Assembly: GCF_026262505.1 (NCBI RefSeq)
Contig: NC_067206.1
Location: 18,745,319-18,809,318 of the forward strand
Direction: 5' to 3'
Length of the DNA: 64,000 nucleotides
Origin: Trichomonas vaginalis G3
Taxonomy: Eukaryota > Parabasalia > Trichomonadida > Trichomonadidae
This document shows, piece after piece, positions 1 to 64,000 of this stretch. The notes beneath the pieces were generated by a model. That model had not been told where the DNA came from, ran no database searches, and worked only from the letters and a program-made list of their open reading frames with translations. The first letter of the stretch is position 1. Every line of letters starts with the position of its first letter. Position numbers and translations under genes: made by a program.

Positions 1-1
1 C

Positions 2-627
2 TTAGAAAACATCTGCGGTAAATTTAACTCTTCAATAGAGAATATGAAACTTATAGTTTGCAATGAACTTCAAAGTATAGATACAACAAAAGTTTTGAAC
101 TCAGATGCTTTGAAGAGTCTTATAACAGACAAAGTTGGAGTTGTTGAAAGAAAGTATAAAGACCAAAGAGTTTGTGAAAATGTTGCAAACTTCGTCATGG
201 TTTCAAACAATGTTGTTCCGATGAAGTTAGAAAGTTCTGACAGAAGATATGTAGTTGTCAGAACGTCAGATTCTCATATGCAAGATACAGAATATTTTGA
301 CGACTTAGCAGAAACTTTGACATCTGACTTTTACAACCACTTGTTCTCATATTTATGACATTAGATATTTCTAAGTTCAATCCAAGACAAATTCCACATA
401 CCGAAGAGAGACAAACATTGTTAGAAGCAAACAAGAGTGTTTATGAACTGTTTATAGATGAGACTAACTTTGAGTGTTTAGATGAAAGGTCATTGTACGA
501 TGAATATAAACAATATTGTCAAGAGTATGGTTATATGGCAGCGTCTAAACGAACATTCTTGGCAAATGTCAAAAATCTTTTAGATGTTCAGAACGGCGTA
601 TATACAAAGAAAAATTTTTCTGAGTAA
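2..627 (+). pseudogene. SF3 helicase, C-terminal half, frameshifted and cut by window edge
   Basis: Same protein as the intact helicase at 58742-59977. The window opens inside the ATPase domain, just after the Walker A region. The Walker B-like IVCNE, the sensor segment with VSNN and the DRRY arginine motif are present. A single base is missing near 354 relative to the R copy (ATATTT-ATGAC against ATATTTCATGAC). This ends the first frame at 358 and moves the C-terminal domain to the frame 355-627. The stop at 625-627 is followed directly by the promoter of the next gene; the NUMOD4 gene found at this place in R (58393-58707) is absent here. Confidence 0.85.
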
Positions 628-662
628 ATTTAAAAAAAATATTTTTTTATCCGATAGAAAAG

Positions 663-1081
663 ATGACGAAATTCATCTCAGTAAATAAGTACATGACAGA
701 AGTCAAAGAAGAACTAGACCCATTCACATATTTGAATGTTTACTTCTACCATTTTGAAAAGTCTACATTTGACAAAGTTTGGAACATCGAACCAGTTAAG
801 TTTGCTATTGTGACTAAAAATGGTGCGAAATTTGAAGACTTAGACATAGAAGGTTTGTTACAGTCAAAGAAAATTTTGACAGAAGGTTCTCAAACCTTAA
901 AGAAGGCAAAGCATACAAACTTGTTATACCTTATGAACCAAAGAAGACAGACGACTATGAATATTATGAGTCTAAGATAGTTGAAGTTCAAGGTAAATTG
1001 GGTAAAAAGATTTTAGAGTCTAAGCCAGTGTTTGCTCCTAAAGAGGAAGAGAACATTGACATTGACCCAGAAATGTTCTAA
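663..1081 (+). pseudogene. Maverick conserved protein (139-aa family), frameshifted
   Basis: Copy of the intact gene at 57922-58341. The first ~65 codons match closely. One base is missing near 859 (GTTACAG here, GTTAGCAG in R), so the reading frame stops early at 980 although the remaining sequence still matches to the stop at 1079-1081. It starts 35 bp after the helicase stop, behind the AT-rich box typical of element genes. Function unknown; an acidic C-terminus ends in a run of Glu/Asp. Confidence 0.7.
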
Positions 1082-1097
1082 AAATAAAAGTTTATTT

Positions 1098-1553
1098 TTA
1101 CATGTCAAATTTCTTTTTCTCTGGAACTGGTTCAGGTTCTTTCTTCTCTTCTTCTACTTTCTTTTTCTTTCTTTTCTCTCTTCTTCTTCTTCTCTGGTGG
1201 AGTTATGTCAAATTTGGCGCAACCATATTTATGTAAAAGTTCTTTGTCCTTTAATAGCTCATCTATTCTGTTTTCTATTTCATCTTCAAGAACAGCGCAT
1301 GTGTCTTCTTTGCATTCTAAGAACTTTTGTTGGACTTCATCTTTCCAATCGGCGTCATCTCTGTCAACAAGTCTGTCATTGACAAATTTTAAGACTTCTC
1401 TGCTAATGTTTTATGGTTCTTGTCATATTCCCAGAAACAGAACTTTAGAACAAATTCACCTTTCTTGTTTACACTATGTAAGATTTTATGGTCGACAGAT
1501 GTTTTGCTGTCAAAAAGTTTGTCTCGAATATAGATAGCGAAATCGCTAGACAT
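1098..1553 (-). pseudogene. Lys/Glu-tailed Maverick protein (151-aa family), frameshifted
   Basis: Reverse-strand copy of the gene at 57450-57905. The start (codons MSSDFAIYIRD) faces the packaging ATPase start at 1590 across about 36 bp. One base is missing near 1399 relative to R, which breaks the frame in the middle. The C-terminus is a charged Lys/Glu tail. Convergent with the gene at 663-1081. No known domain recognised. Confidence 0.65.
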
Positions 1554-1589
1554 TTTCAAAAAGATAAAAATTTTAATTTTTCTAAAAAT

Positions 1590-2463
1590 ATGTTAGAAAA
1601 AAAGTTTGCTGACATTGACAAGAAATTTGAGAATGTTTTAAACAAGAACAAGAGGAAGTTAGAAAATGCTCAGATAAACCTATACATGACAAGTTCTTAT
1701 TTGCTCAGAATGGTATAACAGGTCTAATCGCACCACCTGGGTCGGGTAAGACTTTCACTTATCTTAAAATGGCTGCACAACAACAAGAACTAGATGAGAA
1801 GAACCCATTTATGAGTTAGTAGTCATTTGTAGTACTTCTGGTCAATTTGACCAAACCGTCAATTCGTTCAAAGATATTATAAAAAAGTCTAAGTTAGTAT
1901 GTATAAAGGATACTGAGTTGTTAGATTGGATAAAGAAGTACCAAAGAAGAGTTTTGAAGTATAATGCTATAAATGAGTATGTCAATTCTAAGTTTAAAGA
2001 CCCAAATGAGGAAATGCAGAGAATATTAGAGAAGAAACACTTCAGAAACAAACAGAAAGAGATAGAATACATTTCGAAGAAATTGCAATCTTACGATTGG
2101 AAGACATACCCTCATAGATGTCTTCTTATCTTAGATGACTTTGCTTCTCATCCTTTGTTAAAGAACAGAGAACAAGACATGTGTCGAATTCTTAAGAAGC
2201 TCAGACACTTTAACATCTCTGTTGTCATTTGTGTACAGACAGCAAAGAGTTTAAGTAAGGATGTAAAGAGAATACTTACTGACATTATACTTTTCCCCGG
2301 ATTGTCCGAAGACGATTTCATGGAACTTATGAAAGAGTCCATGGCAGGTAAGTTTGACAGACATGAACTATGGGAGAAGTACAAAGTCATACAAGACCCT
2401 CATACTTCTTTCAGAATTCATATCTACGCGAACAAAGTTCAAATTGTAAAAAGTCAAGCTTGA
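1590..2463 (+). pseudogene. FtsK/HerA-type DNA-packaging ATPase, frameshifted copy
   Basis: Copy of the intact ATPase at 56538-57413. The Walker A (APPGSGKT) and Walker B (LLILDD) motifs are visible at about 1731-1755 and 2124-2141. Two single-base deletions near 1676 and 1810 break the frame; the total length (874 against 876 nt) fits exactly two lost bases. The start is taken at the ATG at 1590 by comparison with R, where the two divergent starts leave a 36-bp spacer. In Mavericks and related viruses this ATPase pumps genome DNA into the capsid. Whether this copy is dead or badly sequenced cannot be decided here. Confidence 0.8.
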
Positions 2464-2556
2464 AAAATGTAAGTGTTTGGTCTTAGTCTGTTGTGGTGCT
2501 GCAGCTTTCGGTTCTTCTGGCTTTGGAAGACATTCAGGAAGAGGAACGTCGGACAT
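2368..2556 (-). CDS. short Pro-rich protein (MSDVP family)
   Basis: Starts at the edge of the hairpin minisatellite with MSDVPLPECLPKPEEPK, the same opening as the long Pro/Gln-rich protein at 47292. The following sequence overlaps the ATPase 3' end on the opposite strand, so the C-terminal part may be read-through of a truncated gene. A matching but shorter ORF (25 aa) sits at 56441-56518. Function unknown. Confidence 0.35.
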   Translation of the reverse strand: MSDVPLPECLPKPEEPKAAAPQQTKTKHLHFSSLTFYNLNFVRVDMNSERSMRVLYDFVLLP

Positions 2557-2846
2557 TCGTTTGTGTCCTGTCGGAAGGAAGAACTTTTCCTGTTGGAAGG
2601 AAAAACTTTTCCTGTTGGAAGGAAGGACTCGGAATGTCGGAAGGAAATTTTTTTCCAGTTGTCGGGAAATTTTTTTCCAGTTGTCGGGAAAAATTTTTCC
2701 AGTTGTCGGGAAAAAAGTTCTCAATTTTCGAAAATTTGAATGGTTTACGGACGGACAACAGGAAAATTTTTTCCAGTTGTCGGGAAAATTTTTTCTTGTC
2801 GGATGGAAAAACTTTTTCTGTCGGAAGGAAGAACTTTTCTTGTCGG
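2557..2846. repeat. hairpin minisatellite, array 1
   Basis: Tandem 20-25 bp units of two related types, one built on GTCGGAAGGAAAAACTTTT and one on CAGTTGTCGGGAAAAATTTT. Each unit holds a short A-run/T-run inverted repeat, so single strands could fold into many small hairpins. The array is free of stops in several frames on both strands. Related arrays are at 46996-47291 and 56180-56440, always beside the MSDVP start on one side and the MPEGFDEAIY segment on the other. Confidence 0.8.
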
Positions 2847-3047
2847 ATGGAAGGACTCGGAATGCCAGAAGGATTTGACAAGGCAATTTACTTTATAGAG
2901 CTACCTGAGCCATCTGAAGTCAAGCGTAAAAATAAATGGTTCATCTACCCTACTTGTTTGAAGTTGTCAAAATACTCTGTTATTTTTTCCTTCAGTAGCG
3001 GTAAGTCTTCTTTGAAGGTAAGTATTGTACAACCTTTCATATCATAG
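2847..3047 (+). CDS. short ORF of the MPEGFDEAIY family
   Basis: Reads out of the minisatellite with MEGLGMPEGFDKAIYFIE and overlaps the 3' end of the KilA-N gene on the other strand. A longer homologue with the same beginning lies at 46621-46995 (124 aa). Here the homologous part lasts only about 30 codons, so this is probably a truncated remnant. Confidence 0.3.
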   Translation: MEGLGMPEGFDKAIYFIELPEPSEVKRKNKWFIYPTCLKLSKYSVIFSFSSGKSSLKVSIVQPFIS

Positions 3048-3772
3048 TGTGTTTGAGGTAACGTATCTTGAACTATTTGTTTCACATCTTCATTCGGTGT
3101 CATTGAAATCGGTAAGTTTTCGCGATAGAACCAATTTCTGTCAGATTTGTAAATCTTAGCAAGGTCGTAAAAGCTTTTGTTGTTTCTTCTGACTAAATGC
3201 AACATAACCATATCTCTGTCTTCTTCATTTTCCATCTCTTCAGTGTAAATCATATACTTATAGTTCTTTTCCTTTCCTTTTGGTACCGAACGTGGTATTC
3301 TTTTCTGTATGTTTTTGTCTTTGGATTCAATGACTTCATCTTTTGCTTGAAGTTTCTTTTCCATCTCTTCACGTTCTTGTCTATGAATTTCATCTAACAT
3401 CATGAAAATATAACAAGCGTAACGAGGTGAAGCCCACATTGCAACAGCATTTACAAGAAGTCTATGTACATACCAACCTCTCAAACCAGGAGCCAAATTC
3501 TTGCGATTTTCGTACGGAATCTCTACCCTCGGTTTTCCGAGGGTAGCAAACATATGAGGAAATTCTTCTAAAAGTTCTTTTGTCTGTTGGTTTTCAAACC
3601 AATGGTATGCTTGCTTTGTAGAACGAAGAGCATTCAAAATACTTTGCATTTGGTACATGTCATCTTTGACCGAACGAATGAGACGTAACTGTTTGTTATA
3701 CTGAACCCACTCGTATTCTTCACTTATAGCTTCATGAACGATAGCAGTTGTTGTGTTCTCTGTTGTTGACAT
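2945..3772 (-). CDS. KilA-N domain protein with DUF3627-like C-terminus
   Basis: 275 aa, intact. Residues about 80-130 hold the KilA-N core signature (GWYVHRLLVNAVAMWASPRY), a DNA-binding fold common in large DNA viruses and phages. A short charged coiled linker (EMEKKLQAKDEVIESKDKN) and a ~115-residue C-terminal domain of the type that accompanies viral KilA-N proteins follow. The first ~45 and last ~115 residues are almost identical to the R copy at 55316-56095, whereas the KilA-N core is very different. Role: probably DNA-binding regulator of the element, inferred from family only. Upstream lies the AT-rich element promoter box ending in GACAGAT before the ATG. Confidence 0.75.
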   Translation of the reverse strand: MSTTENTTTAIVHEAISEEYEWVQYNKQLRLIRSVKDDMYQMQSILNALRSTKQAYHWFENQQTKELLEEFPHMFATLGKPRVEIPYENRKNLAPGLRGWYVHRLLVNAVAMWASPRYACYIFMMLDEIHRQEREEMEKKLQAKDEVIESKDKNIQKRIPRSVPKGKEKNYKYMIYTEEMENEEDRDMVMLHLVRRNNKSFYDLAKIYKSDRNWFYRENLPISMTPNEDVKQIVQDTLPQTHYDMKGCTILTFKEDLPLLKEKITEYFDNFKQVG

Positions 3773-3860
3773 ATCTGTCTTTATATTCCGGATAAAAAAA
3801 TAAAAAAAAATAAAATTAGCGTTATTTTCTGACTTTCACAAAAGACCAAAAATAAACGCT

Positions 3861-4475
3861 TTACATGTATTTTTCAGCAACTTCGTCAAATAATTTTATA
3901 GCTTTATCTATCTCATCTACTTCAAACGTTTCTTTACCTTTTATGGGAGCACCATATATTTTCTCAAACTTTTCAAGTAGTTCTGTTTCAGCAGCTCTCA
4001 TATCGTTAACGAACACAACCTTAACTCTATTGACTGTACTGTCATATCTTTGAGTTATATTATATGTTCTTCCTATCTTATATCTCTTTGTATTGAAGTC
4101 CTTCGGTTTCTGAACGATGTAAAGTAAGCCTTCACTGCAACGTTCTGAGTCGAATAAACCATATGTTATGAAGTTATATCCAACAACTGGGTCTAACCAT
4201 AACAAAACTATTGGTATAAGACTTTTGTCGATGAGATATGCTGTAGTTCCATAGAATCTTACCGATATCATAAGCTCAGGATTTCTTGTCAAAATTTTCT
4301 GACTAGAAGCAGTTCTAACCCAGTCGTGGGATGTTTTCTTTCCAAATGGAGATATAATGTCTGACAAAGAATATTTATTGTATTTCTTTGAGTATCTTAC
4401 GTTTAAATCACCTATTCTAACCAATTTAGTGTTATTGTCTATCTTTTTAACTGTTTCAAACTCAGTGTTTGTCAT
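3861..4475 (-). CDS. KilA-N / MUG113 (T5orf172) protein
   Basis: 204 aa, intact. The N-terminal half contains a KilA-N core (LNVRYSKKYNKYSLSDII; AYLIDKSLIPIVLLWLDP). The C-terminal half is a MUG113/T5orf172 domain, a GIY-YIG nuclease-like fold, with GLLYIVQ, YKIGRT and a RAAETELLEKFE helix. Such pairs are frequent in NCLDV, phages and mobile elements. The start sits behind AATATTTTTTTTTATTTT and GTAAGAACAGGA. The R copy (54364-54972) is placed differently, inside the neighbouring 304-aa gene. Confidence 0.75.
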   Translation of the reverse strand: MTNTEFETVKKIDNNTKLVRIGDLNVRYSKKYNKYSLSDIISPFGKKTSHDWVRTASSQKILTRNPELMISVRFYGTTAYLIDKSLIPIVLLWLDPVVGYNFITYGLFDSERCSEGLLYIVQKPKDFNTKRYKIGRTYNITQRYDSTVNRVKVVFVNDMRAAETELLEKFEKIYGAPIKGKETFEVDEIDKAIKLFDEVAEKYM

Positions 4476-4920
4476 TTCCTGTTCTTACATACAAAATAAA
4501 AAAAAATATTTTAAAAAAACTAGCTTTATTTTTTCTATCTTAAGGAAATTCATGATTTTCATAGAGTTTTAGGCGACCAGGATTTCTTACCTACTCGCTG
4601 TTCTTCATGATTTTCATAGAGTTTTGGCGAGTAAGATTTTCTATCTTGTATAAAAGATATGATTTCAGGGATTTTTTTGACGAAGTGCAAAAGTTCTCTT
4701 CGTAAAAAAATAACAGTTATATAATGAAATTTGGTCATTTTTTCAATAAAAATAATGTTTATGTTAGAATGTTAGATCTAACATGTTTTCTAACATGTTT
4801 TCTAACATGGTCTAAAACACACAAAACTCATGAAATTTCATACGGAATTCAATAAAAATAATGTTTATGTTAGAATGTTAGATCTAACATGTTTTCTAAC
4901 ATGTTTTCTAACATAACTAT
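4476..4920. repeat. intergenic block: TAGATCTA palindromes and direct repeats
   Basis: Contains the promoter of the 3861-4475 gene, two copies of TTTTCATAGAGTTTT joined to GGCGA(CC/GT) (4556-4578 and 4610-4634), and two copies (4761-4803, 4867-4915) of a stem-rich element centred on GTTAGATCTAAC and followed by TTTTCTAACAT repeats. Similar blocks recur at 5936-5992, 36325-36385, 53384-53430, 53536-53585 and 55010-55066. No coding sequence seen. Confidence 0.75.
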
Positions 4921-5835
4921 TTACAAGCGTTTTACATGGTATATGTTGCGATGGTTCATGACTCTAAACAATTTCGTAGCTTCTATTTCTTCTGTCAGTA
5001 CATCGAATGTTTTAACAATGCCGAAGGTTTCTTTATATTTCTTCTTGACATCTGAAAGAAGGAAATCGTCAGCTGTTGGATAGTTTTTGTTTAGAAATGT
5101 CAACATGTCCATTTTATCTTCTGCTGGTTTCTCTGCTTCTTTCTTTAAATCTGCATAGTCGTTTCGCATACGTTCTATCTCTTTGACGGAGTAGTTATAT
5201 TTCCTCATTGCTGCTTTACATTTTGAACATTGCGGATTCATTTTTGCGTTATATTCTGAAACCTTACCTGCTAAAACAACTAAGGCGTCAATGGTTTTCT
5301 TCATCTCGAACATAGCGGGTCTTATTTGTTCGTTCCATACCTTACCCCTACTATCTTTATCTCTTATTTCCCAAACACATTTTGCAACTAATGAAACAAA
5401 GTTGTCGTAGGTCTTAAATTCTTCGGATTTGTAAAGGTCAGAGATGTTCTTATATACCATGTCGCAATCTTTGTCCATAACCTTATGGTTGCAATGAAAA
5501 CCAAGGAATTCATAATTTACCTTTCGTATGAACTTCTTTATTTCTACTGAGTCAGTTGCTTTGACTTCTATTTCGTCAAATTCGGGAATAGTGAGTTTTT
5601 GTTGTTGGATTTCAGGAAGTTTAGGTAAATGGTCAATAATGTCCTGCATTTCATAAAGATACTGTTCATTTGTTTCATCTTTCGCACTACAGTCTAAATT
5701 ACTTGTTAAAAGTTCTTGCTTTATCTTCTGGATTTTTGTTTCGAAAGTATATGAAGAAGGAATGAAGTTTTTCATCTCTACTAACATTGACGTAGGATTC
5801 ATGACTAACGAGTTTGGTGCTGTTGTTGCTAACAT
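4921..5835 (-). CDS. conserved Maverick protein (304 aa), CxxC
   Basis: 304 aa, intact; unrecognised. A CSKC pair lies near residue 205, followed by a charged helical stretch, and a compact C-terminal segment begins with a TFLNKNYPTADDFL motif. The start is the ATG directly after ATTGTAAGAAC, as in the R copy at 53663. The R copy has lost its 3' third, where a KilA-N/MUG113 gene now sits. Its place between regulators and polymerase suggests an element-specific DNA-associated role, but this is a guess. Confidence 0.7.
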   Translation of the reverse strand: MLATTAPNSLVMNPTSMLVEMKNFIPSSYTFETKIQKIKQELLTSNLDCSAKDETNEQYLYEMQDIIDHLPKLPEIQQQKLTIPEFDEIEVKATDSVEIKKFIRKVNYEFLGFHCNHKVMDKDCDMVYKNISDLYKSEEFKTYDNFVSLVAKCVWEIRDKDSRGKVWNEQIRPAMFEMKKTIDALVVLAGKVSEYNAKMNPQCSKCKAAMRKYNYSVKEIERMRNDYADLKKEAEKPAEDKMDMLTFLNKNYPTADDFLLSDVKKKYKETFGIVKTFDVLTEEIEATKLFRVMNHRNIYHVKRL

Positions 5836-5875
5836 GTTCTTACAATAAAATAAAAAAATATTTTTTTTAAAAAAC
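5836..5875 (-). promoter_or_regulatory. AT-rich element promoter box
   Basis: Upstream of the 304-aa gene, read on the minus strand: an A-run, AATATTTTTTTATTTTATT and GTAAGAAC immediately before ATG. The same arrangement (AATATTTT, T-run, ATTTT, 5-15 nt, ATG) precedes 42377, 52687, 53663, 55316, 58341, 59977 and others. No TCAYW Inr is present here. Confidence 0.5.
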
Positions 5876-5935
5876 TAACTTTATTTTATGTTTTTTGTGA
5901 AAGTGTCAAAATTCATGAATTTCGAGAGTTTTCTA

Positions 5936-5992
5936 CGATGTTAGAAAACGTGTTAGAAAACATGTTAGATCTAACATTCTAACATAAACATT
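5936..5992. repeat. TAGATCTA palindrome element
   Basis: Inverted-orientation copy of the 4867-4915 element: TTAGAAAACGTGTTAGAAAA, then a GTTAGATCTAAC centre and ATTCTAACAT. It flanks the 304-aa gene on the side opposite to 4867-4915, so the gene is bracketed by the element in inverted orientation. Confidence 0.7.
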
Positions 5993-6016
5993 ATTTTTGG
6001 GTCTTTTACGCTCATT

Positions 6017-6290
6017 ACGAAGAAGTCTTGACAAAACATTTACGAAGAAGTCTTGACAAAACATTTACGAAGAAGTCTTGACAAAACATTTACGAAGAAG
6101 TCTTGACAAAACATTTACGAAGAAGTCTTGACAAAACATTTACGAAGAAGTCTTGACAAAACATTTACGAAGAAGTCTTGACAAAACATTTACGAAGAAG
6201 TCTTGACAAACATTTACGAAGAAGTCTTGACAAAACATTTACGAAGAAGTTTCGACAAAACATTTACGAAGAAGTCTTGACAAATTCAAG
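6017..6290. repeat. 25-bp tandem repeat, 11 copies
   Basis: Unit ACGAAGAAGTCTTGACAAAA plus CATTT, starting at 6017 and repeating every 25 bp. One unit is 24 bp, and one has TTTCGAC in place of CTTGAC. Single diverged copies, in reverse orientation, occur near 36285-36310 and 36390-36412 at the right element's terminus. Confidence 0.9.
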
Positions 6291-6364
6291 AGTTTTAGTC
6301 TCTTTGAGAAAGCATTTAAGAAACATTTAGATCTAACATTCATAGCATAAACATTATTTTGTCG

Positions 6365-6560
6365 AAATAAATGGTCATCTTACTCACATATTTTTGTAAA
6401 GACGATCCCCAAATTTTTAAACTTCTTTTTGCCAGCTTCTAATGCAAATTTTAGATTCATATTCTCTATAATTTCTCTTTAATTCTTGTTTCATGTCTAT
6501 ATCGTATGAGGATCTTAATACCAGATACATATCTCATTCATTTTCTATGTTTTATCATTT
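6365..6560 (-). pseudogene. decayed copy of 55-aa element gene
   Basis: Reverse-strand match to 53176-53343 (small charged protein) with many indels. No open frame remains. Confidence 0.55.
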
Positions 6561-7035
6561 TTAAACTTCTTCTTCGAAAAGGTTTGCATCTCTACTGTAA
6601 TCTATCAAGTTCTTCTTATCTAATTTCTCATGAACCTTTTATCTATGAGTTCCATTAATTTTTCCAAACTGCCTATACCATATATTGGAGACCAGTCTTG
6701 CCATTGTTATACGGTCTTTTACATATCTTCTCTAACTGTTGATTTCACGGCAGAATTTCGCATGAATTTGTATAAATAAGCTAACGCCGGAATTCACGGG
6801 TTTGATTTCTACACAAAATGCCTTAAAAACTATCTTCCAGGACTGTATTTCCAACACTTTCTATAGTCTTCCTAAACTGCTGACACTATTTGTACGATTT
6901 ATCTATACCATCCTTGCTCTACTAAGACTCAATATCGTTGTAAGTGCCTTTTGTGAAGTTTCCATTAGCATTTGCTTTCGTGACGTTTTTGCCTGGATTC
7001 GACTGACATTTCTATTCTTACAATAAAATAAAAAA
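6561..7035 (-). pseudogene. decayed KilA-N gene
   Basis: Reverse-strand match to the interrupted KilA-N gene at 52687-53199: the region coding DSIDKKVHEKLDEEEL-like sequence is at about 6550-6650. Dense single-base indels leave no usable frame. Confidence 0.55.
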
Positions 7036-7044
7036 TATTTTTTG

Positions 7045-7400
7045 TGGACGTCGACATTCGTTTATGTCTTAACCGTCGGACCAAACGATAAGATTCGACA
7101 AAGAATATACGATGAATCTCAACAAAACATTTATGCTGAATGTCTTAACAAAAAATGATTACGATGAAATGTATTTCCTGTTGTTGTCAAGAATGTATGT
7201 TTGTCACTTTTTTAAAGATGTTAGTGACCGTAGCGACCTCGGTCGCTAAAATATAATTATTTTCTATCTTAGAATTCATGAAAATTCACTGTGAATATTT
7301 GTATAAAAGCAACCGCTGTTTCTCCGTTGGTAATATTCTTCACAATAATGCCTGTTTTGGTCGAGCACTTTTTGGCTCCACCGTATTCTTTTCAAACCTG
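7045..7400. repeat. intergenic block with several hairpins
   Basis: Counterpart of 52254-52686. It holds a CCGACGGTTAAG-type unit (about 7045-7080), a near-perfect stem TAGCGACC/GGTCGCTA with a TC loop (7231-7248), an AACCGCTG...CGTTGGT element (7301-7343) and a GAGC...GGCTC stem within GGTCGAG...CTCCACC (7359-7382). No gene seen. Confidence 0.7.
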
Positions 7401-7419
7401 AAGCATTAATATATGGTAA

Positions 7420-9530
7420 AATTAATGCTGTTTAGAAAAATTTTATTCATCAATGTTTACTTCATGCACTGTTTTACTTCATGCATGTTTAAACTATTCA
7501 CCTATCTCTGTTAACAGCCCAGTACTTTCCTTGGAGAGGATCTAACTTCGAAATACCTGTTAAGCCTTAAAACAGCCCATCTCTCACACGACTAAAACCC
7601 ATTCAATGAGTTTGTTATAGCCTCTAGTTCGTCATGAAGCGCAGTCAATGTTCATCAAGTATACCTTCACTTGTGATTTACCCTTGAACAATTGTTGTAG
7701 TTGCACACTGCTTTGCAACTGAGATAGGACCATGTTCGACAATAGCGTTATACTGGTTTACTAAGCCACCTTGACTTGAGTAAATTCGAGTTCAAACCAA
7801 AAGGAGAAACCTTTCATACAAGTGTCGACCTTTCATATTGTTGATCTTTCATCTCTTAGGTTTTATGATATTATCCCATTCGAATTCATACAATTTGAGT
7901 GTATGCAAGTTTGGGTTGAAAGCTTCCTTTAATCATCATACAGTTGTTGTTGACTTTTCCAACTTATTTCCTTCCGGAACTCACTATCTTCGTTGGAATT
8001 CAGCGATATATGGACACCCCATACGCAGCTAAAGTCAATATATATTTTATCTTATTCGAACTTTTCGCAACAAATTGGTCAGTTGTGGAAATTCCAATGA
8101 GTCTCTTATCTTGAGAACTTCTCTGTATCTCATAAAATCGTCAAAGCACCTGTTTTATAAACCTTCGACTAACTCAGAGCTCTCCTACAACTTTGACTCG
8201 TCATTGAACTGTCTCAATGAAGTTTGTATTTGCTCTGGTTCTTGCAAACCTCATTGGAAATCTTCTGGGTTCAGTTTGGTATCCGAACAATACCAAACTC
8301 TATTGGAGCTGTGTACTTCTTTTTGCTAACTGTGCTGAACAACTTTTGTGTACTTACTAACAATGAAAAGTTTGTTTGCGTCTTTTTGTACAAAAGTTCT
8401 GTCAGTTGTCATCTGGAATTTGTTCAACAGCCCTTCTCGAAAGAATGTTAACAGGCTCTGACAATGTTGCACTACCTTTCCGAACAATGGTTGTAAGGGC
8501 ACTTTGTTCAACAATGAAGTGTTTGTGGACAATACAACTCTTCAACCATGTAATCTTTGTCAACAACATAGTCTCATGTGAAACCTTCTCAGTCTATGTT
8601 GGAACTCGATATTTCAATTTGCCAATCGGTGCAATTTTGACATTTACCTCTAAGAATGTACCTTGTCTCATCACATGACTCAAGTGACTCATACTTCTCT
8701 TCTCTAACATCCCGAGTTCTGAGTACATGTTAAGAATACAAGGTTCAATTGCAATTGTTTGTCATGGATTTTAATTCCTACTTTCATTCATATGTCAAGT
8801 TATTTATTGAAGGGGAGTATCCATCATGTGTCTGGACTCGCTTGAGGGTTAGTGTACCTTCGAACTTCACGCTTACAATTTCTTCTTGCATTCAAATTCT
8901 GGAGTCGAGTCACCATTTGTCCTCTTTGTAGGGCTTGACAGCGTCAGAGCATTGCATCTGTTGTGACATTGCGATGCGATACGTATAATGGACCATCTAA
9001 ATCTTTATGTCAATTGTTTGTATCCTTTCTTATTTCCGTCGTTAATGGCGCATATCAGAAGCTTCTTGTTTTCCTTCGTCCAAAGTTTTATGTAAGGTTC
9101 GACCAGAATTAATTTGACTTCTTAACTTACGATACACATTTTAATCCATATGCATACTCACTCTCATTCTTTCCATGGAGCGTTTGTACATTCACCTTTT
9201 CCTTTTTTTCCTTCTCACGAATACAATGTTCGTCATTGTCCAATAGATTGGCAACATCTGTCTTCACTGAGGTTTCACTAACATCTGCTAAGGCAGTTTC
9301 ATAAAGTTCTCTTCGTACTCTTCTAGTCTGTTTGATAATTTGGCGCCGTGTTCAAGCTCATCTCGTAGCGAAGCCACCAGTTTTCTAGACTATGGGTCTT
9401 CTTCCTTATTTAAATTCTTTAAACTTTCCAACCCATGCTTTTCTAACTCTGCTTTATTCCTGCAGATTACTTCTTATCCATTCTATATGGTCATTTATAA
9501 AATAAATATACTGTTTTTTAAAATGGTTAT
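7420..9530 (-). pseudogene. protein-primed family-B DNA polymerase, decayed copy
   Basis: Reverse-strand counterpart of 42377-44519. The 3' part (7420-7800) covers the motif C region, still reading close to a NID signature. About 8370-8480 matches the middle of the polymerase (rc of 43480-43520). About 9340-9530 matches its N-terminus. Length agrees with the R copy, which supports one continuous gene from the 42377 start. Indels roughly every few tens of bases destroy all frames. Confidence 0.7.
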
Positions 9531-9539
9531 GCCATTATA

Positions 9540-10115
9540 GCTCTGAATGTAAGGATATATTTTTAACGTTTTTCTCTCTTATCTCTATGTTTATTAAGCA
9601 TAGCTTCCTTAGAAAATTATTGTATTTCCTATAGCTTACCCGGTATAATATAGAAAGATCTTTGTTCTTCGCTTTATTATTTTTATATTCAAACTTTATG
9701 CTTACCATATCTTAATCTTCAATTTTTCATCTTTTAGTTCGTCGACAATTCGGATAACATATCTCCATTATTTGCCATTTTTTCTTACTTAGTATTTCAA
9801 GAACAATTGATCCAGCGTATTATTTTCAGTCTTTGTCGTTTTTTATTCGGTTATCGTGGTCTTTACAAGGAGTATATATTGTTAGGGTTCCGTATAAAAT
9901 TTGTAGTTGCAATTACTTATATTGTTTTATAATATTTTTTTCCACTTCTATTACGTCTTCTATAGGGTTATCCTTTATTTCGCTTCACATTCGCTAAATC
10001 TCTTTTTTGTCTTTTTGTTTCTGACTTCAATTATGACTCACAACAGTGTAATTTCTATTTCTACTACAAACAAGTTTCCAACTGTCCTGTTCCAATCATA
10101 ACTCAGCGTTTACAT
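9540..10115 (-). pseudogene. decayed NUMOD4-HNH endonuclease gene
   Basis: Reverse-strand match to the genes at 50261 and 51480. The start region (rc of TCGTTTCTGACTTC...CAGCG) lies near 9990-10110. Its position directly upstream of the polymerase differs from R, where HNH genes follow the block. Confidence 0.5.
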
Positions 10116-10169
10116 TCAATAAAATTAAATATTTTTTTTGAAAAATAGATTTTTGTCTTTATACATATC

Positions 10170-10715
10170 ACCAGTTACTATAGTCTGTTGACTCTCAACC
10201 CATACCCAGTAATGAAGTTGATTTTTTATTGATAACTAATAGCTTGTTTTGTTTGTTCTATGTCTTTCTGCTTCCCTTCTTCTATTGTTTTCGTCAACTT
10301 TCGGTTCACCTGATCTTTTACCTCACTTGCAGTATGGTTGTGTCCGTTCAACATCGTTTCATAAATGCATATCATTGTTTTTGGTTCCTTTCACTTTTTT
10401 TTGTTGTAAATTATAAATTTTTCCTCATAGTCATGAGATTTTTATATGTATACTGTTGTCAGTAAGTAACTTTTCATCTTTGTCTCGAAACTCCTTCAAC
10501 TTCATATCTAGTATTGTGAGAGTGTCGTGTTCTTTTTTGGTACATATCCGTTCCTTTCTTGAAAAGTGACTTTATAGTTAGGGTTTGTATTTCCAGACTG
10601 GCATTTGCTATTATTGAATTTTTCTCTTCATCTGATTCCTTGACAGTTTTGAACAAGTTGCTTCTTTGTTTGCTGATGTCCAAATCTACACTTCAACCTT
10701 TTCGGTACATTTCAT
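10170..10715 (-). pseudogene. decayed copy of 203-aa element protein
   Basis: Reverse-strand match to 41763-42374 with several indels; the residual segment DEEKNSIIANA is readable near 10610. The promoter repeat TTTACTGAGATGAA precedes the start, as in R. Confidence 0.6.
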
Positions 10716-10727
10716 CTCAGTAAAATA

Positions 10728-10881
10728 ATTTGTTTGTTTTGTTTTCACAAATTGGCTTGTTGTAGATTTTTTAGTTCGGTCCTAAAACTTTCCTGAAGTA
10801 TAGAGAACTAGGACAAACACGTGTGTTATACTGCTGATCGACAAATCCATCTTGACCCATTTTCAATGTGTATTGTTCATT
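10728..10881 (-). pseudogene. decayed copy of 55-aa element protein
   Basis: Reverse-strand match to 41589-41756. The start is behind TTTACTG(G)AGCATGAA. Frameshifted. Confidence 0.5.
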
Positions 10882-10904
10882 TCATGCTCCAGTAAAAATA
10901 TTTA

Positions 10905-11305
10905 CATCCCCAGTTTGAGGCGGTTGCGGTTGGATTGACTTGTATATCCCACTTGTTGTGCATGGTTATATCCTCTGTTAAGATCTTTTCACCTTGTCCA
11001 TTAGTGTGTCCTGCTGGTTAAGTAGTCTATTTGTTTTATAGTAGTTTCCTGCTTGTCTTCTACATTGTCATCGCATCCGTGAACTTTTCCTCTTGTTAGG
11101 AATTTGCAATAAAGATTTGCGCATCCGTTTGCTAACCATCCCAACCTTTTTCTGTCAGTTGTTATATAGGTTGGCTCTTTCTCTTTAAGAATTACCTAAT
11201 GTACTCAATTATCTTCCTTCCAACTCCAATACACTTCTGCTATTGTCCCACTGCGGGCCTAAAATCTGGATTGCAACTCCTTTGCTAATTCGCCAAAGAA
11301 CCCAT
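10905..11305 (-). pseudogene. decayed amphipathic (protein VI-like) gene
   Basis: Reverse-strand match to 41169-41570; the Pro/Gln end and the NNQ-rich part are readable at 10905-10960. Frameshifted repeatedly. Confidence 0.55.
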
Positions 11306-11309
11306 TTCT

Positions 11310-12205
11310 ATGGGTAAAAATGCGATCAAAAACAAGACCCCTTGTTATCTAATCGACAAAGAAAGCACTCATTAAAAAATCTTTAGTTCATACACCAAAT
11401 GTGGTTTATATCATTGGAACATTCTGATGGTTATAGAGAAGATGGACACTCTACTGGCTAATATTTGTCGTCAAAACACAGATACTGTGACCATACATTA
11501 CAGTCCAAAATATTTAGATTGAAAACTGCTTTTGACAATATTCGTTGACAAATACCATCAAACAAAACTGCATCTGACTGTGAACTTTCTTTCAAATCAG
11601 ACGATATTAAAAACTATCTGCGTTCAAAAATGTAAACCAATATTCATTGTCGACCAAACCATCTGCATCTTGGTGTCATACAGTGCTATAAAATGCTTCG
11701 ATTCATACTCAACAGATTGATAAGGTCATTGCTACCGAATTTCGAAATTTGATGTTGAGTTTATATTATACAACACCAAGATTATATATGTATTACGATT
11801 GCATTTAGATAAGATCAAGTTTTAAATATTATCAAAGTAACGAAGAAAAGTTGCCGAACACTCCCCTGAAGAAATGAAACAACCCGACTTAGAGAAAGGA
11901 CTATATATTTAATAGTTTAGTCAAAAGAGACAAACAAGAAAGAATGCCGTTTCAAACTTAAGAAGGTGACAAAGTAAAATAGAAATACCTAAACGCGACC
12001 CATATTAAATACTATTGATAGACAACAATGGAACTCGACAGTACTCACATTCTTGTTCGTAATTAAATAGAAGAAGTATACAAGAGAAATTTAAGAAGTT
12101 GTTTAGGCAAACATGGCAAAATGTACAGACTGCAACAGAGATAAAATAACTATTGTCAGACCTCGTTTCAAATCTGTCAAAGTTCAGTGGTATAACTTTC
12201 ATTAA
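11310..12205 (+). pseudogene. decayed Maverick integrase
   Basis: Plus-strand counterpart of 40196-41151. The segment with IFVDKYHQTKLHL and the LGVI region (about 11530-11700) and the C-terminal SH3-like tail (about 11960-12190) are readable. Multiple indels. Confidence 0.65.
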
Positions 12206-12214
12206 ACAGTTCTA

Positions 12215-14100
12215 ACCATATAGACAACTCTGACGAATATGTATAAGAAGTGAAAAATGACGACTAAGCAATTCCTATACCATGCGTAAATACTCATGTA
12301 ATGCATTGATGTCTTACTTTGTCCCGTTGTTTGTGTATACCCTAAAGCAAATGTTAGTGGTTTCCTCTCCCTGAGTGTCAGCTCCAGTAACATTTTATAG
12401 CAAACTTAACGTCTCTTTACATCATATCCTTTACCTTTTGTCATTCTGACCAATCCAATATCTATGCTTATGCCAACCTGCTTGAGATGTACTTTAATCT
12501 AGTGTGACTGTGTGCAGTAAGTTTTCACCTGAAATCGTTTTACTTCCACCTGTTTCCTTTGAAGATTTGCACAATACAAAAACCTGTCGACTATTTGTTC
12601 CCATGCACCAACACAAACATTACTTGAGGACTCTTGCTTCCATAGATTATAATAGAACCTACTGGGTTCTAAATCAAACATATTAGTTTATAGATGTCTT
12701 TTGCTTAAAATATAGTGCAACTATTTCAGGTTCTTCTGGTTGTGTTAGATATTTTTATAATATAATCTTATGTTTTCAGGTAGTAAAGTCTTGCTATAAA
12801 TTATTTTCTGTCATTTCATAATATATACTATTCTCGTTTTTTCTATTGCATTATATCTTTTATATCTATAAAAATCTAATATAATGTTAGCTTTTGTTCA
12901 TCTAACATGTGTGTTCTAACGTCATCTCCATAGTCATAATAATATGGTGCTGACTGGTCAGGCAATGTCATATCTGCCATTTCATAAACTCTTAATATTT
13001 CTTTTGTCTCGTCTATATAAGTTAAGTAGCAGTTGTTGTCTAATGAACTTTAACTTGTGTACACTCACTCTTTTTATAGCTTACATACATTTCATTGTTT
13101 TTTTCGGAATGAGTTTATACCGTGTACCATTTTCTAAGGACTGTACAAACTCCCATCATAAATATATTTTTTCTTCATAGACGAAAAGTCACCAACCATA
13201 GTTTCAATATTTTTTGTTCCAACTAAACTTTGTATATTTTCATTGACATATGTTTTATCTGCTTTCTTTTCAAGGCTAACGTTTAAGTCTGTTATTTCAG
13301 AAGATGTATGTGTATGTCCAACGTCACTTTTCCTGTTTAAGGTTCTTGTAAGTTTGTAATAATTGCAATGTATGTGTATGTCCAACTCACTTTTCCTGTT
13401 TAAGGTTTCTTGTAAGTTTGTAATATTTGCAATGGTATGTGTATGTCCAACGTCACTTTTCCTGTTTTAGGTTTCTTGTAAGTTTGTAATATTTGAATGG
13501 TATGTGTATGTCAACGTCACTTTCCTGTTTAAGGTTTCTTGTAAGTTTGTAATATTTGCAATGTATGTGTTATGAGTCTTTTTTAGAATATTCGTTTTCA
13601 GCTCTTGTCACTTCACTTGACATTTTATTGTCAACATATGTTTTGTCAGCTTTGTTGTCAACATCTGCTTTTGTTGCATATGTTGCATCTCTCTGTCATT
13701 TCTTCTTGACTTTTTCAATGACATACTCTTTGTCAGCTTTGTTGTCAAATCTGCTTTTTGCATATGTTGCATCTGCTCTGTCATGTTCTTCTTGAACTTT
13801 TTCAATGACATACTCTTTGTCAGCTTTGTTGTCAAACTCTGCTTTCAAAAGAAGTTCATCTATATGGTTCTCGTTTAAAGTTCTTTTGTTGATTTATACA
13901 AACAGTATATGGTTCCTATTTGTCTTGAAATAGAAACTCATCTGTCATTGGGTTTAATGTCAGTTTTAAGTTTCCTTCTTTCAATGACTCATATCTTAGA
14001 ATAGTTTGAAAAGTTGTTGTGTTCTTATTTAGAGCTTGCAAAATGAGTTGTCGTTGTGTTTTATTTCTTCATAGACGCTGTTTCTTTCGACATTTTTATT
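12215..14100 (-). pseudogene. decayed tail-fibre gene with expanded repeats
   Basis: Reverse-strand counterpart of 38904-40199, but about 600 bp longer. The extra length comes from repeats. The ~66-bp unit encoding GHTHTIANITNLQETLNRKSD occurs about four times (13300-13565) against two plus a partial in R. The DKEYV/KADV unit at 13610-13850 occurs about three times. All frames are broken by indels. Confidence 0.65.
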
Positions 14101-14111
14101 CTAGATAAAAT

Positions 14112-14943
14112 ATGCTTTCAATAGAAAAAGAAAATTCAAGAGTTGCTAAACTAAACCATTAGATGAACTTTTACTAATGTCGGTCAAAAGTTTGAGACAG
14201 AACCGTAAAGCATGAAGGCTATCGTTTTGACTACCCGTTAAGATGGTTAAGAGACCCATCGTACAAAAATATGCTTTCGTAGAATGAAGTTTGTGTCTGT
14301 AGAAGATAAAAGTTTTCCATTTATTGTAAGGTTTCATATAGATTATATATCTGAAGGGAAACGAAAATGTGGAAGAAATTGAGCTAATACAAGTTGACCT
14401 TTCATCTTCTCTACAGACTCTGCGTTAAAAAATATAGAAGATAAAATAAATTCATGTTATGCAAAATATGCTGATGAATATGCAATACCGAGAGCACACT
14501 TTATGTGAAAATGTATATGACAACAAAATTCACAAGTGTCATTTCAAATCTACGAAGACAATCCAAAGAAAGACGAACAAATATATACAGAATTCACTGC
14601 AATGTCATATTTATTTGCAAAGAATGTTAAATCAGAAAGTCGAACTTCCTTTAGCAAATATTTACAGTCGATATTCAAGAGATGACACATATTTATTAAA
14701 GATGTTTTCGACCCAGCTGCTTATTGTTCATGCTTCATTTTCTGGCGCCCAAAACTCTTTCTTATGCTTGGCAAATGATTTACGAAAAACCTACAAAGTT
14801 ATACAACCACCAGTGGAGTATTTCAGACTTTCAAGTATGGTTTACTACAGATGGAAGAAAAGAATAATTCCATTATACCATGCGTTTTACTTAGAACTTA
14901 GTTATATTACAATACTATCGAACGGTAAAAATATAACTTTTTA
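14112..14943 (+). pseudogene. decayed copy of ~280-aa element gene
   Basis: Counterpart of 38041-38885. Here the start ATGCTTTCAATAGAAAAAG is intact, which identifies the true start of this family. Several downstream indels break the frame. Confidence 0.6.
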
Positions 14944-15190
14944 ATACGGTTGAGGTGTTGATTTGGTTGCCAACTAGACTGTGGTGCAGTTCAGGGTGTG
15001 TATAACAGAGCTTGCTTCTTCTGTTCAGGGTTTATATAATACCAACGATGACCTACCTCTTTTACCTATTTTGACACCGTTCCAAATTCCTCTTCCTACG
15101 GTTTTTATTCCATTCCATTACTCTTCCAACATTTCGAAAGAAGTTTCCATATACTATAAAGAAACCATTTTACTATATGTAAAATCTATA
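14943..15190 (-). pseudogene. decayed Gly/Trp amphipathic peptide gene
   Basis: Reverse-strand counterpart of 37797-38035. The Pro/Gln-rich tail is readable at 14943-15000. Frameshifted. Confidence 0.5.
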
Positions 15191-15244
15191 TGTCCGCCTA
15201 GTCTCTACGTTTCCTGTTGTTCCATAGCATTCTTTAACTGGAGC

Positions 15245-15541
15245 TCATACATTCTGTTTCTCCTCTGGTAGAAAATATTCTGGGTCAACTCCTGTGTTCG
15301 CGTCATCTTATAAGTTGTTAATCCCACTTCAGGTTTGTATAAAACTCTTTCCATCTCATATTTGCATACCATGGTGGCAAACCTAACCCAGCGTCATTTG
15401 ACATGGCAGTTTGCATTTGTACATCTGTTGGCACTTGACCATAGTTTGCCATTGCAGTTTGTATTCTAACTTCATTTGGAATATTCTCTGGGTTTGGTTG
15501 TCCAGGTTGCTGTGCATTCGCTAAGTTCTGTGCGTCCATTT
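15245..15541 (-). pseudogene. Gln/Pro-rich element protein, truncated by frameshift
   Basis: Starts MDAQNLANAQQPGQPNPEN and stays open for 73 codons (15318-15539), longer than the R copy's first frame. It then shifts frame. Two similar segments (IQTAMANYG, MQTAMSNDA) form a short internal repeat. Homologue of 37420-37718. Confidence 0.55.
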
Positions 15542-15559
15542 ATTATTAGATAAAAATAT

Positions 15560-15695
15560 CTTCTTACGAGTACATATTCTGAACATTTGCAGGCATTGGT
15601 TCATCTTCATATTCTCTATATCTTTCTGCCACGTCAATAAGTAAATGACACAATGGAAAAACCTAAAACAAGTAGTCCTATTTCAAACCACATTA
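15560..15695 (-). pseudogene. small membrane peptide, frameshifted
   Basis: Reverse-strand counterpart of 37265-37396 (43-aa peptide with one membrane segment); one T is missing from a T-run, shifting the frame after about 17 codons. Confidence 0.5.
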
Positions 15696-15696
15696 C

Positions 15697-16461
15697 TTAC
15701 TAGTAAAATTTCTTTGTTATGACACTTTCTCCAGTTTATAGGACCTCTCTCATATTCTATCTTATCGTATCTAAACTCATAGTCATGTATGTCCTCTAAC
15801 CATCTCAGCACTTTCCAAACACATTTTATCGGATGTAAAGTAAAGCATGGATGGTTATGTAAAACGTCTAAATTTCTAAAGAGTCTCTCAAAGTCCAGTC
15901 TACTTGGTATTGAAATCCATTGTGTTATAGAACGGCGGGTCCACTATAAAGAAAACATTTTCCTTGTCTTTATTTTTCATACAACTCTGTCCAATAGTCT
16001 CACAACTCTATACCCTCAATATATTTTCTATGTTCTCTTTGAAAACATTTGTATAGTTAAGATATAAAACTTTTGACATAAGTGTTTCAATGTCATGAAC
16101 TCTTATAGCACCACTTATATATGTCTAGCAGATATACTATCCAGTCAATTATACTCTGCCTTTTCAAAACTCTCTGACATATTTTTCTTATCTAATGGTA
16201 TACGTTCCATCTTACCTATAGGTATTTTTCTTTTAACTCTTTCAATATTTTGTTTGTGTCTGGTATATGTTTGAGATGTCTATATGTTGTCGAAGTCATT
16301 GCATATAATCTTTGAGTCAGAAATATTGTATGGCACAAATGGATATATAGAACTTCACCGAACAAGTTACAAATGTTAGACCATTCGGTAGTTTCTTAAA
16401 TCTCTCAATAGATACTTTACATCTACTCTTATTTCCAAAGAAAGGTACGGGTTGAATTCAT
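15697..16461 (-). pseudogene. decayed adenine-N6 DNA methyltransferase
   Basis: Reverse-strand counterpart of 36463-37280. DPPFY-coding sequence is readable near 15920-15945 and the FFGNKSR-coding sequence near 16425-16445. Indels break the frame. It is the first gene inside the terminal repeat, as in R. Confidence 0.65.
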
Positions 16462-16564
16462 TACGGTAATTCTAATTGGTCGTAAATTGTCAAATTAAAT
16501 TATAAGAATATTGTTAATAATTATATAATAAAAATTTTTTTCCTGAAAGTGACAGAAAAGTGAC

Positions 16565-16602
16565 GGGGGCTAGAGGCACGAAGTGCCTGGAACCCCACTA
16601 CC
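16565..16602 (-). repeat. Maverick terminal inverted repeat, element L
   Basis: Read on the minus strand: GGTAGTGGGGTTCCAGGCAC and TTCGTGCCTCTAGCCCCC. It matches 36173-36211 except for two 1-nt differences. It contains a short stem GGCAC/GTGCC with a TTC loop. It marks the junction with host DNA. Confidence 0.85.
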
Positions 16603-16626
16603 TTTTTTTTTTTTTTTTTTTTTTTT
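16603..16626. repeat. T24 tract at element/host junction
   Basis: Uninterrupted T-run abutting the terminal repeat. In element orientation this is an A-tract directly outside GGTAGTGGGG, as at 36140-36172. Confidence 0.9.
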
Positions 16627-17597
16627 ATTTTGAAAACAATTAATTTTCATAAGGAAATAATCATTTTCTTATTCATCATAGTCACAATAGTGGTTATGAA
16701 CTTAGCTAGAGAGCAACATCTGCCGTTAAAGATATATAATACAGAGATGTTCATATATAAGTGATATCTCTCTTCGAGATCAAAGACTTAAAAGTCAACA
16801 AGAGATCCACAATTTTGAATATCTTAATTCACATGAAAATAGCTAATTTTCCAATAAAAACATGAACTCATGAAAAGTCGAATATCAGACGCCTTATCTT
16901 CTCTTCAATTTGATGAAATCATGGATTCAACTATCAAAACAAAACGAGAATGCATTTAATTCAATAAAATAGAGACTTTTATAGTTTTACAAAGATGACT
17001 GTTTTATAAATGAACAAATAATGTGTTCCACATTAGGAAACGAATCAACAATCATGCATCAATTCACGAAATTTCATTTTAAATGCAACGCTTGATACCA
17101 ATGTATTTTTAAATTATAACCAATGTAACCTACATAGTTTTGCAATATTTTCATGAACTTGACTTGTCATTGCTATTCACTCCCATATAATTTGTTTATT
17201 TATGTATTTATGTGGTTTACAAAACAATCTAAATCAAAATTAAATCCTTCTTCCTATGCAAAGTTTCCTTATCGATGTTAAACATAGAAAAGATCATATT
17301 ATAACATTCAATTATGAGAAATGCCTCATAATATTACTAGTTTTATTACATTGAAGCTATTTTTCAACAATTTCGAAATTTCTTTATCGCATAGTTTAGG
17401 AATCTATTGTAAACATAATTAATGTTGAAATATTTGATATATTTTAATAAATCAATGGAAAAAGGCGAAATTTAATAAATTTATAATTTGAAAGTTGGTA
17501 TTTTTGAGAAAACTCATAACAAAAAATAATGTATATCTATATGCCATTATAGATCGCCATCAAAAAGGAGTGAAAAAGAATGAAGCGGTTTGGTCGT
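16627..17597. other. AT-rich host intergenic region
   Basis: No gene, RNA or repeat family recognised; very AT-rich. The right part is the upstream region of L26. Confidence 0.6.
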
Positions 17598-17604
17598 CCT
17601 TTTT
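17598..17604 (+). promoter_or_regulatory. CCTTT (M5-like) core promoter box
   Basis: CCTTTTT four bases before the L26 start codon. In T. vaginalis the M5 motif (CCTTT) serves as an initiator near the start codon of many genes lacking Inr. Assignment is by motif and position only. Confidence 0.5.
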
Positions 17605-17607
17605 CTC

Positions 17608-18024
17608 ATGGTTAAAACTAACCCATTCCTCTCATCCCAGGCCAAGAAGACAAGAAAGGCTTTCTTCAATGCTACAAAGGATGACAAGCACCGCCAGCTT
17701 TCTGCTAAGCTCAACAAGGAGCAGGCTGAAACACATGGTGTTAAGCAACTCCCAATCCGCAGAGATGATGAAGTTTCCATCAACTCTGGCAAGTTCGCCG
17801 GCCGTGAGGGCAAGGTTATCGCCGTCAAGCTTTCTGAGAACCGCATCGTTGTCGATTCCTTCACACGCGAAAAGCTCAATGGTCAGACAGTTCATGTTTC
17901 TGTTCACCCATCCAACTGCCTTATCACAAAGCTCAAGATGGATAAGCAGCGTAAGGAACTCATCGAACGCCGCCGTGCTGGCCGCGAGAAAATCCTTGCT
18001 AAGCTTGGCCACAACAAGAAGTAA
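17608..18024 (+). CDS. RPL26: 60S ribosomal protein L26 (uL24)
   Basis: 138 aa from ATG 17608 (MVKTNPFLSSQAKKTRKAFF). An upstream in-frame TTG at 17590 was not used because ATG gives the family-typical N-terminus. The KOW motif spans about residues 48-80 (DEVSINSGKFAGREGKVIAV) and a basic C-terminal helix follows. It is a large-subunit protein contacting 25S/5.8S rRNA near the exit tunnel. Codon use is rich in C-ending codons, unlike its neighbours, as expected for a highly expressed gene. The stop is TAAA, matching the trichomonad poly(A) signal that overlaps the stop codon. Confidence 0.95.
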   Translation: MVKTNPFLSSQAKKTRKAFFNATKDDKHRQLSAKLNKEQAETHGVKQLPIRRDDEVSINSGKFAGREGKVIAVKLSENRIVVDSFTREKLNGQTVHVSVHPSNCLITKLKMDKQRKELIERRRAGREKILAKLGHNKK

Positions 18025-18259
18025 ATTGCTTTAATTATTCGAGAAATAAATAAAACTTTTCGATATAAGTATACATTTCAATAATAAAGGTAAAAAAAAG
18101 GAATTTTTTGAAAAATATTATATTTTCTTTTTTTTGTTTTAATTTCCAAACATAATAGTTGTAGAATACTTTAGATCGTGCTTTTCTTTTGCATGTTTCT
18201 TAAAACATAAATAAATAAAAAAAAATTGCAATCTTTTCCTGATTTCTTTGAGAATAATC

Positions 18260-18703
18260 TTAATTATCTTCATCTTCTTCATCTTCAATTTCATTATCGT
18301 CACCAAATGGATCCCCGATATTTGTTCCATTATGATTTTCTCTCATTAAAGGTGTAGGAACAGGATTGTTATCAAACGGAGAGACATACACACCTCTCTT
18401 GGGTCCTTCTGACTCACCGGTAAGTCCTTGAGCTGCTCTAATTTTAGCGATGATAGATTCCATTTGATTTGCAGCTTGTTCTGGGGCAGGAGCTGGTTTG
18501 GGTTTCTCAACCTTAGGTTCTGGTGGCTTTGGAGCTTCTGTTGCTTTTTCGATTACATGTAAATATTGTGTTTCTGGGATTGGGGTCTCTAAAAATGTCT
18601 TATGTACATAGTCTACGACCGGATTTTGGCCTTGTGTAAATTCTCTCTGATATTTTGTTCTTGAAAATGCATAATATAGGTCAAGTTCCTTTGTTTGATA
18701 CAT
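18260..18703 (-). CDS. uncharacterised acidic-tailed protein (147 aa)
   Basis: Intact single-exon ORF. A Tyr/Phe-rich N-terminus (MYQTKELDLYYAFSRTKYQR) is followed by a Pro/Lys/Glu linker (about 75-95), a helix with MESIIAKIRAAQGL and a strongly acidic C-terminus (EIEDEEDEDN). No known domain recognised. An Inr lies 11 bp upstream. Convergent with L26; about 235 bp separate the stops. Likely a real host gene given the Inr and normal composition. Confidence 0.75.
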   Translation of the reverse strand: MYQTKELDLYYAFSRTKYQREFTQGQNPVVDYVHKTFLETPIPETQYLHVIEKATEAPKPPEPKVEKPKPAPAPEQAANQMESIIAKIRAAQGLTGESEGPKRGVYVSPFDNNPVPTPLMRENHNGTNIGDPFGDDNEIEDEEDEDN

Positions 18704-18713
18704 TTTTGAAGGT

Positions 18714-18723
18714 AAAATTATGA
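18714..18723 (-). promoter_or_regulatory. trichomonad Inr (TCATAATTTT)
   Basis: Matches the T. vaginalis initiator consensus TCAYWWTWTT on the minus strand, 10 nt before the ATG of the 147-aa gene. Transcription is expected to start at its A. Confidence 0.7.
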
Positions 18724-19541
18724 CAAAAAAGTGTCAAAATTAAAAACCACCATTTATGGCACTGTTGAATAGATATTCAGAATTTCTTCTTCGTCTTCAA
18801 TTGTAGGTTGGAAGCATTCATATTTGATACCTTTATAATATAATAACATTGGTTATTGCCTATTATATGGTTTGATGATGCATGAAAATTCGTTTATTAA
18901 AGTTCTGGAAATAATTTAATACCTTTAACACGAATTGTGGAAATACTATCAATCAATCAAAGTGAGGTTTGGAGAGGTATTTTGTTATTTGCAATGAATT
19001 CTATAATTTTTAGCCAATTCTATCGGTGCGGAGAGGTTTGAGTACTTTATGAGGGTCTGTTCGTCAGAAAGTATACATTTATAAACTTTCTGACACTAGA
19101 AAATTTTTGTTCCTTTCAAAGTTTTTGACAGTGTCAAAAAGTATTCATCGAGGTTCTCAATTTTCCATCGACCTAATTCGAAATCTTTATGGTTATTATT
19201 TTCCTAATTAAAAAAAAAACAAGCAGTCCAGCATTTCGAAGTGATTTATGAAATTAATTCATATATTTTGAACATGATATCTCATAGGATAAATAATAAA
19301 ATTAACTGCTTAGAATCGAATTTTGAGCATGATTTATTATTGAAATTATTTGATCATTGAATTTTCGGCGATTTAAATAGATCAAACCACAGTACAATAT
19401 AACTAAAATTGATATATGATATTAGTTTAAAAACGATTAGTCAAAAATAAGTCACGAAAATATGAAATTTAGATAGCTAATTTGATTTAATTAAAGACGG
19501 CGAAAAAAGTGCAGCAAGTTTGTATTATATATAGCGCGTTC
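18724..19541. other. host intergenic region
   Basis: AT-rich. An imperfect inverted repeat of the type TTTCTGACACT/AGTGTCAAAAA lies at about 19085-19140. No ORF or RNA gene recognised. Confidence 0.5.
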
Positions 19542-19718
19542 TATCGGCGCGCAGCTTCGCTGCGCGCCGATATAAGCTAGAAAAAAATTCTCTGACATAT
19601 GATTATTTTTGATTCAAATGCTGTTCGGCATTAAAAGCAAAAATAATCATATATCTGAGAATTACACTTTTCCGACATTTTTGGGTCGCTTCGCGCCCCT
19701 GACAAAACGTCGGAAAAG
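19542..19718. repeat. triple-hairpin GC-rich island
   Basis: Three consecutive inverted repeats. The first is 19542-19572 with perfect 14-bp arms TATCGGCGCGCAGC around TTC. The second is 19587-19611 with 19638-19662, 25-bp arms with two mismatches. The third is 19667-19676 with 19709-19718, perfect 10-bp arms CTTTTCCGAC, and encloses a nested GGGTCGC/GCGCCCC stem. Strikingly GC-rich in AT-rich DNA; possibly a small mobile element or structured RNA. It lies just upstream of a duplicated ankyrin gene. Confidence 0.85.
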
Positions 19719-19777
19719 TTTAAATTTACCAACTTTTATATGGTAAAACGCAAATGTGTCATTTTTAAAAATTTTTA

Positions 19778-21157
19778 ATGTCCGACCAAAACATTCATCC
19801 AAACAAATACAGTGAACTAAGAAATACCCATAAATACTATATCGATATATACAACGCGTTGTATCAGTTGAAAACTGAAAAAAGAAGAATTAAAATCGAT
19901 TTTCAAAATGATCAAAAACGAATTGATTGAATCCAATAACATCCACCCAAAATATATATAAGACATAAAAATCATTCCCTATAACAATCGCTATACAAAG
20001 TCATATTTATTTCTTGCCAAACTGTTTATTGATGAATATCATGTGGAAGAAGTCGTCGATCCAAGATTTACTCCAATCCTCATGTTTTATAAAGAACATG
20101 GAATTAAAATAGAACAAAATTTTTGATTTCATAAAAAGTATTTTGAAAATTCTTGAAATTCACACAGAACAAATACACCCAAATGAATAATGACTTAGAA
20201 AAATTCATCAGACATTCACTGAAATCTCATGGATTTGATAAAGATCAAAAAACTAAAAGCGAATATAACACATTCTTATGAAGGATTCTCTTACATTGAA
20301 AATATGTTGCTACCATGGAGCAAGTTCGATTTTTCAAGTTCTTAAGTAACAAAGTTCTATACAGACTCACGAACAATAATAGACCACACTCAAGATTCCT
20401 TATGAATATATTAATCTTTATACAAGCGCGAATACACCAATGAAGATACAAGAGTTTAAATCAAATCAAAAAACCAAAATGAACAAATGAATGAGAACTA
20501 TGACTATTATTTCACAACAACATTGCAATTAGTACATTTTTAGATGAATAATTATCCGTACTGAAAATATCAACGATTTTACTTAATTTGTGGAGATCCA
20601 CAAATAATTGAATCCACTTTTAATATTTTATTCTCACTCAAACCACTATATATATAAACAAATGTTTTCGTCTATACTTCACTGCCATGTTAATCAATCA
20701 TTCATTACGAACTACTTCATCACTGCGTGCAACATACTACAAACAAAAAACAACTATATGCAGAAGACAGCCAACTAATATTGCCCACCTGCAAATATAT
20801 AGTAAAGTAAAAGCGACATGTTCTATCATATCACTAGTCGAATAGTCAATAGAAACATAGAACAATTCAAAGTGCTCGAAAAACCACTTCATAAACACCT
20901 ATTAAAATAAGTACAACAATCGAAAAAGTCTCCTTACTAATTCACTAGTGCTAATGTCAGAAAGGATTAAAAATGGAGAAACCGCACTTCATTTTGCAGC
21001 TTGGTATAATAGAAAAGAAACTGTCGAACTTCTTATTTTACATGGTGCAATTGTCAATGAAAAGGATCACCTTGGAGGAACATCACTTCATGATGTAGCA
21101 TATAGAAATAGAAAATAAACAGCCGAATTTCTCATTTCGCGTAGCGCCAAAGAATAA
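19778..21157 (+). pseudogene. ankyrin-repeat protein pseudogene
   Basis: Starts ATGTCCGACCAAAACATTCA, nearly the same as the intact ankyrin gene at 26115-27527, and even keeps its Inr (TCATTTTTAA at 19759) and the upstream TATGGTAAAACGCAAATGTG. It ends in the same AKE-stop. Many frameshifts and stops, loss of ankyrin units and diverged middle sequence show real decay, unlike the flanking single-copy genes. Confidence 0.85.
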
Positions 21158-21321
21158 TGTTCTTACATAAGTTAGTTTTATTTATTTTTCATATAATTTT
21201 GTTTTGTTTACATTTCTAATTTACCATATTCTACACACTTTCAAAATGAAGAATACGGGCGTGAATATGCTTGGAAATTTAACCTTAAATTGAGAGGAAA
21301 TTAAAACATGTATAATAATTT

Positions 21322-22326
21322 TTATTGACAGTATTTTTCATGAAACTCTTCGAGTTTCTTCATATTTTCCGTTGATCCTGTGTAATTAATGATGAAATCT
21401 TCTGTAACATCAGATTTCTTCAATACCTGGCCATCAATGACAATTTCGGGTTCCTGCTCCTCAGCTTGTTCTGTCTTCTTTGTGGCTTGGGTATTCCTTG
21501 TGAAAAGGTCTTTTATGGAATCATCAATGGCTGGACCAATATCGACCGTCTTAACATCGACGACGTTCTGTTTGTCTGTATCTACCTTCTCTTCGGCCCT
21601 TATAATCTTTCCAGATTCGGCATTTTCTTTAATGTACTTTTCCTTGGCGTTGTAGCTCTCCAAAGTCATCAATTTCGCTGGGTTGGTTCTGAAGTCAAAG
21701 TCGTCCTCAAAAACCATGTTGGAAACAAGATTTGTGATTTGTCTTATAATATCATCAGTAAGATGGCAAAATTCTTCGTATTTCCTCTTATTCGCATTAA
21801 CTTCATCGGAATTATCCAAATCTTTGAGTGTTCCACCACATTCAGGGCAAGTAAAGTTGGAATACTCGGATAAGCGATTAATTTCTATAAAATTGAATGT
21901 TGTATGGCAAGACTCGCATCTGTAGGAGATGTTATCGGCCTTTCCGCATAATTTTTTAAGATGATTCTTTACAAGTTGGATTTTAAGACGTACTGAGTCA
22001 CAAAATACTTTGTAATCGATGGCATAGTAATAAACAGTTCGATTTTTCTTTTGGGTATCTGACATTTGACTGATTGGCTTTTTTGTAAGATCCCAGCCTT
22101 CAAGATCAAGCGTTTGCTTACTGGAAATCATACCATCACGACGCAAAATACCAATGCAGTCATCAATTATCTTCTTTTGAAGGTGTAATTTTTCACCAAT
22201 TTCTTTTAAAGTCATTGGCTCATCAAACATGAGAAATCCTTCCATAATCATGACTTTTTCTTTCTCGTAGAACATATAAGTGATCTTACGAACAAGTTCT
22301 TTCATCTGTTGAGTAATACTGGCCAT
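21322..22326 (-). CDS. transcription initiation factor IIE, alpha subunit
   Basis: 334 aa, intact. Residues 1-105 form the extended winged-helix domain (TLKEIGEKLHL; VYYYAIDYKVFCD). A zinc ribbon follows with Cys137, Cys140, Cys160 and Cys163 (CESC ... CPEC), the hallmark order of TFIIE-alpha. Acidic/helical C-terminal part with an ITDVV-like acidic tail. With TFIIE-beta it recruits and stimulates TFIIH at RNA polymerase II preinitiation complexes. No clear Inr; a long A/T run precedes the ATG. Confidence 0.9.
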   Translation of the reverse strand: MASITQQMKELVRKITYMFYEKEKVMIMEGFLMFDEPMTLKEIGEKLHLQKKIIDDCIGILRRDGMISSKQTLDLEGWDLTKKPISQMSDTQKKNRTVYYYAIDYKVFCDSVRLKIQLVKNHLKKLCGKADNISYRCESCHTTFNFIEINRLSEYSNFTCPECGGTLKDLDNSDEVNANKRKYEEFCHLTDDIIRQITNLVSNMVFEDDFDFRTNPAKLMTLESYNAKEKYIKENAESGKIIRAEEKVDTDKQNVVDVKTVDIGPAIDDSIKDLFTRNTQATKKTEQAEEQEPEIVIDGQVLKKSDVTEDFIINYTGSTENMKKLEEFHEKYCQ

Positions 22327-22933
22327 CTTTTAATTTTTTTTTGAAAATTATCGTTTTTTTTTTGAAAAATTTTTTTTGCAGTTGTTTGCCAACTGGTAAA
22401 ATGTACATTTAATTTGGTGTGCTATTAGTCATATATGTTACATATCACGATACCGAAGAATATCAACATATTTTCATAGATGTTACATATCACAATACTG
22501 AGAAATATGAAATTTATAAAAGATATTGATATTTGAAAAATGCTTAGCAGCAAGTGCCCAAACAAATATATAATATAAGCATACACTAGTGTTTTCTTTG
22601 AAATAAGCGTGATTATGAATTGTATTTAAGGAAAAATATACATATATGTTGAATAATCAAAGAAAGATTTCACATTAGAATTCTGATGTTCTTGAGACCA
22701 TCTAAACTCCAATAGTGCAACACTAAAATGTAGTTCTTGAAAGAAATGAATCTAAATTATAGAAACACGTAATTTATATGATGAAATGATCTAATTGGCA
22801 TGCATAATAGTAAGAAAAAAACATATTATACTATCACAAATACTGTATTTGCTCTAGAATTTGAATTTTTATTGGTGCGACACGCCGATAATAAAATCAG
22901 AAAAATCACGTTTAAATTTTTTTTATATGCAAA
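22327..22933. other. shared upstream region of two divergent host genes
   Basis: AT-rich; a direct repeat GTTACATATCAC(G/A)ATAC occurs at about 22438 and 22483. A TCACG near 22903 is a weak Inr candidate for the coiled-coil gene. Nothing else recognised. Confidence 0.45.
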
Positions 22934-25192
22934 ATGGCGGCAAATTTTGAAGGCGAAGCCAAAGTAAGGGCTTTCGCTTCAATAGCTGCTGAGGTAGAAA
23001 AGGAACTTCGTGATGTCGTATCCGGTCAAACTGGCTCTAAAATTATCTCTGAAGAAAAAATTTTAGGTTTACAGTTTCAAATCGAATCTCAGAAGAGAGA
23101 AATTGAATTTTTGAAGAACCAAATCGAAATATTACAAGAGAATAGTCAATCTAATTTAGTTTTTCAGGAACAAAATAACGTCGAAGAATATCTCATCCAA
23201 ATTCAGAATTTGTCATCAGAAAATCAAGGATTAGTCAATACCATAGAGAAAAACAACGCAGAATATGAAAATAACATTAAAAATTTAACTTTCGAAAAAC
23301 AAAAGCTTGAAGAAGAACTTTCCAACACAAAGAATGAATTTACTTCCCATATACAGACATTAGAATCCGAAAATATGCTTTTACAAGAGCAATTAAAAAA
23401 GCCTCAAATTCAGGAATCAAATGTTCAAGATATTTCGAATTACGTAAGAGAAATTTCTCAACTCAAACAGAAAAACGCAAATTTAGCTTCAACAATCGAG
23501 AAAATTACTGATGAACAAAAAATATTAAAAGACGAAAATTCAAAGCTACAAATACAGATTAACCAGTTCAGAAAAGAATCAGATCGCGCTACCGAATTGA
23601 CACATCATAATGGTGACCTAATAACAGAGAATTCTAGGCTAATTCAACAAATTAATCAATTAAAGAAGGATTTTGATTTACTTCAAGTAGAAAAATCAAA
23701 CCAATCTGCAAAATCAGTTGAATATGAAATTCAAATTGCTAATTTACAGAGTCAAATTCTAAATTTACAAAATAAATTAGATTCATTGAAATCTGAAGAA
23801 GGTCGCAAGCTTTCTCAAGATCAAATAGAATTATATGAGCAAACTTTGAAGCAAAATGAAGACCTTAAGCAGCAAATAGATGAATTACAAATAAAATTTG
23901 ATGAAAAAGACAAAAACATACAATCATATGAAGAAATAAGGGAAGATCTTACAAAGAAAATCAATGAACTCATTGAGCAGAACTCAGAACTAAGAATTTC
24001 AGTCGAAGTCAAAGATGCCAATACCAGAAAGGATAGAACTCAGATTAACATATTAAATAGTAATATATCCGGTCTCAACAAGAATGTAGAATCATTAGAA
24101 CGACAAAAAACAGCTCTTCAAAATGAAATAAATAATATTCATGGACAAATTGAGCAATTAACTGCAGAAAAGCTCTCTATAAAGCAAGAATCAGAGAGAT
24201 TTACATCAACTGTTTGCTCATTGTTAAGTTGTTCAGAAAAGAAAGAAGTTATTCCGGCTTTAGAAGCAACTCTTGAGAAATTGGTCAGTTCGATCAAGTT
24301 ATCAGAAAAATCTGCTGCACTTCAGAGCCAAGTTGAATTTGAACAGTCGAAGAATTCTACTCTTTCAAGAAGAATTGACGAATTAAAGGCCCAACTTGAG
24401 GAAGAGCGTTCTAAAACAACTAGAATCCTTGATATACAGACAGATGAAGTATCCATTGCTCTTAAAAAGCAGAATCAGAGCTTGGTTTCTCAGAATAAGA
24501 ATTTACAAAATGAAATTGATCGATTATCCCAAGAAATTCTTGAAAAAGATGCTAATATTGAACATCTTAAGATAACAACCATATCAGAAAGCACAAAACA
24601 AGTACTTGCTTCTTCAAAATCAGAAAGATTATCAAATTACGAAGTTCACCACCAGAGAACTGTCGAGTTTTTGCGTACCTTATCAATGACAATTGAGAGA
24701 ACACTTTCTCCTGGTCCTACAAACGCAAACAGAATTCATGTGATTGATAATCTTGCCGATAGCCTTGAAAATGTAACAATATCAGAACAACAAGTGTCAG
24801 AGGCATTTAATAACTTTGGATCATTATTATTTGGCGAATTTATGAAACCAGAAATTTCAGATCTTGCGCTTTCATTCAAGAACAGAGCCCAACAATATAT
24901 GGACGTAATAACAGAGAAGGTAGATATCATGAAGGAGAAACTAGATAAAGAAAGCTTAAGAATTGACTTACATTTCAGAGGAAAATCGGCAATTACCACT
25001 CCATCAACATCAACTCCAATTAAGAGACCACCAATTTATGGAAGATCTCCAGTTGGAAAGTCTCCAAAGATGAGATTCGATCCACATTCAATGACACCAA
25101 GAAATTCTCCTTATTTCAATAAATCGAGATCCCCATTTTCTAATTCATTCATAAATGAAGAACCTGTGAGTGTAAGAATCCCAATGAAATAG
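22934..25192 (+). CDS. large coiled-coil protein (752 aa)
   Basis: Intact. Residues about 40-600 are almost continuous heptad coiled coil (Gln/Glu/Lys/Asn/Leu-rich). A globular helical segment follows (about 560-680). The C-terminal tail (about 690-752) is basic and Ser/Pro-rich with several SP and TP sites (GRSPVGKSPK, SMTPRNSPYF), suggesting proline-directed kinase regulation. Such layout fits cytoskeletal or centrosome/nuclear-envelope scaffolds; no specific family recognised. The ATG follows TATGCAAA. Confidence 0.8.
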   Translation: MAANFEGEAKVRAFASIAAEVEKELRDVVSGQTGSKIISEEKILGLQFQIESQKREIEFLKNQIEILQENSQSNLVFQEQNNVEEYLIQIQNLSSENQGLVNTIEKNNAEYENNIKNLTFEKQKLEEELSNTKNEFTSHIQTLESENMLLQEQLKKPQIQESNVQDISNYVREISQLKQKNANLASTIEKITDEQKILKDENSKLQIQINQFRKESDRATELTHHNGDLITENSRLIQQINQLKKDFDLLQVEKSNQSAKSVEYEIQIANLQSQILNLQNKLDSLKSEEGRKLSQDQIELYEQTLKQNEDLKQQIDELQIKFDEKDKNIQSYEEIREDLTKKINELIEQNSELRISVEVKDANTRKDRTQINILNSNISGLNKNVESLERQKTALQNEINNIHGQIEQLTAEKLSIKQESERFTSTVCSLLSCSEKKEVIPALEATLEKLVSSIKLSEKSAALQSQVEFEQSKNSTLSRRIDELKAQLEEERSKTTRILDIQTDEVSIALKKQNQSLVSQNKNLQNEIDRLSQEILEKDANIEHLKITTISESTKQVLASSKSERLSNYEVHHQRTVEFLRTLSMTIERTLSPGPTNANRIHVIDNLADSLENVTISEQQVSEAFNNFGSLLFGEFMKPEISDLALSFKNRAQQYMDVITEKVDIMKEKLDKESLRIDLHFRGKSAITTPSTSTPIKRPPIYGRSPVGKSPKMRFDPHSMTPRNSPYFNKSRSPFSNSFINEEPVSVRIPMK

Positions 25193-26114
25193 ATTAATAT
25201 ATGTTTATTTGTGAATAAAAAAAAATTGTTTTTAATTTTACCAAATTGTTTTTGCCATTACTATTCTTTAAAGACAAGTATATATATATGATCAAAAGAT
25301 TGAAAATATGAAAATAAAACATAAAATTTATCCGAATGAATTTGGAATTTTAGTTATTCTAATCTCAATAAACAATTAAAGGAATCATATTGATTCTAAT
25401 CTAGAAAAAACCCCGTTTACCAAAATATCAAATTCCAAAAATGAGCATAAATACATTAGATAGAAAAAAAGTTGACCTTTCAAAGTTTTTTTTTTAATTT
25501 TTGTTGATGCTAATAACTTTAAGACTAAGCTACATAATCGAACTCTGCTGGATTTTCCCCACGGATTTTAATATACTTTCATATCGTATGCTTTGATGCG
25601 CTTATTATTGATAAAATGTGAAAGTTGCATCTGATCTTTTGAATTTCATTGTAGTGATCTATTTAGAAAAACACATGAATGCTTTAGATTTGATTAATAT
25701 GCCTAAAATCAATCAAAATTGATAAATTAAATTCGAATTCATTTTAATAATATATTTTTTTTAAATATCTTCAACAAGTTGCAGAGATAGTTTGATGATT
25801 GATTCATTTGTCACTTTTTTTAAATTATAAAAATAGGAGAAAAAGAAAATTCAGATAATTTCATTTCGCTCTTTGTGCACCAAATACCACAGCTACATCA
25901 CACTAGGGCAGAGTTTTTCCGAGACCTCTCATCAAATGATTGTAAAGTTATGATAGATTCTTGTAAGTTTCAAAGAATAATCAAAGATTAACAAAACTAA
26001 AAATTCAAAAATATGTATAGAATCAGAGGGGAAAATTGAATTATTTTTTTATTTATAATCAAATCAATCTTCGAAAATATCAAAAAATAAAGAATATTAT
26101 CTTATGAAAGAACA
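25193..26114. other. host intergenic region between convergent genes
   Basis: AT-rich spacer; no ORF, RNA gene or repeat recognised. Confidence 0.5.
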
Positions 26115-27527
26115 TTATTCTTTGGCACCATGTGAAATGAGAAGTTCGGCAGTTTCTTTACTATTATATTTTGCTGTTTTATGAAGTGCGGTTTCTCCAT
26201 CTTGATCCTTTTCATTGACATTCGCACCATGTGAAATGAGAAGTTCGGCTGTTTCTTTACTATCTCCATATGCTGTTTTATGAAGTGCGGTTTCTCCATC
26301 TTGATCCTTTTCATTGACATTCGCACCATGTGAAATGAGAAGTTCGGCTGTTTCTTTACTATCTCCATATGCTGTTTTATGAAGTGCGGTTTCTCCATTT
26401 TGATCCTTTTCATTGATATTTGCGCCATGTGAAATAAGAAGTTCGGCTGTTTCTTTACTATCTCCATATGCTGCAAAATGAAGTGCGGTTTCTCCATTTT
26501 GATCCTTTTCATTGACATTCGCACCATGTGAAATAAGAACTTCTGCAGTTTCTTTACTATTATACAAAGCTGCAATATGAAGTGCTGTTATTCCACATTC
26601 AACTGTTTTATTGACATTTGCACCATGTGAAAGGAAGTATTCGGTAAGGGATGGAATATTAAACATAGGTGAATAAACAAAACATTTGTTTATATCATTA
26701 GTTTGATCGAAATAAACTAAAAAGGATTCAAGATTTTTGTGATCTCCACAAATTTCTAAATCAATATCGATATTGTATTCATTCATCAAAAATGTAACAT
26801 AATCAATGTTGTGTGAAATAATTGCATATTCCATACATTTTTCATTTGGTTTTTGATATTTGAAACATTCACTCATGATCTCTTTGTTTCCACCTAAAAA
26901 TGATAATTCTAGACATCTTTGAGTTATTTCTGAGTTGAATTTCGTTCTTAAGAACTTGAAACAATCAACTGCTCCATGGTAGCAACATAATTCAAGTAAT
27001 GAATATCCTTCATGAGAATATGGATATAAATCGCTTTTAAGTTTTTGATCTTTATCAAATCCATCGATTCCAGTGAATGTGATGAATTTTTCTTTGTCAT
27101 TATACATAATTGCTCTGTATATTGTATTTTCTGTGTGAATATCAAGATTTTTAAAATCATCTTTTCCGAAATCATCAGATTTGTTTAATTTAAACCCATA
27201 TTCTTTATAAAACAGGATGCTTTGGGTAAATGTGAGATCGTTGACTTCTTCCACATGATATTCATCATAAAAGAGTTTGGCAAGAAATAAATATGACTTT
27301 GTATAGCGATTGTTATACGGAATGATATTTAAAATGTCTACCATAATATCTTTGGGTGGATGTTTATTGGATTCAATCAATTCTGTTTTGATCATTTTGA
27401 AAATCGATTTTAATTCTTCTTCTTTTTCAGTTTTCAACTGATACAACACGTTGTATATATCGATATAGTATTTATGGGTATTTCTTAGTTCACTGTATTT
27501 GTTTGGATGAATGTTTTGGTCGGACAT
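26115..27527 (-). CDS. ankyrin-repeat protein A (470 aa)
   Basis: Intact. An N-terminal helical domain (1-290) of the trichomonad ankyrin type (it contains LLELCCYHGAVDCFKFL and NIDYVTFLMNEYN, degenerate ankyrin-like units) is followed by five canonical 33-residue ankyrin repeats (about 305-470), ending HGAKE. The four central 99-bp units (26130-26520) are nearly identical in DNA, indicating recent amplification. Ankyrin stacks bind proteins; this is one of the largest families in T. vaginalis, function unknown. Inr TCATTTTTAA lies ~10 bp upstream. Divergent from gene B across 41 bp. Confidence 0.9.
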   Translation of the reverse strand: MSDQNIHPNKYSELRNTHKYYIDIYNVLYQLKTEKEEELKSIFKMIKTELIESNKHPPKDIMVDILNIIPYNNRYTKSYLFLAKLFYDEYHVEEVNDLTFTQSILFYKEYGFKLNKSDDFGKDDFKNLDIHTENTIYRAIMYNDKEKFITFTGIDGFDKDQKLKSDLYPYSHEGYSLLELCCYHGAVDCFKFLRTKFNSEITQRCLELSFLGGNKEIMSECFKYQKPNEKCMEYAIISHNIDYVTFLMNEYNIDIDLEICGDHKNLESFLVYFDQTNDINKCFVYSPMFNIPSLTEYFLSHGANVNKTVECGITALHIAALYNSKETAEVLISHGANVNEKDQNGETALHFAAYGDSKETAELLISHGANINEKDQNGETALHKTAYGDSKETAELLISHGANVNEKDQDGETALHKTAYGDSKETAELLISHGANVNEKDQDGETALHKTAKYNSKETAELLISHGAKE

Positions 27528-27568
27528 TAATAATTTTTAAAAATGACACATTTGCGTTTTACCATATA
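27528..27568. promoter_or_regulatory. 41-bp bidirectional promoter between ankyrin genes
   Basis: Holds the minus-strand Inr TCATTTTTAA (27537-27546) for gene A. No clear TCAYW is seen for gene B before its first ATG. The same sequence, without gene B, lies before the pseudogene at 19778. Confidence 0.55.
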
Positions 27569-29422
27569 ATGAACATGTTTTCTTTTATGAAATGTTTGAA
27601 TAAAATTACTTTTAAAATTTTAATGTGTGCCAATGTCATTTCAATTAACAAATATAACAAATTGAAAAGTAAGTATGATTATTATATCAATTCATATAAT
27701 GCATTATATCAGTTAAAAGTAGAAAAAGAAGGAAAATTAAAAAAGATTTACAAAATGATCAAAGCGAATTTGATTAAATCAAAGAAATGTACGCCTCATA
27801 AGATTATAAAAGATATTTTATGCTCCATTCCATTTAACAATCGCTATGCAAAGCCATATTTGAAACTTGCGAAACATATATCTGATGACTATCAAGTTAC
27901 AGATGTAGCCGATATTGAAGACATTTCTAACTACCTATTTTATAAAGAATATGGAATTAAACTAGATAAATCTACTGATTTTGAAAAAATTAAATTAGAG
28001 AACACAAATATTTCATCAGAAAATACAATATACAGAGCAATTATGTATAATGACAAAGAAAAATTCATCACATTCACTGGAATCGATGGATTTGATAAAG
28101 ATCAAAAACTTAAAAGCGATTTATATCCATATTCTCATGAAGGATATTCATTACTTGAATTATGTTGCTACCATGGAGCAGTTGATTGTTTCAAGTTCTT
28201 AAGAACGAAATTCAACTCAGAAATAACTCAAAGATGTCTAGAATTATCATTTTTAGGTGGAAACAAAGAGATCATGAGTGAATGTTTCAAATATCAAAAA
28301 CCAGACGAAGTTTGCATGATACATGCAATTATTTCACACAACATTGATTATGTCACATTTTTGATGAATGAGTACAATTTAGAGATCGATTTAGAACATT
28401 GCGGATGGTATAGTGATCTTAATTCATTTTTAGTTTATTTTGATCAAACTAATGATATTAACAAATGTTATTCTTATTCACCTATGTTTGATATTCCATC
28501 CCTTTGTAAATTTTTCCTTTCACATCATGCAAATATCAATTATAAAGATAAATGTGGAAATACAGCTCTTTGTAACGCAGTATATTATAATAGTAAAGAA
28601 GTCGCCAAATTTCTTATTTCACAAGGTGCAAATATCAGCGAAAAAGATAATAATGGAGAAACAGTTCTTTGTAAAGCTGCATTCTATAATAGTAAAGAAA
28701 TAGTCGAACTTCTTGTTTCATCTGGTGAAAAAGATACAAATGGAGAAACAGCACTTCATTTTGCAGCAAAAAATAATAGCAGAGAAACAGTCGAAATTCT
28801 TATCACACATGGCGCAGCTATCAATGATAAAAATGAAGAAGGAGAAACTCCACTTCATGTTGCAGCAAAAAATAGTAGCAAAGAAACAGCCGTATTTCTA
28901 ATCACACATGGCGCAGCTATCAATGATAAAAATGAAGAAGGAGAAACCCCACTTCATATTGCGGCGTCCTTAAATTATCATAGAACATCTAAACTTCTTA
29001 TTTCACATGGCGCGCATATCAATGAAAAAGACAATGCTGGAAATACCCCTCTTCATTGCGCTGCAATATTTAATTGTAAAGATACAGCCAAAATTCTTGC
29101 TTCATATGATGCTGATCTCAATAACAAAAATAAAGATGGATACACTGCTCTTCATATTGCAACAAAGAAAAATAGAAAAGATTTCATCGAAATCCTTATT
29201 TCATGTGGTGCAAATATTAACGAAAAAGATGATTTTGGTGCAACAGCACTTCATACTGCAGCCATTTGGAACTATAAAGAAATAGTCGAATTTCTTATTT
29301 TGAATGGTGCAAATATTCATGAAAAAACAAATGATGGATTAACAGCTCTTTTTTATGCACTATCTTCAAAAAATAAAGAAATAGTAGATCTTCTTATTTC
29401 ACATGGTGCAAACTTCGATTAA
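27569..29422 (+). CDS. ankyrin-repeat protein B (617 aa)
   Basis: Open from upstream; the first ATG that does not overlap gene A is 27569. The ATG at 27623 (MCANVISINKYNKL) aligns better with gene A's N-terminus and is an alternative (599 aa). Same layout as gene A, but with nine or ten more diverged ankyrin units (about residues 300-617), one of them shortened (SSGEKDTNGE). DNA 28017-28303 is identical to gene A 26847-27133, whereas flanking parts are clearly diverged. Confidence 0.85.
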   Translation: MNMFSFMKCLNKITFKILMCANVISINKYNKLKSKYDYYINSYNALYQLKVEKEGKLKKIYKMIKANLIKSKKCTPHKIIKDILCSIPFNNRYAKPYLKLAKHISDDYQVTDVADIEDISNYLFYKEYGIKLDKSTDFEKIKLENTNISSENTIYRAIMYNDKEKFITFTGIDGFDKDQKLKSDLYPYSHEGYSLLELCCYHGAVDCFKFLRTKFNSEITQRCLELSFLGGNKEIMSECFKYQKPDEVCMIHAIISHNIDYVTFLMNEYNLEIDLEHCGWYSDLNSFLVYFDQTNDINKCYSYSPMFDIPSLCKFFLSHHANINYKDKCGNTALCNAVYYNSKEVAKFLISQGANISEKDNNGETVLCKAAFYNSKEIVELLVSSGEKDTNGETALHFAAKNNSRETVEILITHGAAINDKNEEGETPLHVAAKNSSKETAVFLITHGAAINDKNEEGETPLHIAASLNYHRTSKLLISHGAHINEKDNAGNTPLHCAAIFNCKDTAKILASYDADLNNKNKDGYTALHIATKKNRKDFIEILISCGANINEKDDFGATALHTAAIWNYKEIVEFLILNGANIHEKTNDGLTALFYALSSKNKEIVDLLISHGANFD

Positions 29423-29547
29423 ATTTTATTTCAAACATAATTTATTAGGTTAACATAACAGATTTTAGTTGATGAATTTTTTTGTTGTTGTAGCGCGTTA
29501 CTTTGGTGAATAAATCATTGGCATTGTTTGAAAATTTCTGTATTATT

Positions 29548-29645
29548 TTCACATACTGCAACTTGAAGTGCTATTTCTCCAACTTTATTCTATTTTATCG
29601 TACCATGTGAAATGATAACTTCTGCAATTTCTTTACCATATAAAA
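29548..29645 (-). pseudogene. single ankyrin-unit remnant
   Basis: On the minus strand the codons give KEIAEVIISHG followed by a stop and a GEIAL-like unit, a one-repeat relic of a gene A-type ankyrin in opposite orientation to gene B. Confidence 0.6.
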
Positions 29646-30084
29646 TACCCCTTAAGGGTGCACTTACGTCCCTATGACATAGCCTTCAATTCAGATGTTT
29701 AAGGTTAGTTTTCAATAGCGCTTCATGCCAGTTGTCAAAAATTTGAATTAGAGTCAGATGGGCGTAAGTGCAGCCTTAAACAAGGGAAGATACATTTTCC
29801 TCAAAAAATAATCGTCTTTTGAATTTTTTCTTTTGGAGATTGATATCGAAGAGGATCAGGTGGGTTTTAATTTTATAAAAATGACTGGGATAAATTTTTG
29901 TAAAATTGAGACACCCCAAATCCTCTGATTTCGACATGAAGGAATGGAATAATACTTCTGTGATTGATATGATAGGCAGCTCAGAACTTATAAATATGAA
30001 TTATCAATACTAATACTCATATTAGGAAAGCACAAAAATTTTTTTTTATTTTTAATCAAAAAAGTGACACTGAGCAAAATCTCT
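29646..30084. other. host intergenic region
   Basis: Contains an imperfect inverted pair CTTAAGGGTGCACTTACG (29650) and GCGTAAGTGCAGCCTTAA (29763). Otherwise AT-rich, without a gene. Confidence 0.5.
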
Positions 30085-32682
30085 ATGGATAATCAGCAAT
30101 TGGCCAGCTTGCGAGCTGCAATTCATGGCCTCAATGATGCAGATCCACAGATTAGAGAGAAAAATCTAAACACATGTCGAGATTTTCAAAGACCTCTAAA
30201 ATTCGATTTTGCAACTTTTTTAACTCTCACGGACCCTTCATCAAATATCAATGAGCGAATATTTGGTTTCACAACCATCACATATCTAATAAAAGATAGA
30301 CTCAATGAGATGTCAATTCCGCTGAAAATTAATTTAGCTTCAGCTTTTCCATTTGAAAAAGAAAAAGACCTAGAATCAGATACCATATTGCCTACAGTAT
30401 CTCGTGCCGCCGCTTCTTATCTCGCTTACGTGGCAACAAATGAAATTATTCAAAATTTCTTTAGCACATACATAGACAAGAATCCTCAGTTTGTATTACA
30501 TGTGTTTTCCGAAATGGTATCATTTATATTCTCAAGGGAATTTCCAAGATCAAGATACGAAGTTTTTCGATTTTTTAACGATGTTCAAATCCCAAATCTT
30601 ATATACAAGCTGTTATTTGAGCCACTAAGGAAGGCACAAATAGGAACACCCGAATTTAACATGGATTTATACTTGCTCGCACAAATTCATCAAAATGCTC
30701 CACCAGTCATCGAAAAGAATTTAGCAAATGAAGATATTGTTCAAGTATACTACGAATTGATACCTCTTCTATGGAAATATATTGATAATTCAATTGTCCC
30801 AATATTTGAGACTTTATTAGAAAATGAGCAATGTCCACCATCATTTATCACTCGCTTATTAGAAACCATGCCATCTTTTATTAATAATTTCATTGGTTTA
30901 TTTGTTTTTGACAAAAATACAGATTCCGAAAATTTCAACGCTTTACTACAATCATTTCATATTCGTTTACGACTAATACCTACTCTCATGCAGAAAGTTA
31001 ATCCGAAAGACCTTTCTGACCTCTTATTAATTTGTGCCGACATATTAGAGTCAATTTCTCCCTCAGTTCTGTTAGAAACTTGCACGTTCCTATGTAATAT
31101 ATTCAAATCATCGCAGATCTGCTCTTCAAAAGACTTTTTGAGGAATTGTAAAGACGAAAGATTGAAAATTTTTGATGTTTGCATGGCGCAACTCATTCAT
31201 CCAATGGACAAATTACCTGGCGCGCGATTCGATGACTCCTGGACCTCTCAGCAACTCACGCAACAGTTAAATGAGGTAATTAAGTGCATAACAGAGAATT
31301 ATGACTTCGACGATATAATTCCGATACTTTTCAGAGCCATAACCAGCGACAAAAGTCACATCCGAGCGTTTACTGTCATGTTAAAAACAGTTACTTTTCT
31401 TTTTGTCACAGAGAAGACAATTTCGAAGCAGATTGGCCAATTATGCGTAAAGATAACAATAGACCTCCTTTCGTCGCTAAATTATTACGAATCTAAAGTT
31501 CAATCCAAAATTTGCCAATTTTTAAGTAAAATTATTCCGTTCATGGTTTTTACGGAATACAAAGAAGACGACTTCTTCCAGGAATTAATTGACTTATTAA
31601 TTGAAGCGAAACCAGTTTGTTTAGAAAATTTCTCTCAATACGTGATGTTATTTACAGATCGGTTCAAAAATATCACACTCCCGTTAGAGAAATTGCAAAG
31701 TATACCCGCAAAACACCCAGTTTACCTTCCTGCCAACAAAATTATTGCAAAATTTGTCGACCAAACTCCGAATTCCGCCGATACGACCATTGAAAAAGCA
31801 ATAGCCGAGCTGGAATGGGTAACTACTTTATTCGATCCTCACGATCCGCAGCATCTGAAGCGATTATCTTCAGAAGTCAACAGATCCCTTTCTATTATTG
31901 CCAGTTTGAACGTCAGCGAGTGCGGTGTAGATGTTAAGAAGCTTTGTTCTTTACTCGTAGAGTGTTCGAATTGTTTAGTTCGCGTATCAGATAATAATAA
32001 TAAGGAAGCGATCGTTGGCCAAGCAATTGGGGCCGTAACCCAACTTGCAGCCAGTCTGAATCACATGTTGAAACTTGTTCCTCTGTCATTAGTCAATGCC
32101 CTGAAAGATTTGAGAAGTCCGACCGTTTACAAAACATGTTCTGTTGTTTGGCTGAAAAAAATCGGTGTTCCACTATTGACAGGCTTATACAGTGTTAACA
32201 GTGAGATAGTCAGTAACACTGCGAGCGAAGTCTGTTCCTATTTCCAGGAGATGTTTGTCGTCATGGATTTGAGTCCGAACGGACAAACAGTGAAAAAGAA
32301 AGTTGCGATGATGCTTTGCGAGTTGTGTGAGATGATATCAAATAAACAGGCAACACAAGTGTTGAGATGTTGTCTGCTTATTAATGATTTGGGTGTTTTC
32401 TCGAGTGTTGTTGCGGCAATTTCTAAAAAGGATTTCGAAGTTTTGCTCGATTTGTGGACAGCACTTTTGATGAAGAAAGATCAGCCTTCTTATGAAAAGA
32501 TCGCAGAGATATTGTATAAGTTCTTGACTATTTCTGGTGAAATGAATGTGTCGATTTTCTCTACTTTGCCTGGAGTGTCGAAAGAGGCTTTTGAACAACT
32601 GAAATTGCGAATAAGCCAGTCATCTTCAGCAAAGAGTAGAAGAAGAATATTTAGAACTTTCATCCAAAGTGTAAATACATAG
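30085..32682 (+). CDS. karyopherin-beta-like HEAT protein (865 aa)
   Basis: Intact from ATG 30085 (MDNQQLASLRAAIHGL); an in-frame GTG at 30064 was rejected as start. The N-terminus looks like an importin-beta N-terminal domain (DADPQIREKNLNTCRDFQ). The rest is an all-helical HEAT/ARM-like solenoid (for example PRSRYEVFRFF, MEFFSE-type pairs, KKVAMMLCELCEMIS). Length and organisation fit an exportin/transportin (TNPO3/XPO type) that carries cargo through nuclear pores with Ran. Family-level call only; another HEAT scaffold is possible. Confidence 0.55.
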   Translation: MDNQQLASLRAAIHGLNDADPQIREKNLNTCRDFQRPLKFDFATFLTLTDPSSNINERIFGFTTITYLIKDRLNEMSIPLKINLASAFPFEKEKDLESDTILPTVSRAAASYLAYVATNEIIQNFFSTYIDKNPQFVLHVFSEMVSFIFSREFPRSRYEVFRFFNDVQIPNLIYKLLFEPLRKAQIGTPEFNMDLYLLAQIHQNAPPVIEKNLANEDIVQVYYELIPLLWKYIDNSIVPIFETLLENEQCPPSFITRLLETMPSFINNFIGLFVFDKNTDSENFNALLQSFHIRLRLIPTLMQKVNPKDLSDLLLICADILESISPSVLLETCTFLCNIFKSSQICSSKDFLRNCKDERLKIFDVCMAQLIHPMDKLPGARFDDSWTSQQLTQQLNEVIKCITENYDFDDIIPILFRAITSDKSHIRAFTVMLKTVTFLFVTEKTISKQIGQLCVKITIDLLSSLNYYESKVQSKICQFLSKIIPFMVFTEYKEDDFFQELIDLLIEAKPVCLENFSQYVMLFTDRFKNITLPLEKLQSIPAKHPVYLPANKIIAKFVDQTPNSADTTIEKAIAELEWVTTLFDPHDPQHLKRLSSEVNRSLSIIASLNVSECGVDVKKLCSLLVECSNCLVRVSDNNNKEAIVGQAIGAVTQLAASLNHMLKLVPLSLVNALKDLRSPTVYKTCSVVWLKKIGVPLLTGLYSVNSEIVSNTASEVCSYFQEMFVVMDLSPNGQTVKKKVAMMLCELCEMISNKQATQVLRCCLLINDLGVFSSVVAAISKKDFEVLLDLWTALLMKKDQPSYEKIAEILYKFLTISGEMNVSIFSTLPGVSKEAFEQLKLRISQSSSAKSRRRIFRTFIQSVNT

Positions 32683-33407
32683 AATATATATTTAATTTTT
32701 TTTTGATAAAAAAAAACTTGTATGTTTTGAACATCAAATAATTGGGTGTTTGTAATATTAACATTCTTTAGTCCCTAGTATATCATTGTTTCATACTAAT
32801 AACGTGGATCAATTCCGTTTCAATGATCAGATAAAGCTGAAACAATATACTCAGGTGCCACTTTTTTGGTCAAAAATAAGTTCCCCCCTTTTATGTTTTG
32901 TATAATACTATGATATATCATTCAATACCCCTATAAAATAATAAATCTAAAGAGGATAAATTGGTTTATTTTATCGTGAAAGCTATTTCATGAGTTAGAG
33001 TATGTCACAAAGTAGAAAAAACGGTTTTATCACATCAAAAAAAGTGAATAAAGTAGGGTGATTTTGAGTTACTCTCTCTTTTATAGAATGATAGCTGATT
33101 GTGATAAAGATAGTTTTATGGTCACCCTTTGTTATGAAAATAATCATATCACGGCTTGTCTTTCATTAATTTACTTCTTACACATTGTAGTTTTAAAACG
33201 CTACAATTTCAATAGAATTAAACCATTTACATCTATAGGCCATTTTACGTTTATTTAAATAGAAATGCCTTCCAAGTTAAGCAAAATGTAATTTTATATT
33301 CATAATTATAATAAATTGAAACACATGATTCATGATTATGATGTAATGCATGCAATTGCAAAAACTGTGGAAACGAGATAAAAGAAGTTTATTTAACACG
33401 TAATTTA
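32683..33407. other. host intergenic region
   Basis: AT-rich spacer between convergent genes; no ORF, RNA gene or repeat recognised. Confidence 0.5.
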
Positions 33408-33986
33408 TTAGAATACTTGTAGGAATTCGTTATACTTGAATTGTTCGACATCAGCAAATTGGAATCTGCGCAATAATGTTAAGCGCTCTTGAGGATCCGT
33501 AAATAAGTCGTGTTCATCGAAGATACTTCGAGCAACAACCCAAGTGACGCGGCCGCGACCTTGTTTATCACGAGCTTTGAACTTTTGCTCAAGTTCTGAT
33601 TTTTGGCCTTTAAGTAACGAGAATTTAGATGTGATAGTCTGAGAAAGGTCTGATTTTGGATACTGATCTGAATTTGCTTCCATAGCGCGAAGAGTACCCT
33701 CTGTGGCTTCATCAAGTTGGAATGTCCAAGAATTTAAGACAACTGTAGCACCGATGTAAAGTTCTTCTGTTTTATACTTTTGGCCAGTTGCTGGGTTGAT
33801 AAACTTTGCGCGTGAAATGAAGTTTCCTCCTGGGAAGCCGCTATTTGGAACGACTTTTTCAAAAACGGAGAATTTATCATCATCAACAAAGTAGTTGACA
33901 ATGAATTGTCTCAGAATGTCTTCACGATTGTTGCTAACAAGGTGAGACTTGAATGAAAGAACTGTCTGTGGTGGACGAAGATCCAT
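33408..33986 (-). CDS. small DM10-domain protein (EFHC/RIB72-like C-terminus)
   Basis: 192 aa, intact. Residues about 5-110 form one DM10 domain (DUF1126), with ILRQFIVNYFVDDDKFSVFE and GATVVLNSWTFQL typical of the third DM10 unit of EFHC1/RIB72. An EF-hand-like helical C-terminus follows (ARDKQGRGRVTWVVARSIF). Full-length RIB72 has three DM10 domains and binds inside axonemal doublet microtubules; this protein has only one. In-frame stops upstream support a genuinely short protein. Likely flagellar. Confidence 0.8.
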   Translation of the reverse strand: MDLRPPQTVLSFKSHLVSNNREDILRQFIVNYFVDDDKFSVFEKVVPNSGFPGGNFISRAKFINPATGQKYKTEELYIGATVVLNSWTFQLDEATEGTLRAMEANSDQYPKSDLSQTITSKFSLLKGQKSELEQKFKARDKQGRGRVTWVVARSIFDEHDLFTDPQERLTLLRRFQFADVEQFKYNEFLQVF

Positions 33987-35151
33987 TTAGAACGTTATTT
34001 CTCTAAATAACGAAGAAGAGGACTTTACATGGCAAATATTGAGAACGTCCACTTTTATGACTTCAGGATAGGAATTGGAGACCATGTAATACTAATTATT
34101 TATCAGTACCACATAGTCTCTCGAAATGACAGAAATTTTGTCCCATTTATTATAATCTATCATTTGGACGAAGCTCCACTCATTTCCATGTAAAATAGAC
34201 TTGGAATTGACACATTTTCTGAATCTGCTATCCATTAATTCAGAATGTTTGCCAAATGCTTTGTTATTGAACTTGAAATTTCCAATTTATTTGCAAGAAA
34301 GAAGGAAATTAAAGTCATATGTTCATGGCTGATAGTTATATGGAAATATGATACTTATACGTAATAAGGCATCATTATTTGAAAATTTTAATTAACTTGG
34401 TGTTATTATAGTTTGGACTGAACCATTGTAATATATGTAAGTAATTAATGGATTTTCTTCATTTAATCTATGAATAATACAAAAAATTAAGAAAGATTGC
34501 TTGATTAAGTCTGAAACACCTTTGGATTTCAATATCTGCACTTCGAAAGGAGTATAAATAAGTGTATGCCTAAGAGTTTTAAGTTGCCAATGCTATTTAT
34601 TGCATGAAAAGATATGACCTGTATATTATTATCAAAAACCCATAAAAATGATATGATGTTCTCTCATTTCTATAGCCAATAATTCATTTCAAGAGGAAAG
34701 CAAACTGTTCTATTGATTTTCAAAATCAATCCGAAATTGAATCAGAAAATGACGATTTCTCTTTAAAAAGCTAGAATTCTATGATAGCTTTATAATACCA
34801 AATTCCAAATTCTGAACTTAACCACTAATTGTCAACCAATCGAGAATTTGGGATTTTGGCAATTCAAAAAATATCAGTAAATGATGTTTGGAGAAGGACG
34901 CAAGCAAATATTCAATTTATTGTTTTGAAAGAAACTCAAATTTATAATCATAATGATCCGAAATATGACGATATTGCATCGTAATTTTTTTTAACAATGA
35001 TTATATTCAAATTATTGTAATTGAATTAAAAAGTTATCCATTTTAAAAAGTATCTGCAGAGGGAAAAAGTTATTCAATGAAATTTAATGATCTTTAATTA
35101 TAGTCGGTGATTTTGAATTGAATTAAAGTTCAATTAATTTGATAACAGTTT
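33987..35151. other. host intergenic region
   Basis: About 1.2 kb of AT-rich DNA upstream of two divergent genes. No Inr consensus is obvious next to either ATG. No other feature seen. Confidence 0.5.
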
Positions 35152-36051
35152 ATGATAAGGGGAAGGAAGCCTCATGCCATCACCGCAGCGGCTCTAACCA
35201 AGAGGAAGGAACAGGAAAAGATGGAAAAATTATACTATGCTGAACGGAAAAAGTTGTTCATTGGTGATGAAGAATTTATGAACACATTACACCCCTTCGA
35301 GGACTCAAAGAAAGGTTGTGGCAAAAAATCATCCCCATTTCAGAAAGCTCTCATTGCATGTATTAATGAAAACAATGGGTACGCTACAGAGCAACAATTA
35401 TTAGATTATGTTGTTAAAAAGTGGGATATTATAGTAAAATATACTCCAAGAGCATTTATATCCGAACCATCTATCCGTGTTATACGTTTAAATCTCTCAG
35501 TGCGAAAAAAGGCAAGACATTTGTTTTTGAAACACCCTGAATTGCCTGACACTTGGATAATTAATTCCAGCCCTAGAAAGAACCCTCCAAAAAGAACACT
35601 ATTCAGGAACACGATGATCGATGAAAGCTCAGAAGAAGATGAAAAAACCTCATCAGAAATCGAGGCTCCAATTGAATCAGAACCCGACGTTATCAACGAA
35701 TCTTACATAATGCACAAAGATACATTTGAAAGGTATGTAGAAGATTACATGAAATCAGTCGAAGGCGATGTAAAACTCGAAGATATCGCATTACAACTCA
35801 GCAAATTTAAAGACAAAGCCGGATTATTTAAGTGTTTACCTCTAGAGAGAAGAGTTAGAGCATGTTTAATTGTGTTAAAAAGTGAAGGAAGGGTTTTCTT
35901 TGATGAAAAAACTAATACCTGGAGTAATCAAAAAAAGCCCTTAATAATTGAAAAGAGTTCTGAAAATAATAATCGTCTGACAGGAGTTGAAATTTCATAT
36001 CTGACAATTGATGAAATGTATGAAAAAATCAAGAATAAAGGTATAGTTTAA
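35152..36051 (+). CDS. uncharacterised protein (299 aa), possible twin winged helices
   Basis: Intact. Basic N-terminus. A helical domain at about 62-140 and a second at about 190-265 both end in a pattern resembling a winged-helix wing (VRACLIVLKSEGRVFFDE; RVIRLNLSVRKKARHLFL). An acidic linker (DESSEEDEKTSSE) lies between them. No family recognised. The stop is TAAA. It ends about 90 bp before the A-tract and Maverick terminus. Confidence 0.7.
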   Translation: MIRGRKPHAITAAALTKRKEQEKMEKLYYAERKKLFIGDEEFMNTLHPFEDSKKGCGKKSSPFQKALIACINENNGYATEQQLLDYVVKKWDIIVKYTPRAFISEPSIRVIRLNLSVRKKARHLFLKHPELPDTWIINSSPRKNPPKRTLFRNTMIDESSEEDEKTSSEIEAPIESEPDVINESYIMHKDTFERYVEDYMKSVEGDVKLEDIALQLSKFKDKAGLFKCLPLERRVRACLIVLKSEGRVFFDEKTNTWSNQKKPLIIEKSSENNNRLTGVEISYLTIDEMYEKIKNKGIV

Positions 36052-36133
36052 ATAAAGTAGGATAAAAATTCTGAGCTTCTTTCAAAACATTTCAATGGTT
36101 TAGGTTTGATTGAAAAACAGAAAATTATAAAAC

Positions 36134-36139
<6 letters not shown>

Positions 36140-36172
<33 letters not shown>
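36140..36172. repeat. A33 tract at host/element junction
   Basis: Uninterrupted A-run directly before the terminal repeat GGTAGTGGGG; mirrors the T24 tract at 16603-16626. Confidence 0.9.
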
Positions 36173-36174
<2 letters not shown>

Positions 36175-36211
36175 TAGTGGGGCTTCCAGGCACTTCGTGC
36201 CCTCTAGCCCC
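36173..36211 (+). repeat. Maverick terminal inverted repeat, element R
   Basis: GGTAGTGGGGCTTCCAGGCA then CTTCGTGCCCTCTAGCCCC. Pairs with 16565-16602 in inverted orientation. Short internal stem GGCAC/GTGCC. Confidence 0.85.
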
Positions 36212-36462
36212 GAAGATGTTTAGTATAAATGAAGTTCTTATATACGGGTCTTCCAGGAGCTTTTCACAAATTATATATGTTTTCATGTTTTGTCAAGACT
36301 TCTTCGTAAAATCAGACAAAAATAATGTTTAGGGTAGAAGGTTAGATATAACCTCTTTTCTAACCTCTTTTCTACCCTCTTGAATTTTCAAGACTTCTTC
36401 GTACATGTTTTGTCACTTTTCTGTCACTTTTCAGGAAAAAACATTTTTATTATATATATAAA
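36212..36462. repeat. subterminal repeats and methyltransferase promoter
   Basis: Holds two reverse copies of the GACTTCTTCGTA unit (36297, 36391), a palindrome cluster with GGTAGAAGGTTAGATATAAC and TTTTCTACCCTC (36325-36385), a doubled GTCACTTTTC, and TATTATATATATAAA before ATG. About 200 bp of this is absent from element L, where the terminal repeat is followed directly by GTCACTTTTCTGTCACTTTC. Confidence 0.7.
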
Positions 36463-37280
36463 ATGAATTTTACAAAACCACCGTTACCCTTCTTTGGAAA
36501 TAAGAGTAGATGTAAAGATATTATATTGAGAGAACTTAAGAAACTACCGAATGGTCTAACATTTGTAGACTTGTTCGGTGGAAGTTTCTATATATCTCAT
36601 TTGTGCCATACAATATTTCCTGACTCAAAGATTATATGCAATGACTTCGACAACTATATGAACCGTCTCAAACATATACCAGACACAAACAAAATATTGA
36701 AAGAGTTAAAAGAAAAGATACCTATAGGTAAGATGGAACGTATACCATTAGATAAGAAAAATACTGTCAGAGAGGTTTTGAAAAAGGCAGAGTATATTGA
36801 CTGGGATAGTATATCTGCTAGACTATTATATAGTGGTGCTATAAGAGTTCATGACATTGAAACACTTATGTCAAAAGTTTTATATCTTAACTATACAAAT
36901 GTTTTCAAAGAGAACATAGAAAAATATATTGAGGGTATAGAGTTTGTGAGATGTCATTGGACAGAGTTGTATGAAAAATATAAAGACAAGGAAAATGTTT
37001 TCTTTATAGTGGACCCGCCGTTCTATAACACATGGGATTTTCAATACCAAGTAGACTGGACTTTGAGGACTCTTTAGAAACTTTAGACGTTTTACATAAC
37101 CATCCATGCTTTTACTTTACATCCGATAAAAGTGGTTTGGAAAGTGTCATGAGATGGTTAGAGGACATACATGACTATGAGTTTAGATACGATAAGATAG
37201 AATATGAGAGAGGTCCTATAAACTGGAGAAAGTGTCATAACAAAGAAATTTTACTAGTAAGTAAATGTGGTTTGAAATAG
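36463..37280 (+). pseudogene. DNA adenine-N6 methyltransferase (D12 class), one frameshift
   Basis: About 272 codons, the usual size of Dam-like D12 enzymes, which transfer methyl from S-adenosylmethionine to N6 of adenine. The substrate/cofactor motif PFFGNKSR (residues 9-16), FVDLFGG (34-40) and the catalytic DPPFY (184-188) are present. The frame breaks between about 37022 and 37080; the last ~80 codons continue in frame 37032-37280. Element L has the same gene first inside its terminus. T. vaginalis DNA carries 6mA, so such genes may act on host or element DNA. Confidence 0.8.
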
Positions 37281-37396
37281 GACTACTTGTTTTAGGTTTT
37301 TTCCATTGTGTCATTTACTTATTTGACGTGGCAGAAAGATATAGAGAATATGAAGATGAACCAATGCCTGCAAATGTTCAGCATATGTACTCGTAA
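37265..37396 (+). CDS. 43-aa single-pass membrane peptide
   Basis: Overlaps the methyltransferase stop by 16 bp. MWFEIGLLVLGFFHC-VIYLF is one hydrophobic segment, then a short polar acidic tail (REYEDEPMPANV). Conserved in element L (with a 1-nt loss). Too short for family assignment; virion membrane-active or viroporin-like roles are conceivable but unproven. Confidence 0.6.
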   Translation: MWFEIGLLVLGFFHCVIYLFDVAERYREYEDEPMPANVQHMYS

Positions 37397-37419
37397 GAGA
37401 TATTTTTATCTAATATTAA

Positions 37420-37718
37420 ATGGACGCACAGAACTTAGCGAATGCACAGCAACCTGGACAACCAAACCCAGAGAATATTCCAAATGAATTAGAATACAAA
37501 CTGCAATGGCAAACTATGGTCAAGTGCCAACAGATGTACAAATGCAAACTGCCATGTCAAATGACGCTGCGTTAGGTTTGCCACCATGGTATGCAAATAT
37601 GAGATGGAAAGAGTTTTATACAAACCCTGAAGTGGGATATAAACAATTTATGCAGATGACGCGAACACAGGAGTTGACCCAGAATATGTTTTCTACCAGA
37701 GAAAAACAGAATGTATGA
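37420..37718 (+). pseudogene. Gln/Pro-rich element protein, one frameshift
   Basis: Begins MDAQNLANAQQPGQPNPEN. One base is missing near 37492 (AATGAATTAG against AATGAAGTTAG in L), after which the correct frame is 37506-37718, with LPPWYANMRWKEFYTN and an AMANYGQVPTDVQMQTAMS repeat. About 100 aa if restored. Unknown; probably a structural or assembly protein by its position. Confidence 0.6.
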
Positions 37719-37796
37719 GCTCCAGTTAAAGAATGCTATGGAACTCACAGGAAACGTAAGAGACTAGGCGGACATTAGATTTTTACATATAGTAAA

Positions 37797-38035
37797 ATGG
37801 GTTTCTTCAGTAAGATAGGAAACTTCTTTCGAAATGTTGGAAGAGGTATATGGAATGGAATAAAAACCGTAGGAAGAGGAATTTGGAACGGTGTCAAAAA
37901 TATTGGTAAAAGGTAGGTCAGTTTGTTGGTATTATACCTAAAGACCTAACCAGAAGAGCAAGCTCCTGTTATACACAGCCTGAACCTGCACCACAGTCTA
38001 GTTGGCAACCAAATCCAACACCTCAACCGTATTAA
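37797..38035 (+). pseudogene. Gly/Trp-rich amphipathic peptide with Pro/Gln tail, frameshifted
   Basis: Starts MGFFSKIGNFFRNVGRG and has two near-identical GRGIWNGIK/GRGIWNGVK units predicted to be amphipathic helices, then (after a 1-nt shift near 37914) a tail of QPEPAPQSSWQPNPTPQPY. The design resembles the gene at 41169 and, loosely, adenoviral membrane-lytic core proteins. About 79 aa. Confidence 0.55.
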
Positions 38036-38040
38036 AAAAA

Positions 38041-38885
38041 TTATATTTTTACCGTTCGATAGTAGTTGTATATGAAACTAAGTTCTAAGTAAAACGCATG
38101 GTATAATGGAACTATTCTTTTTCTTCCATCTGTAGTAAACCATACTTGAAAGTCTGAAATACTTCCACTTGGTGTTCATATAACTTTGTAGGTTTTTCGT
38201 AAAAGTCATTTGCCAAGCATAAGAAAGAGTTTTGGGCGCCAGAAAATGAAGCATGAACAATAATAGCAGCTGGGTCGAAACATCTTTAAATAAATATGGT
38301 TCATCTCTTGCATATCGACTGTAAATATTTGCTAAAGGAAGTTCGACTTTCTGATTTAACATTCTTTGCAAATAATACCAATGACATTGCAGTGAATTCT
38401 GTATATATTTGTTCGTCTTTCTTTGGATTGTCTTCGTAGATTTGAAATGACACTTGTGAATTTTGTTTGTCATATACAATTCTCACATAAAGTGTGCTCT
38501 CGGTATTTGCATATTCATCAGCATATTTTGCATAACATGAATTTATTTTATCTTCTATATTTTTTAAACGCAGTCTGTAGAGAAGATGAAAGGTCAACTT
38601 GTATTAGCTCAATTTCTCCCACATTTTTCGTTTCCCTTCAGATATATAATCTATATGAAACCTTACAATAAATGGAAAACTTTTATCTTCTACAGACACA
38701 AACTTCATTCTACGAAAGCCAATAGCTTTGTGACAGATGGGTCTCTTAGCCATCTTAATGGGTAGTCAAAACGATAGCCTTCATGCTTTCGGTCTCTGTC
38801 TCAAACTTTTGACCGACATTAGTAAAAAGTTCATCTAATGGTTTAGTTGTAGCAACTCTTGAATTTTCTTTTTCTATTGAAGCAT
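38041..38885 (-). pseudogene. unknown element protein (~280 aa), several frameshifts
   Basis: The start is fixed by the L copy (14112), where ATG CTT TCA is intact; R lacks one T of the run. Coherent stretches are 38301-38590 (NIEDKINSCYAKYADEY), a segment around 38250 with VHASFSGAQNS, and a C-terminus with FTTDGRK and YHAFYLELS. Divergent from the tail-fibre gene across 18 bp. No family recognised. Confidence 0.5.
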
Positions 38886-38903
38886 ATTTTATCTAGAATA
38901 AAA

Positions 38904-40199
38904 ATGTCAAATGAAACAGCGTCTATGAGAGAAATACAACACAACCGACAACTCATTATACAAGCTCTAAATAAGAACACAACAAACTTTTCAAACTATT
39001 CTAAGATATCTGAGTCATTGAAAGAAGGAAACTTAAAACTGACATTAAACCCAATGACAGATGAGTTTCTGTTTCAAGACAGTAAGAACCATACTGTTTG
39101 TATAAATCCAACAAAAAGAACTTTAAACGAGAAACCTATAGATGAACTTCTTTTGAAGGCAGATGTTAACAACAAAGCTGACAAAGAGTATGTTGACGAT
39201 GAGTTAGCACGTGTGGCTAGTGCGTTAGTGAAGAAGGCAGATAAGGAATATGTGAATGAAAAAGATGAAAAAATTATAGAAAGGGTTGAATGGTACCATG
39301 AACGGACAACAAAGATTTTAAAAGGTAAAGCCGATACAGGGTGGGTTTCAGGATGTTTAGACCTTAAAGCGGATAAGAACCATACACATACCATTGCAAA
39401 TATTACAAACTTACAAGAAACCTTAAACAGGAAAAGTGACGTTGGACATACACATACCATTGCAAATATTACAAACTTACAAGAAACCTTAAACAGGAAA
39501 AGTGACGTTGGACATACACATAGCTTCTTCGCAACTGTTGGTATAGAAAATATTGAAGGAACGGTTGAAGAAACTGGTGGGGATGCAATATATTGTAAAC
39601 CTCCTAACTTTCCACAAGGTTTAACATCGGATGACGACATAACAACGATGAGAACATTAGATGTAGAGATGTTTATGTCATGGAGGATGAACATAATATT
39701 AAATTCACTGCTCAAGATTTATATGACAAGAAAGCAGACAAAAAGAGCTTCAAACATTAAAGACAGAAATACTTCAAACCATTTACCCGTTGGTTCTATT
39801 TATACGTCAATGAACTCTACCAGACCAGAAGTAGTACTTGGTTTTGGAACTTGGACTCAAATACTCGAAAGTTTTTTGTATTGTGCACACACTCCAAAGA
39901 AAACAGGTGGAAGTAAAACGATATCTGTCGACAACTTGCCACCACATAGTCATTCTGGTACAACAAACTTTTCTGGCGACCATAGCCACTCATTAAGAGA
40001 CCACCCATTATACAACTCAGAGTATGAAGCTGGCTATGACGTTTTATCTCCAGATTATAACCATTCAGCAAAAAAGACTTTTCGACAAACTGAACCAGGA
40101 GGAAACCACCAACATACTTTTACAACAACATCTACAGGACTAGGTAAAAAATACATGCCACCTTACATGACAGTTTGTGCATGGTATAGAATTGCTTAG
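38904..40199 (+). CDS. phage-like tail-fibre / collar protein
   Basis: 431 aa from ATG 38904 (the upstream TTG at 38859 is not needed). N-terminal helical region with KADKEYV repeats (about 85-130). Two and a half 22-residue units contain HTHTIANITNLQETLNRKSD (about 158-210). The C-terminal domain (about 295-431) has PVGSIYTS, FGTWTQI, PPHSHSG, HSHS, NHQHTF and PPYMTVCAWYRI, as in phage tail-collar/short-fibre proteins where HxH motifs bind metal in a trimeric tip. Probably a receptor-binding spike. Its stop overlaps the integrase stop by 3-4 bp. Confidence 0.8.
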   Translation: MSNETASMREIQHNRQLIIQALNKNTTNFSNYSKISESLKEGNLKLTLNPMTDEFLFQDSKNHTVCINPTKRTLNEKPIDELLLKADVNNKADKEYVDDELARVASALVKKADKEYVNEKDEKIIERVEWYHERTTKILKGKADTGWVSGCLDLKADKNHTHTIANITNLQETLNRKSDVGHTHTIANITNLQETLNRKSDVGHTHSFFATVGIENIEGTVEETGGDAIYCKPPNFPQGLTSDDDITTMRTLDVEMFMSWRMNIILNSLLKIYMTRKQTKRASNIKDRNTSNHLPVGSIYTSMNSTRPEVVLGFGTWTQILESFLYCAHTPKKTGGSKTISVDNLPPHSHSGTTNFSGDHSHSLRDHPLYNSEYEAGYDVLSPDYNHSAKKTFRQTEPGGNHQHTFTTTSTGLGKKYMPPYMTVCAWYRIA

Positions 40200-41151
40200 T
40201 CGTCATTTTCAACTTCTTTAGCATATTCGTCAGGAGTTGTCTTATATTTGTTAGGAACTGTCTTTGAAAGTATACCACCTTGAACTTACAAGTTTGAAAC
40301 GAGGTCTGACAATAGTAGTTTTATCTTCTGCTTGCAGTCTGTACATTTTGCCATGTTTGCCTAAAACTTCATAATATTCTCTTGTATACTTTCTTCTATT
40401 TTTACGAACACGAATGTGAGTACCTGTCGAGTTCCCATTGTTGTCATAGTCAATAGTATTTTCATATGGGTCGCGTTTAGGTATTTCTATTTTTACTTTG
40501 TCACCTTTCTTAAGTTTGAAGCCTGGCATTCTTTCTTGTTTGTCTCTTTTGACTAAACTATTAAATATATAGTCTTTCTCTAAGTCGGGTTGTTTTTCAT
40601 TTCTTCGGGGGAGTGGTTTCCCAAACCTTTTTGTTTACGGCTATTGTAAATATTTAAAACTTGTCTCATCTTTGCCATGGAGAAGTGTCTATACTTGTCG
40701 TCATATGACATTTCATTTGCTCACCACCTTGTGGTTGGTTTAAGTCTCTTAAGATTTTTATACAACTGTCAATGACACCAAGAGCAGAATGGTTTTGGTC
40801 GACAATGAAATATTGGTTTACATTTTTTGAACGCAGATAGTTTTTAATATCGTCTGATTTGAAAGAACTTTCACAGTCAGATGTCAGTTTTGTTGGATGG
40901 TATTTGTCAACGAATATTGTCAAAGCAGTTTTCACATCTAAAATATTTTTGGACCATAATGGTATGGCTTCACAGTATCTTGTGTTTTGACCGACAAATA
41001 TTAGCCAGTATGGTGGTCCATCTTCTCTATACCTCGGAATGTTTTCCAAGATATCCATAAACCAAGCATTTGGTGTTGAACTAAAGATTTTTATCATGAG
41101 TGCTTTCTTTGTTGCTTTAGAAACATAGGGGTCCTTGTTTGGATTCGTCAT
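40196..41151 (-). pseudogene. Maverick retroviral-type integrase, frameshifted
   Basis: About 318 codons. The catalytic core begins WFMDILE, then LTSDCESSF and, exactly 35 residues after that Asp, GVIDSC, so the triad reads D,D35,D. The C-terminal SH3/chromo-like part has GDKVKIEIPKRDP and EYYEVLGKHGKMYRLQ. Frame changes lie between 40529 and 40670 and near 40270. Integrase inserts the element with target-site duplication. It opposes the tail-fibre gene and is divergent from 41169 by 17 bp. Confidence 0.8.
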
Positions 41152-41168
41152 TTTTTACCCTATAAGAA

Positions 41169-41570
41169 ATGGGTTTATTTGGCGCATTAGCAGGAGTTGC
41201 ATCCAGATTTTTGCCCGCAGTGGGAACAATAGCCAGAGGTGTATTTGGAGTTGGAAGGAAGATTTTGAGTACATTAGGTATACTTAAAGAGAAAGCACAA
41301 CCTATTATACAAACTGTACAGAAAGGTTGGGATGTAGCACGAGATGCAGCAAATCTTATTCCAAATCCTGAAACAAGAGGAAAAGTTCAAGGATGGATGG
41401 ACAATGTAGGAAGACAAGCAGGAAACTACTATAACAAAGCAAATGACTACTATAACCAAGCAGGACACTATATGGACCAAGGTGAAAGATTCTTTAACAG
41501 AGGATATAACCATGCACAACAGTGGGTAAACAACAACCAACCGCAACCGCCTCAAACGTGGGGAATGTAA
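41169..41570 (+). CDS. amphipathic virion protein (protein VI-like), 133 aa
   Basis: Intact. The first ~45 residues are Gly/Ala/hydrophobic (MGLFGALAGVASRFLPAVGT), then a helical middle and a Tyr/Asn/Gln-rich region with NKANDYYNQAGHYMDQ repeats, ending NNQPQPPQTWGM. The N-terminal amphipathic helix followed by a low-complexity tail is reminiscent of adenovirus protein VI, which lyses membranes, but this is inference from composition. Decayed copies at 10905 and 48827. Confidence 0.6.
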   Translation: MGLFGALAGVASRFLPAVGTIARGVFGVGRKILSTLGILKEKAQPIIQTVQKGWDVARDAANLIPNPETRGKVQGWMDNVGRQAGNYYNKANDYYNQAGHYMDQGERFFNRGYNHAQQWVNNNQPQPPQTWGM

Positions 41571-41588
41571 ATTTTTTACTGAGATGAA

Positions 41589-41756
41589 ATGAACAATACA
41601 GCATTGAGACAAATGGGTTCAAGATGGATTTGTCGACTTCCAGCAGTTACACAACCACGTGTTTGTCAAGTTCTTCCTATACCTCAGGAAGTTTTAGACC
41701 GACTTAAAAAACAAAACAACCAGTTGAAAACAAACCAAACTAAAATTTTTTACTGA
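41589..41756 (+). CDS. small element protein (55 aa)
   Basis: MNNTALRQMGSRWICRLP, then a helix DRLKKQNNQLKTNQ. Its ATG and that of the next gene (41763) are both preceded by AATTTTTTACTGAGATGAA, a duplicated promoter-like sequence. Conserved as decayed copies in L and post-gap R. Function unknown. Confidence 0.6.
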   Translation: MNNTALRQMGSRWICRLPAVTQPRVCQVLPIPQEVLDRLKKQNNQLKTNQTKIFY

Positions 41757-41762
41757 GATGAA

Positions 41763-42374
41763 ATGACCGAAGAAGTTGAAACGGTAGATTTGACACCACA
41801 AACAAAAAGTTCAGAACCATTGTCAAAACCTGTCAAAGAACTTACAGATGAAGAGAAAAATTCAATAATAGAAAGTGCCAGGTCTGGAAATACAAACCCT
41901 AACTATAAAGTCACTTTTCATAGAAATGGAACGGCTAGTATCTCAAAAAAGAAACAGACTCTCACAAATAAAATATTGAAGTCTGAAGGAGCTTTCGAGA
42001 CAACAGATGGAAAAGTTTACTTCACTGACCAACAGTTCATTATAGAACATCTCATTGACTTAGAGTCGAAATATTCTAAACTTTACAACAAACACAAAAA
42101 GTTGAAAGGAAAACAAAAACAAATGGCATATGATATTTATGAAGATGTTGACGACACAACTGTTCCTGCAAGTGAGGTAAAGTCAGAGGAACCGAAAAGT
42201 GACGAAAAACCGATAGAAGAAGAAAAACCAAAAACTGAAGATAAACCAAAACCAAAGTTTAGTTTCCAAACTAAACCAAGTCAACCTTCATTAGCTGGTA
42301 TGGGTTGGCGTCAAAGACTTATGGCAGCAGGGTTATGTAAAGTAAAGAAAAAAAATATTTTTTTATTTTTATAA
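41763..42374 (+). CDS. charged element protein (203 aa)
   Basis: Intact; starts 6 bp after the previous stop. Helical middle (QFIIEHLIDLESKYSKLYNK), a Glu/Lys/Pro-rich linker (EEEKPKTEDKPKPK) and a short C-terminal motif GMGWRQRLMAAGL. The last ~10 codons (KKKNIFLFL) run into the polymerase promoter box and may be read-through. No family recognised. Confidence 0.6.
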   Translation: MTEEVETVDLTPQTKSSEPLSKPVKELTDEEKNSIIESARSGNTNPNYKVTFHRNGTASISKKKQTLTNKILKSEGAFETTDGKVYFTDQQFIIEHLIDLESKYSKLYNKHKKLKGKQKQMAYDIYEDVDDTTVPASEVKSEEPKSDEKPIEEEKPKTEDKPKPKFSFQTKPSQPSLAGMGWRQRLMAAGLCKVKKKNIFLFL

Positions 42375-42376
42375 AA
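42343..42376 (+). promoter_or_regulatory. AT-rich element promoter box
   Basis: AAAAAATATTTTTTTATTTT followed by TATAAAA and ATG of the polymerase gene; nearly the same as the box before the helicase (59978-60005). Confidence 0.5.
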
Positions 42377-44519
42377 ATGCCCCCATATAGAATGGATAGA
42401 AGGTCTGCTAGAATAAAAGCAGAGTTAGAAAGATATGGTTGGAAAGTTTCGAAGAAGTTTAAATATAGGAAGGGAAGACCCATAAAAGTCTATGACAAAC
42501 TGTCTGGTCTTCGCTACGAAATGGACTTGAAACAGCGCGCGCAATTATCCAAACAGACTAGAGAGGTTAGAAGAAGAACGTCTTATGGACATGCCTTTCG
42601 ATGTTTCTGAGCCTCAAGTTGAAGGACACGACGGCTTTGCCAGATTCTACTGGAAACATGACGAACAATTGCATCCTTTGAGAAGGAAAAAAGGAAGGTG
42701 AAGACAAACATGCTCCCATGGAAAGAACAAGATATGCATATGAGAAGTATCGTGAAGTTAGAAGTCAAATTACATCTGGTCGAACCTTTACAGTAAACTT
42801 TGACGAAGGAAAGAACAAAGAAGGCTTCATGGGTGTACTTGCTGCAATTCAAGACGGAAATAAGAAAGGATACAATCTCAGACTAACCGTAACAGATTTG
42901 GATGGTCACATTTACTATGCACATGGCAATGTCACAACAGCCGCACAACTTCTTGACGCTTTCAAGACTACAAAGAGAGAACAAATGGTTGACTCCGACT
43001 CAGACATTTTGAATGCAATTGAAGGAATTGCAAGTGTCAAGTTCGAATGGTACCAACCTAACCCTCAAGCAGTCAGACAACATGCTGGATACTTCCCGTT
43101 CATAAATAAGTCTGACATTGACTTGACAAGGTATGGAATTTACAATTCAATTGAAACAATTGTCAATGAACCTTGTATTCTTACATGTCTCAGGAACTCT
43201 GGTCTTGTTACAGATGAGAAGATGAAGTATCTTGAGTCATGTGTGAAGACAAGGTACATTCTCAGAGGTCAATTGGCAAAAATTGCACCGTTGGCAAATG
43301 TCAATATCCGAGTCAACATTCCGACTGAGAAAGGTTCTTCACATGACGACTATGTTGTTGACAAAGACTTACCATGGTTGAAGATTGTAATTGTCCACAA
43401 CCACTTCATGTTGAACGAAAGTCTTACAAACCCATTGTTCGGAAAAGGCAAGTGCAACATTGTCAGAGCTGTAACATTCTTTTCGAGAAAGGTTTGTTGG
43501 AACCAATTCCAGATGACAAGCTGACAGAAACTTTTGTACCAAAAGACGAAACAAACTTTTCATTGTTAGCAAGACCAAAAGTTGTTCCAGACAAAGTTAT
43601 AGCACAAAAGAAGTACACTGTTCCAAAAGGAGTTGGATTGTTCGGATACCAACCTGAACCAGAAGAACTTCCAATGAGGTTGCAAGAACTTCAAGATGCT
43701 ATAAACAAACTTCCATTGAGACATCCAATTGACGTCAAATTGTATTGGAGAGCATCGAGTTAGGTCAGAAGGTTTTATATGAAACAGGTTGCTTCGACGA
43801 TGTTTATGAGATAGCAGGCGAAGTTTCTCAGAAGATAAGAGACTCACTTGAATTTCCACGAACTGGACCCATTGGTTGCGACAAGTTCGACTCAAACGAA
43901 AAGATATACTATGTCGACCTTAACGCTGCATACATGAGGTTCGTCCAATATATCCCGACTGGAATTCCAAACGAAGATGGTGAGTTCCCAGGAAGGAACT
44001 ATACAGTTGGAAAAGTCATACAACAACTGTATGATATTAGGAAAGCTTCAAACCCCAAACTTGCAATGACACTCAAATTGCTTATGAATTCGACATGGGG
44101 ATATTCCATTAAGAAACCTCAAAGATGAAGAGTAAACACTATGAGAAGGTCGACAACTTTGTTGAAAGGTTCTCCTTTTGTTTTGAAATACGAATTCACT
44201 CAAGGTCAAAGTGGCTTAGTAACCACATTAAAACCTATTGTCGAACATTGGTCTTACCCTCAGTTCGCAAAGGCAGTCCTTGACAACTACAACAAATTCT
44301 TCTCCGAAGTCAAATCGAAAGTTGTGGTTTACTATGAGAACATTGACGCACTCATGACGAACGAAGAAGGTATAACAAACTCATTGAAATGGGATGGTCG
44401 GTGAAAAGATGGGTCAATTCAAATTGGACAAAATTTTCACCGAAGTTCATGTCCTCTCCAAGCGTAAGTACTGGGGCATACTTGAAGACGGCACAGAAAT
44501 AAAACATTGCATGAAATAA
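42377..44519 (+). pseudogene. protein-primed family-B DNA polymerase, frameshifted
   Basis: Start chosen at ATG 42377, behind the promoter box; the L copy shows the same continuous extent. Coherent pieces: 42377-42590, 42718-43450, 43480-43760, 43745-44128 and 44141-44519. Motif A is YYVDLNAAYM (about 43910), motif B KLAMTLKLLMNSTWGY (about 44060) and motif C YYENIDAL (about 44331). In motif C the first of the usual two Asp is Asn. The gene ends shortly after motif C (KHCMK), so the thumb is short. Replicates the element from a terminal protein. Confidence 0.8.
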
Positions 44520-44526
44520 AAAATTT

Positions 44527-44634
44527 TTATTCGAATTTGAATCGGACAGGTCGAGTTACACCATTCTTGGTCTCAAACTCATATATAACCTGTTTGTCTG
44601 TATTTTCGTCGACTATGGCACGAGACACGAACAT
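44527..44634 (-). CDS. possible short ORF (35 aa)
   Basis: MFVSRAIVDENTDKQVIYEF to FKFE-stop. Plausible codon use and a Glu/Lys pattern, but overlapping the start of the plus-strand gene at 44615. May be a gene remnant. Confidence 0.25.
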   Translation of the reverse strand: MFVSRAIVDENTDKQVIYEFETKNGVTRPVRFKFE

Positions 44635-44895
44635 TGACCAAACGGACAAAAAGTGTCATTTCGGATGGTCACAGCCAATCGCATTCGAGCACTTCGAAGA
44701 AGCCTTACGTTCCAAGGGAGAGGGTGTCTGGTGCAAGGGAGAGGTCATGAGACTCTACGAGCAGTACATCCTCAATGCCTGGGAGGACAAATCGTCCTTG
44801 GATTGGCAATCTACCAACTCCTCTGGGACGACCTCCTACGCAACTGGGAGAACGAAAGAGTCCAATTCAAGGTCGGAACTAATTTTGCAAATTGA
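44615..44895 (+). pseudogene. unknown element protein (~92 aa), one frameshift
   Basis: MARDTNIDQTDKKCHFGW, then a helical middle (EALRSKGEGVWCKGEVM). A shift near 44805 moves to the frame with IYQLLWDDLLRNWENERVQ. Not seen in element L. Unrecognised. Confidence 0.4.
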
Positions 44896-44972
44896 CCTTA
44901 ATTTCACATACTTATCCAAATAAACACCTAAATTTACTCGGGGTTTCCCCCTAAAATAAAATTTTTTTACTC

Positions 44973-45670
44973 TTAGAACCACTCGAGGTTCTCCTTACGG
45001 TTGTTGAGCTTGTCACCGTCAATGTGTCTGACCTTCGTCTTCTTGCTGGATTTGGAACCCATTGAATTGCGACAAGCTTGCCCATGGAATTGAACCGCGA
45101 TTCCGAAGGGTAAGGTTCAAGTGTCCCAAGTTGTTGAGGACTGGGGTAAGAACCTTGCCGTCTCCTTGTTGCGGATTTGGTATGGGTAGGGTTGGGAAAT
45201 TTCGTAAGTGTCATCGGCAACAAGGGTTGCCCAAACTTCCTCTTCTTCGTGTTTCTCTTCTTCCTCTTCTTCCTCTTCCTCTTCTTCGTGTTTCTCTTCT
45301 TCCTCGACAATTCCTTCTTCAATTCTGTGTTCACGAATTACGGTGTTGCAGTTCTGTCCTTTCCGAGTACCTTCCAGATGGCATCTATCTCTTCGAAGAA
45401 ACGGTAGATGAGTCTGGCAAGGTCTCGGTTCTCTCTCGCGTAAATGCGCAAGGTTTCCGTCAAATCATTCAGGCATTTCTCATTGGAAGCTTGGTTCATG
45501 AGGAACTCACTTTAAGTCTTCATCTCTTCCATAAGACTACTTTGGAGAGTCTTAACGGTGTTTGTCAGATGAGCTTTCAAATTCAAAATTTGAATTTGAA
45601 CTGGGCGCTTGTCTGGCAACATTGAAAGGACATCTGCCATTGTGTTCGGCTTCGGTGCTTGTTCGGACAT
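44973..45670 (-). pseudogene. coiled-coil / poly-Glu / NUMOD4-HNH endonuclease, frameshifted
   Basis: N-terminus MSEQAPKPNTMADVLSML with a helical region (KAHLTNTVKTLQSSLMEEM; ARLIYRFFEEIDAIWK), a Glu-rich stretch from CTTCTTCCT-type repeats (45240-45310), a NUMOD4-like segment (TYEIS, QIRNKETA) and an HNH core (LVAIQWVPNP, then VRHIDGDKLNNRKENLEWF). At least three frame changes. NUMOD4/HNH proteins are site-specific nicking or homing nucleases. The fusion could also be two adjoining genes. Confidence 0.6.
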
Positions 45671-45702
45671 CGAAAAAATGAAGTGGTTTGAGAATGACGG
45701 TT

Positions 45703-46285
45703 TTACTTCAAAAAGCTTGTTATGACGGTTAAGTCATACAACAAGTTTAAAATAATATCTTGTTCTTCTTCTGAACGTTTGTTGTCTCTTCCGATAAAAG
45801 TTTCGAACATGAGAACCAAAAAACGTTTTTTGAGATTGCGGAAGAGTTCAGGCAACTGTTCATATTCTGGATATGTTGGGAGCAGTTCAAAATCTGAGCT
45901 GACTTTCGGACAAAATTGGGACAATGTCAGAAAATTCATCTTTGGTCGGACTGCTTGAAGGTAAGTCCCTTACATGTAAGTAGCTCTGGTAAAGTCTTCT
46001 CATTTCTGCTAACTTTTGGAGTATAGCTTCGTAGTTTAGAAGTTTTAATTTTAATTGTCTTATTCCACTCTTTACTTCTAAACGGTAACTATCCATGAGG
46101 TCAAGAGTAGCTTTGGTAGCTTTAAGTGGAGCTATCTGTTCCTTGACTCCTGCAATTTTGGTTGCAATTGTGGTTTGAGCTCCTTCAAGTTCGCCGTCTA
46201 TGTCGTTCTCAACGCCTTCAACCATGGCTTGAAACTCTTCATCGGTCCATTGAGATTGGTGTGGGACGAATTTAACTTGCTTCAT
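45703..46285 (-). pseudogene. coiled-coil element protein (~190 aa), one frameshift
   Basis: MKQVKFVPHQSQWTDEEF, then a long helix (IAGVKEQIAPLKATKATLDL; LKLKLLNYEAILQKLAEM). A shift near 45900 joins the C-terminal frame with YPEYEQLPELFRNLKKRF. Same strand as its neighbours. Unrecognised. Confidence 0.5.
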
Positions 46286-46308
46286 TCAAAAAATGAAAAA
46301 AAATGTTT

Positions 46309-46593
46309 TTACTCAAAGCGTGCCATGTATATGGCTATAAGAAACTTACCAGAAGGCTTCTTCTTCACATGAGTCTTTGGCAACTTGAGTGTTGGTGTTG
46401 GAGTCGGGTCTGGAATTTCAATTCTCTCTCGAGCGCAACAACAGATGTCAGAATAACATTCCCCACTGTCCTTCTTGCCACCATAAATTGTGTATTGACC
46501 GAACTTGCATTTGCAGGAATACCGGTCAATACAAGGTTCACAGTTGAAATAGTTGTACACAAACCTGTTGAGTACGAGTGTGAGTAAAAACAT
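46309..46593 (-). CDS. Cys-rich small protein (94 aa)
   Basis: Short hydrophobic start (MFLLTLVLNRFVY), then nine Cys within residues 18-53 (NCEPC, SCKCKFG, GECYSDICCC), a TPTPT linker and a basic tail (KLPKTHVKKKPSG). Could be a disulfide or zinc knot; possibly secreted or virion-exposed. No family recognised. Confidence 0.5.
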   Translation of the reverse strand: MFLLTLVLNRFVYNYFNCEPCIDRYSCKCKFGQYTIYGGKKDSGECYSDICCCARERIEIPDPTPTPTLKLPKTHVKKKPSGKFLIAIYMARFE

Positions 46594-46620
46594 AAAAAAA
46601 GTGAAGTTAAACGTTAAGGT

Positions 46621-46995
46621 TTACAGTACTGGTTGGATGTCGCCTTCACAGGTTATGTAGAATGGTTGACCCGAGAAGCGAAGGAGAGACTGAATTGCCA
46701 ATTTCATATGGGGTAGGGGGTTCTCCTTGTTTGGTATTTTTATCCAAGGACGTTTGTTTAGGAACTTAACAAGAGCTTCTCTTTTGGCGTCCTTTATGTC
46801 GTCGTAGGCTGTCCCGTCTGGTATTTGAATTGGAATTCCAGTCGAAGTCTCGAGCTGAAGTGTAGACCTTCCAGAAATACTGGTGAACTTGACCTTGGGC
46901 TTCATTACCCTGCGCAAGTACTGCTTAACAACTTCATTTATCTCTATAAGGTAAATTGCCTCGTCAAATCCTTCTGGCATTCCGAGTCCTTCCAT
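46621..46995 (-). CDS. MPEGFDEAIY-family protein (124 aa)
   Basis: MEGLGMPEGFDEAIYLIE, then NEVVKQYLRRVMKPKVKF, a beta-rich part (STLQLETSTGIPIQI) and a helical C-terminus. The upstream frame continues through the minisatellite, so the true start is uncertain. Truncated relatives at 2847 and 56105. Confidence 0.5.
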   Translation of the reverse strand: MEGLGMPEGFDEAIYLIEINEVVKQYLRRVMKPKVKFTSISGRSTLQLETSTGIPIQIPDGTAYDDIKDAKREALVKFLNKRPWIKIPNKENPLPHMKLAIQSLLRFSGQPFYITCEGDIQPVL

Positions 46996-47291
46996 CCGAC
47001 AGGAAAATATTTTCCCGACAACTGGAAAAAATTTTCCGGACAACTGGAAAAAATTTTCCCGACGACAGGAAGAACTCTTCCAGTTGTCCGTCCGTAAACC
47101 ATTCAAATTTTCGAAAATTGAGAACTTTTTGGTCGAACTTCAGGAAAAGTTTTTCCTTCCGACAGAAAAAGTTTTTCCTTCCGACAGAAAAAGTTTTTCC
47201 TTCCGACAGGAAAAGGTTTTTCCTTCCAACAGGAAAGGTTTTTCCTTCCGACAGGAAAGGTTTTTCCTTCCGACGGTTAAGCCACAAACAG
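46996..47291. repeat. hairpin minisatellite, array 2
   Basis: Units of CCTTCCGACAGGAAAAGTTT and CCGACAACTGGAAAAAATTT types, six and three to four copies, with one conserved unique piece between (ATTCAAATTTTCGAAAATTG, 47102-47121). Lies between two divergent starts. Ends in GACGGTTAAGCCACAAACAG directly before the MSDVP start. Confidence 0.8.
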
Positions 47292-47619
47292 ATGTCCGAC
47301 GTACCACCAACCGAGCCCATTCCCAAACCAGAGGAACCTAAAGCACCAGCCCCTGCACCTCAGCAACCTCAGTTCCAGCAAGTACCTCCGATTTACTACC
47401 AATTTCCACCTCAAGGTTACTACCAATTTCCACTACAAGGCTTCCCGAACTACCCTCCTCCTCAGCCTATGCCTTACTTCCCCAACCCTTGGATGTTCCA
47501 GCAAGCTCCACCCCAGCAATTCCAATCTCAATCTCAATCCAAGAGAGACCAAGAGTTCGAGGAAGGTCTGAACCGTTTACGCAAAGAGTATGCCACAGCC
47601 CCTATGGAAGATGACAGGC
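47292..47619 (+). CDS. Pro/Gln/Tyr-rich protein, truncated by gap
   Basis: MSDVPPTEPIPKPEEPKAPA, then low-complexity repeats (YYQFPPQG, YYQFPLQG, FPNYPPPQP) and a charged helix (KRDQEFEEGLNRLRKEY) before the N gap. At least 109 codons. Probably a structural or adhesive protein; unrecognised. The start codon lies in a GTCCGACG repeat also found three times at 52587-52654. Confidence 0.6.
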
Positions 47620-47719
47620 NNNNNNNNNNNNNNNNNNNNNNNNNNNNNNNNNNNNNNNNNNNNNNNNNNNNNNNNNNNNNNNNNNNNNNNNNNNNNNNNN
47701 NNNNNNNNNNNNNNNNNNN
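47620..47719. other. assembly gap (100 N)
   Basis: Exactly 100 N, the usual placeholder for a gap of unknown size. Sequence on its two sides is not contiguous in any other copy in the window. Confidence 0.95.
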
Positions 47720-47789
47720 ACCAGCATCAACGGACAAAGTAAAGACTACTGCCACCTTTACATGGACAGTTTACGCATTGGTATAGAAA
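47720..47789 (+). pseudogene. tail-fibre gene 3' remnant
   Basis: Matches the end of 38904-40199 only roughly (ATGGACAGTTTACGCATTGG for ATGACAGTTTGTGCATGG); followed by the convergent integrase remnant. Confidence 0.5.
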
Positions 47790-48811
47790 TGCTTAGTTCG
47801 TTCATTTTCAACTTCTTTAGCATATTCGTCAGGAGTGTCTATTATTTTTAGGAACTTGTCTTTAAAAGAAGGAAACTGTTCCTTTTGGAAGGTATACACC
47901 TTGAAACCTTAACAAGTTTGAAACGAGGTTGGGACAATAGATAGTTTTATTTCTTTTCTTGCTTGCAGTCTGTACATTTTTGCCATGTTTTTGCCTAAAA
48001 CTTCTAATATTCTCTTTGTTATACTTTCTCTATTTTTACGAACACGATGGTGAGTACCTGTCGTAGGTTCCCATTGTTGTCATAGTCAATAGTATTTTCA
48101 TATGGGTCGCGTTTAGGTATTTCTATTTTTACTTTGTCACCTTTCTTAGAGTTTGAAGCCTGGCATTCTTTTCTTGTTTGTCTCTTTTGACTAAAACTAT
48201 TAAATTATAGTCTTTCTCTAAGTCGGGTTGTTTTTGCATTTCTGCGGGAGTGGTTTTCCCAAACCTTTTGTTTACGGTTCTATTGTGAAATATTTAAAAC
48301 TTGTCTCAATCTTTGCCTGGGAGAAGTGTCTATACTTGTGTCATATATGACTAATTTCATTGCTTACACCTTGTGGTTGGTTATAAGTCTCTTAAACATT
48401 TTTATACAATCGTCAATGACACCAAGAGCGAATGTTTTGGTCGACAATGAATATTGGTTTACGAATATTTGAACGCAGATAGTTTTTAAGTTTCATTTCT
48501 ATTTGAAAGAACTTTTCAAGTCAGATTGTCAGTTTTGTTTGGATGGTATTTGTCAACGGAATTATATGTCAAGCGCAAGATATTTTACATAAAAATAATC
48601 TTTTTTGGACTGAATGTATGCTTCACAGTATCTGTGATTTTGACGCAAAATTATTAGCAGTTATGGTGAGTCCAATCTTCTTAATCTCGTCTGATGAATG
48701 TTTTCCAAGATATCCATAAACCAAGCATTTGTGTTGCAACTAAAGAGTTTTTTATCTGAGTGCTTTCTCTTTGGTTCCTTAGAAAGATAGGGGTCTTGTT
48801 TTGTTCGTCAT
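47790..48811 (-). pseudogene. second Maverick integrase, decayed
   Basis: Co-linear with 40196-41151 but with an indel every 20-40 bases. The GVIDDC segment (rc near 48415) keeps Asp at the third catalytic position. The start at 48811 is behind the pVI-like start as in the intact block. Confidence 0.7.
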
Positions 48812-48826
48812 TTTTAATCATAATGA

Positions 48827-49280
48827 AATGGGTTTATTTGGCGCATTAGAGAGTTTGCATCAGTTTTTACCCGCAGTGGGAACAGATAGCAGAGGTGTAG
48901 TTTGGAGTGTGGAAGGAAGATTTATGAGTACATTGAGGTTATACTTAAAGAGAAAGCACAACCTATTAGTACAAACGATGTACAGAAAGGTTGGGATGTA
49001 TGCCCGAGATGCCAGCAAGATCTTGATTCCAAATTCCTAAAACAAGAGGAAACAGTTTCAAGGTATGGATATGGACAGGATGTTAGGAAGACAAGCAGAC
49101 GGAATAGATCCGTAGGCATATACTTTAATATTCTTACGAACAGCGAGGAATGACTGACTTTATAAACAAGCAGGACACATACGATGACAAGGTGAAAAGA
49201 TTCTTTAACAGGGATATAACATGCACAACAGATGGTAAAACAACACCAACTCATCCGGAGCCTCAAACTTGGGGATGTAA
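48827..49280 (+). pseudogene. second amphipathic (protein VI-like) gene, decayed
   Basis: Starts MGLFGALESLHQFLPAVGT, homologous to 41169-41570; indels throughout; ends in CAAACTTGGGGATGTAA. Confidence 0.6.
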
Positions 49281-49299
49281 ATTTTTTTCTGAGATGAAA

Positions 49300-49475
49300 T
49301 GAACATCAGCATTGAGACAAATGGGCTAATGATGAGTTTGTCGGACTTCAGCAGTTACAGCAACAGTTGTTTTGTCAAGTTCCTTCCTATACCTCTAGGA
49401 AGTTTTAAGACCGAATGTTAAAAACCTAAAACAACCAGTTGTTGAAAAAAAAAAACTAAAATTTTTTACTGAGAT
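49300..49475 (+). pseudogene. second copy of 55-aa element gene, decayed
   Basis: Matches 41589-41756 behind the same TTTTTTCTGAGATGAAATGA start context. Frameshifted. Confidence 0.5.
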
Positions 49476-49477
49476 GA

Positions 49478-50100
49478 AAAGGACGAAGTGGTTGAACGGT
49501 AGATTGTAGATTTGACACCAAAACAAACAAAAGTTCAGAACCATTGTAAAATCCCTGTCAAAGAAACTTACAGTATGTCAAGAGGAACTAAATTCTATAA
49601 TAAAAGTGCCAGAGATCTTGGATACAATCAACAGACCCTAACTATAAGTCACTTTTCATAGAATGGAACGGCTAGTATTCACAAAGAACAGACTCTCACA
49701 AATAAATATTGAAGTCTGAAGGAAGCTTTCGAGACAAAGATGGGAAGGTTCTTACTGACCAACAGTTCATTATAGAGACATGTCACTTGATTAGAGTCGA
49801 AATATTCTAAACTTTCACAACAAACAAAAAGTTGGAAAGGAAAACAAAAAACAATGGATATGATATTTATGCAAGACTGTTGACGACACACCTAGTCCTG
49901 CAAGTGAGGTAAAGTCAGAGAACGAAAAGTGACGAAAAACGATAGAAGAGAGAAAAACCAAAAACTGAAGATAACTCAAAACAAAGTTAAGTTTCTCAAA
50001 CTAAACAAGTCACCTTCCTTAGCTGGTAGGGGTTGGCGTCAAGACTTATGGTAGTGTGCAACGTCGCCGGGCTTGGGGGGTCAGTATTAAAGTAAAGTGA
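49478..50100 (+). pseudogene. second copy of 203-aa element gene, decayed
   Basis: Matches 41763-42374; the end replaces GGGTTATGTAAAG with a GC-rich insertion (GTGCAACGTCGCCGGGC, 50056-50072) not found elsewhere in the window. Confidence 0.55.
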
Positions 50101-50131
50101 AAAAAATATATTTTTTTTATTTTTAATTTGA

Positions 50132-50245
50132 AATGTACGCTTGAGGTTGTTGGAAAGACCGTCAGACAACATGTTTGCTAGAGATGAAGAGTATGAAATG
50201 GCATACCAATTTTTAAAACAAAAATATTTTAAACAAACATTTTTT
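50132..50245 (+). pseudogene. NUMOD4 start fragment
   Basis: ATGTACGCTTGAGGTTGTTGG is a damaged copy of the ATGTACGCTGAGTTTGTTGG start seen at 51480 and 58707. Only ~110 bp remain before the next copy begins. Confidence 0.5.
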
Positions 50246-50260
50246 ATTTTATTTGAAAAT

Positions 50261-50995
50261 GTACGGCTGAGTTTGTTGGAATAAAGACTTTGGAAAACTG
50301 TTTGTTAGATGAGCAAATTATGAAATTCACTGTTCTGAGCCTTTTGAAGTCAGAACCAAAAAGAACAAAAAGAGTTTTAGCGAATGGCGAGCGAAAAACG
50401 GATATGCTGTTATGAAGATGGGTTGGGAAAACCACTATTTTAAACATATTGTTCTTGCAACTCATTTTATACCGAACCCTAACAAATTTACCTCTTGTAG
50501 ACCATATAAACCGTTAAGAAACGACATTAGACTTGAAAAAACTTACGTTGGTCACTCGCTCGTTCTGAAAAAACAATAAGAACAAGGGTAGATTTAGAGA
50601 TATTTATTTCGAGATTTCGTCGACAAACTAGAAGATTGAAGTTAATTGAAATTACAGACATATGGTAAGCATACGTTTGAGTCTTTACTACTATAGCGAA
50701 GAAACAAGACTCTTTCTACTTTTATACGCGCCGTAAACTATAGGAAATTACAACCGTATGTTTTACTAAGGAAGGCTTATGCTTATGTATAACACTAGAG
50801 TACAGATGGAAAACACGTTCAAATACTTCTTAACAAATTCAAGAAGCTATATGGCCATTTACCATTTTAAAACAGTTATATTTTTACAATATTAAATGCT
50901 TTCAGGTTGAAAAAACAAAGAACAAATTAGTAGATACAAAAACGTTTGACTATATCTTTACAAACGCTGGTAGGAACAGTATATCAAGATGGAGA
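50261..50995 (+). pseudogene. NUMOD4-HNH endonuclease gene, frameshifted (copy 1)
   Basis: NUMOD4 start, then an HNH core with HIVLATHFIPNPN and, in shifted frame, DHIN and NDIRLE near 50510-50540. A C-terminal part includes VDELE-like, RKLYK-like and NKFKKLY segments (50600-50900). Family enzymes cut or nick specific DNA and often spread as homing genes. Confidence 0.6.
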
Positions 50996-51002
50996 AGTAA
51001 AC

Positions 51003-51437
51003 ATATGAGAAGGTCGACAAACTTTGTTAAAGGTTTTCTCCTTTTGTTTTGAAGTACGAATTCACTCAAGTCAAAGTGGCTTTAGTAACCACATGTAAAA
51101 CCTATTGTCCGAAACATTGGTCTTACCCTCAGTCTCGCAAAAGGCAGTCTTGACAACTACAAGCACATTCTTTCTCCGAAGAAATCAAACTCAAAGTGAA
51201 GGATTACTATGAGAACATTGACGCACTCATGACGAACGAAAAGGTCTATAACATAACTCATTGAAAGTGGTCATGGTCGGTGTAAAAGATGGGCTGTTTT
51301 AAGCTAGACAGAGTTTTATTCCTCCCCGAAGTTATGTTCTCTCGCAACGTGTGAAGTATGTGAGGGTGTGTCTGAAATACGGCAAAGAAATTAAAACATT
51401 GGCATGAAATCAGTAAAGAACGCTATTGCATGAAGTA
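51003..51437 (+). pseudogene. DNA polymerase 3' fragment
   Basis: Corresponds to 44110-44519, including the motif C region (YYENIDAL, about 51207-51231), with indels. The 5' two thirds of the gene are missing. Sandwiched between two NUMOD4-HNH copies. Confidence 0.7.
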
Positions 51438-51479
51438 AAACATTCGTTTTTAAAACACATTTTTTTATATTTATTTGAA

Positions 51480-52253
51480 ATGTACGCTGAGTTTGTTGGA
51501 ACAGACCGTTGGAAACTTGTTTGTTAGATGAGAAATATGTAAATTCACTGTTGTGAGTCTTCGATAGTCAGAAACAAAGACAAAGAGAGTTTTTAAGCGA
51601 ATGGAGCAAAATAACGGAATGCTAGGATGAGGATTTGTGGGAAACACATTACTTAAAAACATGTTTTCATTGACAACTCATTTATACCGACTCCTAAACA
51701 ATCATACCTCTTTAGACCATATAAACCGTATAAGAAAATGGAAAAAAACAAATAAGACTTTGAAAACTATACGTGAGGTCCACTCGTTATGAAAACAATA
51801 AGAACCTAGGATATTTCGAGATATTGTATTTCGAATTTGTCGACGAACTAGAGATGAAGGCAATTGAAAAATACAGACTATGGTAAGCACTCACGTTATG
51901 AGTTTATACTATAGCAGAAGAACAATAACTACTTTCTACTTTATACCGGCGCGTAAACTATAGGAAATTACAAGTATGTTTTACTAAGGAAGGCTATGCT
52001 TAATGTAAACACTAGAGATACAGACGATGGAAAACACGTTCAAATACTTCTTAACAAATTCAAGAAGCTATATGCATACCATTTAAAACGTCATATTTTT
52101 ACATATATTAAATTGCTTCAGGTTGAAAAAACAAAAACAAAAGTAGCAGATACAAAACCGTTAGACTATATCTTTACAAATACTGGTAGGACTATTTCAG
52201 ATGAAGAAATTTCATCCAATTGTCTTTCATATACAACTACGGAAAAGTGCTGA
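51480..52253 (+). pseudogene. NUMOD4-HNH endonuclease gene, frameshifted (copy 2)
   Basis: Same gene as 50261-50995. The longest open piece is the C-terminus 51996-52253 (NKFKKLYAYHLKRH; DYIFTNTGRTISDEE). Preceded by the AT-rich box TTTTTTTATATTTATTTGAA. Confidence 0.6.
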
Positions 52254-52586
52254 ATTCGACAAAAATGAGTTTTTGGTTGAAAAAGAGGTGGAGCCAAAAG
52301 TGGCTCGACCTCAAAACAACATTTTGTGAAGAATATACCAACCCGCGGAAAACAGGGGGTTGCTTTTTATACAAAGTCACCCCTTGAATTTGTCATGAAT
52401 TTCCTTAAGATAGAAAAAAAATATATTTTAGCGACCAGGTCACTCGCGTCACTCGGTCATTTTTAACTTCTCTGAAAAAGTGTGACAACATGACATTTTG
52501 ACAACAACACAGGAAATAGATTTCATCGTATATTTTTTGTTAAGACTTCATCGTATATGTTTTTGTCAAGACTTTCATCGTTGGTG
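52254..52586. repeat. intergenic hairpin block
   Basis: A GGTGGAGCCA-AAAG-TGGCTCGACC hairpin (52287-52310), an AACCCGCGGAAAACAGGGGGTT element (about 52340-52361), an AGCGACC...GGTCAT remnant (52431-52463) and degenerate TTGTCAAGACTT...CATCG units (52530-52580). Counterpart of 7045-7400. No gene. Confidence 0.7.
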
Positions 52587-52654
52587 GTCCGACGGTTAAG
52601 CCACAAACGAATGTCCGACGGTTAAGCCACAAACGAATGTCCGACGGTTAAGCC
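52587..52654. repeat. 26-bp tandem repeat
   Basis: GTCCGACGGTTAAGCCACAA plus ACGAAT, starting at 52587, 52613 and 52639 (last partial). The same sequence forms the 5' flank and first codons of the Pro-rich gene at 47275-47300. Confidence 0.85.
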
Positions 52655-52686
52655 AAAAATATTTTTTATTTTTATTGTAAAACAGT

Positions 52687-53199
52687 ATGACAGTCGAAGC
52701 AAAAACGTTCACGAACAAATCTAATGGCGAAACATTCACAAAAGGCACTTACAACGGTATTGAAGTCTTACGTAGAGACAAGGATGGTTATATAAATGCA
52801 ACAAATATGTGTCAGCAGTTTAGGAAAGACTTTAGAAGGTTGTTGGAAAATAAGTCCTGGGAAGAGATTTTAAGGCATTTTTGAAGAATATACCAACCGC
52901 GAAAACAGCGGGTTGCTTTTTATACAAAATTCATGCAGGAATTCCTGATGAAATCAAACAGGTTAGAGGAATGTATGTAGACCCAAGACTCGTAAACTAT
53001 ATAGCAATGTGGGCTTCTCCAAAATATTGTATAGCAGTTTGAGAAAAATTCTGGACTCCATAGACAAGAAAGTTCATGAGAAATTAGATGAAGAAGAACT
53101 TGAAGATACAGCAGAGAATGCAAAACCTTTGTTCGAAGAAGAAGTTAGAAAAATGCATGGAAAAACAAATAGAACATGAACGTAGATATGTTCTGTTAT
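52687..53199 (+). pseudogene. KilA-N gene interrupted by a hairpin element
   Basis: Canonical KilA-N start (YNGIEVLRRDKDGYINATNM, then LLENKSWEEILRHF) stops at 52884 where a 46-bp hairpin element is inserted. The domain resumes (GMYVDPRLVNYIAMWASPKY), has one internal stop (GCAGTTTGAG) and ends in a Glu-rich helix. It would be about 165 aa without the insertion. Confidence 0.65.
52882..52927. repeat. CCGC/GCGG hairpin element inside KilA-N gene
   Basis: GAAGAATATACCAACCGCGA then AAACAGCGGGTTGCTTTTTA. Stem AACC(C)GC/GCGGGTT. Other copies are at 52328-52372 and, reversed, 7301-7343, both intergenic. Confidence 0.7.
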
Positions 53200-53343
53200 A
53201 GAGACTCGCCATACGAACTAGACCAATGGGAACAAGAAGATTTAAAGAGAGAATTTAGAGAATATGAACTCGCTAAGATAACATTAGAAGCTGCAGAAAA
53301 GAAGTTAAAAAGTTTGGGGTCGTTTTGTAAAAAAATATTGTGA
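53176..53343 (+). CDS. small charged element protein (55 aa)
   Basis: MNVDMFCYRDSPYELDQWEQ, then a helix rich in Glu/Lys (REFREYELAKITLEAAEKKL). The start overlaps the KilA-N 3' end by about 24 bp, typical of tightly packed element genes. A decayed copy lies at 6365-6560. Unknown function. Confidence 0.5.
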   Translation: MNVDMFCYRDSPYELDQWEQEDLKREFREYELAKITLEAAEKKLKSLGSFCKKIL

Positions 53344-53662
53344 GTAAATGAACCATTTTTTTTCGACAAAAAATATATTTTAGGGTAGATGTTAGATCTA
53401 ACCTGTCTTCTACCCTCTTTTCTACCCTCTTGAATTTTCATGAATTTATACAGAAATGCTTGTTTTGAGGTCGAGCCACTTTTGGCTCCACCGTATTCTT
53501 TCAACCAAAACTCATGAATTCGGCAAAAATATATTTTAGGTAGAAGTTAGATATAACCTCTTTTCTAACCTCTTTTCTACCCTCTTGAATTGTCATAGTT
53601 TTCCCGAAATAAAAAATAAAGTGGTTTTTTTAAAAAAATATTTTTTATTTTTTTGTAAGAAC
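53344..53662. repeat. intergenic palindromes and hairpin
   Basis: GTTAGATCTAAC cluster with TTTTCTACCCTC (53384-53430), a GGTCGAGCCACTTTTGGCTC hairpin (53471-53494, inverted relative to 52287), a second GTTAGATATAAC cluster (53536-53585) and the AT-rich promoter box of the next gene. No coding sequence. Confidence 0.75.
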
Positions 53663-54363
53663 ATGTTGCAACAACAGCACCAAACCGTTAGTCATGACCC
53701 AACTTCAATGTTAGTAGAGATGAAAGCTTCATTCCTTCTTCATATACTTTCGAAACAAAAATCCAGAAGATAAAGCAAGAACTTTTAACAAGTACTTTGG
53801 ACTGTTTGTGCGAAAGATGAAACAAATGAACAGTATCTTTATGACATGCAGGACCTCATCGACCATTTACCCAAATTGCCTGAAATCCAGCAACAAAAGC
53901 TACTATTCCAGAATTCGATGAAATAGAAGTCAAAGCAACTGACTCAGTAGAAATAAAGAAGTTCATACGAAAGGTTAACTATGAGTTTCTTGGATTTCAT
54001 TGCAACCACAAAGTCATGGACAAAAGATTGCGATATGGTATATAAGAACATCTCTGACATATACAAATCTGGGGAGTTTAAGACCTACGACAACTTTGTT
54101 TCGTTAGTTGCTAATGTGTATGGCAGATAAGGAAAAGATAAAGATAGAAGAGGTAAGATATGGAATGAACAGAATAAAACCCGCAACTTTTGAGTTAAAG
54201 AGAGCAATTGACGCCTTAGTCCATACTACAGGTAAGGTTTCAGAATATAACGCAAAAATGAACCCGCCAATGTTTCAAAATGTAAGCAGCCATTAGGAAA
54301 TATAACTACTCGTCAAAGAGATAGAACGTATGAGAAACGACTATGCTGACTTAAAGAAAGAAT
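53663..54363 (+). pseudogene. 304-aa element gene, 3' third lost
   Basis: Homologous to 4921-5835 from the start (ATGTTGCAACAACAGCACCA) through about codon 235, with several indels. It breaks off at GACTTAAAGAAAGAA where a KilA-N/MUG113 gene begins. The last ~20 bp of the gene reappear after that gene at 54988-55008. Confidence 0.7.
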
Positions 54364-54972
54364 ATGTCAAACATTGAGTTTGAACAGTTTGAAGATAGAC
54401 AATGACACCAAAGTGGTAGAATAGGTATTTAAACGTAAGATACTCAAAGAAATACAAACAAATATTCTTTGTCAGACATTTTATCTCCATCTGGAAAGAA
54501 AGCAAAGGACTGGGTTAGAATTGCTTCTAGTCAGAAAATTTTGACAAGAAATCCTGAGCTTATGATATCGGTAAGATTCTATGGAACTACAGCATATCTC
54601 ATCGACAAAAGTCTTATACCAATAGTTTTGTTATGGTTAGACCCAGTTGTTGGATATAACTTCATAACATATGGTTTATTCGACTCAGAACGTTGCAGTG
54701 AAGGCTTACTTTACATCGTTCAGAAACCGAAGGACTTCAACACAAAAAGATATAAGATAGGAAGAACATATAATATAACTCTAAGATATGACAGTACAGT
54801 CAATAGAGTCAAGGTTGTGTTGGTTAACGATATGAGAGCTGCTGAAACAGAACTACTTGAAAAGTTTGAGAAAATGTATGGTGCTCCCATAAAAGGTAAA
54901 GAAACGTTTGAAGTAGATGAGATAGATAAAGCTATAAAATTATTTGACGAAGTTGCTGAAAAATACATGTAA
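54364..54972 (+). pseudogene. KilA-N / MUG113 protein, N-terminus frameshifted
   Basis: Codons for MSNIEFEQFEDRQ (54364) match the L copy's start, then indels near 54400-54460. From 54469 to the stop the frame is intact (167 codons) and nearly identical to 3861-4475, including the MUG113 part (GLLYIVQ, YKIGRT, AAETELLEKFEK). Confidence 0.7.
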
Positions 54973-54987
54973 AAATAACGTTTACCA

Positions 54988-55066
54988 TGTAAAACGCTTA
55001 TAAAATAACTGGGGTAGAAAAGAGGGTAGAAGACAGGTTAGATCTAACCTTCTACCCTAAAATATA
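54988..55066. repeat. relic tail of 304-aa gene plus TAGATCTA palindrome
   Basis: CCATGTAAAACGCTTATAA equals the final codons of the 304-aa gene. It is followed by TACC/GGTA versions of the palindromic element (55014-55066) in the position that in L directly follows that gene. Confidence 0.7.
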
Positions 55067-55315
55067 TTTTTGCTGAATTCAGCAACAAAATTCTGAGTAA
55101 AATGGCATAAGATTGCTTCCCTCGGAAACAGTGAAGAACAGCGAGTAGGTAAGAAACCTTAGTCGCCAAAACTCTATGAAAAACAGTGAAATTTCTCTAG
55201 ACCGACTTCCTTCGGGGTCGCCAAAACTCTATGAAATCATGAATTTCCTTAAGACAGAAAAAATAAAGTTAGTTTTATTTTTATTTATTTTTTTATTTTG
55301 TATGTAAGGACAGAT
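55067..55315. other. intergenic region before KilA-N gene
   Basis: Two inverted-orientation copies of GCCAAAACTCTATGAAA (55186, 55228), a GAACAGCGAGTAGGTAAGAA segment (55135) shared with 4556-4640, and the AT-rich promoter box. No gene. Confidence 0.6.
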
Positions 55316-56095
55316 ATGTCAACAACAGAGAACACAACAACAGTTATAGTCCATGAAGCCATAAATGAAGAATATGAGTGGGTTCAGTTTAACAAACAGT
55401 TACGTCTCATTCGTTCGGTCAAAGACGATATGTACCAAATGCAAAGTATTTTGACAGCATGTTTTGCTCCAGATACTATGAAACCACAAGATTGGTTTGA
55501 ATTAAATAGCACTCATGAACTCCTCAGTGAGTTTGAACATGTAGAACTTAAAAAGATGTACCAAGACAGACAAAACTTACCATCACATCTAAAAGGTATA
55601 TATGTTCATAAGTTCCTAGTTAGTTCAATAGCAATGTGGGCTTCACCTCGTTATGCAATCTACATACTTATGCTACTTGACGAACTTTGTACAAAGCAGA
55701 GAGAAGATATGATGAAAGAAGACAAAAGCATTCAGAAAAGAATACCACGTTCGGTACCAAAAGGAAAGGAAAAGAACTATAAGTATATGATTTATACTGA
55801 AGAGATGGAAAATGAAGAAGATAAAGATATGGTTATGTTGCATTTAGTCAGAAGAAACAACAAAAGCTTTTACGACCTTGCTAAGATTTACAAATCTGAC
55901 AGAAATTGGTTCTATCGCGAAAACTTACCGATTTCAATGACCCCAAATGAAGATGTGAAACAAATAGTTCAAGATACGTTACCTCAAACACACTATGATA
56001 TGAAAGGTTGTACAATTCTTACCTTCAAAGAAGATTTGCCATTGTTAAAGGAAAAAATAACAGAGTATTTTGACAACTTCAAACAAGTAGGGTAG
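55316..56095 (+). CDS. KilA-N domain protein with DUF3627-like C-terminus
   Basis: 259 aa from ATG 55316; the TTG at 55298 is not needed because L starts at the matching ATG. KilA-N core at about 75-120 (GIYVHKFLVSSIAMWASPRY). The linker lacks the 20-residue coil of L. C-terminal domain about 145-259 (RIPRSVPKGKEKNYKYMIYT; KIYKSDRNWFYRENLPI). Nearly identical to 2945-3772 at both ends and very different in the core. Confidence 0.75.
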   Translation: MSTTENTTTVIVHEAINEEYEWVQFNKQLRLIRSVKDDMYQMQSILTACFAPDTMKPQDWFELNSTHELLSEFEHVELKKMYQDRQNLPSHLKGIYVHKFLVSSIAMWASPRYAIYILMLLDELCTKQREDMMKEDKSIQKRIPRSVPKGKEKNYKYMIYTEEMENEEDKDMVMLHLVRRNNKSFYDLAKIYKSDRNWFYRENLPISMTPNEDVKQIVQDTLPQTHYDMKGCTILTFKEDLPLLKEKITEYFDNFKQVG

Positions 56096-56179
56096 ATGAA
56101 CCATTTATTTTTTACGCTTGACTTCAGATGGCTCAGGTAGCTCTATAAAGTAAATTGCCTCGTCAAATCCTTCTGGCAT

Positions 56180-56440
56180 TCCGAGTCCTTCCTTCCGACA
56201 TTCCAAGTTCTTCCATCCGACAGAAAAAGTTTTTCCATCCGACAAGAAAAAATTTTCCCGACAACTGGAAAAAATTTTCCTGTTGTCCGTCCGTAAACCA
56301 TTCAAATTTTCGAAAATTGAGAACTTTTTTCCCGACAACTGGAAAAATTTTTCCCGACAACTGGAAAAAAATTTCCCGACAACTGGAAAAGTTTTTCCCG
56401 ACAACTGGAAAAGTTCTTCCTTCCGACAGGACACAAACGA
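56180..56440. repeat. hairpin minisatellite, array 3
   Basis: Same units as 2557-2846 in opposite orientation, including the unique piece ATTCAAATTTTCGAAAATTG (56301-56320). Unit number and order differ from arrays 1 and 2. Left flank: 24-codon MPEGFDEAIYFIELPEP relic on the minus strand (56105-56179). Confidence 0.8.
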
Positions 56441-56518
56441 ATGTCTCACGTCCCTCTTCCTGAATGTCTTCCAAAGCCAGAAGAACCGACAGCCCCAGCA
56501 CCACAACAGACTTACTAA
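56441..56518 (+). CDS. short Pro-rich ORF (25 aa)
   Basis: MSHVPLPECLPKPEEPTAPA then PQQTY-stop; truncated relative of the protein at 47292. Convergent with the ATPase. Probably a relic. Confidence 0.3.
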   Translation: MSHVPLPECLPKPEEPTAPAPQQTY

Positions 56519-56537
56519 GACTAAACACTTACATTTT

Positions 56538-57413
56538 TCAAGCTTGACTTTTTACAATTTGAACTTTGTTCGCGTAGATATGAATTCTGAAAGAAGTATG
56601 AGGGTCTTGTATGACTTTGTACTTCTCCCATAGTTCATGTCTGTCAAACTTACCTGCCATGGACTCTTTCATAAGTTCCATGAAATCGTCTTCGGACAAT
56701 CCAGGGAAAAGTATAATGTCAGTAAGTATTCTTTTAACATCTTTACTTAAACTCTTTGCTGTCTGTACACAAATGACAACAGAGATGTTAAAGTGTCTGA
56801 GCTTCTTAAGAATTCGACACATATCTTGTTCTCTATTCTTTAACAAAGGATGAGAGGCGAAATCATCTAAGATAAGAAGACATCTGTGAGGGTAAGTCTT
56901 CCAATCGTAAGATTGCAATTTCTTCGAAATGTATTCTATCTCTTTCTGTTTGTTTCTGAAGTGTTTCTTCTCTAATATTCTCTGCATTTCCTCATTTGGG
57001 TCTTTAAACCTCGAATTGACATACTCATTTATAGCATTATACTTCAAAACTCTTCTTTGGTACTTCTTTATCCAATCTAACAACTCAGTATCCTTTATAC
57101 ATACTAACTTAGACTTCTTTATAATATCTTTGAACGAATTGACGGTTTGGTCAAATTGACCAGAAGTACTACAAATAACAACTAACTCATAGAATGGGTT
57201 CTTCTCATCTAGTTCTTGTTGTTGTGCAGCCATTTTAAGATAAGTGAAAGTCTTACCCGACCCAGGTGGTGCGATTAGACCTGTTATACCATTCTGAGCA
57301 AATAAGAACTTGTCATGTATGGGTTTTATCTGAGCATTTTCCAACTTCCTCTTGTTCTTATTTAAAACATTCTCAAATTTCTTGTCAATGTCAGCAAACT
57401 TTTTTTCTAACAT
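56538..57413 (-). CDS. FtsK/HerA-type DNA-packaging ATPase
   Basis: 291 aa from ATG 57413 (an upstream TTG/ATG-like extension to 57515 would overlap the divergent gene's coding part). Walker A APPGSGKT at residues 48-55 and Walker B LLILDD at 179-184; then RHFNISVVICVQTAKSLS (sensor helix region) and FPGLSEDDF. This is the A32-like packaging motor of Mavericks, adenovirus-like and NCLDV relatives, which drives DNA into preformed capsids. Intact here, frameshifted in L. Confidence 0.85.
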   Translation of the reverse strand: MLEKKFADIDKKFENVLNKNKRKLENAQIKPIHDKFLFAQNGITGLIAPPGSGKTFTYLKMAAQQQELDEKNPFYELVVICSTSGQFDQTVNSFKDIIKKSKLVCIKDTELLDWIKKYQRRVLKYNAINEYVNSRFKDPNEEMQRILEKKHFRNKQKEIEYISKKLQSYDWKTYPHRCLLILDDFASHPLLKNREQDMCRILKKLRHFNISVVICVQTAKSLSKDVKRILTDIILFPGLSEDDFMELMKESMAGKFDRHELWEKYKVIQDPHTSFRIHIYANKVQIVKSQA

Positions 57414-57449
57414 ATTTTTAGAAAAATTAAAATTTTTATCTTTTTGAAA

Positions 57450-57905
57450 ATGTCGAGCGATTTCGCTATCTATATTCGAGACAAACTTTTTGACAGCAAA
57501 ACATCTGTCGACCATAAAATCTTACATAGTGTAAACAAGAAAGGTGAATTTGTTCTAAAGTTCTGTTTCTGGGAATATGACAAGAACCATAAAACATTAG
57601 GCAGAGAAGTCTTAAAATTTGTCAATGACAGACTTGTTGACAGAGATGACGCCTCTTGGAGAGATGAAGTCCAACAAAAGTTCTTAGAATGCAAAGAAGA
57701 CACATGCGCTGTTCTTGAAGATGAAATAGGAAACAGAATAGAAGAGCTATTAAAGGACAAAGAACTTTTACATAAATATGGTTCTGAGAAATTTGACATA
57801 ACTCCACCAGAAAAGAAGAAGAAGAGAGAGAAGAAAGAAAAGAAAGTAGAAGAAGAGAAGAAAGAGCCAGAGCCAGAGCCAGAGAAAAAGAAATTTGACA
57901 TGTAA
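57450..57905 (+). CDS. Lys/Glu-tailed element protein (151 aa)
   Basis: ATG 57450, 36 bp from the ATPase start on the other strand. Globular N-terminal ~110 residues (DKLFDSKTSVDHKILHSVNK; FVNDRLVDRDDASWRDEV), then KKKKREKKEKK and EPEPEPEKKKFDM. The charged tail suggests nucleic-acid or protein binding. Unrecognised. Frameshifted in L. Confidence 0.7.
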   Translation: MSSDFAIYIRDKLFDSKTSVDHKILHSVNKKGEFVLKFCFWEYDKNHKTLGREVLKFVNDRLVDRDDASWRDEVQQKFLECKEDTCAVLEDEIGNRIEELLKDKELLHKYGSEKFDITPPEKKKKREKKEKKVEEEKKEPEPEPEKKKFDM

Positions 57906-57921
57906 AAATAAAATTTTATTT

Positions 57922-58341
57922 TTAGAACATTTCTGGGTCAATGTCAATGTTCTCTTCCTCTTTAGGAGCAAACACTGGCTTAGACTCTAAAATCTTTTTA
58001 CCCAATTTACCTTGAACTTCAACTATCTTAGACTCATAATATTCATAGTCGTCTGCTTTCTTTGGTTCATAAGGTATAACAAGTTTGTATGCTTTGCCTT
58101 CTTTAAGGTTTGAAAACCTTCTGTCAAAATTTTCTTTGACTGCTAACAAACCTTCTATGTCTAAGTCTTCAAATTTCGCACCATTTTTAGTCACAATAGC
58201 AAACTTAACTGGTTCGATGTTCCAAACTTTGTCAAATGTAGACTTTTCAAAATGGTAGAAGTAAACATTCAAATAAGCGAATGGGTCTAGTTCTTCTTTG
58301 ACTTCTGTCATGTACTTATTTACTGAGATGAATTTCGTCAT
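57922..58341 (-). CDS. conserved element protein (139 aa)
   Basis: MTKFISVNKYMTEVKEELDP; beta/alpha mix with VKFAIVTKNGAKFEDLDIEG and AYKLVIPYEPKK, acidic end ENIDIDPEMF. It could be a single-stranded-DNA-binding-like protein by its replication-gene neighbourhood, but this is only a guess. Convergent with 57450-57905 (16 bp between stops). Confidence 0.65.
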   Translation of the reverse strand: MTKFISVNKYMTEVKEELDPFAYLNVYFYHFEKSTFDKVWNIEPVKFAIVTKNGAKFEDLDIEGLLAVKENFDRRFSNLKEGKAYKLVIPYEPKKADDYEYYESKIVEVQGKLGKKILESKPVFAPKEEENIDIDPEMF

Positions 58342-58380
58342 CTTTTCTATCGGATAAAAAAAAATATTTTTTTTAAAATT
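58342..58380 (-). promoter_or_regulatory. AT-rich element promoter box
   Basis: On the minus strand AAAAAATATTTTTTTTTATC then CGATAGAAAAG and ATG. Identical in kind to the box at 628-662 in L. Confidence 0.5.
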
Positions 58381-58392
58381 TACTCAGAAAAA

Positions 58393-58707
58393 TTATTTCT
58401 TTCTATATTTGCCATTCCGAACTTCGAAAAGATGTTTTATACCAGCATAGAATTTTTCTCTAGAGCTTGGTCTTATATCGTTTTCATGACAATATTTTCT
58501 ATATTCTTCATATAAAGCCTTTTTTTCATACATTTCATAAGGACAATCTAACCAGAATAGCGCATATCCGTTATTTTGCTCCCATCCGCTTAAAACTCTT
58601 TTTGTCTCTTTGTTTCTGACTTCAAATGACTCACAACAGTGAATTTCATATTTCTCATCTAACAAACAAGTTTCCCAACGGTCTTCTCCAACAAACTCAG
58701 CGTACAT
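58393..58707 (-). CDS. NUMOD4 domain fused to SF3-helicase C-terminal domain
   Basis: 104 aa. Residues 1-55 match NUMOD4 (DRWETCLLDEKYEIHCC; EVRNKETKRVLSGW; NNGYALFWL) and have the same start as the HNH genes at 50261 and 51480. Instead of an HNH core, residues about 60-104 (KALYEEYRKYCHENDIRPSS, REKFYAGIKHLFEVRNGKY) match the last ~45 residues of the neighbouring helicase. The 3' flank TTTTTCTGAGTAAATTT is the helicase's own 3' end. Absent from element L at 627-662. Origin: probably recombination of an invading endonuclease gene with the helicase tail. Confidence 0.75.
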   Translation of the reverse strand: MYAEFVGEDRWETCLLDEKYEIHCCESFEVRNKETKRVLSGWEQNNGYALFWLDCPYEMYEKKALYEEYRKYCHENDIRPSSREKFYAGIKHLFEVRNGKYRKK

Positions 58708-58741
58708 TTCAAATAAAATAAAAAAATACTGTTTTTAAAAT

Positions 58742-59977
58742 TTACTCAGAAAAATTTTTCTTTGTATATACGCCGTTCTGAACATCTAAAAGATTTTTGA
58801 CATTTGCCAAGAATGTACGTTTAGACGCTGCCATATAACCATATTCTTGACAATACTGTTTATATGAATCGTACAATGACCTTTCATCTAATGACACAAA
58901 GTCAGTTTCATCTACGAACAGTTCATAAACACTCTTGTTTGCTTCTAACAATGTTTGTCTCTCTTCGGTATATGGAATTTGTCTTGGATTGAACTTAGAA
59001 ATATCTAATGTCATGAAATATGAGAACAAGTGGTTGTAAAAGTCAGATGTCAAACATTCTGACAAAGCGTCAAAATATTCTGTATCTTGCATACGAGAAT
59101 CTGACGTTCTGACAACTACATATCTTCTGTCAGAACTTTCTAACTTCATCGGAACAGCATTGTTTGAAACCATAATGAAGTTTGCAACATTTTCACAAAC
59201 TCTTTGGTCTTTATATTTTCTTTCAACAACTCCAACTTTATCTGTTATAAGACTCTTCAAAGCATCTGAGTTCAAAACTTTTGTTGTATCTATACTTTGA
59301 AGTTCATTGCAAACTATAAGTTTCATATTCTCAATTGAAGAGTTAAACTTGCCACAGATGTTTTCTATGTTTGTCATATTCGGATTCGAATAACCTTCTA
59401 ACAGTTTGCACAAAATATCTGTAAAGAATGTGTTCTTACCTGTTCCTTGTTTTCCAATTATAATGAGAGCAGTTTCATTTTTAGCACTTGGATGTTGTAA
59501 GATGTTTGCAAACCAACATAAGATATACTCATAAACCTTTTCGTTTCCATTGCATATAATTTCTTTGACATGGTCTAACCAAGCTTCTATAATATATTCT
59601 TTCCATTCTACTTGTTCATATTTATATCCAGTGAAGATAGAATAGAAGTTTGGAGAAGGTGTATAAAACTTTATACCACGAACTGAAAAATCTTCTAACT
59701 TTGACAATAAGATATCCCAAGCATCTAACATCTTCATGCCAACTTGTACGACTTTTATTTTCTTAAGTTTCTGTCTACATTCTTGTTCTGAAACTATTGT
59801 CGCTCTTGGTTTGTTAAAGACAACATCCCATTCTTTCATGACATAACATTCTGGGGCAGAGTCGACATAAATGACTAAACGTTTCAAATTCTCGACTGCT
59901 TTGTTATAGTCTCTAAATGGACACATATTTCTGAAGGCTTGGAAGTCATAAAAATCTGAAACATCTATTCTGTACAT
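58742..59977 (-). CDS. superfamily 3 helicase (D5-like, DUF5906 type)
   Basis: 411 aa, intact. Walker A GKQGTGKN at 175-182, Walker B-like IVCNE at 221-225, motif C FIMVSNN at 267-273 and arginine finger DRRY near 283. The C-terminal winged-helix-like tail (320-411) ends QNGVYTKKNFSE. No primase domain is seen in the N-terminal 150 residues. It unwinds DNA for element replication with the protein-primed polymerase. The AT-rich promoter box lies directly upstream. Confidence 0.9.
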   Translation of the reverse strand: MYRIDVSDFYDFQAFRNMCPFRDYNKAVENLKRLVIYVDSAPECYVMKEWDVVFNKPRATIVSEQECRQKLKKIKVVQVGMKMLDAWDILLSKLEDFSVRGIKFYTPSPNFYSIFTGYKYEQVEWKEYIIEAWLDHVKEIICNGNEKVYEYILCWFANILQHPSAKNETALIIIGKQGTGKNTFFTDILCKLLEGYSNPNMTNIENICGKFNSSIENMKLIVCNELQSIDTTKVLNSDALKSLITDKVGVVERKYKDQRVCENVANFIMVSNNAVPMKLESSDRRYVVVRTSDSRMQDTEYFDALSECLTSDFYNHLFSYFMTLDISKFNPRQIPYTEERQTLLEANKSVYELFVDETDFVSLDERSLYDSYKQYCQEYGYMAASKRTFLANVKNLLDVQNGVYTKKNFSE

Positions 59978-60005
59978 TTTTATAAAAATAAAAAAAATAT
60001 TTTTT
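59978..60005 (-). promoter_or_regulatory. AT-rich element promoter box
   Basis: Between the penton stop and helicase start: AAAAAATATTTTTTTTATTT then TTATAAAA before ATG on the minus strand. Confidence 0.5.
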
Positions 60006-60794
60006 TTATTCTTGACTTTGTTGTTGCATTTGTTGTTCTTGAGCTATTTGTTGTTGAAGTTGTTCTTGTAATACAATACTTTCACCAGTTGCATCTTCCA
60101 ATTCGAAACTTTCTGCCGTCATTGACAAATACATAGGACATAAAAGTTTTACAGGAACAAAGTTTGCGTCAACTAAGGTTAAGTTTATGTTTGCTAAAGT
60201 GTTTGAGTTTACTAAAGCTGAAAACTCTGCATTCGAATGAACAATAGGCAAACCAGCAGAGAAAGTGTTGTTTATACGCATGAGTATCTTTTGGTCATAG
60301 TAGTTTCTGTCGACATTCGAATAGCACTTTGAACCTAAGTTTGAAACAATATATAAAATAGGTGTGCTTAAAGTCAATGGAACAGACATTCCTTGTATGA
60401 CACCTTTTCCTGTTATAGGAAACTGTTGGTAGTAAAAACCAGATATAAGTTTTGTATTATAGCTCATATCGTTTATAGTAAACTCAGTCGGACATCCAAA
60501 CATAATGAAACCTGCTCTAGTTGCAGCACATGTTACATCCGTCCTTAAAGTATTAAATAAGTCAACAAAACCTGTTGGTGGTATATCTGAGTAAGTATCT
60601 TCAAAGAAGTATTTTTTACCATTCACAACAACAAAGTCTTCTGGTGTCAAAAGAGCAAAACAGGCTTTAGTCGTCATTGTGTTTAAGGTTAGTTTACAAT
60701 ATCGTCCTTGAGGACTTTGTAAGTTTGTTGTTATAGAATTATATGACTCAGGGTTTTTAGTCGTAATAGTATAAACCACTATGTCTTCTGCCAT
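60006..60794 (-). CDS. predicted minor capsid (penton) protein
   Basis: 262 aa from ATG 60794 (TTG at 60806 rejected). Beta-rich throughout (RYCKLTLNTMTTKACFALLT; GKGVIQGMSVPLTLSTPILY; LANINLTLVDANFVPVKLL), ending in a Gln/Glu-rich tail (LQQQIAQEQQMQQQSQE). Size, strand-rich character and place beside the major capsid gene fit the single-jelly-roll penton of Polinton-like viruses. Not proven by any short motif. Confidence 0.5.
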   Translation of the reverse strand: MAEDIVVYTITTKNPESYNSITTNLQSPQGRYCKLTLNTMTTKACFALLTPEDFVVVNGKKYFFEDTYSDIPPTGFVDLFNTLRTDVTCAATRAGFIMFGCPTEFTINDMSYNTKLISGFYYQQFPITGKGVIQGMSVPLTLSTPILYIVSNLGSKCYSNVDRNYYDQKILMRINNTFSAGLPIVHSNAEFSALVNSNTLANINLTLVDANFVPVKLLCPMYLSMTAESFELEDATGESIVLQEQLQQQIAQEQQMQQQSQE

Positions 60795-60799
60795 TTTAC

Positions 60800-61380
60800 T
60801 TAGCAAATAAATTTTAATGAAATGTTGTGGTCGTCAAATATTTTTATGACGTCTGGGAAACTATATTTTAAGTTCAAGGTTTCACCTCCTTTCATAACGT
60901 ATATCTTGTCAATGACATTATATGAAACACCACAGCAAGCAATGTCAGGTTCTATTTCTTTGATGTTTATATCGTCTGCCTCTGTCAAAAGTTTCAATAG
61001 TTCTTTCAAAACTTCATGAGGTGCGATGACATATGAGTTCACTTTTACAGGGTTGTGTTCAACCAAGTTTAACATTAGACCTAAAGCTTGACAAATCTTC
61101 TCCTGAGTTTTAAGCTTATCTTTCAGTTGCATGTAGTCGTTTCGAATATCTGCAACAGAACTTAAGTCTCTGCTAACTTCAGGGTATGTTGGTTGTTCTT
61201 TTACAGGAACTATTGTTATACCATCTTCGTCTTCGTATGGTTTCCCACTTCAACATCTCTTTCTTTGACATTGACAACAACACTTTGACTGTTTGTTTGA
61301 GTTGGTGAATTTAACTTCACATCTGCCATCGCCATTAAACCTTTTGAAACACTTACGCTTCTATTTTTCGGAAATGACAT
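60800..61380 (-). pseudogene. element protein upstream of penton (~190 aa), one frameshift
   Basis: Starts MSFPKNRSVSVSKGLMAMAD. A missing base near 61240 shifts into the frame with YEDEDGITIVPVKEQPTYPE and MQLKDKLKTQEKICQALG. The last 110 codons (60800-61132) are open. Helical and Asp/Glu-rich; overlaps the penton region by a few bases. Unknown. Confidence 0.5.
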
Positions 61381-61398
61381 TTTACTTAGAATAAAAAG

Positions 61399-61578
61399 AT
61401 GGACGTATTCGAGTATCTCTTCGAATTGAAGCAAAACAAAGTTTACACACACAAACAATACAAATACATTGACAGAATAGTTCTTTACACAAACAATGGA
61501 AAATGTTATAGAATAGCAGTCTTTGCTGAACCAAAATATTTTCATAAAGCAAAGAAAGTTGGTATAACCGAATGGTGA
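61399..61578 (+). CDS. small element protein (59 aa)
   Basis: MDVFEYLFELKQNKVYTHKQ, basic/aromatic, ends KKVGITEW. Divergent from 61380 across 18 bp (CTTAGAATAAAAAG). The next ORF begins within its last codons (ATGGTGA). Confidence 0.5.
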   Translation: MDVFEYLFELKQNKVYTHKQYKYIDRIVLYTNNGKCYRIAVFAEPKYFHKAKKVGITEW

Positions 61579-61817
61579 AAGTTCTTGAAGCAGACAAAAA
61601 TATAACAACAAAACTTACAGATATTTCTAAAGGTAAGTTTATAATACAATTTTATGTCAAAACAGGTGTCATAACTATTTACGATGGTGAGAAGTCAGTT
61701 CAAGAACAACTTACTGACCTGCTGCCAAAATCTGCTCGATGGAAGCTGTCGTTATGCCAATCTGAGGAGCTCCAGCAGGTTTCATCGAACGAATTTTCAA
61801 AAGAGCATCTTCCGTGA
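61572..61817 (+). CDS. small element protein (81 aa), overlaps capsid gene end
   Basis: MVKVLEADKNITTKLTDISK, beta-like (KFIIQFYVKTGVITIYDGEK). The last ~35 codons lie on the opposite strand of the capsid gene's 3' end and may be read-through after a lost stop. Confidence 0.4.
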   Translation: MVKVLEADKNITTKLTDISKGKFIIQFYVKTGVITIYDGEKSVQEQLTDLLPKSARWKLSLCQSEELQQVSSNEFSKEHLP

Positions 61818-63313
61818 AAAGTGCTATTGGTTTTGTAAACTTCTTTGCTTTCAATTCATCTGGACCGTCTCTGTCACCAGTATATTGTATTTGAACTGTA
61901 CCAACAGTTGAAATACCACCCATAAAGTCTTCTGAGTCAGCAAATGGAATGCCAAGCCAAAAGTTTGAACGGTCTCCATTTGTATATTGAGTTTTTTGAC
62001 CTCCTGTATGAGTCCATACTTTCACATATGGCATAATAGAACTTTGCATTTCAGGGTTAATGGTTGTTGTGAAGTTGTTGTTAAAGTTCATAGCATCTAA
62101 TGTCAAGTTGTATGACCTCATATCCTCAACTGTAGAATATTCTTCTTTGGATAATATTTGCCATCTATGTTTATATGATATTTAATACCGGGGTTGTAGA
62201 AACAAGAATAGTCATTTATAGTTCGTCTGAACAGTACAAACATAGTATCTGCATGTTTCATTGCAGTTGTTAAAGCAATATCTGTTCTTGCACCTGGGTC
62301 AGCACTTTGGTTTCCAACTTCACCTGCAAAGTCTTTGACAGATATTTGGTGTATAGGGAACATAAGTGGAACTGCAATATATTTGGCAGCTAAAGCATTT
62401 GAAATATCTGGGTCCAACATATAGACTGCAAGTCTGCTTTCTATTCTCTTGCATTCAAATTTTTCGCATGTGAACTTAACTGGGTCCCAAGCAGTTCCAG
62501 CAGCATTGAAATAATAGTTTACTTCAGTGTTGAAGTTTGAGAAACCAAAGTCTAAGTCAACTTTGTCTTTGCAAAAGTCACAGAACTTGGCTCCACCAGT
62601 TCCAGCTACAGTAATAGTGAATGGGTCTTGTGTTGGTGCAATGACTAAGTTATTTTGCTTGGAGTAAGTTCGATAGAAATTTTTCCTGCCCAGTTTGGCA
62701 AGTATCTTAAAAACCTGAAGATGAGGAAAGATGACAAAGGAACTCTAAGTTTCAGTTTTACTTTAGTGGCAGCAGTTCCATCTGAACCAGAAAGGTTAAC
62801 ATAAACTCCTGGAACGTTAGGGTCAAGTCTTCTTATTTTCTCAATAGTTGCATACTGGTCTGTTTGTTCTCTAGCTTGTGGTTGTACTGAGTTTCTCAAA
62901 GCGAACCATTCATAGTTTGCCCATGTTACTGTTTGAACTAAGTCAGAGTTAGAATATATCTTATATCCCATGAAAACTTCTGGAGCATATTGGTATCCGA
63001 CATAGAAAATTCCATTGCAACCTTTCTTGTCAGACAACTTGGCAGAAGGTTTTATTTCAATGTCTTGTTCCACGTATAAGAAAGAGTTGTCAATAGAAAT
63101 TATATGAAACCTGTCGCAAGCAATATCTACTGTTGTTGAAGAACCTTCTCCAAACTCACCTACGTTTCCATAAGAAACAGCAGTTGTATATTCGTAAGTT
63201 CCAGGAACTATTTCTGACCTTCTAATGGCATTGTCGCATTCGTTATACCATTCGGAAACATTTCCGTTCATGGCATCCAAAACTGTTGGCGTTATATTCT
63301 GAGCGGCGTACAT
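61711..63313 (-). pseudogene. major capsid protein (double jelly-roll), two frameshifts
   Basis: About 534 codons from ATG 63313. First frame 62645-63313 (ERF-like VDIACDRFHIISIDNSFLY; PSAKLSDKKGCNGIFYVGYQ), then after a shift near 62648 a frame with AKFCDFCKDKVDLDFGFSN, VPLMFPIHQISVKDF and MFVLFRRTINDYS, then a second shift near 62135 to MRSYNLTLDAMNFNNN and AGAPQIGITTASIEQIL. Length, order and beta content fit the Maverick hexon-like capsid. The paired frame losses are single-base. Confidence 0.75.
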
Positions 63314-63345
63314 TTCATATGGGTAAAAATATAGAATAGTTGTAT

Positions 63346-63993
63346 TTATGTGTCATAATAGAACCCACTCGGACCAAGCTTTACTTTCTTCCTGACTGAG
63401 TTTTTAACTCTTCTTTTTCCTTCATTGCCCTCTGCTTGAAGTTGTTGCATCTTTGCATTATGTTCATCTAGTATGTTGCAAATTTCCCATGTCCTTTTTG
63501 CCTTTTGGCTCTGGTCGCCCATCTCAGGTAACCTATATCCTAGAAAGAGTTTGTCATAGTTTGTATTTGAGTCGTCGCTTATTGTTTGCATGACTCTTTC
63601 CTGAGTTTCCGGTTCAAGCTCTTCAAACAGTGCCTGTCCATATGGAATAAGCTCGTTTCCAAATATATGTTTTTGTAGCCATTCTGGTTTTCTTTCCATG
63701 TTACCAACTATATCTTTTGTGAATGGGAAAGCTTTTACCCAATCTTTCAGTCTTGCGTCGTTTATTTCTGTAGTTGGTTTTATTTTGTCAAGGAACATGT
63801 TTTTCAATACTAACATTTCATTTGGTACTGTCCATTTGAGTTTACTTAAATATTCATCCCTTCTCGGTTCATTGTCTGCAAAGTAAGTTTTTATGACATT
63901 TTGTAAACTTTCGTTTGCAAGGTCATGTACAATAGGTTCTCTTCCTTCGCTCTCCCTAACTTTCTTTCTAAACTCTTCACCAAATATACCATC
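63346..63993 (-). CDS. unknown element protein upstream of capsid gene (partial)
   Basis: First ATG at 63816 (156 aa), but the frame is open further upstream to 63993 with protein-like sequence (EEFRKKVRESEGREPIVHDL; RDEYLSKLKWTVPNE). The real start is therefore beyond this point, or a frameshift lies near the window end. C-terminus basic (KRRVKNSVRKKVKLGPSGFY). Unrecognised; capsid-associated by position. Confidence 0.5.
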   Translation of the reverse strand, partial: DGIFGEEFRKKVRESEGREPIVHDLANESLQNVIKTYFADNEPRRDEYLSKLKWTVPNEMLVLKNMFLDKIKPTTEINDARLKDWVKAFPFTKDIVGNMERKPEWLQKHIFGNELIPYGQALFEELEPETQERVMQTISDDSNTNYDKLFLGYRLPEMGDQSQKAKRTWEICNILDEHNAKMQQLQAEGNEGKRRVKNSVRKKVKLGPSGFYYDT

Positions 63994-64000
63994 TTATGGT

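What the first reader, a model, noticed from the sequence alone, without database searches (positions are those of the whole stretch)
58381..58741. NUMOD4 domain carrying a duplicated helicase C-terminus, present in one Maverick copy and absent in the other
Seen: the 104-aa gene joins a NUMOD4 start (shared with HNH genes at 50261 and 51480) to about 45 residues homologous to the SF3 helicase tail, and its 3' flank repeats the helicase's own stop region. In L the helicase stop (627) is followed directly by the next promoter. Inference: an endonuclease gene landed at the helicase 3' end and captured the tail, a homing-like strategy that regenerates the target's end and may add a regulator that mimics the helicase tail.
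Basis: partly seen in the sequence, partly recalled or inferred. Interest (0 to 1): 0.75.

Follow-up and report, generated by a model that had tools for sequence, protein, structure and literature searches.

The report
Hybrid gene beside a transposon helicase
Beside the DNA-unwinding enzyme gene of a giant Trichomonas transposon lies a slot that is empty, or holds a DNA-cutting enzyme gene, or a free-standing relative of that unwinding enzyme's tail, or, as here, a fusion of the last two that looks made by recombination.

Summary
The 104-aa ORF (58393-58707, minus) joins the start of an HNH endonuclease gene (residues 1-49, 94% identical to P0008) to a 57-residue module homologous to the winged-helix tail of the adjacent helicase (E 3e-11). 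Its stop overlaps a 25-nt exact copy of the helicase stop region. The genome is Trichomonas vaginalis G3.

The helicase-DUF4108 gap is a polymorphic slot. Pattern counts: 995 empty-type places; 105 with an HNH-type start, 100 of them listed (21 HNH genes, 30 hybrids, 49 unsorted). Other copies hold a free-standing tail gene ('MTEKLTF' start), also found at a second site (74 places). The window gene is one of nine 'long' hybrids, joined at 8 bp (GGATATGC) shared by HNH and tail genes. A short HNH-tail hybrid (24 places) and a DUF4108-tail hybrid (one seen) have separate joints; all three are in frame. So an endonuclease gene does sit at the helicase 3' end, but the hybrid's tail comes from an older paralogue, not from the resident helicase. 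Local regeneration of the helicase end is not supported; 'NUMOD4' is unconfirmed. The tail module varies far less than its flanks in the loci read, so it probably spread among elements. Function is inferred: DNA-binding decoy or regulator.

The parts
58742..59977 (-). SF3 (DUF5906/D5-type) helicase of the right Maverick, 411 aa, with its own C-terminal winged helix (residues about 350-410)
   Evidence: PF19263 E 4e-24; Pox_D5 over residues 363-408 above its cut-off; AlphaFold model pLDDT 85.9, best PDB matches NrS-1 and SaPI5 primase-helicases
58708..58741 (-). spacer between helicase stop and hybrid gene; its downstream part (ATTTTTTTATTTTATTTGAA) is that of the HNH gene L081
   Evidence: compared with HNH gene L081 and empty sites
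58393..58707 (-). 104-aa hybrid gene: HNH-gene start plus winged-helix-type tail module
   Evidence: nine places genome-wide with this junction at up to 2 mismatches
58562..58569 (-). 8-bp junction GGATATGC shared by the HNH gene and the free-standing tail gene
   Evidence: junction comparison with L081 and L010
58396..58566 (-). tail module, residues 48-104
   Evidence: homology to helicase 351-407; model helices 47-54, 62-75, 83-93 and strands 94-97, 100-103; VIA-align matches span 40-104
58370..58394 (-). 25-nt copy of the helicase stop region at the hybrid gene's stop
   Evidence: exact repeat of 58732-58756
58732..58756 (-). helicase stop region
57922..58341 (-). DUF4108 gene, right-hand border of the slot
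   Evidence: PF13390 E 2.7e-65
355..662 (+). left Maverick: helicase 3' end (stop 625-627) and spacer with no gene in the slot (empty state)
663..980 (+). left Maverick: DUF4108 gene start directly after the empty slot (frame ends early)
50261..50822 (+). broken HNH gene remnant in the right Maverick
   Evidence: tblastn with P0008, pieces in two frames
51480..52043 (+). second broken HNH gene remnant
   Evidence: tblastn with P0008, pieces in two frames

Best explanation
The gap between the helicase and DUF4108 genes of T. vaginalis Mavericks is a cassette slot bordered by an AT-rich spacer. Its states are: empty; an HNH endonuclease gene; a free-standing gene ('MTEKLTF' type) that ends in a diverged paralogue of the helicase's winged-helix tail; and in-frame hybrids. 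The window gene is a hybrid made by one short-homology crossover (GGATATGC) between an HNH-occupied and a tail-occupied slot: left side from the HNH allele, right side from the tail allele. Copies then spread between elements by recombination. Shown: slot states, junctions, frames, homology, low divergence of the module in the loci read. Inferred: single crossover or template switch, and spread by gene conversion. Inferred with low confidence: the product lacks the nuclease domain and acts, if at all, as a small DNA-binding protein that competes with or tunes the helicase's winged helix (about 0.35 within this explanation); otherwise it is a by-product of recombination among largely silent elements.
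For: Free-standing tail genes P0001-P0007 lack the HNH start but share the module. 995 places of empty type, 0 in the reversed control; 105 helicase ends followed by an HNH-type start, control 0. Of the 100 listed, 21 coincide with HNH genes, 8 with long and 22 with short hybrids, 49 are unsorted. The 3' sides of five HNH genes at the slot were read: 5 of 5 end in their own stop and run into the spacer and a DUF4108 start (one DUF4108 breaks off early). Three separate in-frame junctions with 8, 5 and 6 shared bases. In 33 distinct loci the module has synonymous diversity 0.0098 against 0.16 (helicase tail), 0.053 (mid helicase) and 0.076 (DUF4108); 0 of 500 bootstraps reversed this. In the nine long hybrids the last three of four gene windows average 99.5-99.7% identity, while flanking windows average 90.6-99.9% and fall to 79% in the worst pair. 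L006 carries a helicase whose last codons are of tail-gene type: exchange between the two.
Against: A crossover between two elements cannot be told from a deletion inside an element that once held HNH and tail genes in tandem. Tail loci were drawn from the 150 best-scoring matches out of 3626 first-look candidates, which favours near-identical modules. MTEKLTF genes at the slot were never counted genome-wide (tool busy). The 995 'empty' places cannot be told by that pattern from DUF4108-tail hybrids such as L035. Some flank stretches are as uniform as the hybrid (99.6% at 300-400 bases downstream), so local uniformity alone does not prove mobility of the gene. Constraint on the module is weak: pN/pS 0.70 on few changes, and several copies are frameshifted upstream of it. 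Published RNA-seq passages report that 25 of 38,656 TE ORFs passed the expression threshold in G3 (PMC7845603).
Confidence: 0.75

Rival explanations
1. One reading: an endonuclease gene inserted at the helicase 3' end carrying or copying the resident helicase's tail, like the mobile ORFs of fungal mitochondria that bring a spare C-terminus.
For: HNH genes do sit at the site; the hybrid's stop overlaps an exact 25-nt copy of the helicase stop region. Fungal precedent read in passages (PMC3630166).
Against: HNH genes at the slot carry no tail copy (5 of 5 whose 3' side was read). The module is only 35% identical to the resident tail (20 of 57) and exists as its own gene. Post-tail flanks do not resemble the local helicase more than other loci's. 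Among the occupied loci read, only L006 has tail-type last helicase codons. Of the 25 metagenomic helicase rows printed (of 112), 23 score higher with the helicase tail than with the module, P0116 and P0075 the other way, so the module does not look like a displaced native end.
Confidence: 0.08
2. Tandem then deletion: elements first held an HNH gene followed by a tail gene in the same slot, and a deletion between short repeats fused them.
For: Gives the same junctions; L009 shows that internal deletions happen within the hybrid.
Against: No tandem was seen, but few loci tell: 5 of 5 HNH genes at the slot whose 3' side was read are followed directly by DUF4108 sequence.
Confidence: 0.15
3. Neutral debris (about function, so it can hold together with the best explanation): silent Mavericks recombine freely and the hybrids are chance products with no protein made.
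For: Weak constraint, frameshifted copies, very low TE ORF expression in published G3 data (PMC7845603 passages), mosaic identity along the elements.
Against: Three independent 5'-end swaps all keep the module intact and in frame (by my estimate about 1 in 27 by chance), and the module is far less diverse than its flanks.
Confidence: 0.4

Closest known systems
Free-standing HNH homing endonuclease genes (intronless homing, phage T4 and relatives; phage enzyme 1u3e as sequence relative)
   Same: An HNH_3 gene between genes, with occupied and empty sites beside a replication gene; such genes spread with flanking co-conversion (PMC2988022, passages)
   Different: The window gene keeps only the first 49 residues and has no HNH catalytic region; cleavage by the full HNH protein is untested
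Mobile ORFs of fungal mitochondria (Allomyces atp6; Glomus atp6, atp9, cox2, nad3)
   Same: Endonuclease element beside a host gene together with an extra, diverged copy of that gene's C-terminus (PMC3630166, passages)
   Different: There the imported end is fused to the host gene's upstream part; here the helicase keeps its own end and the extra copy is a separate gene
C-terminal winged helix of D5/P4-type primase-helicases (Pox_D5, PF03288)
   Same: Sequence homology and predicted fold of residues 48-104
   Different: Free-standing or fused to an unrelated start, without the ATPase
HNH_3 genes of polinton-like viruses (for example NUMOD4-HNH_3-AP2 in a Symbiodinium contig)
   Same: HNH endonucleases, free-standing or fused, in related elements (PMC12220804, passages)
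   Different: No fusion of an HNH start to a helicase winged helix appeared in the passages read

Membership tests
Free-standing HNH homing endonuclease | HNH catalytic domain in the window gene | tested here: not met
   Window gene has no HNH_3 hit; it lacks the region (59-102) where P0008 has it
Free-standing HNH homing endonuclease | HNH catalytic domain in the donor gene found at the same slot | tested here: met
   P0008 PF13392 E 2.5e-7 above cut-off; 21 of 100 listed slot places coincide with HNH genes, one of them with an internal stop
Free-standing HNH homing endonuclease | Occupied and empty sites in related copies | tested here: met
   995 empty-type places, 105 HNH-type starts
Free-standing HNH homing endonuclease | Cuts the empty allele and not the occupied one | not testable with these tools
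   needs purified protein
NUMOD4 (PF07463) | Match to the Pfam model | tested here: not met
   0 matches in the genome; 2 of 14 control genomes ring, 1 over the cut-off; none for P0008 at E<=10
D5/P4-type helicase C-terminal winged helix | Sequence homology to a helicase tail | tested here: met
   E 3e-11 over 57 residues; the helicase tail itself passes the Pox_D5 cut-off, the small gene falls below it at E 0.0014
D5/P4-type helicase C-terminal winged helix | Winged-helix fold of the module | tested here: inconclusive
Fungal mitochondrial mobile ORF with C-terminal duplication | Endonuclease ORF plus extra copy of the neighbouring gene's C-terminus | tested here: inconclusive
   Only the hybrids join an HNH piece and a tail copy; HNH genes at the slot carry none (5 of 5 read)
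Fungal mitochondrial mobile ORF with C-terminal duplication | Imported end fused in frame to the host gene in place of its own | tested here: not met
   Helicases at the occupied slots read keep their own end; only L006 shows tail-type last codons

The most novel reading that the evidence does not exclude
The slot beside the helicase is an arena in which an endonuclease gene and a mobile, free-standing relative of the helicase's DNA-binding winged helix compete. The winged helix acts as an interference or copy-control factor against rival Mavericks and gains new N-termini by repeated in-frame exchanges.
Probability: 0.15. Interest if true: 0.8.

Novelty: new variant of a known kind. Interest (0 to 1): 0.5.

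Why it matters
More than a thousand copies of one slot in a single genome show how an endonuclease gene between genes exchanges its ends with neighbouring cassettes and gives rise to in-frame hybrids. They also reveal a free-standing relative of a helicase winged helix that sits in diverged giant transposons with far less divergence than its flanks, which makes the question of interference between Maverick copies testable.

Tried and rejected
Displaced native C-terminus (fungal mobile-ORF order): rejected. 30 of 30 helicase loci L051-L080, 26 of them empty, end in the helicase-type sequence, and 23 of the 25 helicase rows printed score higher with the helicase tail (exceptions P0116, P0075).

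Capture of the tail from another sampled helicase lineage: among 112 matches (some of them fragments without a tail) none comes nearer to the module than the T. vaginalis helicase tail (score 113, against at most 66). An unsampled lineage stays possible.

Regeneration of the local helicase end: not supported.

I first thought that HNH genes lie only elsewhere in the element; one search corrected this.

NUMOD4: not found. NCBIfam gave no family for P0008 and a weak primase match for the hybrid; PHROGs gave HNH families for P0008 and weak primase families for the tail genes.

Relatives of P0001 in viral contigs: 4 stretches matched a pattern, none confirmed. Genome-wide counts of MTEKLTF genes at the slot and of HNH right flanks did not complete, the machine being busy (from and from then on, last tries).

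Papers: the listings showed no title or abstract start that describes this slot or hybrid. Passages only, by word search, were read in PMC10120064, PMC12220804, PMC12695648, PMC2988022, PMC3630166 and PMC7845603.

Full report
What is there. The window is G000:C4:18745319-18809318 of a 180.85 Mb assembly; matched protein records name Trichomonas vaginalis G3. At 58393-58707 on the minus strand is an open 104-aa gene between the helicase (58742-59977) and a DUF4108 gene (57922-58341). Residues 1-49 match the start of an HNH_3 endonuclease gene at 94% (P0008). Residues 48-104 are homologous to helicase residues 351-407 (20 of 57 identical, E 3e-11; score 113 against a shuffled maximum of 58). DNA similarity finishes in a 25-nt exact repeat that includes the helicase stop.

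The tail gene exists on its own. A protein search found nine relatives. P0001-P0007 share the tail module but begin with an unrelated sequence (MTEKLTFYIAP...), P0008 is the HNH gene, P0009 a fragment with an HNH-type start inside. In the genome, 150 of 3626 first-look candidates were scored. Of the first 30 loci, L001-L009 are hybrids; of the other 21, 20 have the MTEKLTF gene between helicase and DUF4108, and L011 has it elsewhere. That second site, upstream of a gene of which 501 residues were scanned without a Pfam family over its cut-off, is marked by 74 places at up to 1 mismatch, control 0 (L011, L034, L037, L045-L047 and L049 are among them). L031 has the same neighbours but not that exact end.

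The slot. Among the 30 helicase loci nearest the window's helicase (30 of 101 scored), 26 are empty, 2 carry the long hybrid (one is the window) and 2 the MTEKLTF gene. Genome-wide, an exact pattern for helicase stop, spacer and DUF4108 start occurs 995 times, its reversed control never. It misses variants, and it also takes in DUF4108-tail hybrids such as L035. Helicase stop followed by an HNH-type start occurs 105 times, control 0. Of the 100 places listed, 8 are long hybrids, 22 short hybrids and 21 HNH genes out of the 150 listed (one with an internal stop); 49 are unsorted. One long hybrid (L006) and two short ones fall outside the listed places. The 3' sides of five HNH genes at the slot were read: all five end in their own stop and run into the spacer and a DUF4108 start, which in one breaks off early. 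So the HNH gene is a complete cassette there, with no helicase tail copy in these five.

How the hybrid arose. Compared with one HNH gene (L081) and one tail gene (L010), the long hybrid follows the HNH gene up to GGATATGC and the tail gene from there. Nine places carry this junction at up to 2 mismatches, control 0. The short hybrid (24 places, control 0) joins the HNH start to the tail gene at AGACC, further upstream in the tail gene, so it is a separate event. L035 joins the DUF4108 start to the tail gene at AGATAA. In each case the left half matches one slot state (HNH or empty) and the right half the tail state, so one crossover each suffices. All three keep frame; by my estimate this would be about 1 in 27 by chance. 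A tandem-then-deletion history is not excluded.

Spread. In 34 of the 50 loci L001-L050 all four coding pieces could be read (33 distinct); the other 16 were left out. Synonymous diversity was 0.0098 in the tail module, 0.16 in the neighbouring helicase tail, 0.053 in mid helicase and 0.076 in DUF4108; in 0 of 500 bootstraps was the module as diverse as a flank. Across the nine long hybrids the last three of four gene windows average 99.5-99.7% identity and the first 92%, because of L009's deletion; flanking windows average 90.6-99.9% with a lowest pair of 79%. Some flank stretches are thus as uniform as the hybrid, so mosaic exchange is general. On a tree of helicase 3' ends (70 rows; three duplicate loci were left out, and loci without a readable helicase end did not enter) the empty label needs 10 changes, of which well-supported branches force 3; labels are nevertheless clustered, 0 of 500 shuffles being as low. 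Bias: loci were picked by similarity to the window's gene or helicase.

Against local regeneration. The sequence after the tail gene's stop is no closer to the local helicase's post-stop sequence than to that of other loci (3.08 against 2.89 mismatches in 20, 37 loci). The copy of the helicase end therefore travels with the cassette or is old. L006 shows exchange between the two tails: its helicase ends in tail-gene codons.

Function. The region of P0008 that carries HNH (59-102) is absent from the hybrid, so nuclease activity is not expected. A small DNA-binding protein that competes with or tunes the helicase is the most likely role if there is one; confidence is low. Constraint is weak (pN/pS 0.70 on few changes) and published passages report very few expressed TE ORFs (PMC7845603).

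Verdict. The account changes from capture of the tail to recombination between two occupants of a polymorphic slot.

Noticed in passing
P0083 (T. vaginalis protein record): A protein named 'P270 surface immunogen-like' begins with about 125 residues of the Maverick helicase N-terminus (93% identical over 34% of the helicase): a transposon start joined to a surface-protein frame.
   Followed up: no
window 49800-54400: The HNH genes and their neighbours in the right Maverick are broken by frameshifts while most of 54.5-63.8 kb is open: degraded or poorly assembled stretch.
   Followed up: partly
window 663, 5835, 52687, 53663, 58341, 59977 and others: An AT-rich spacer (AAAATATTTTTTTAT and variants) stands just before 12 ATG codons found, several of them Maverick gene starts; shared spacers may be joints at which gene cassettes recombine. 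No chance control was run.
   Followed up: partly
P0001-P0007; L045-L049: The MTEKLTF tail gene has a short repeat (PQYIDIELN.E.E and variants) whose copy number varies among copies.
   Followed up: no
L081, L082, L083, L084-L088: The HNH gene sits in at least three different intergenic places of Mavericks.
   Followed up: partly
L006: A helicase whose last codons and stop are of tail-gene type, evidence of conversion between tail gene and helicase.
   Followed up: partly
helicase codons 176-225 (L051-L080): Synonymous diversity peaks at 0.27-0.28 in mid helicase against 0.03-0.18 elsewhere (29 of 30 copies); unexplained.
   Followed up: no
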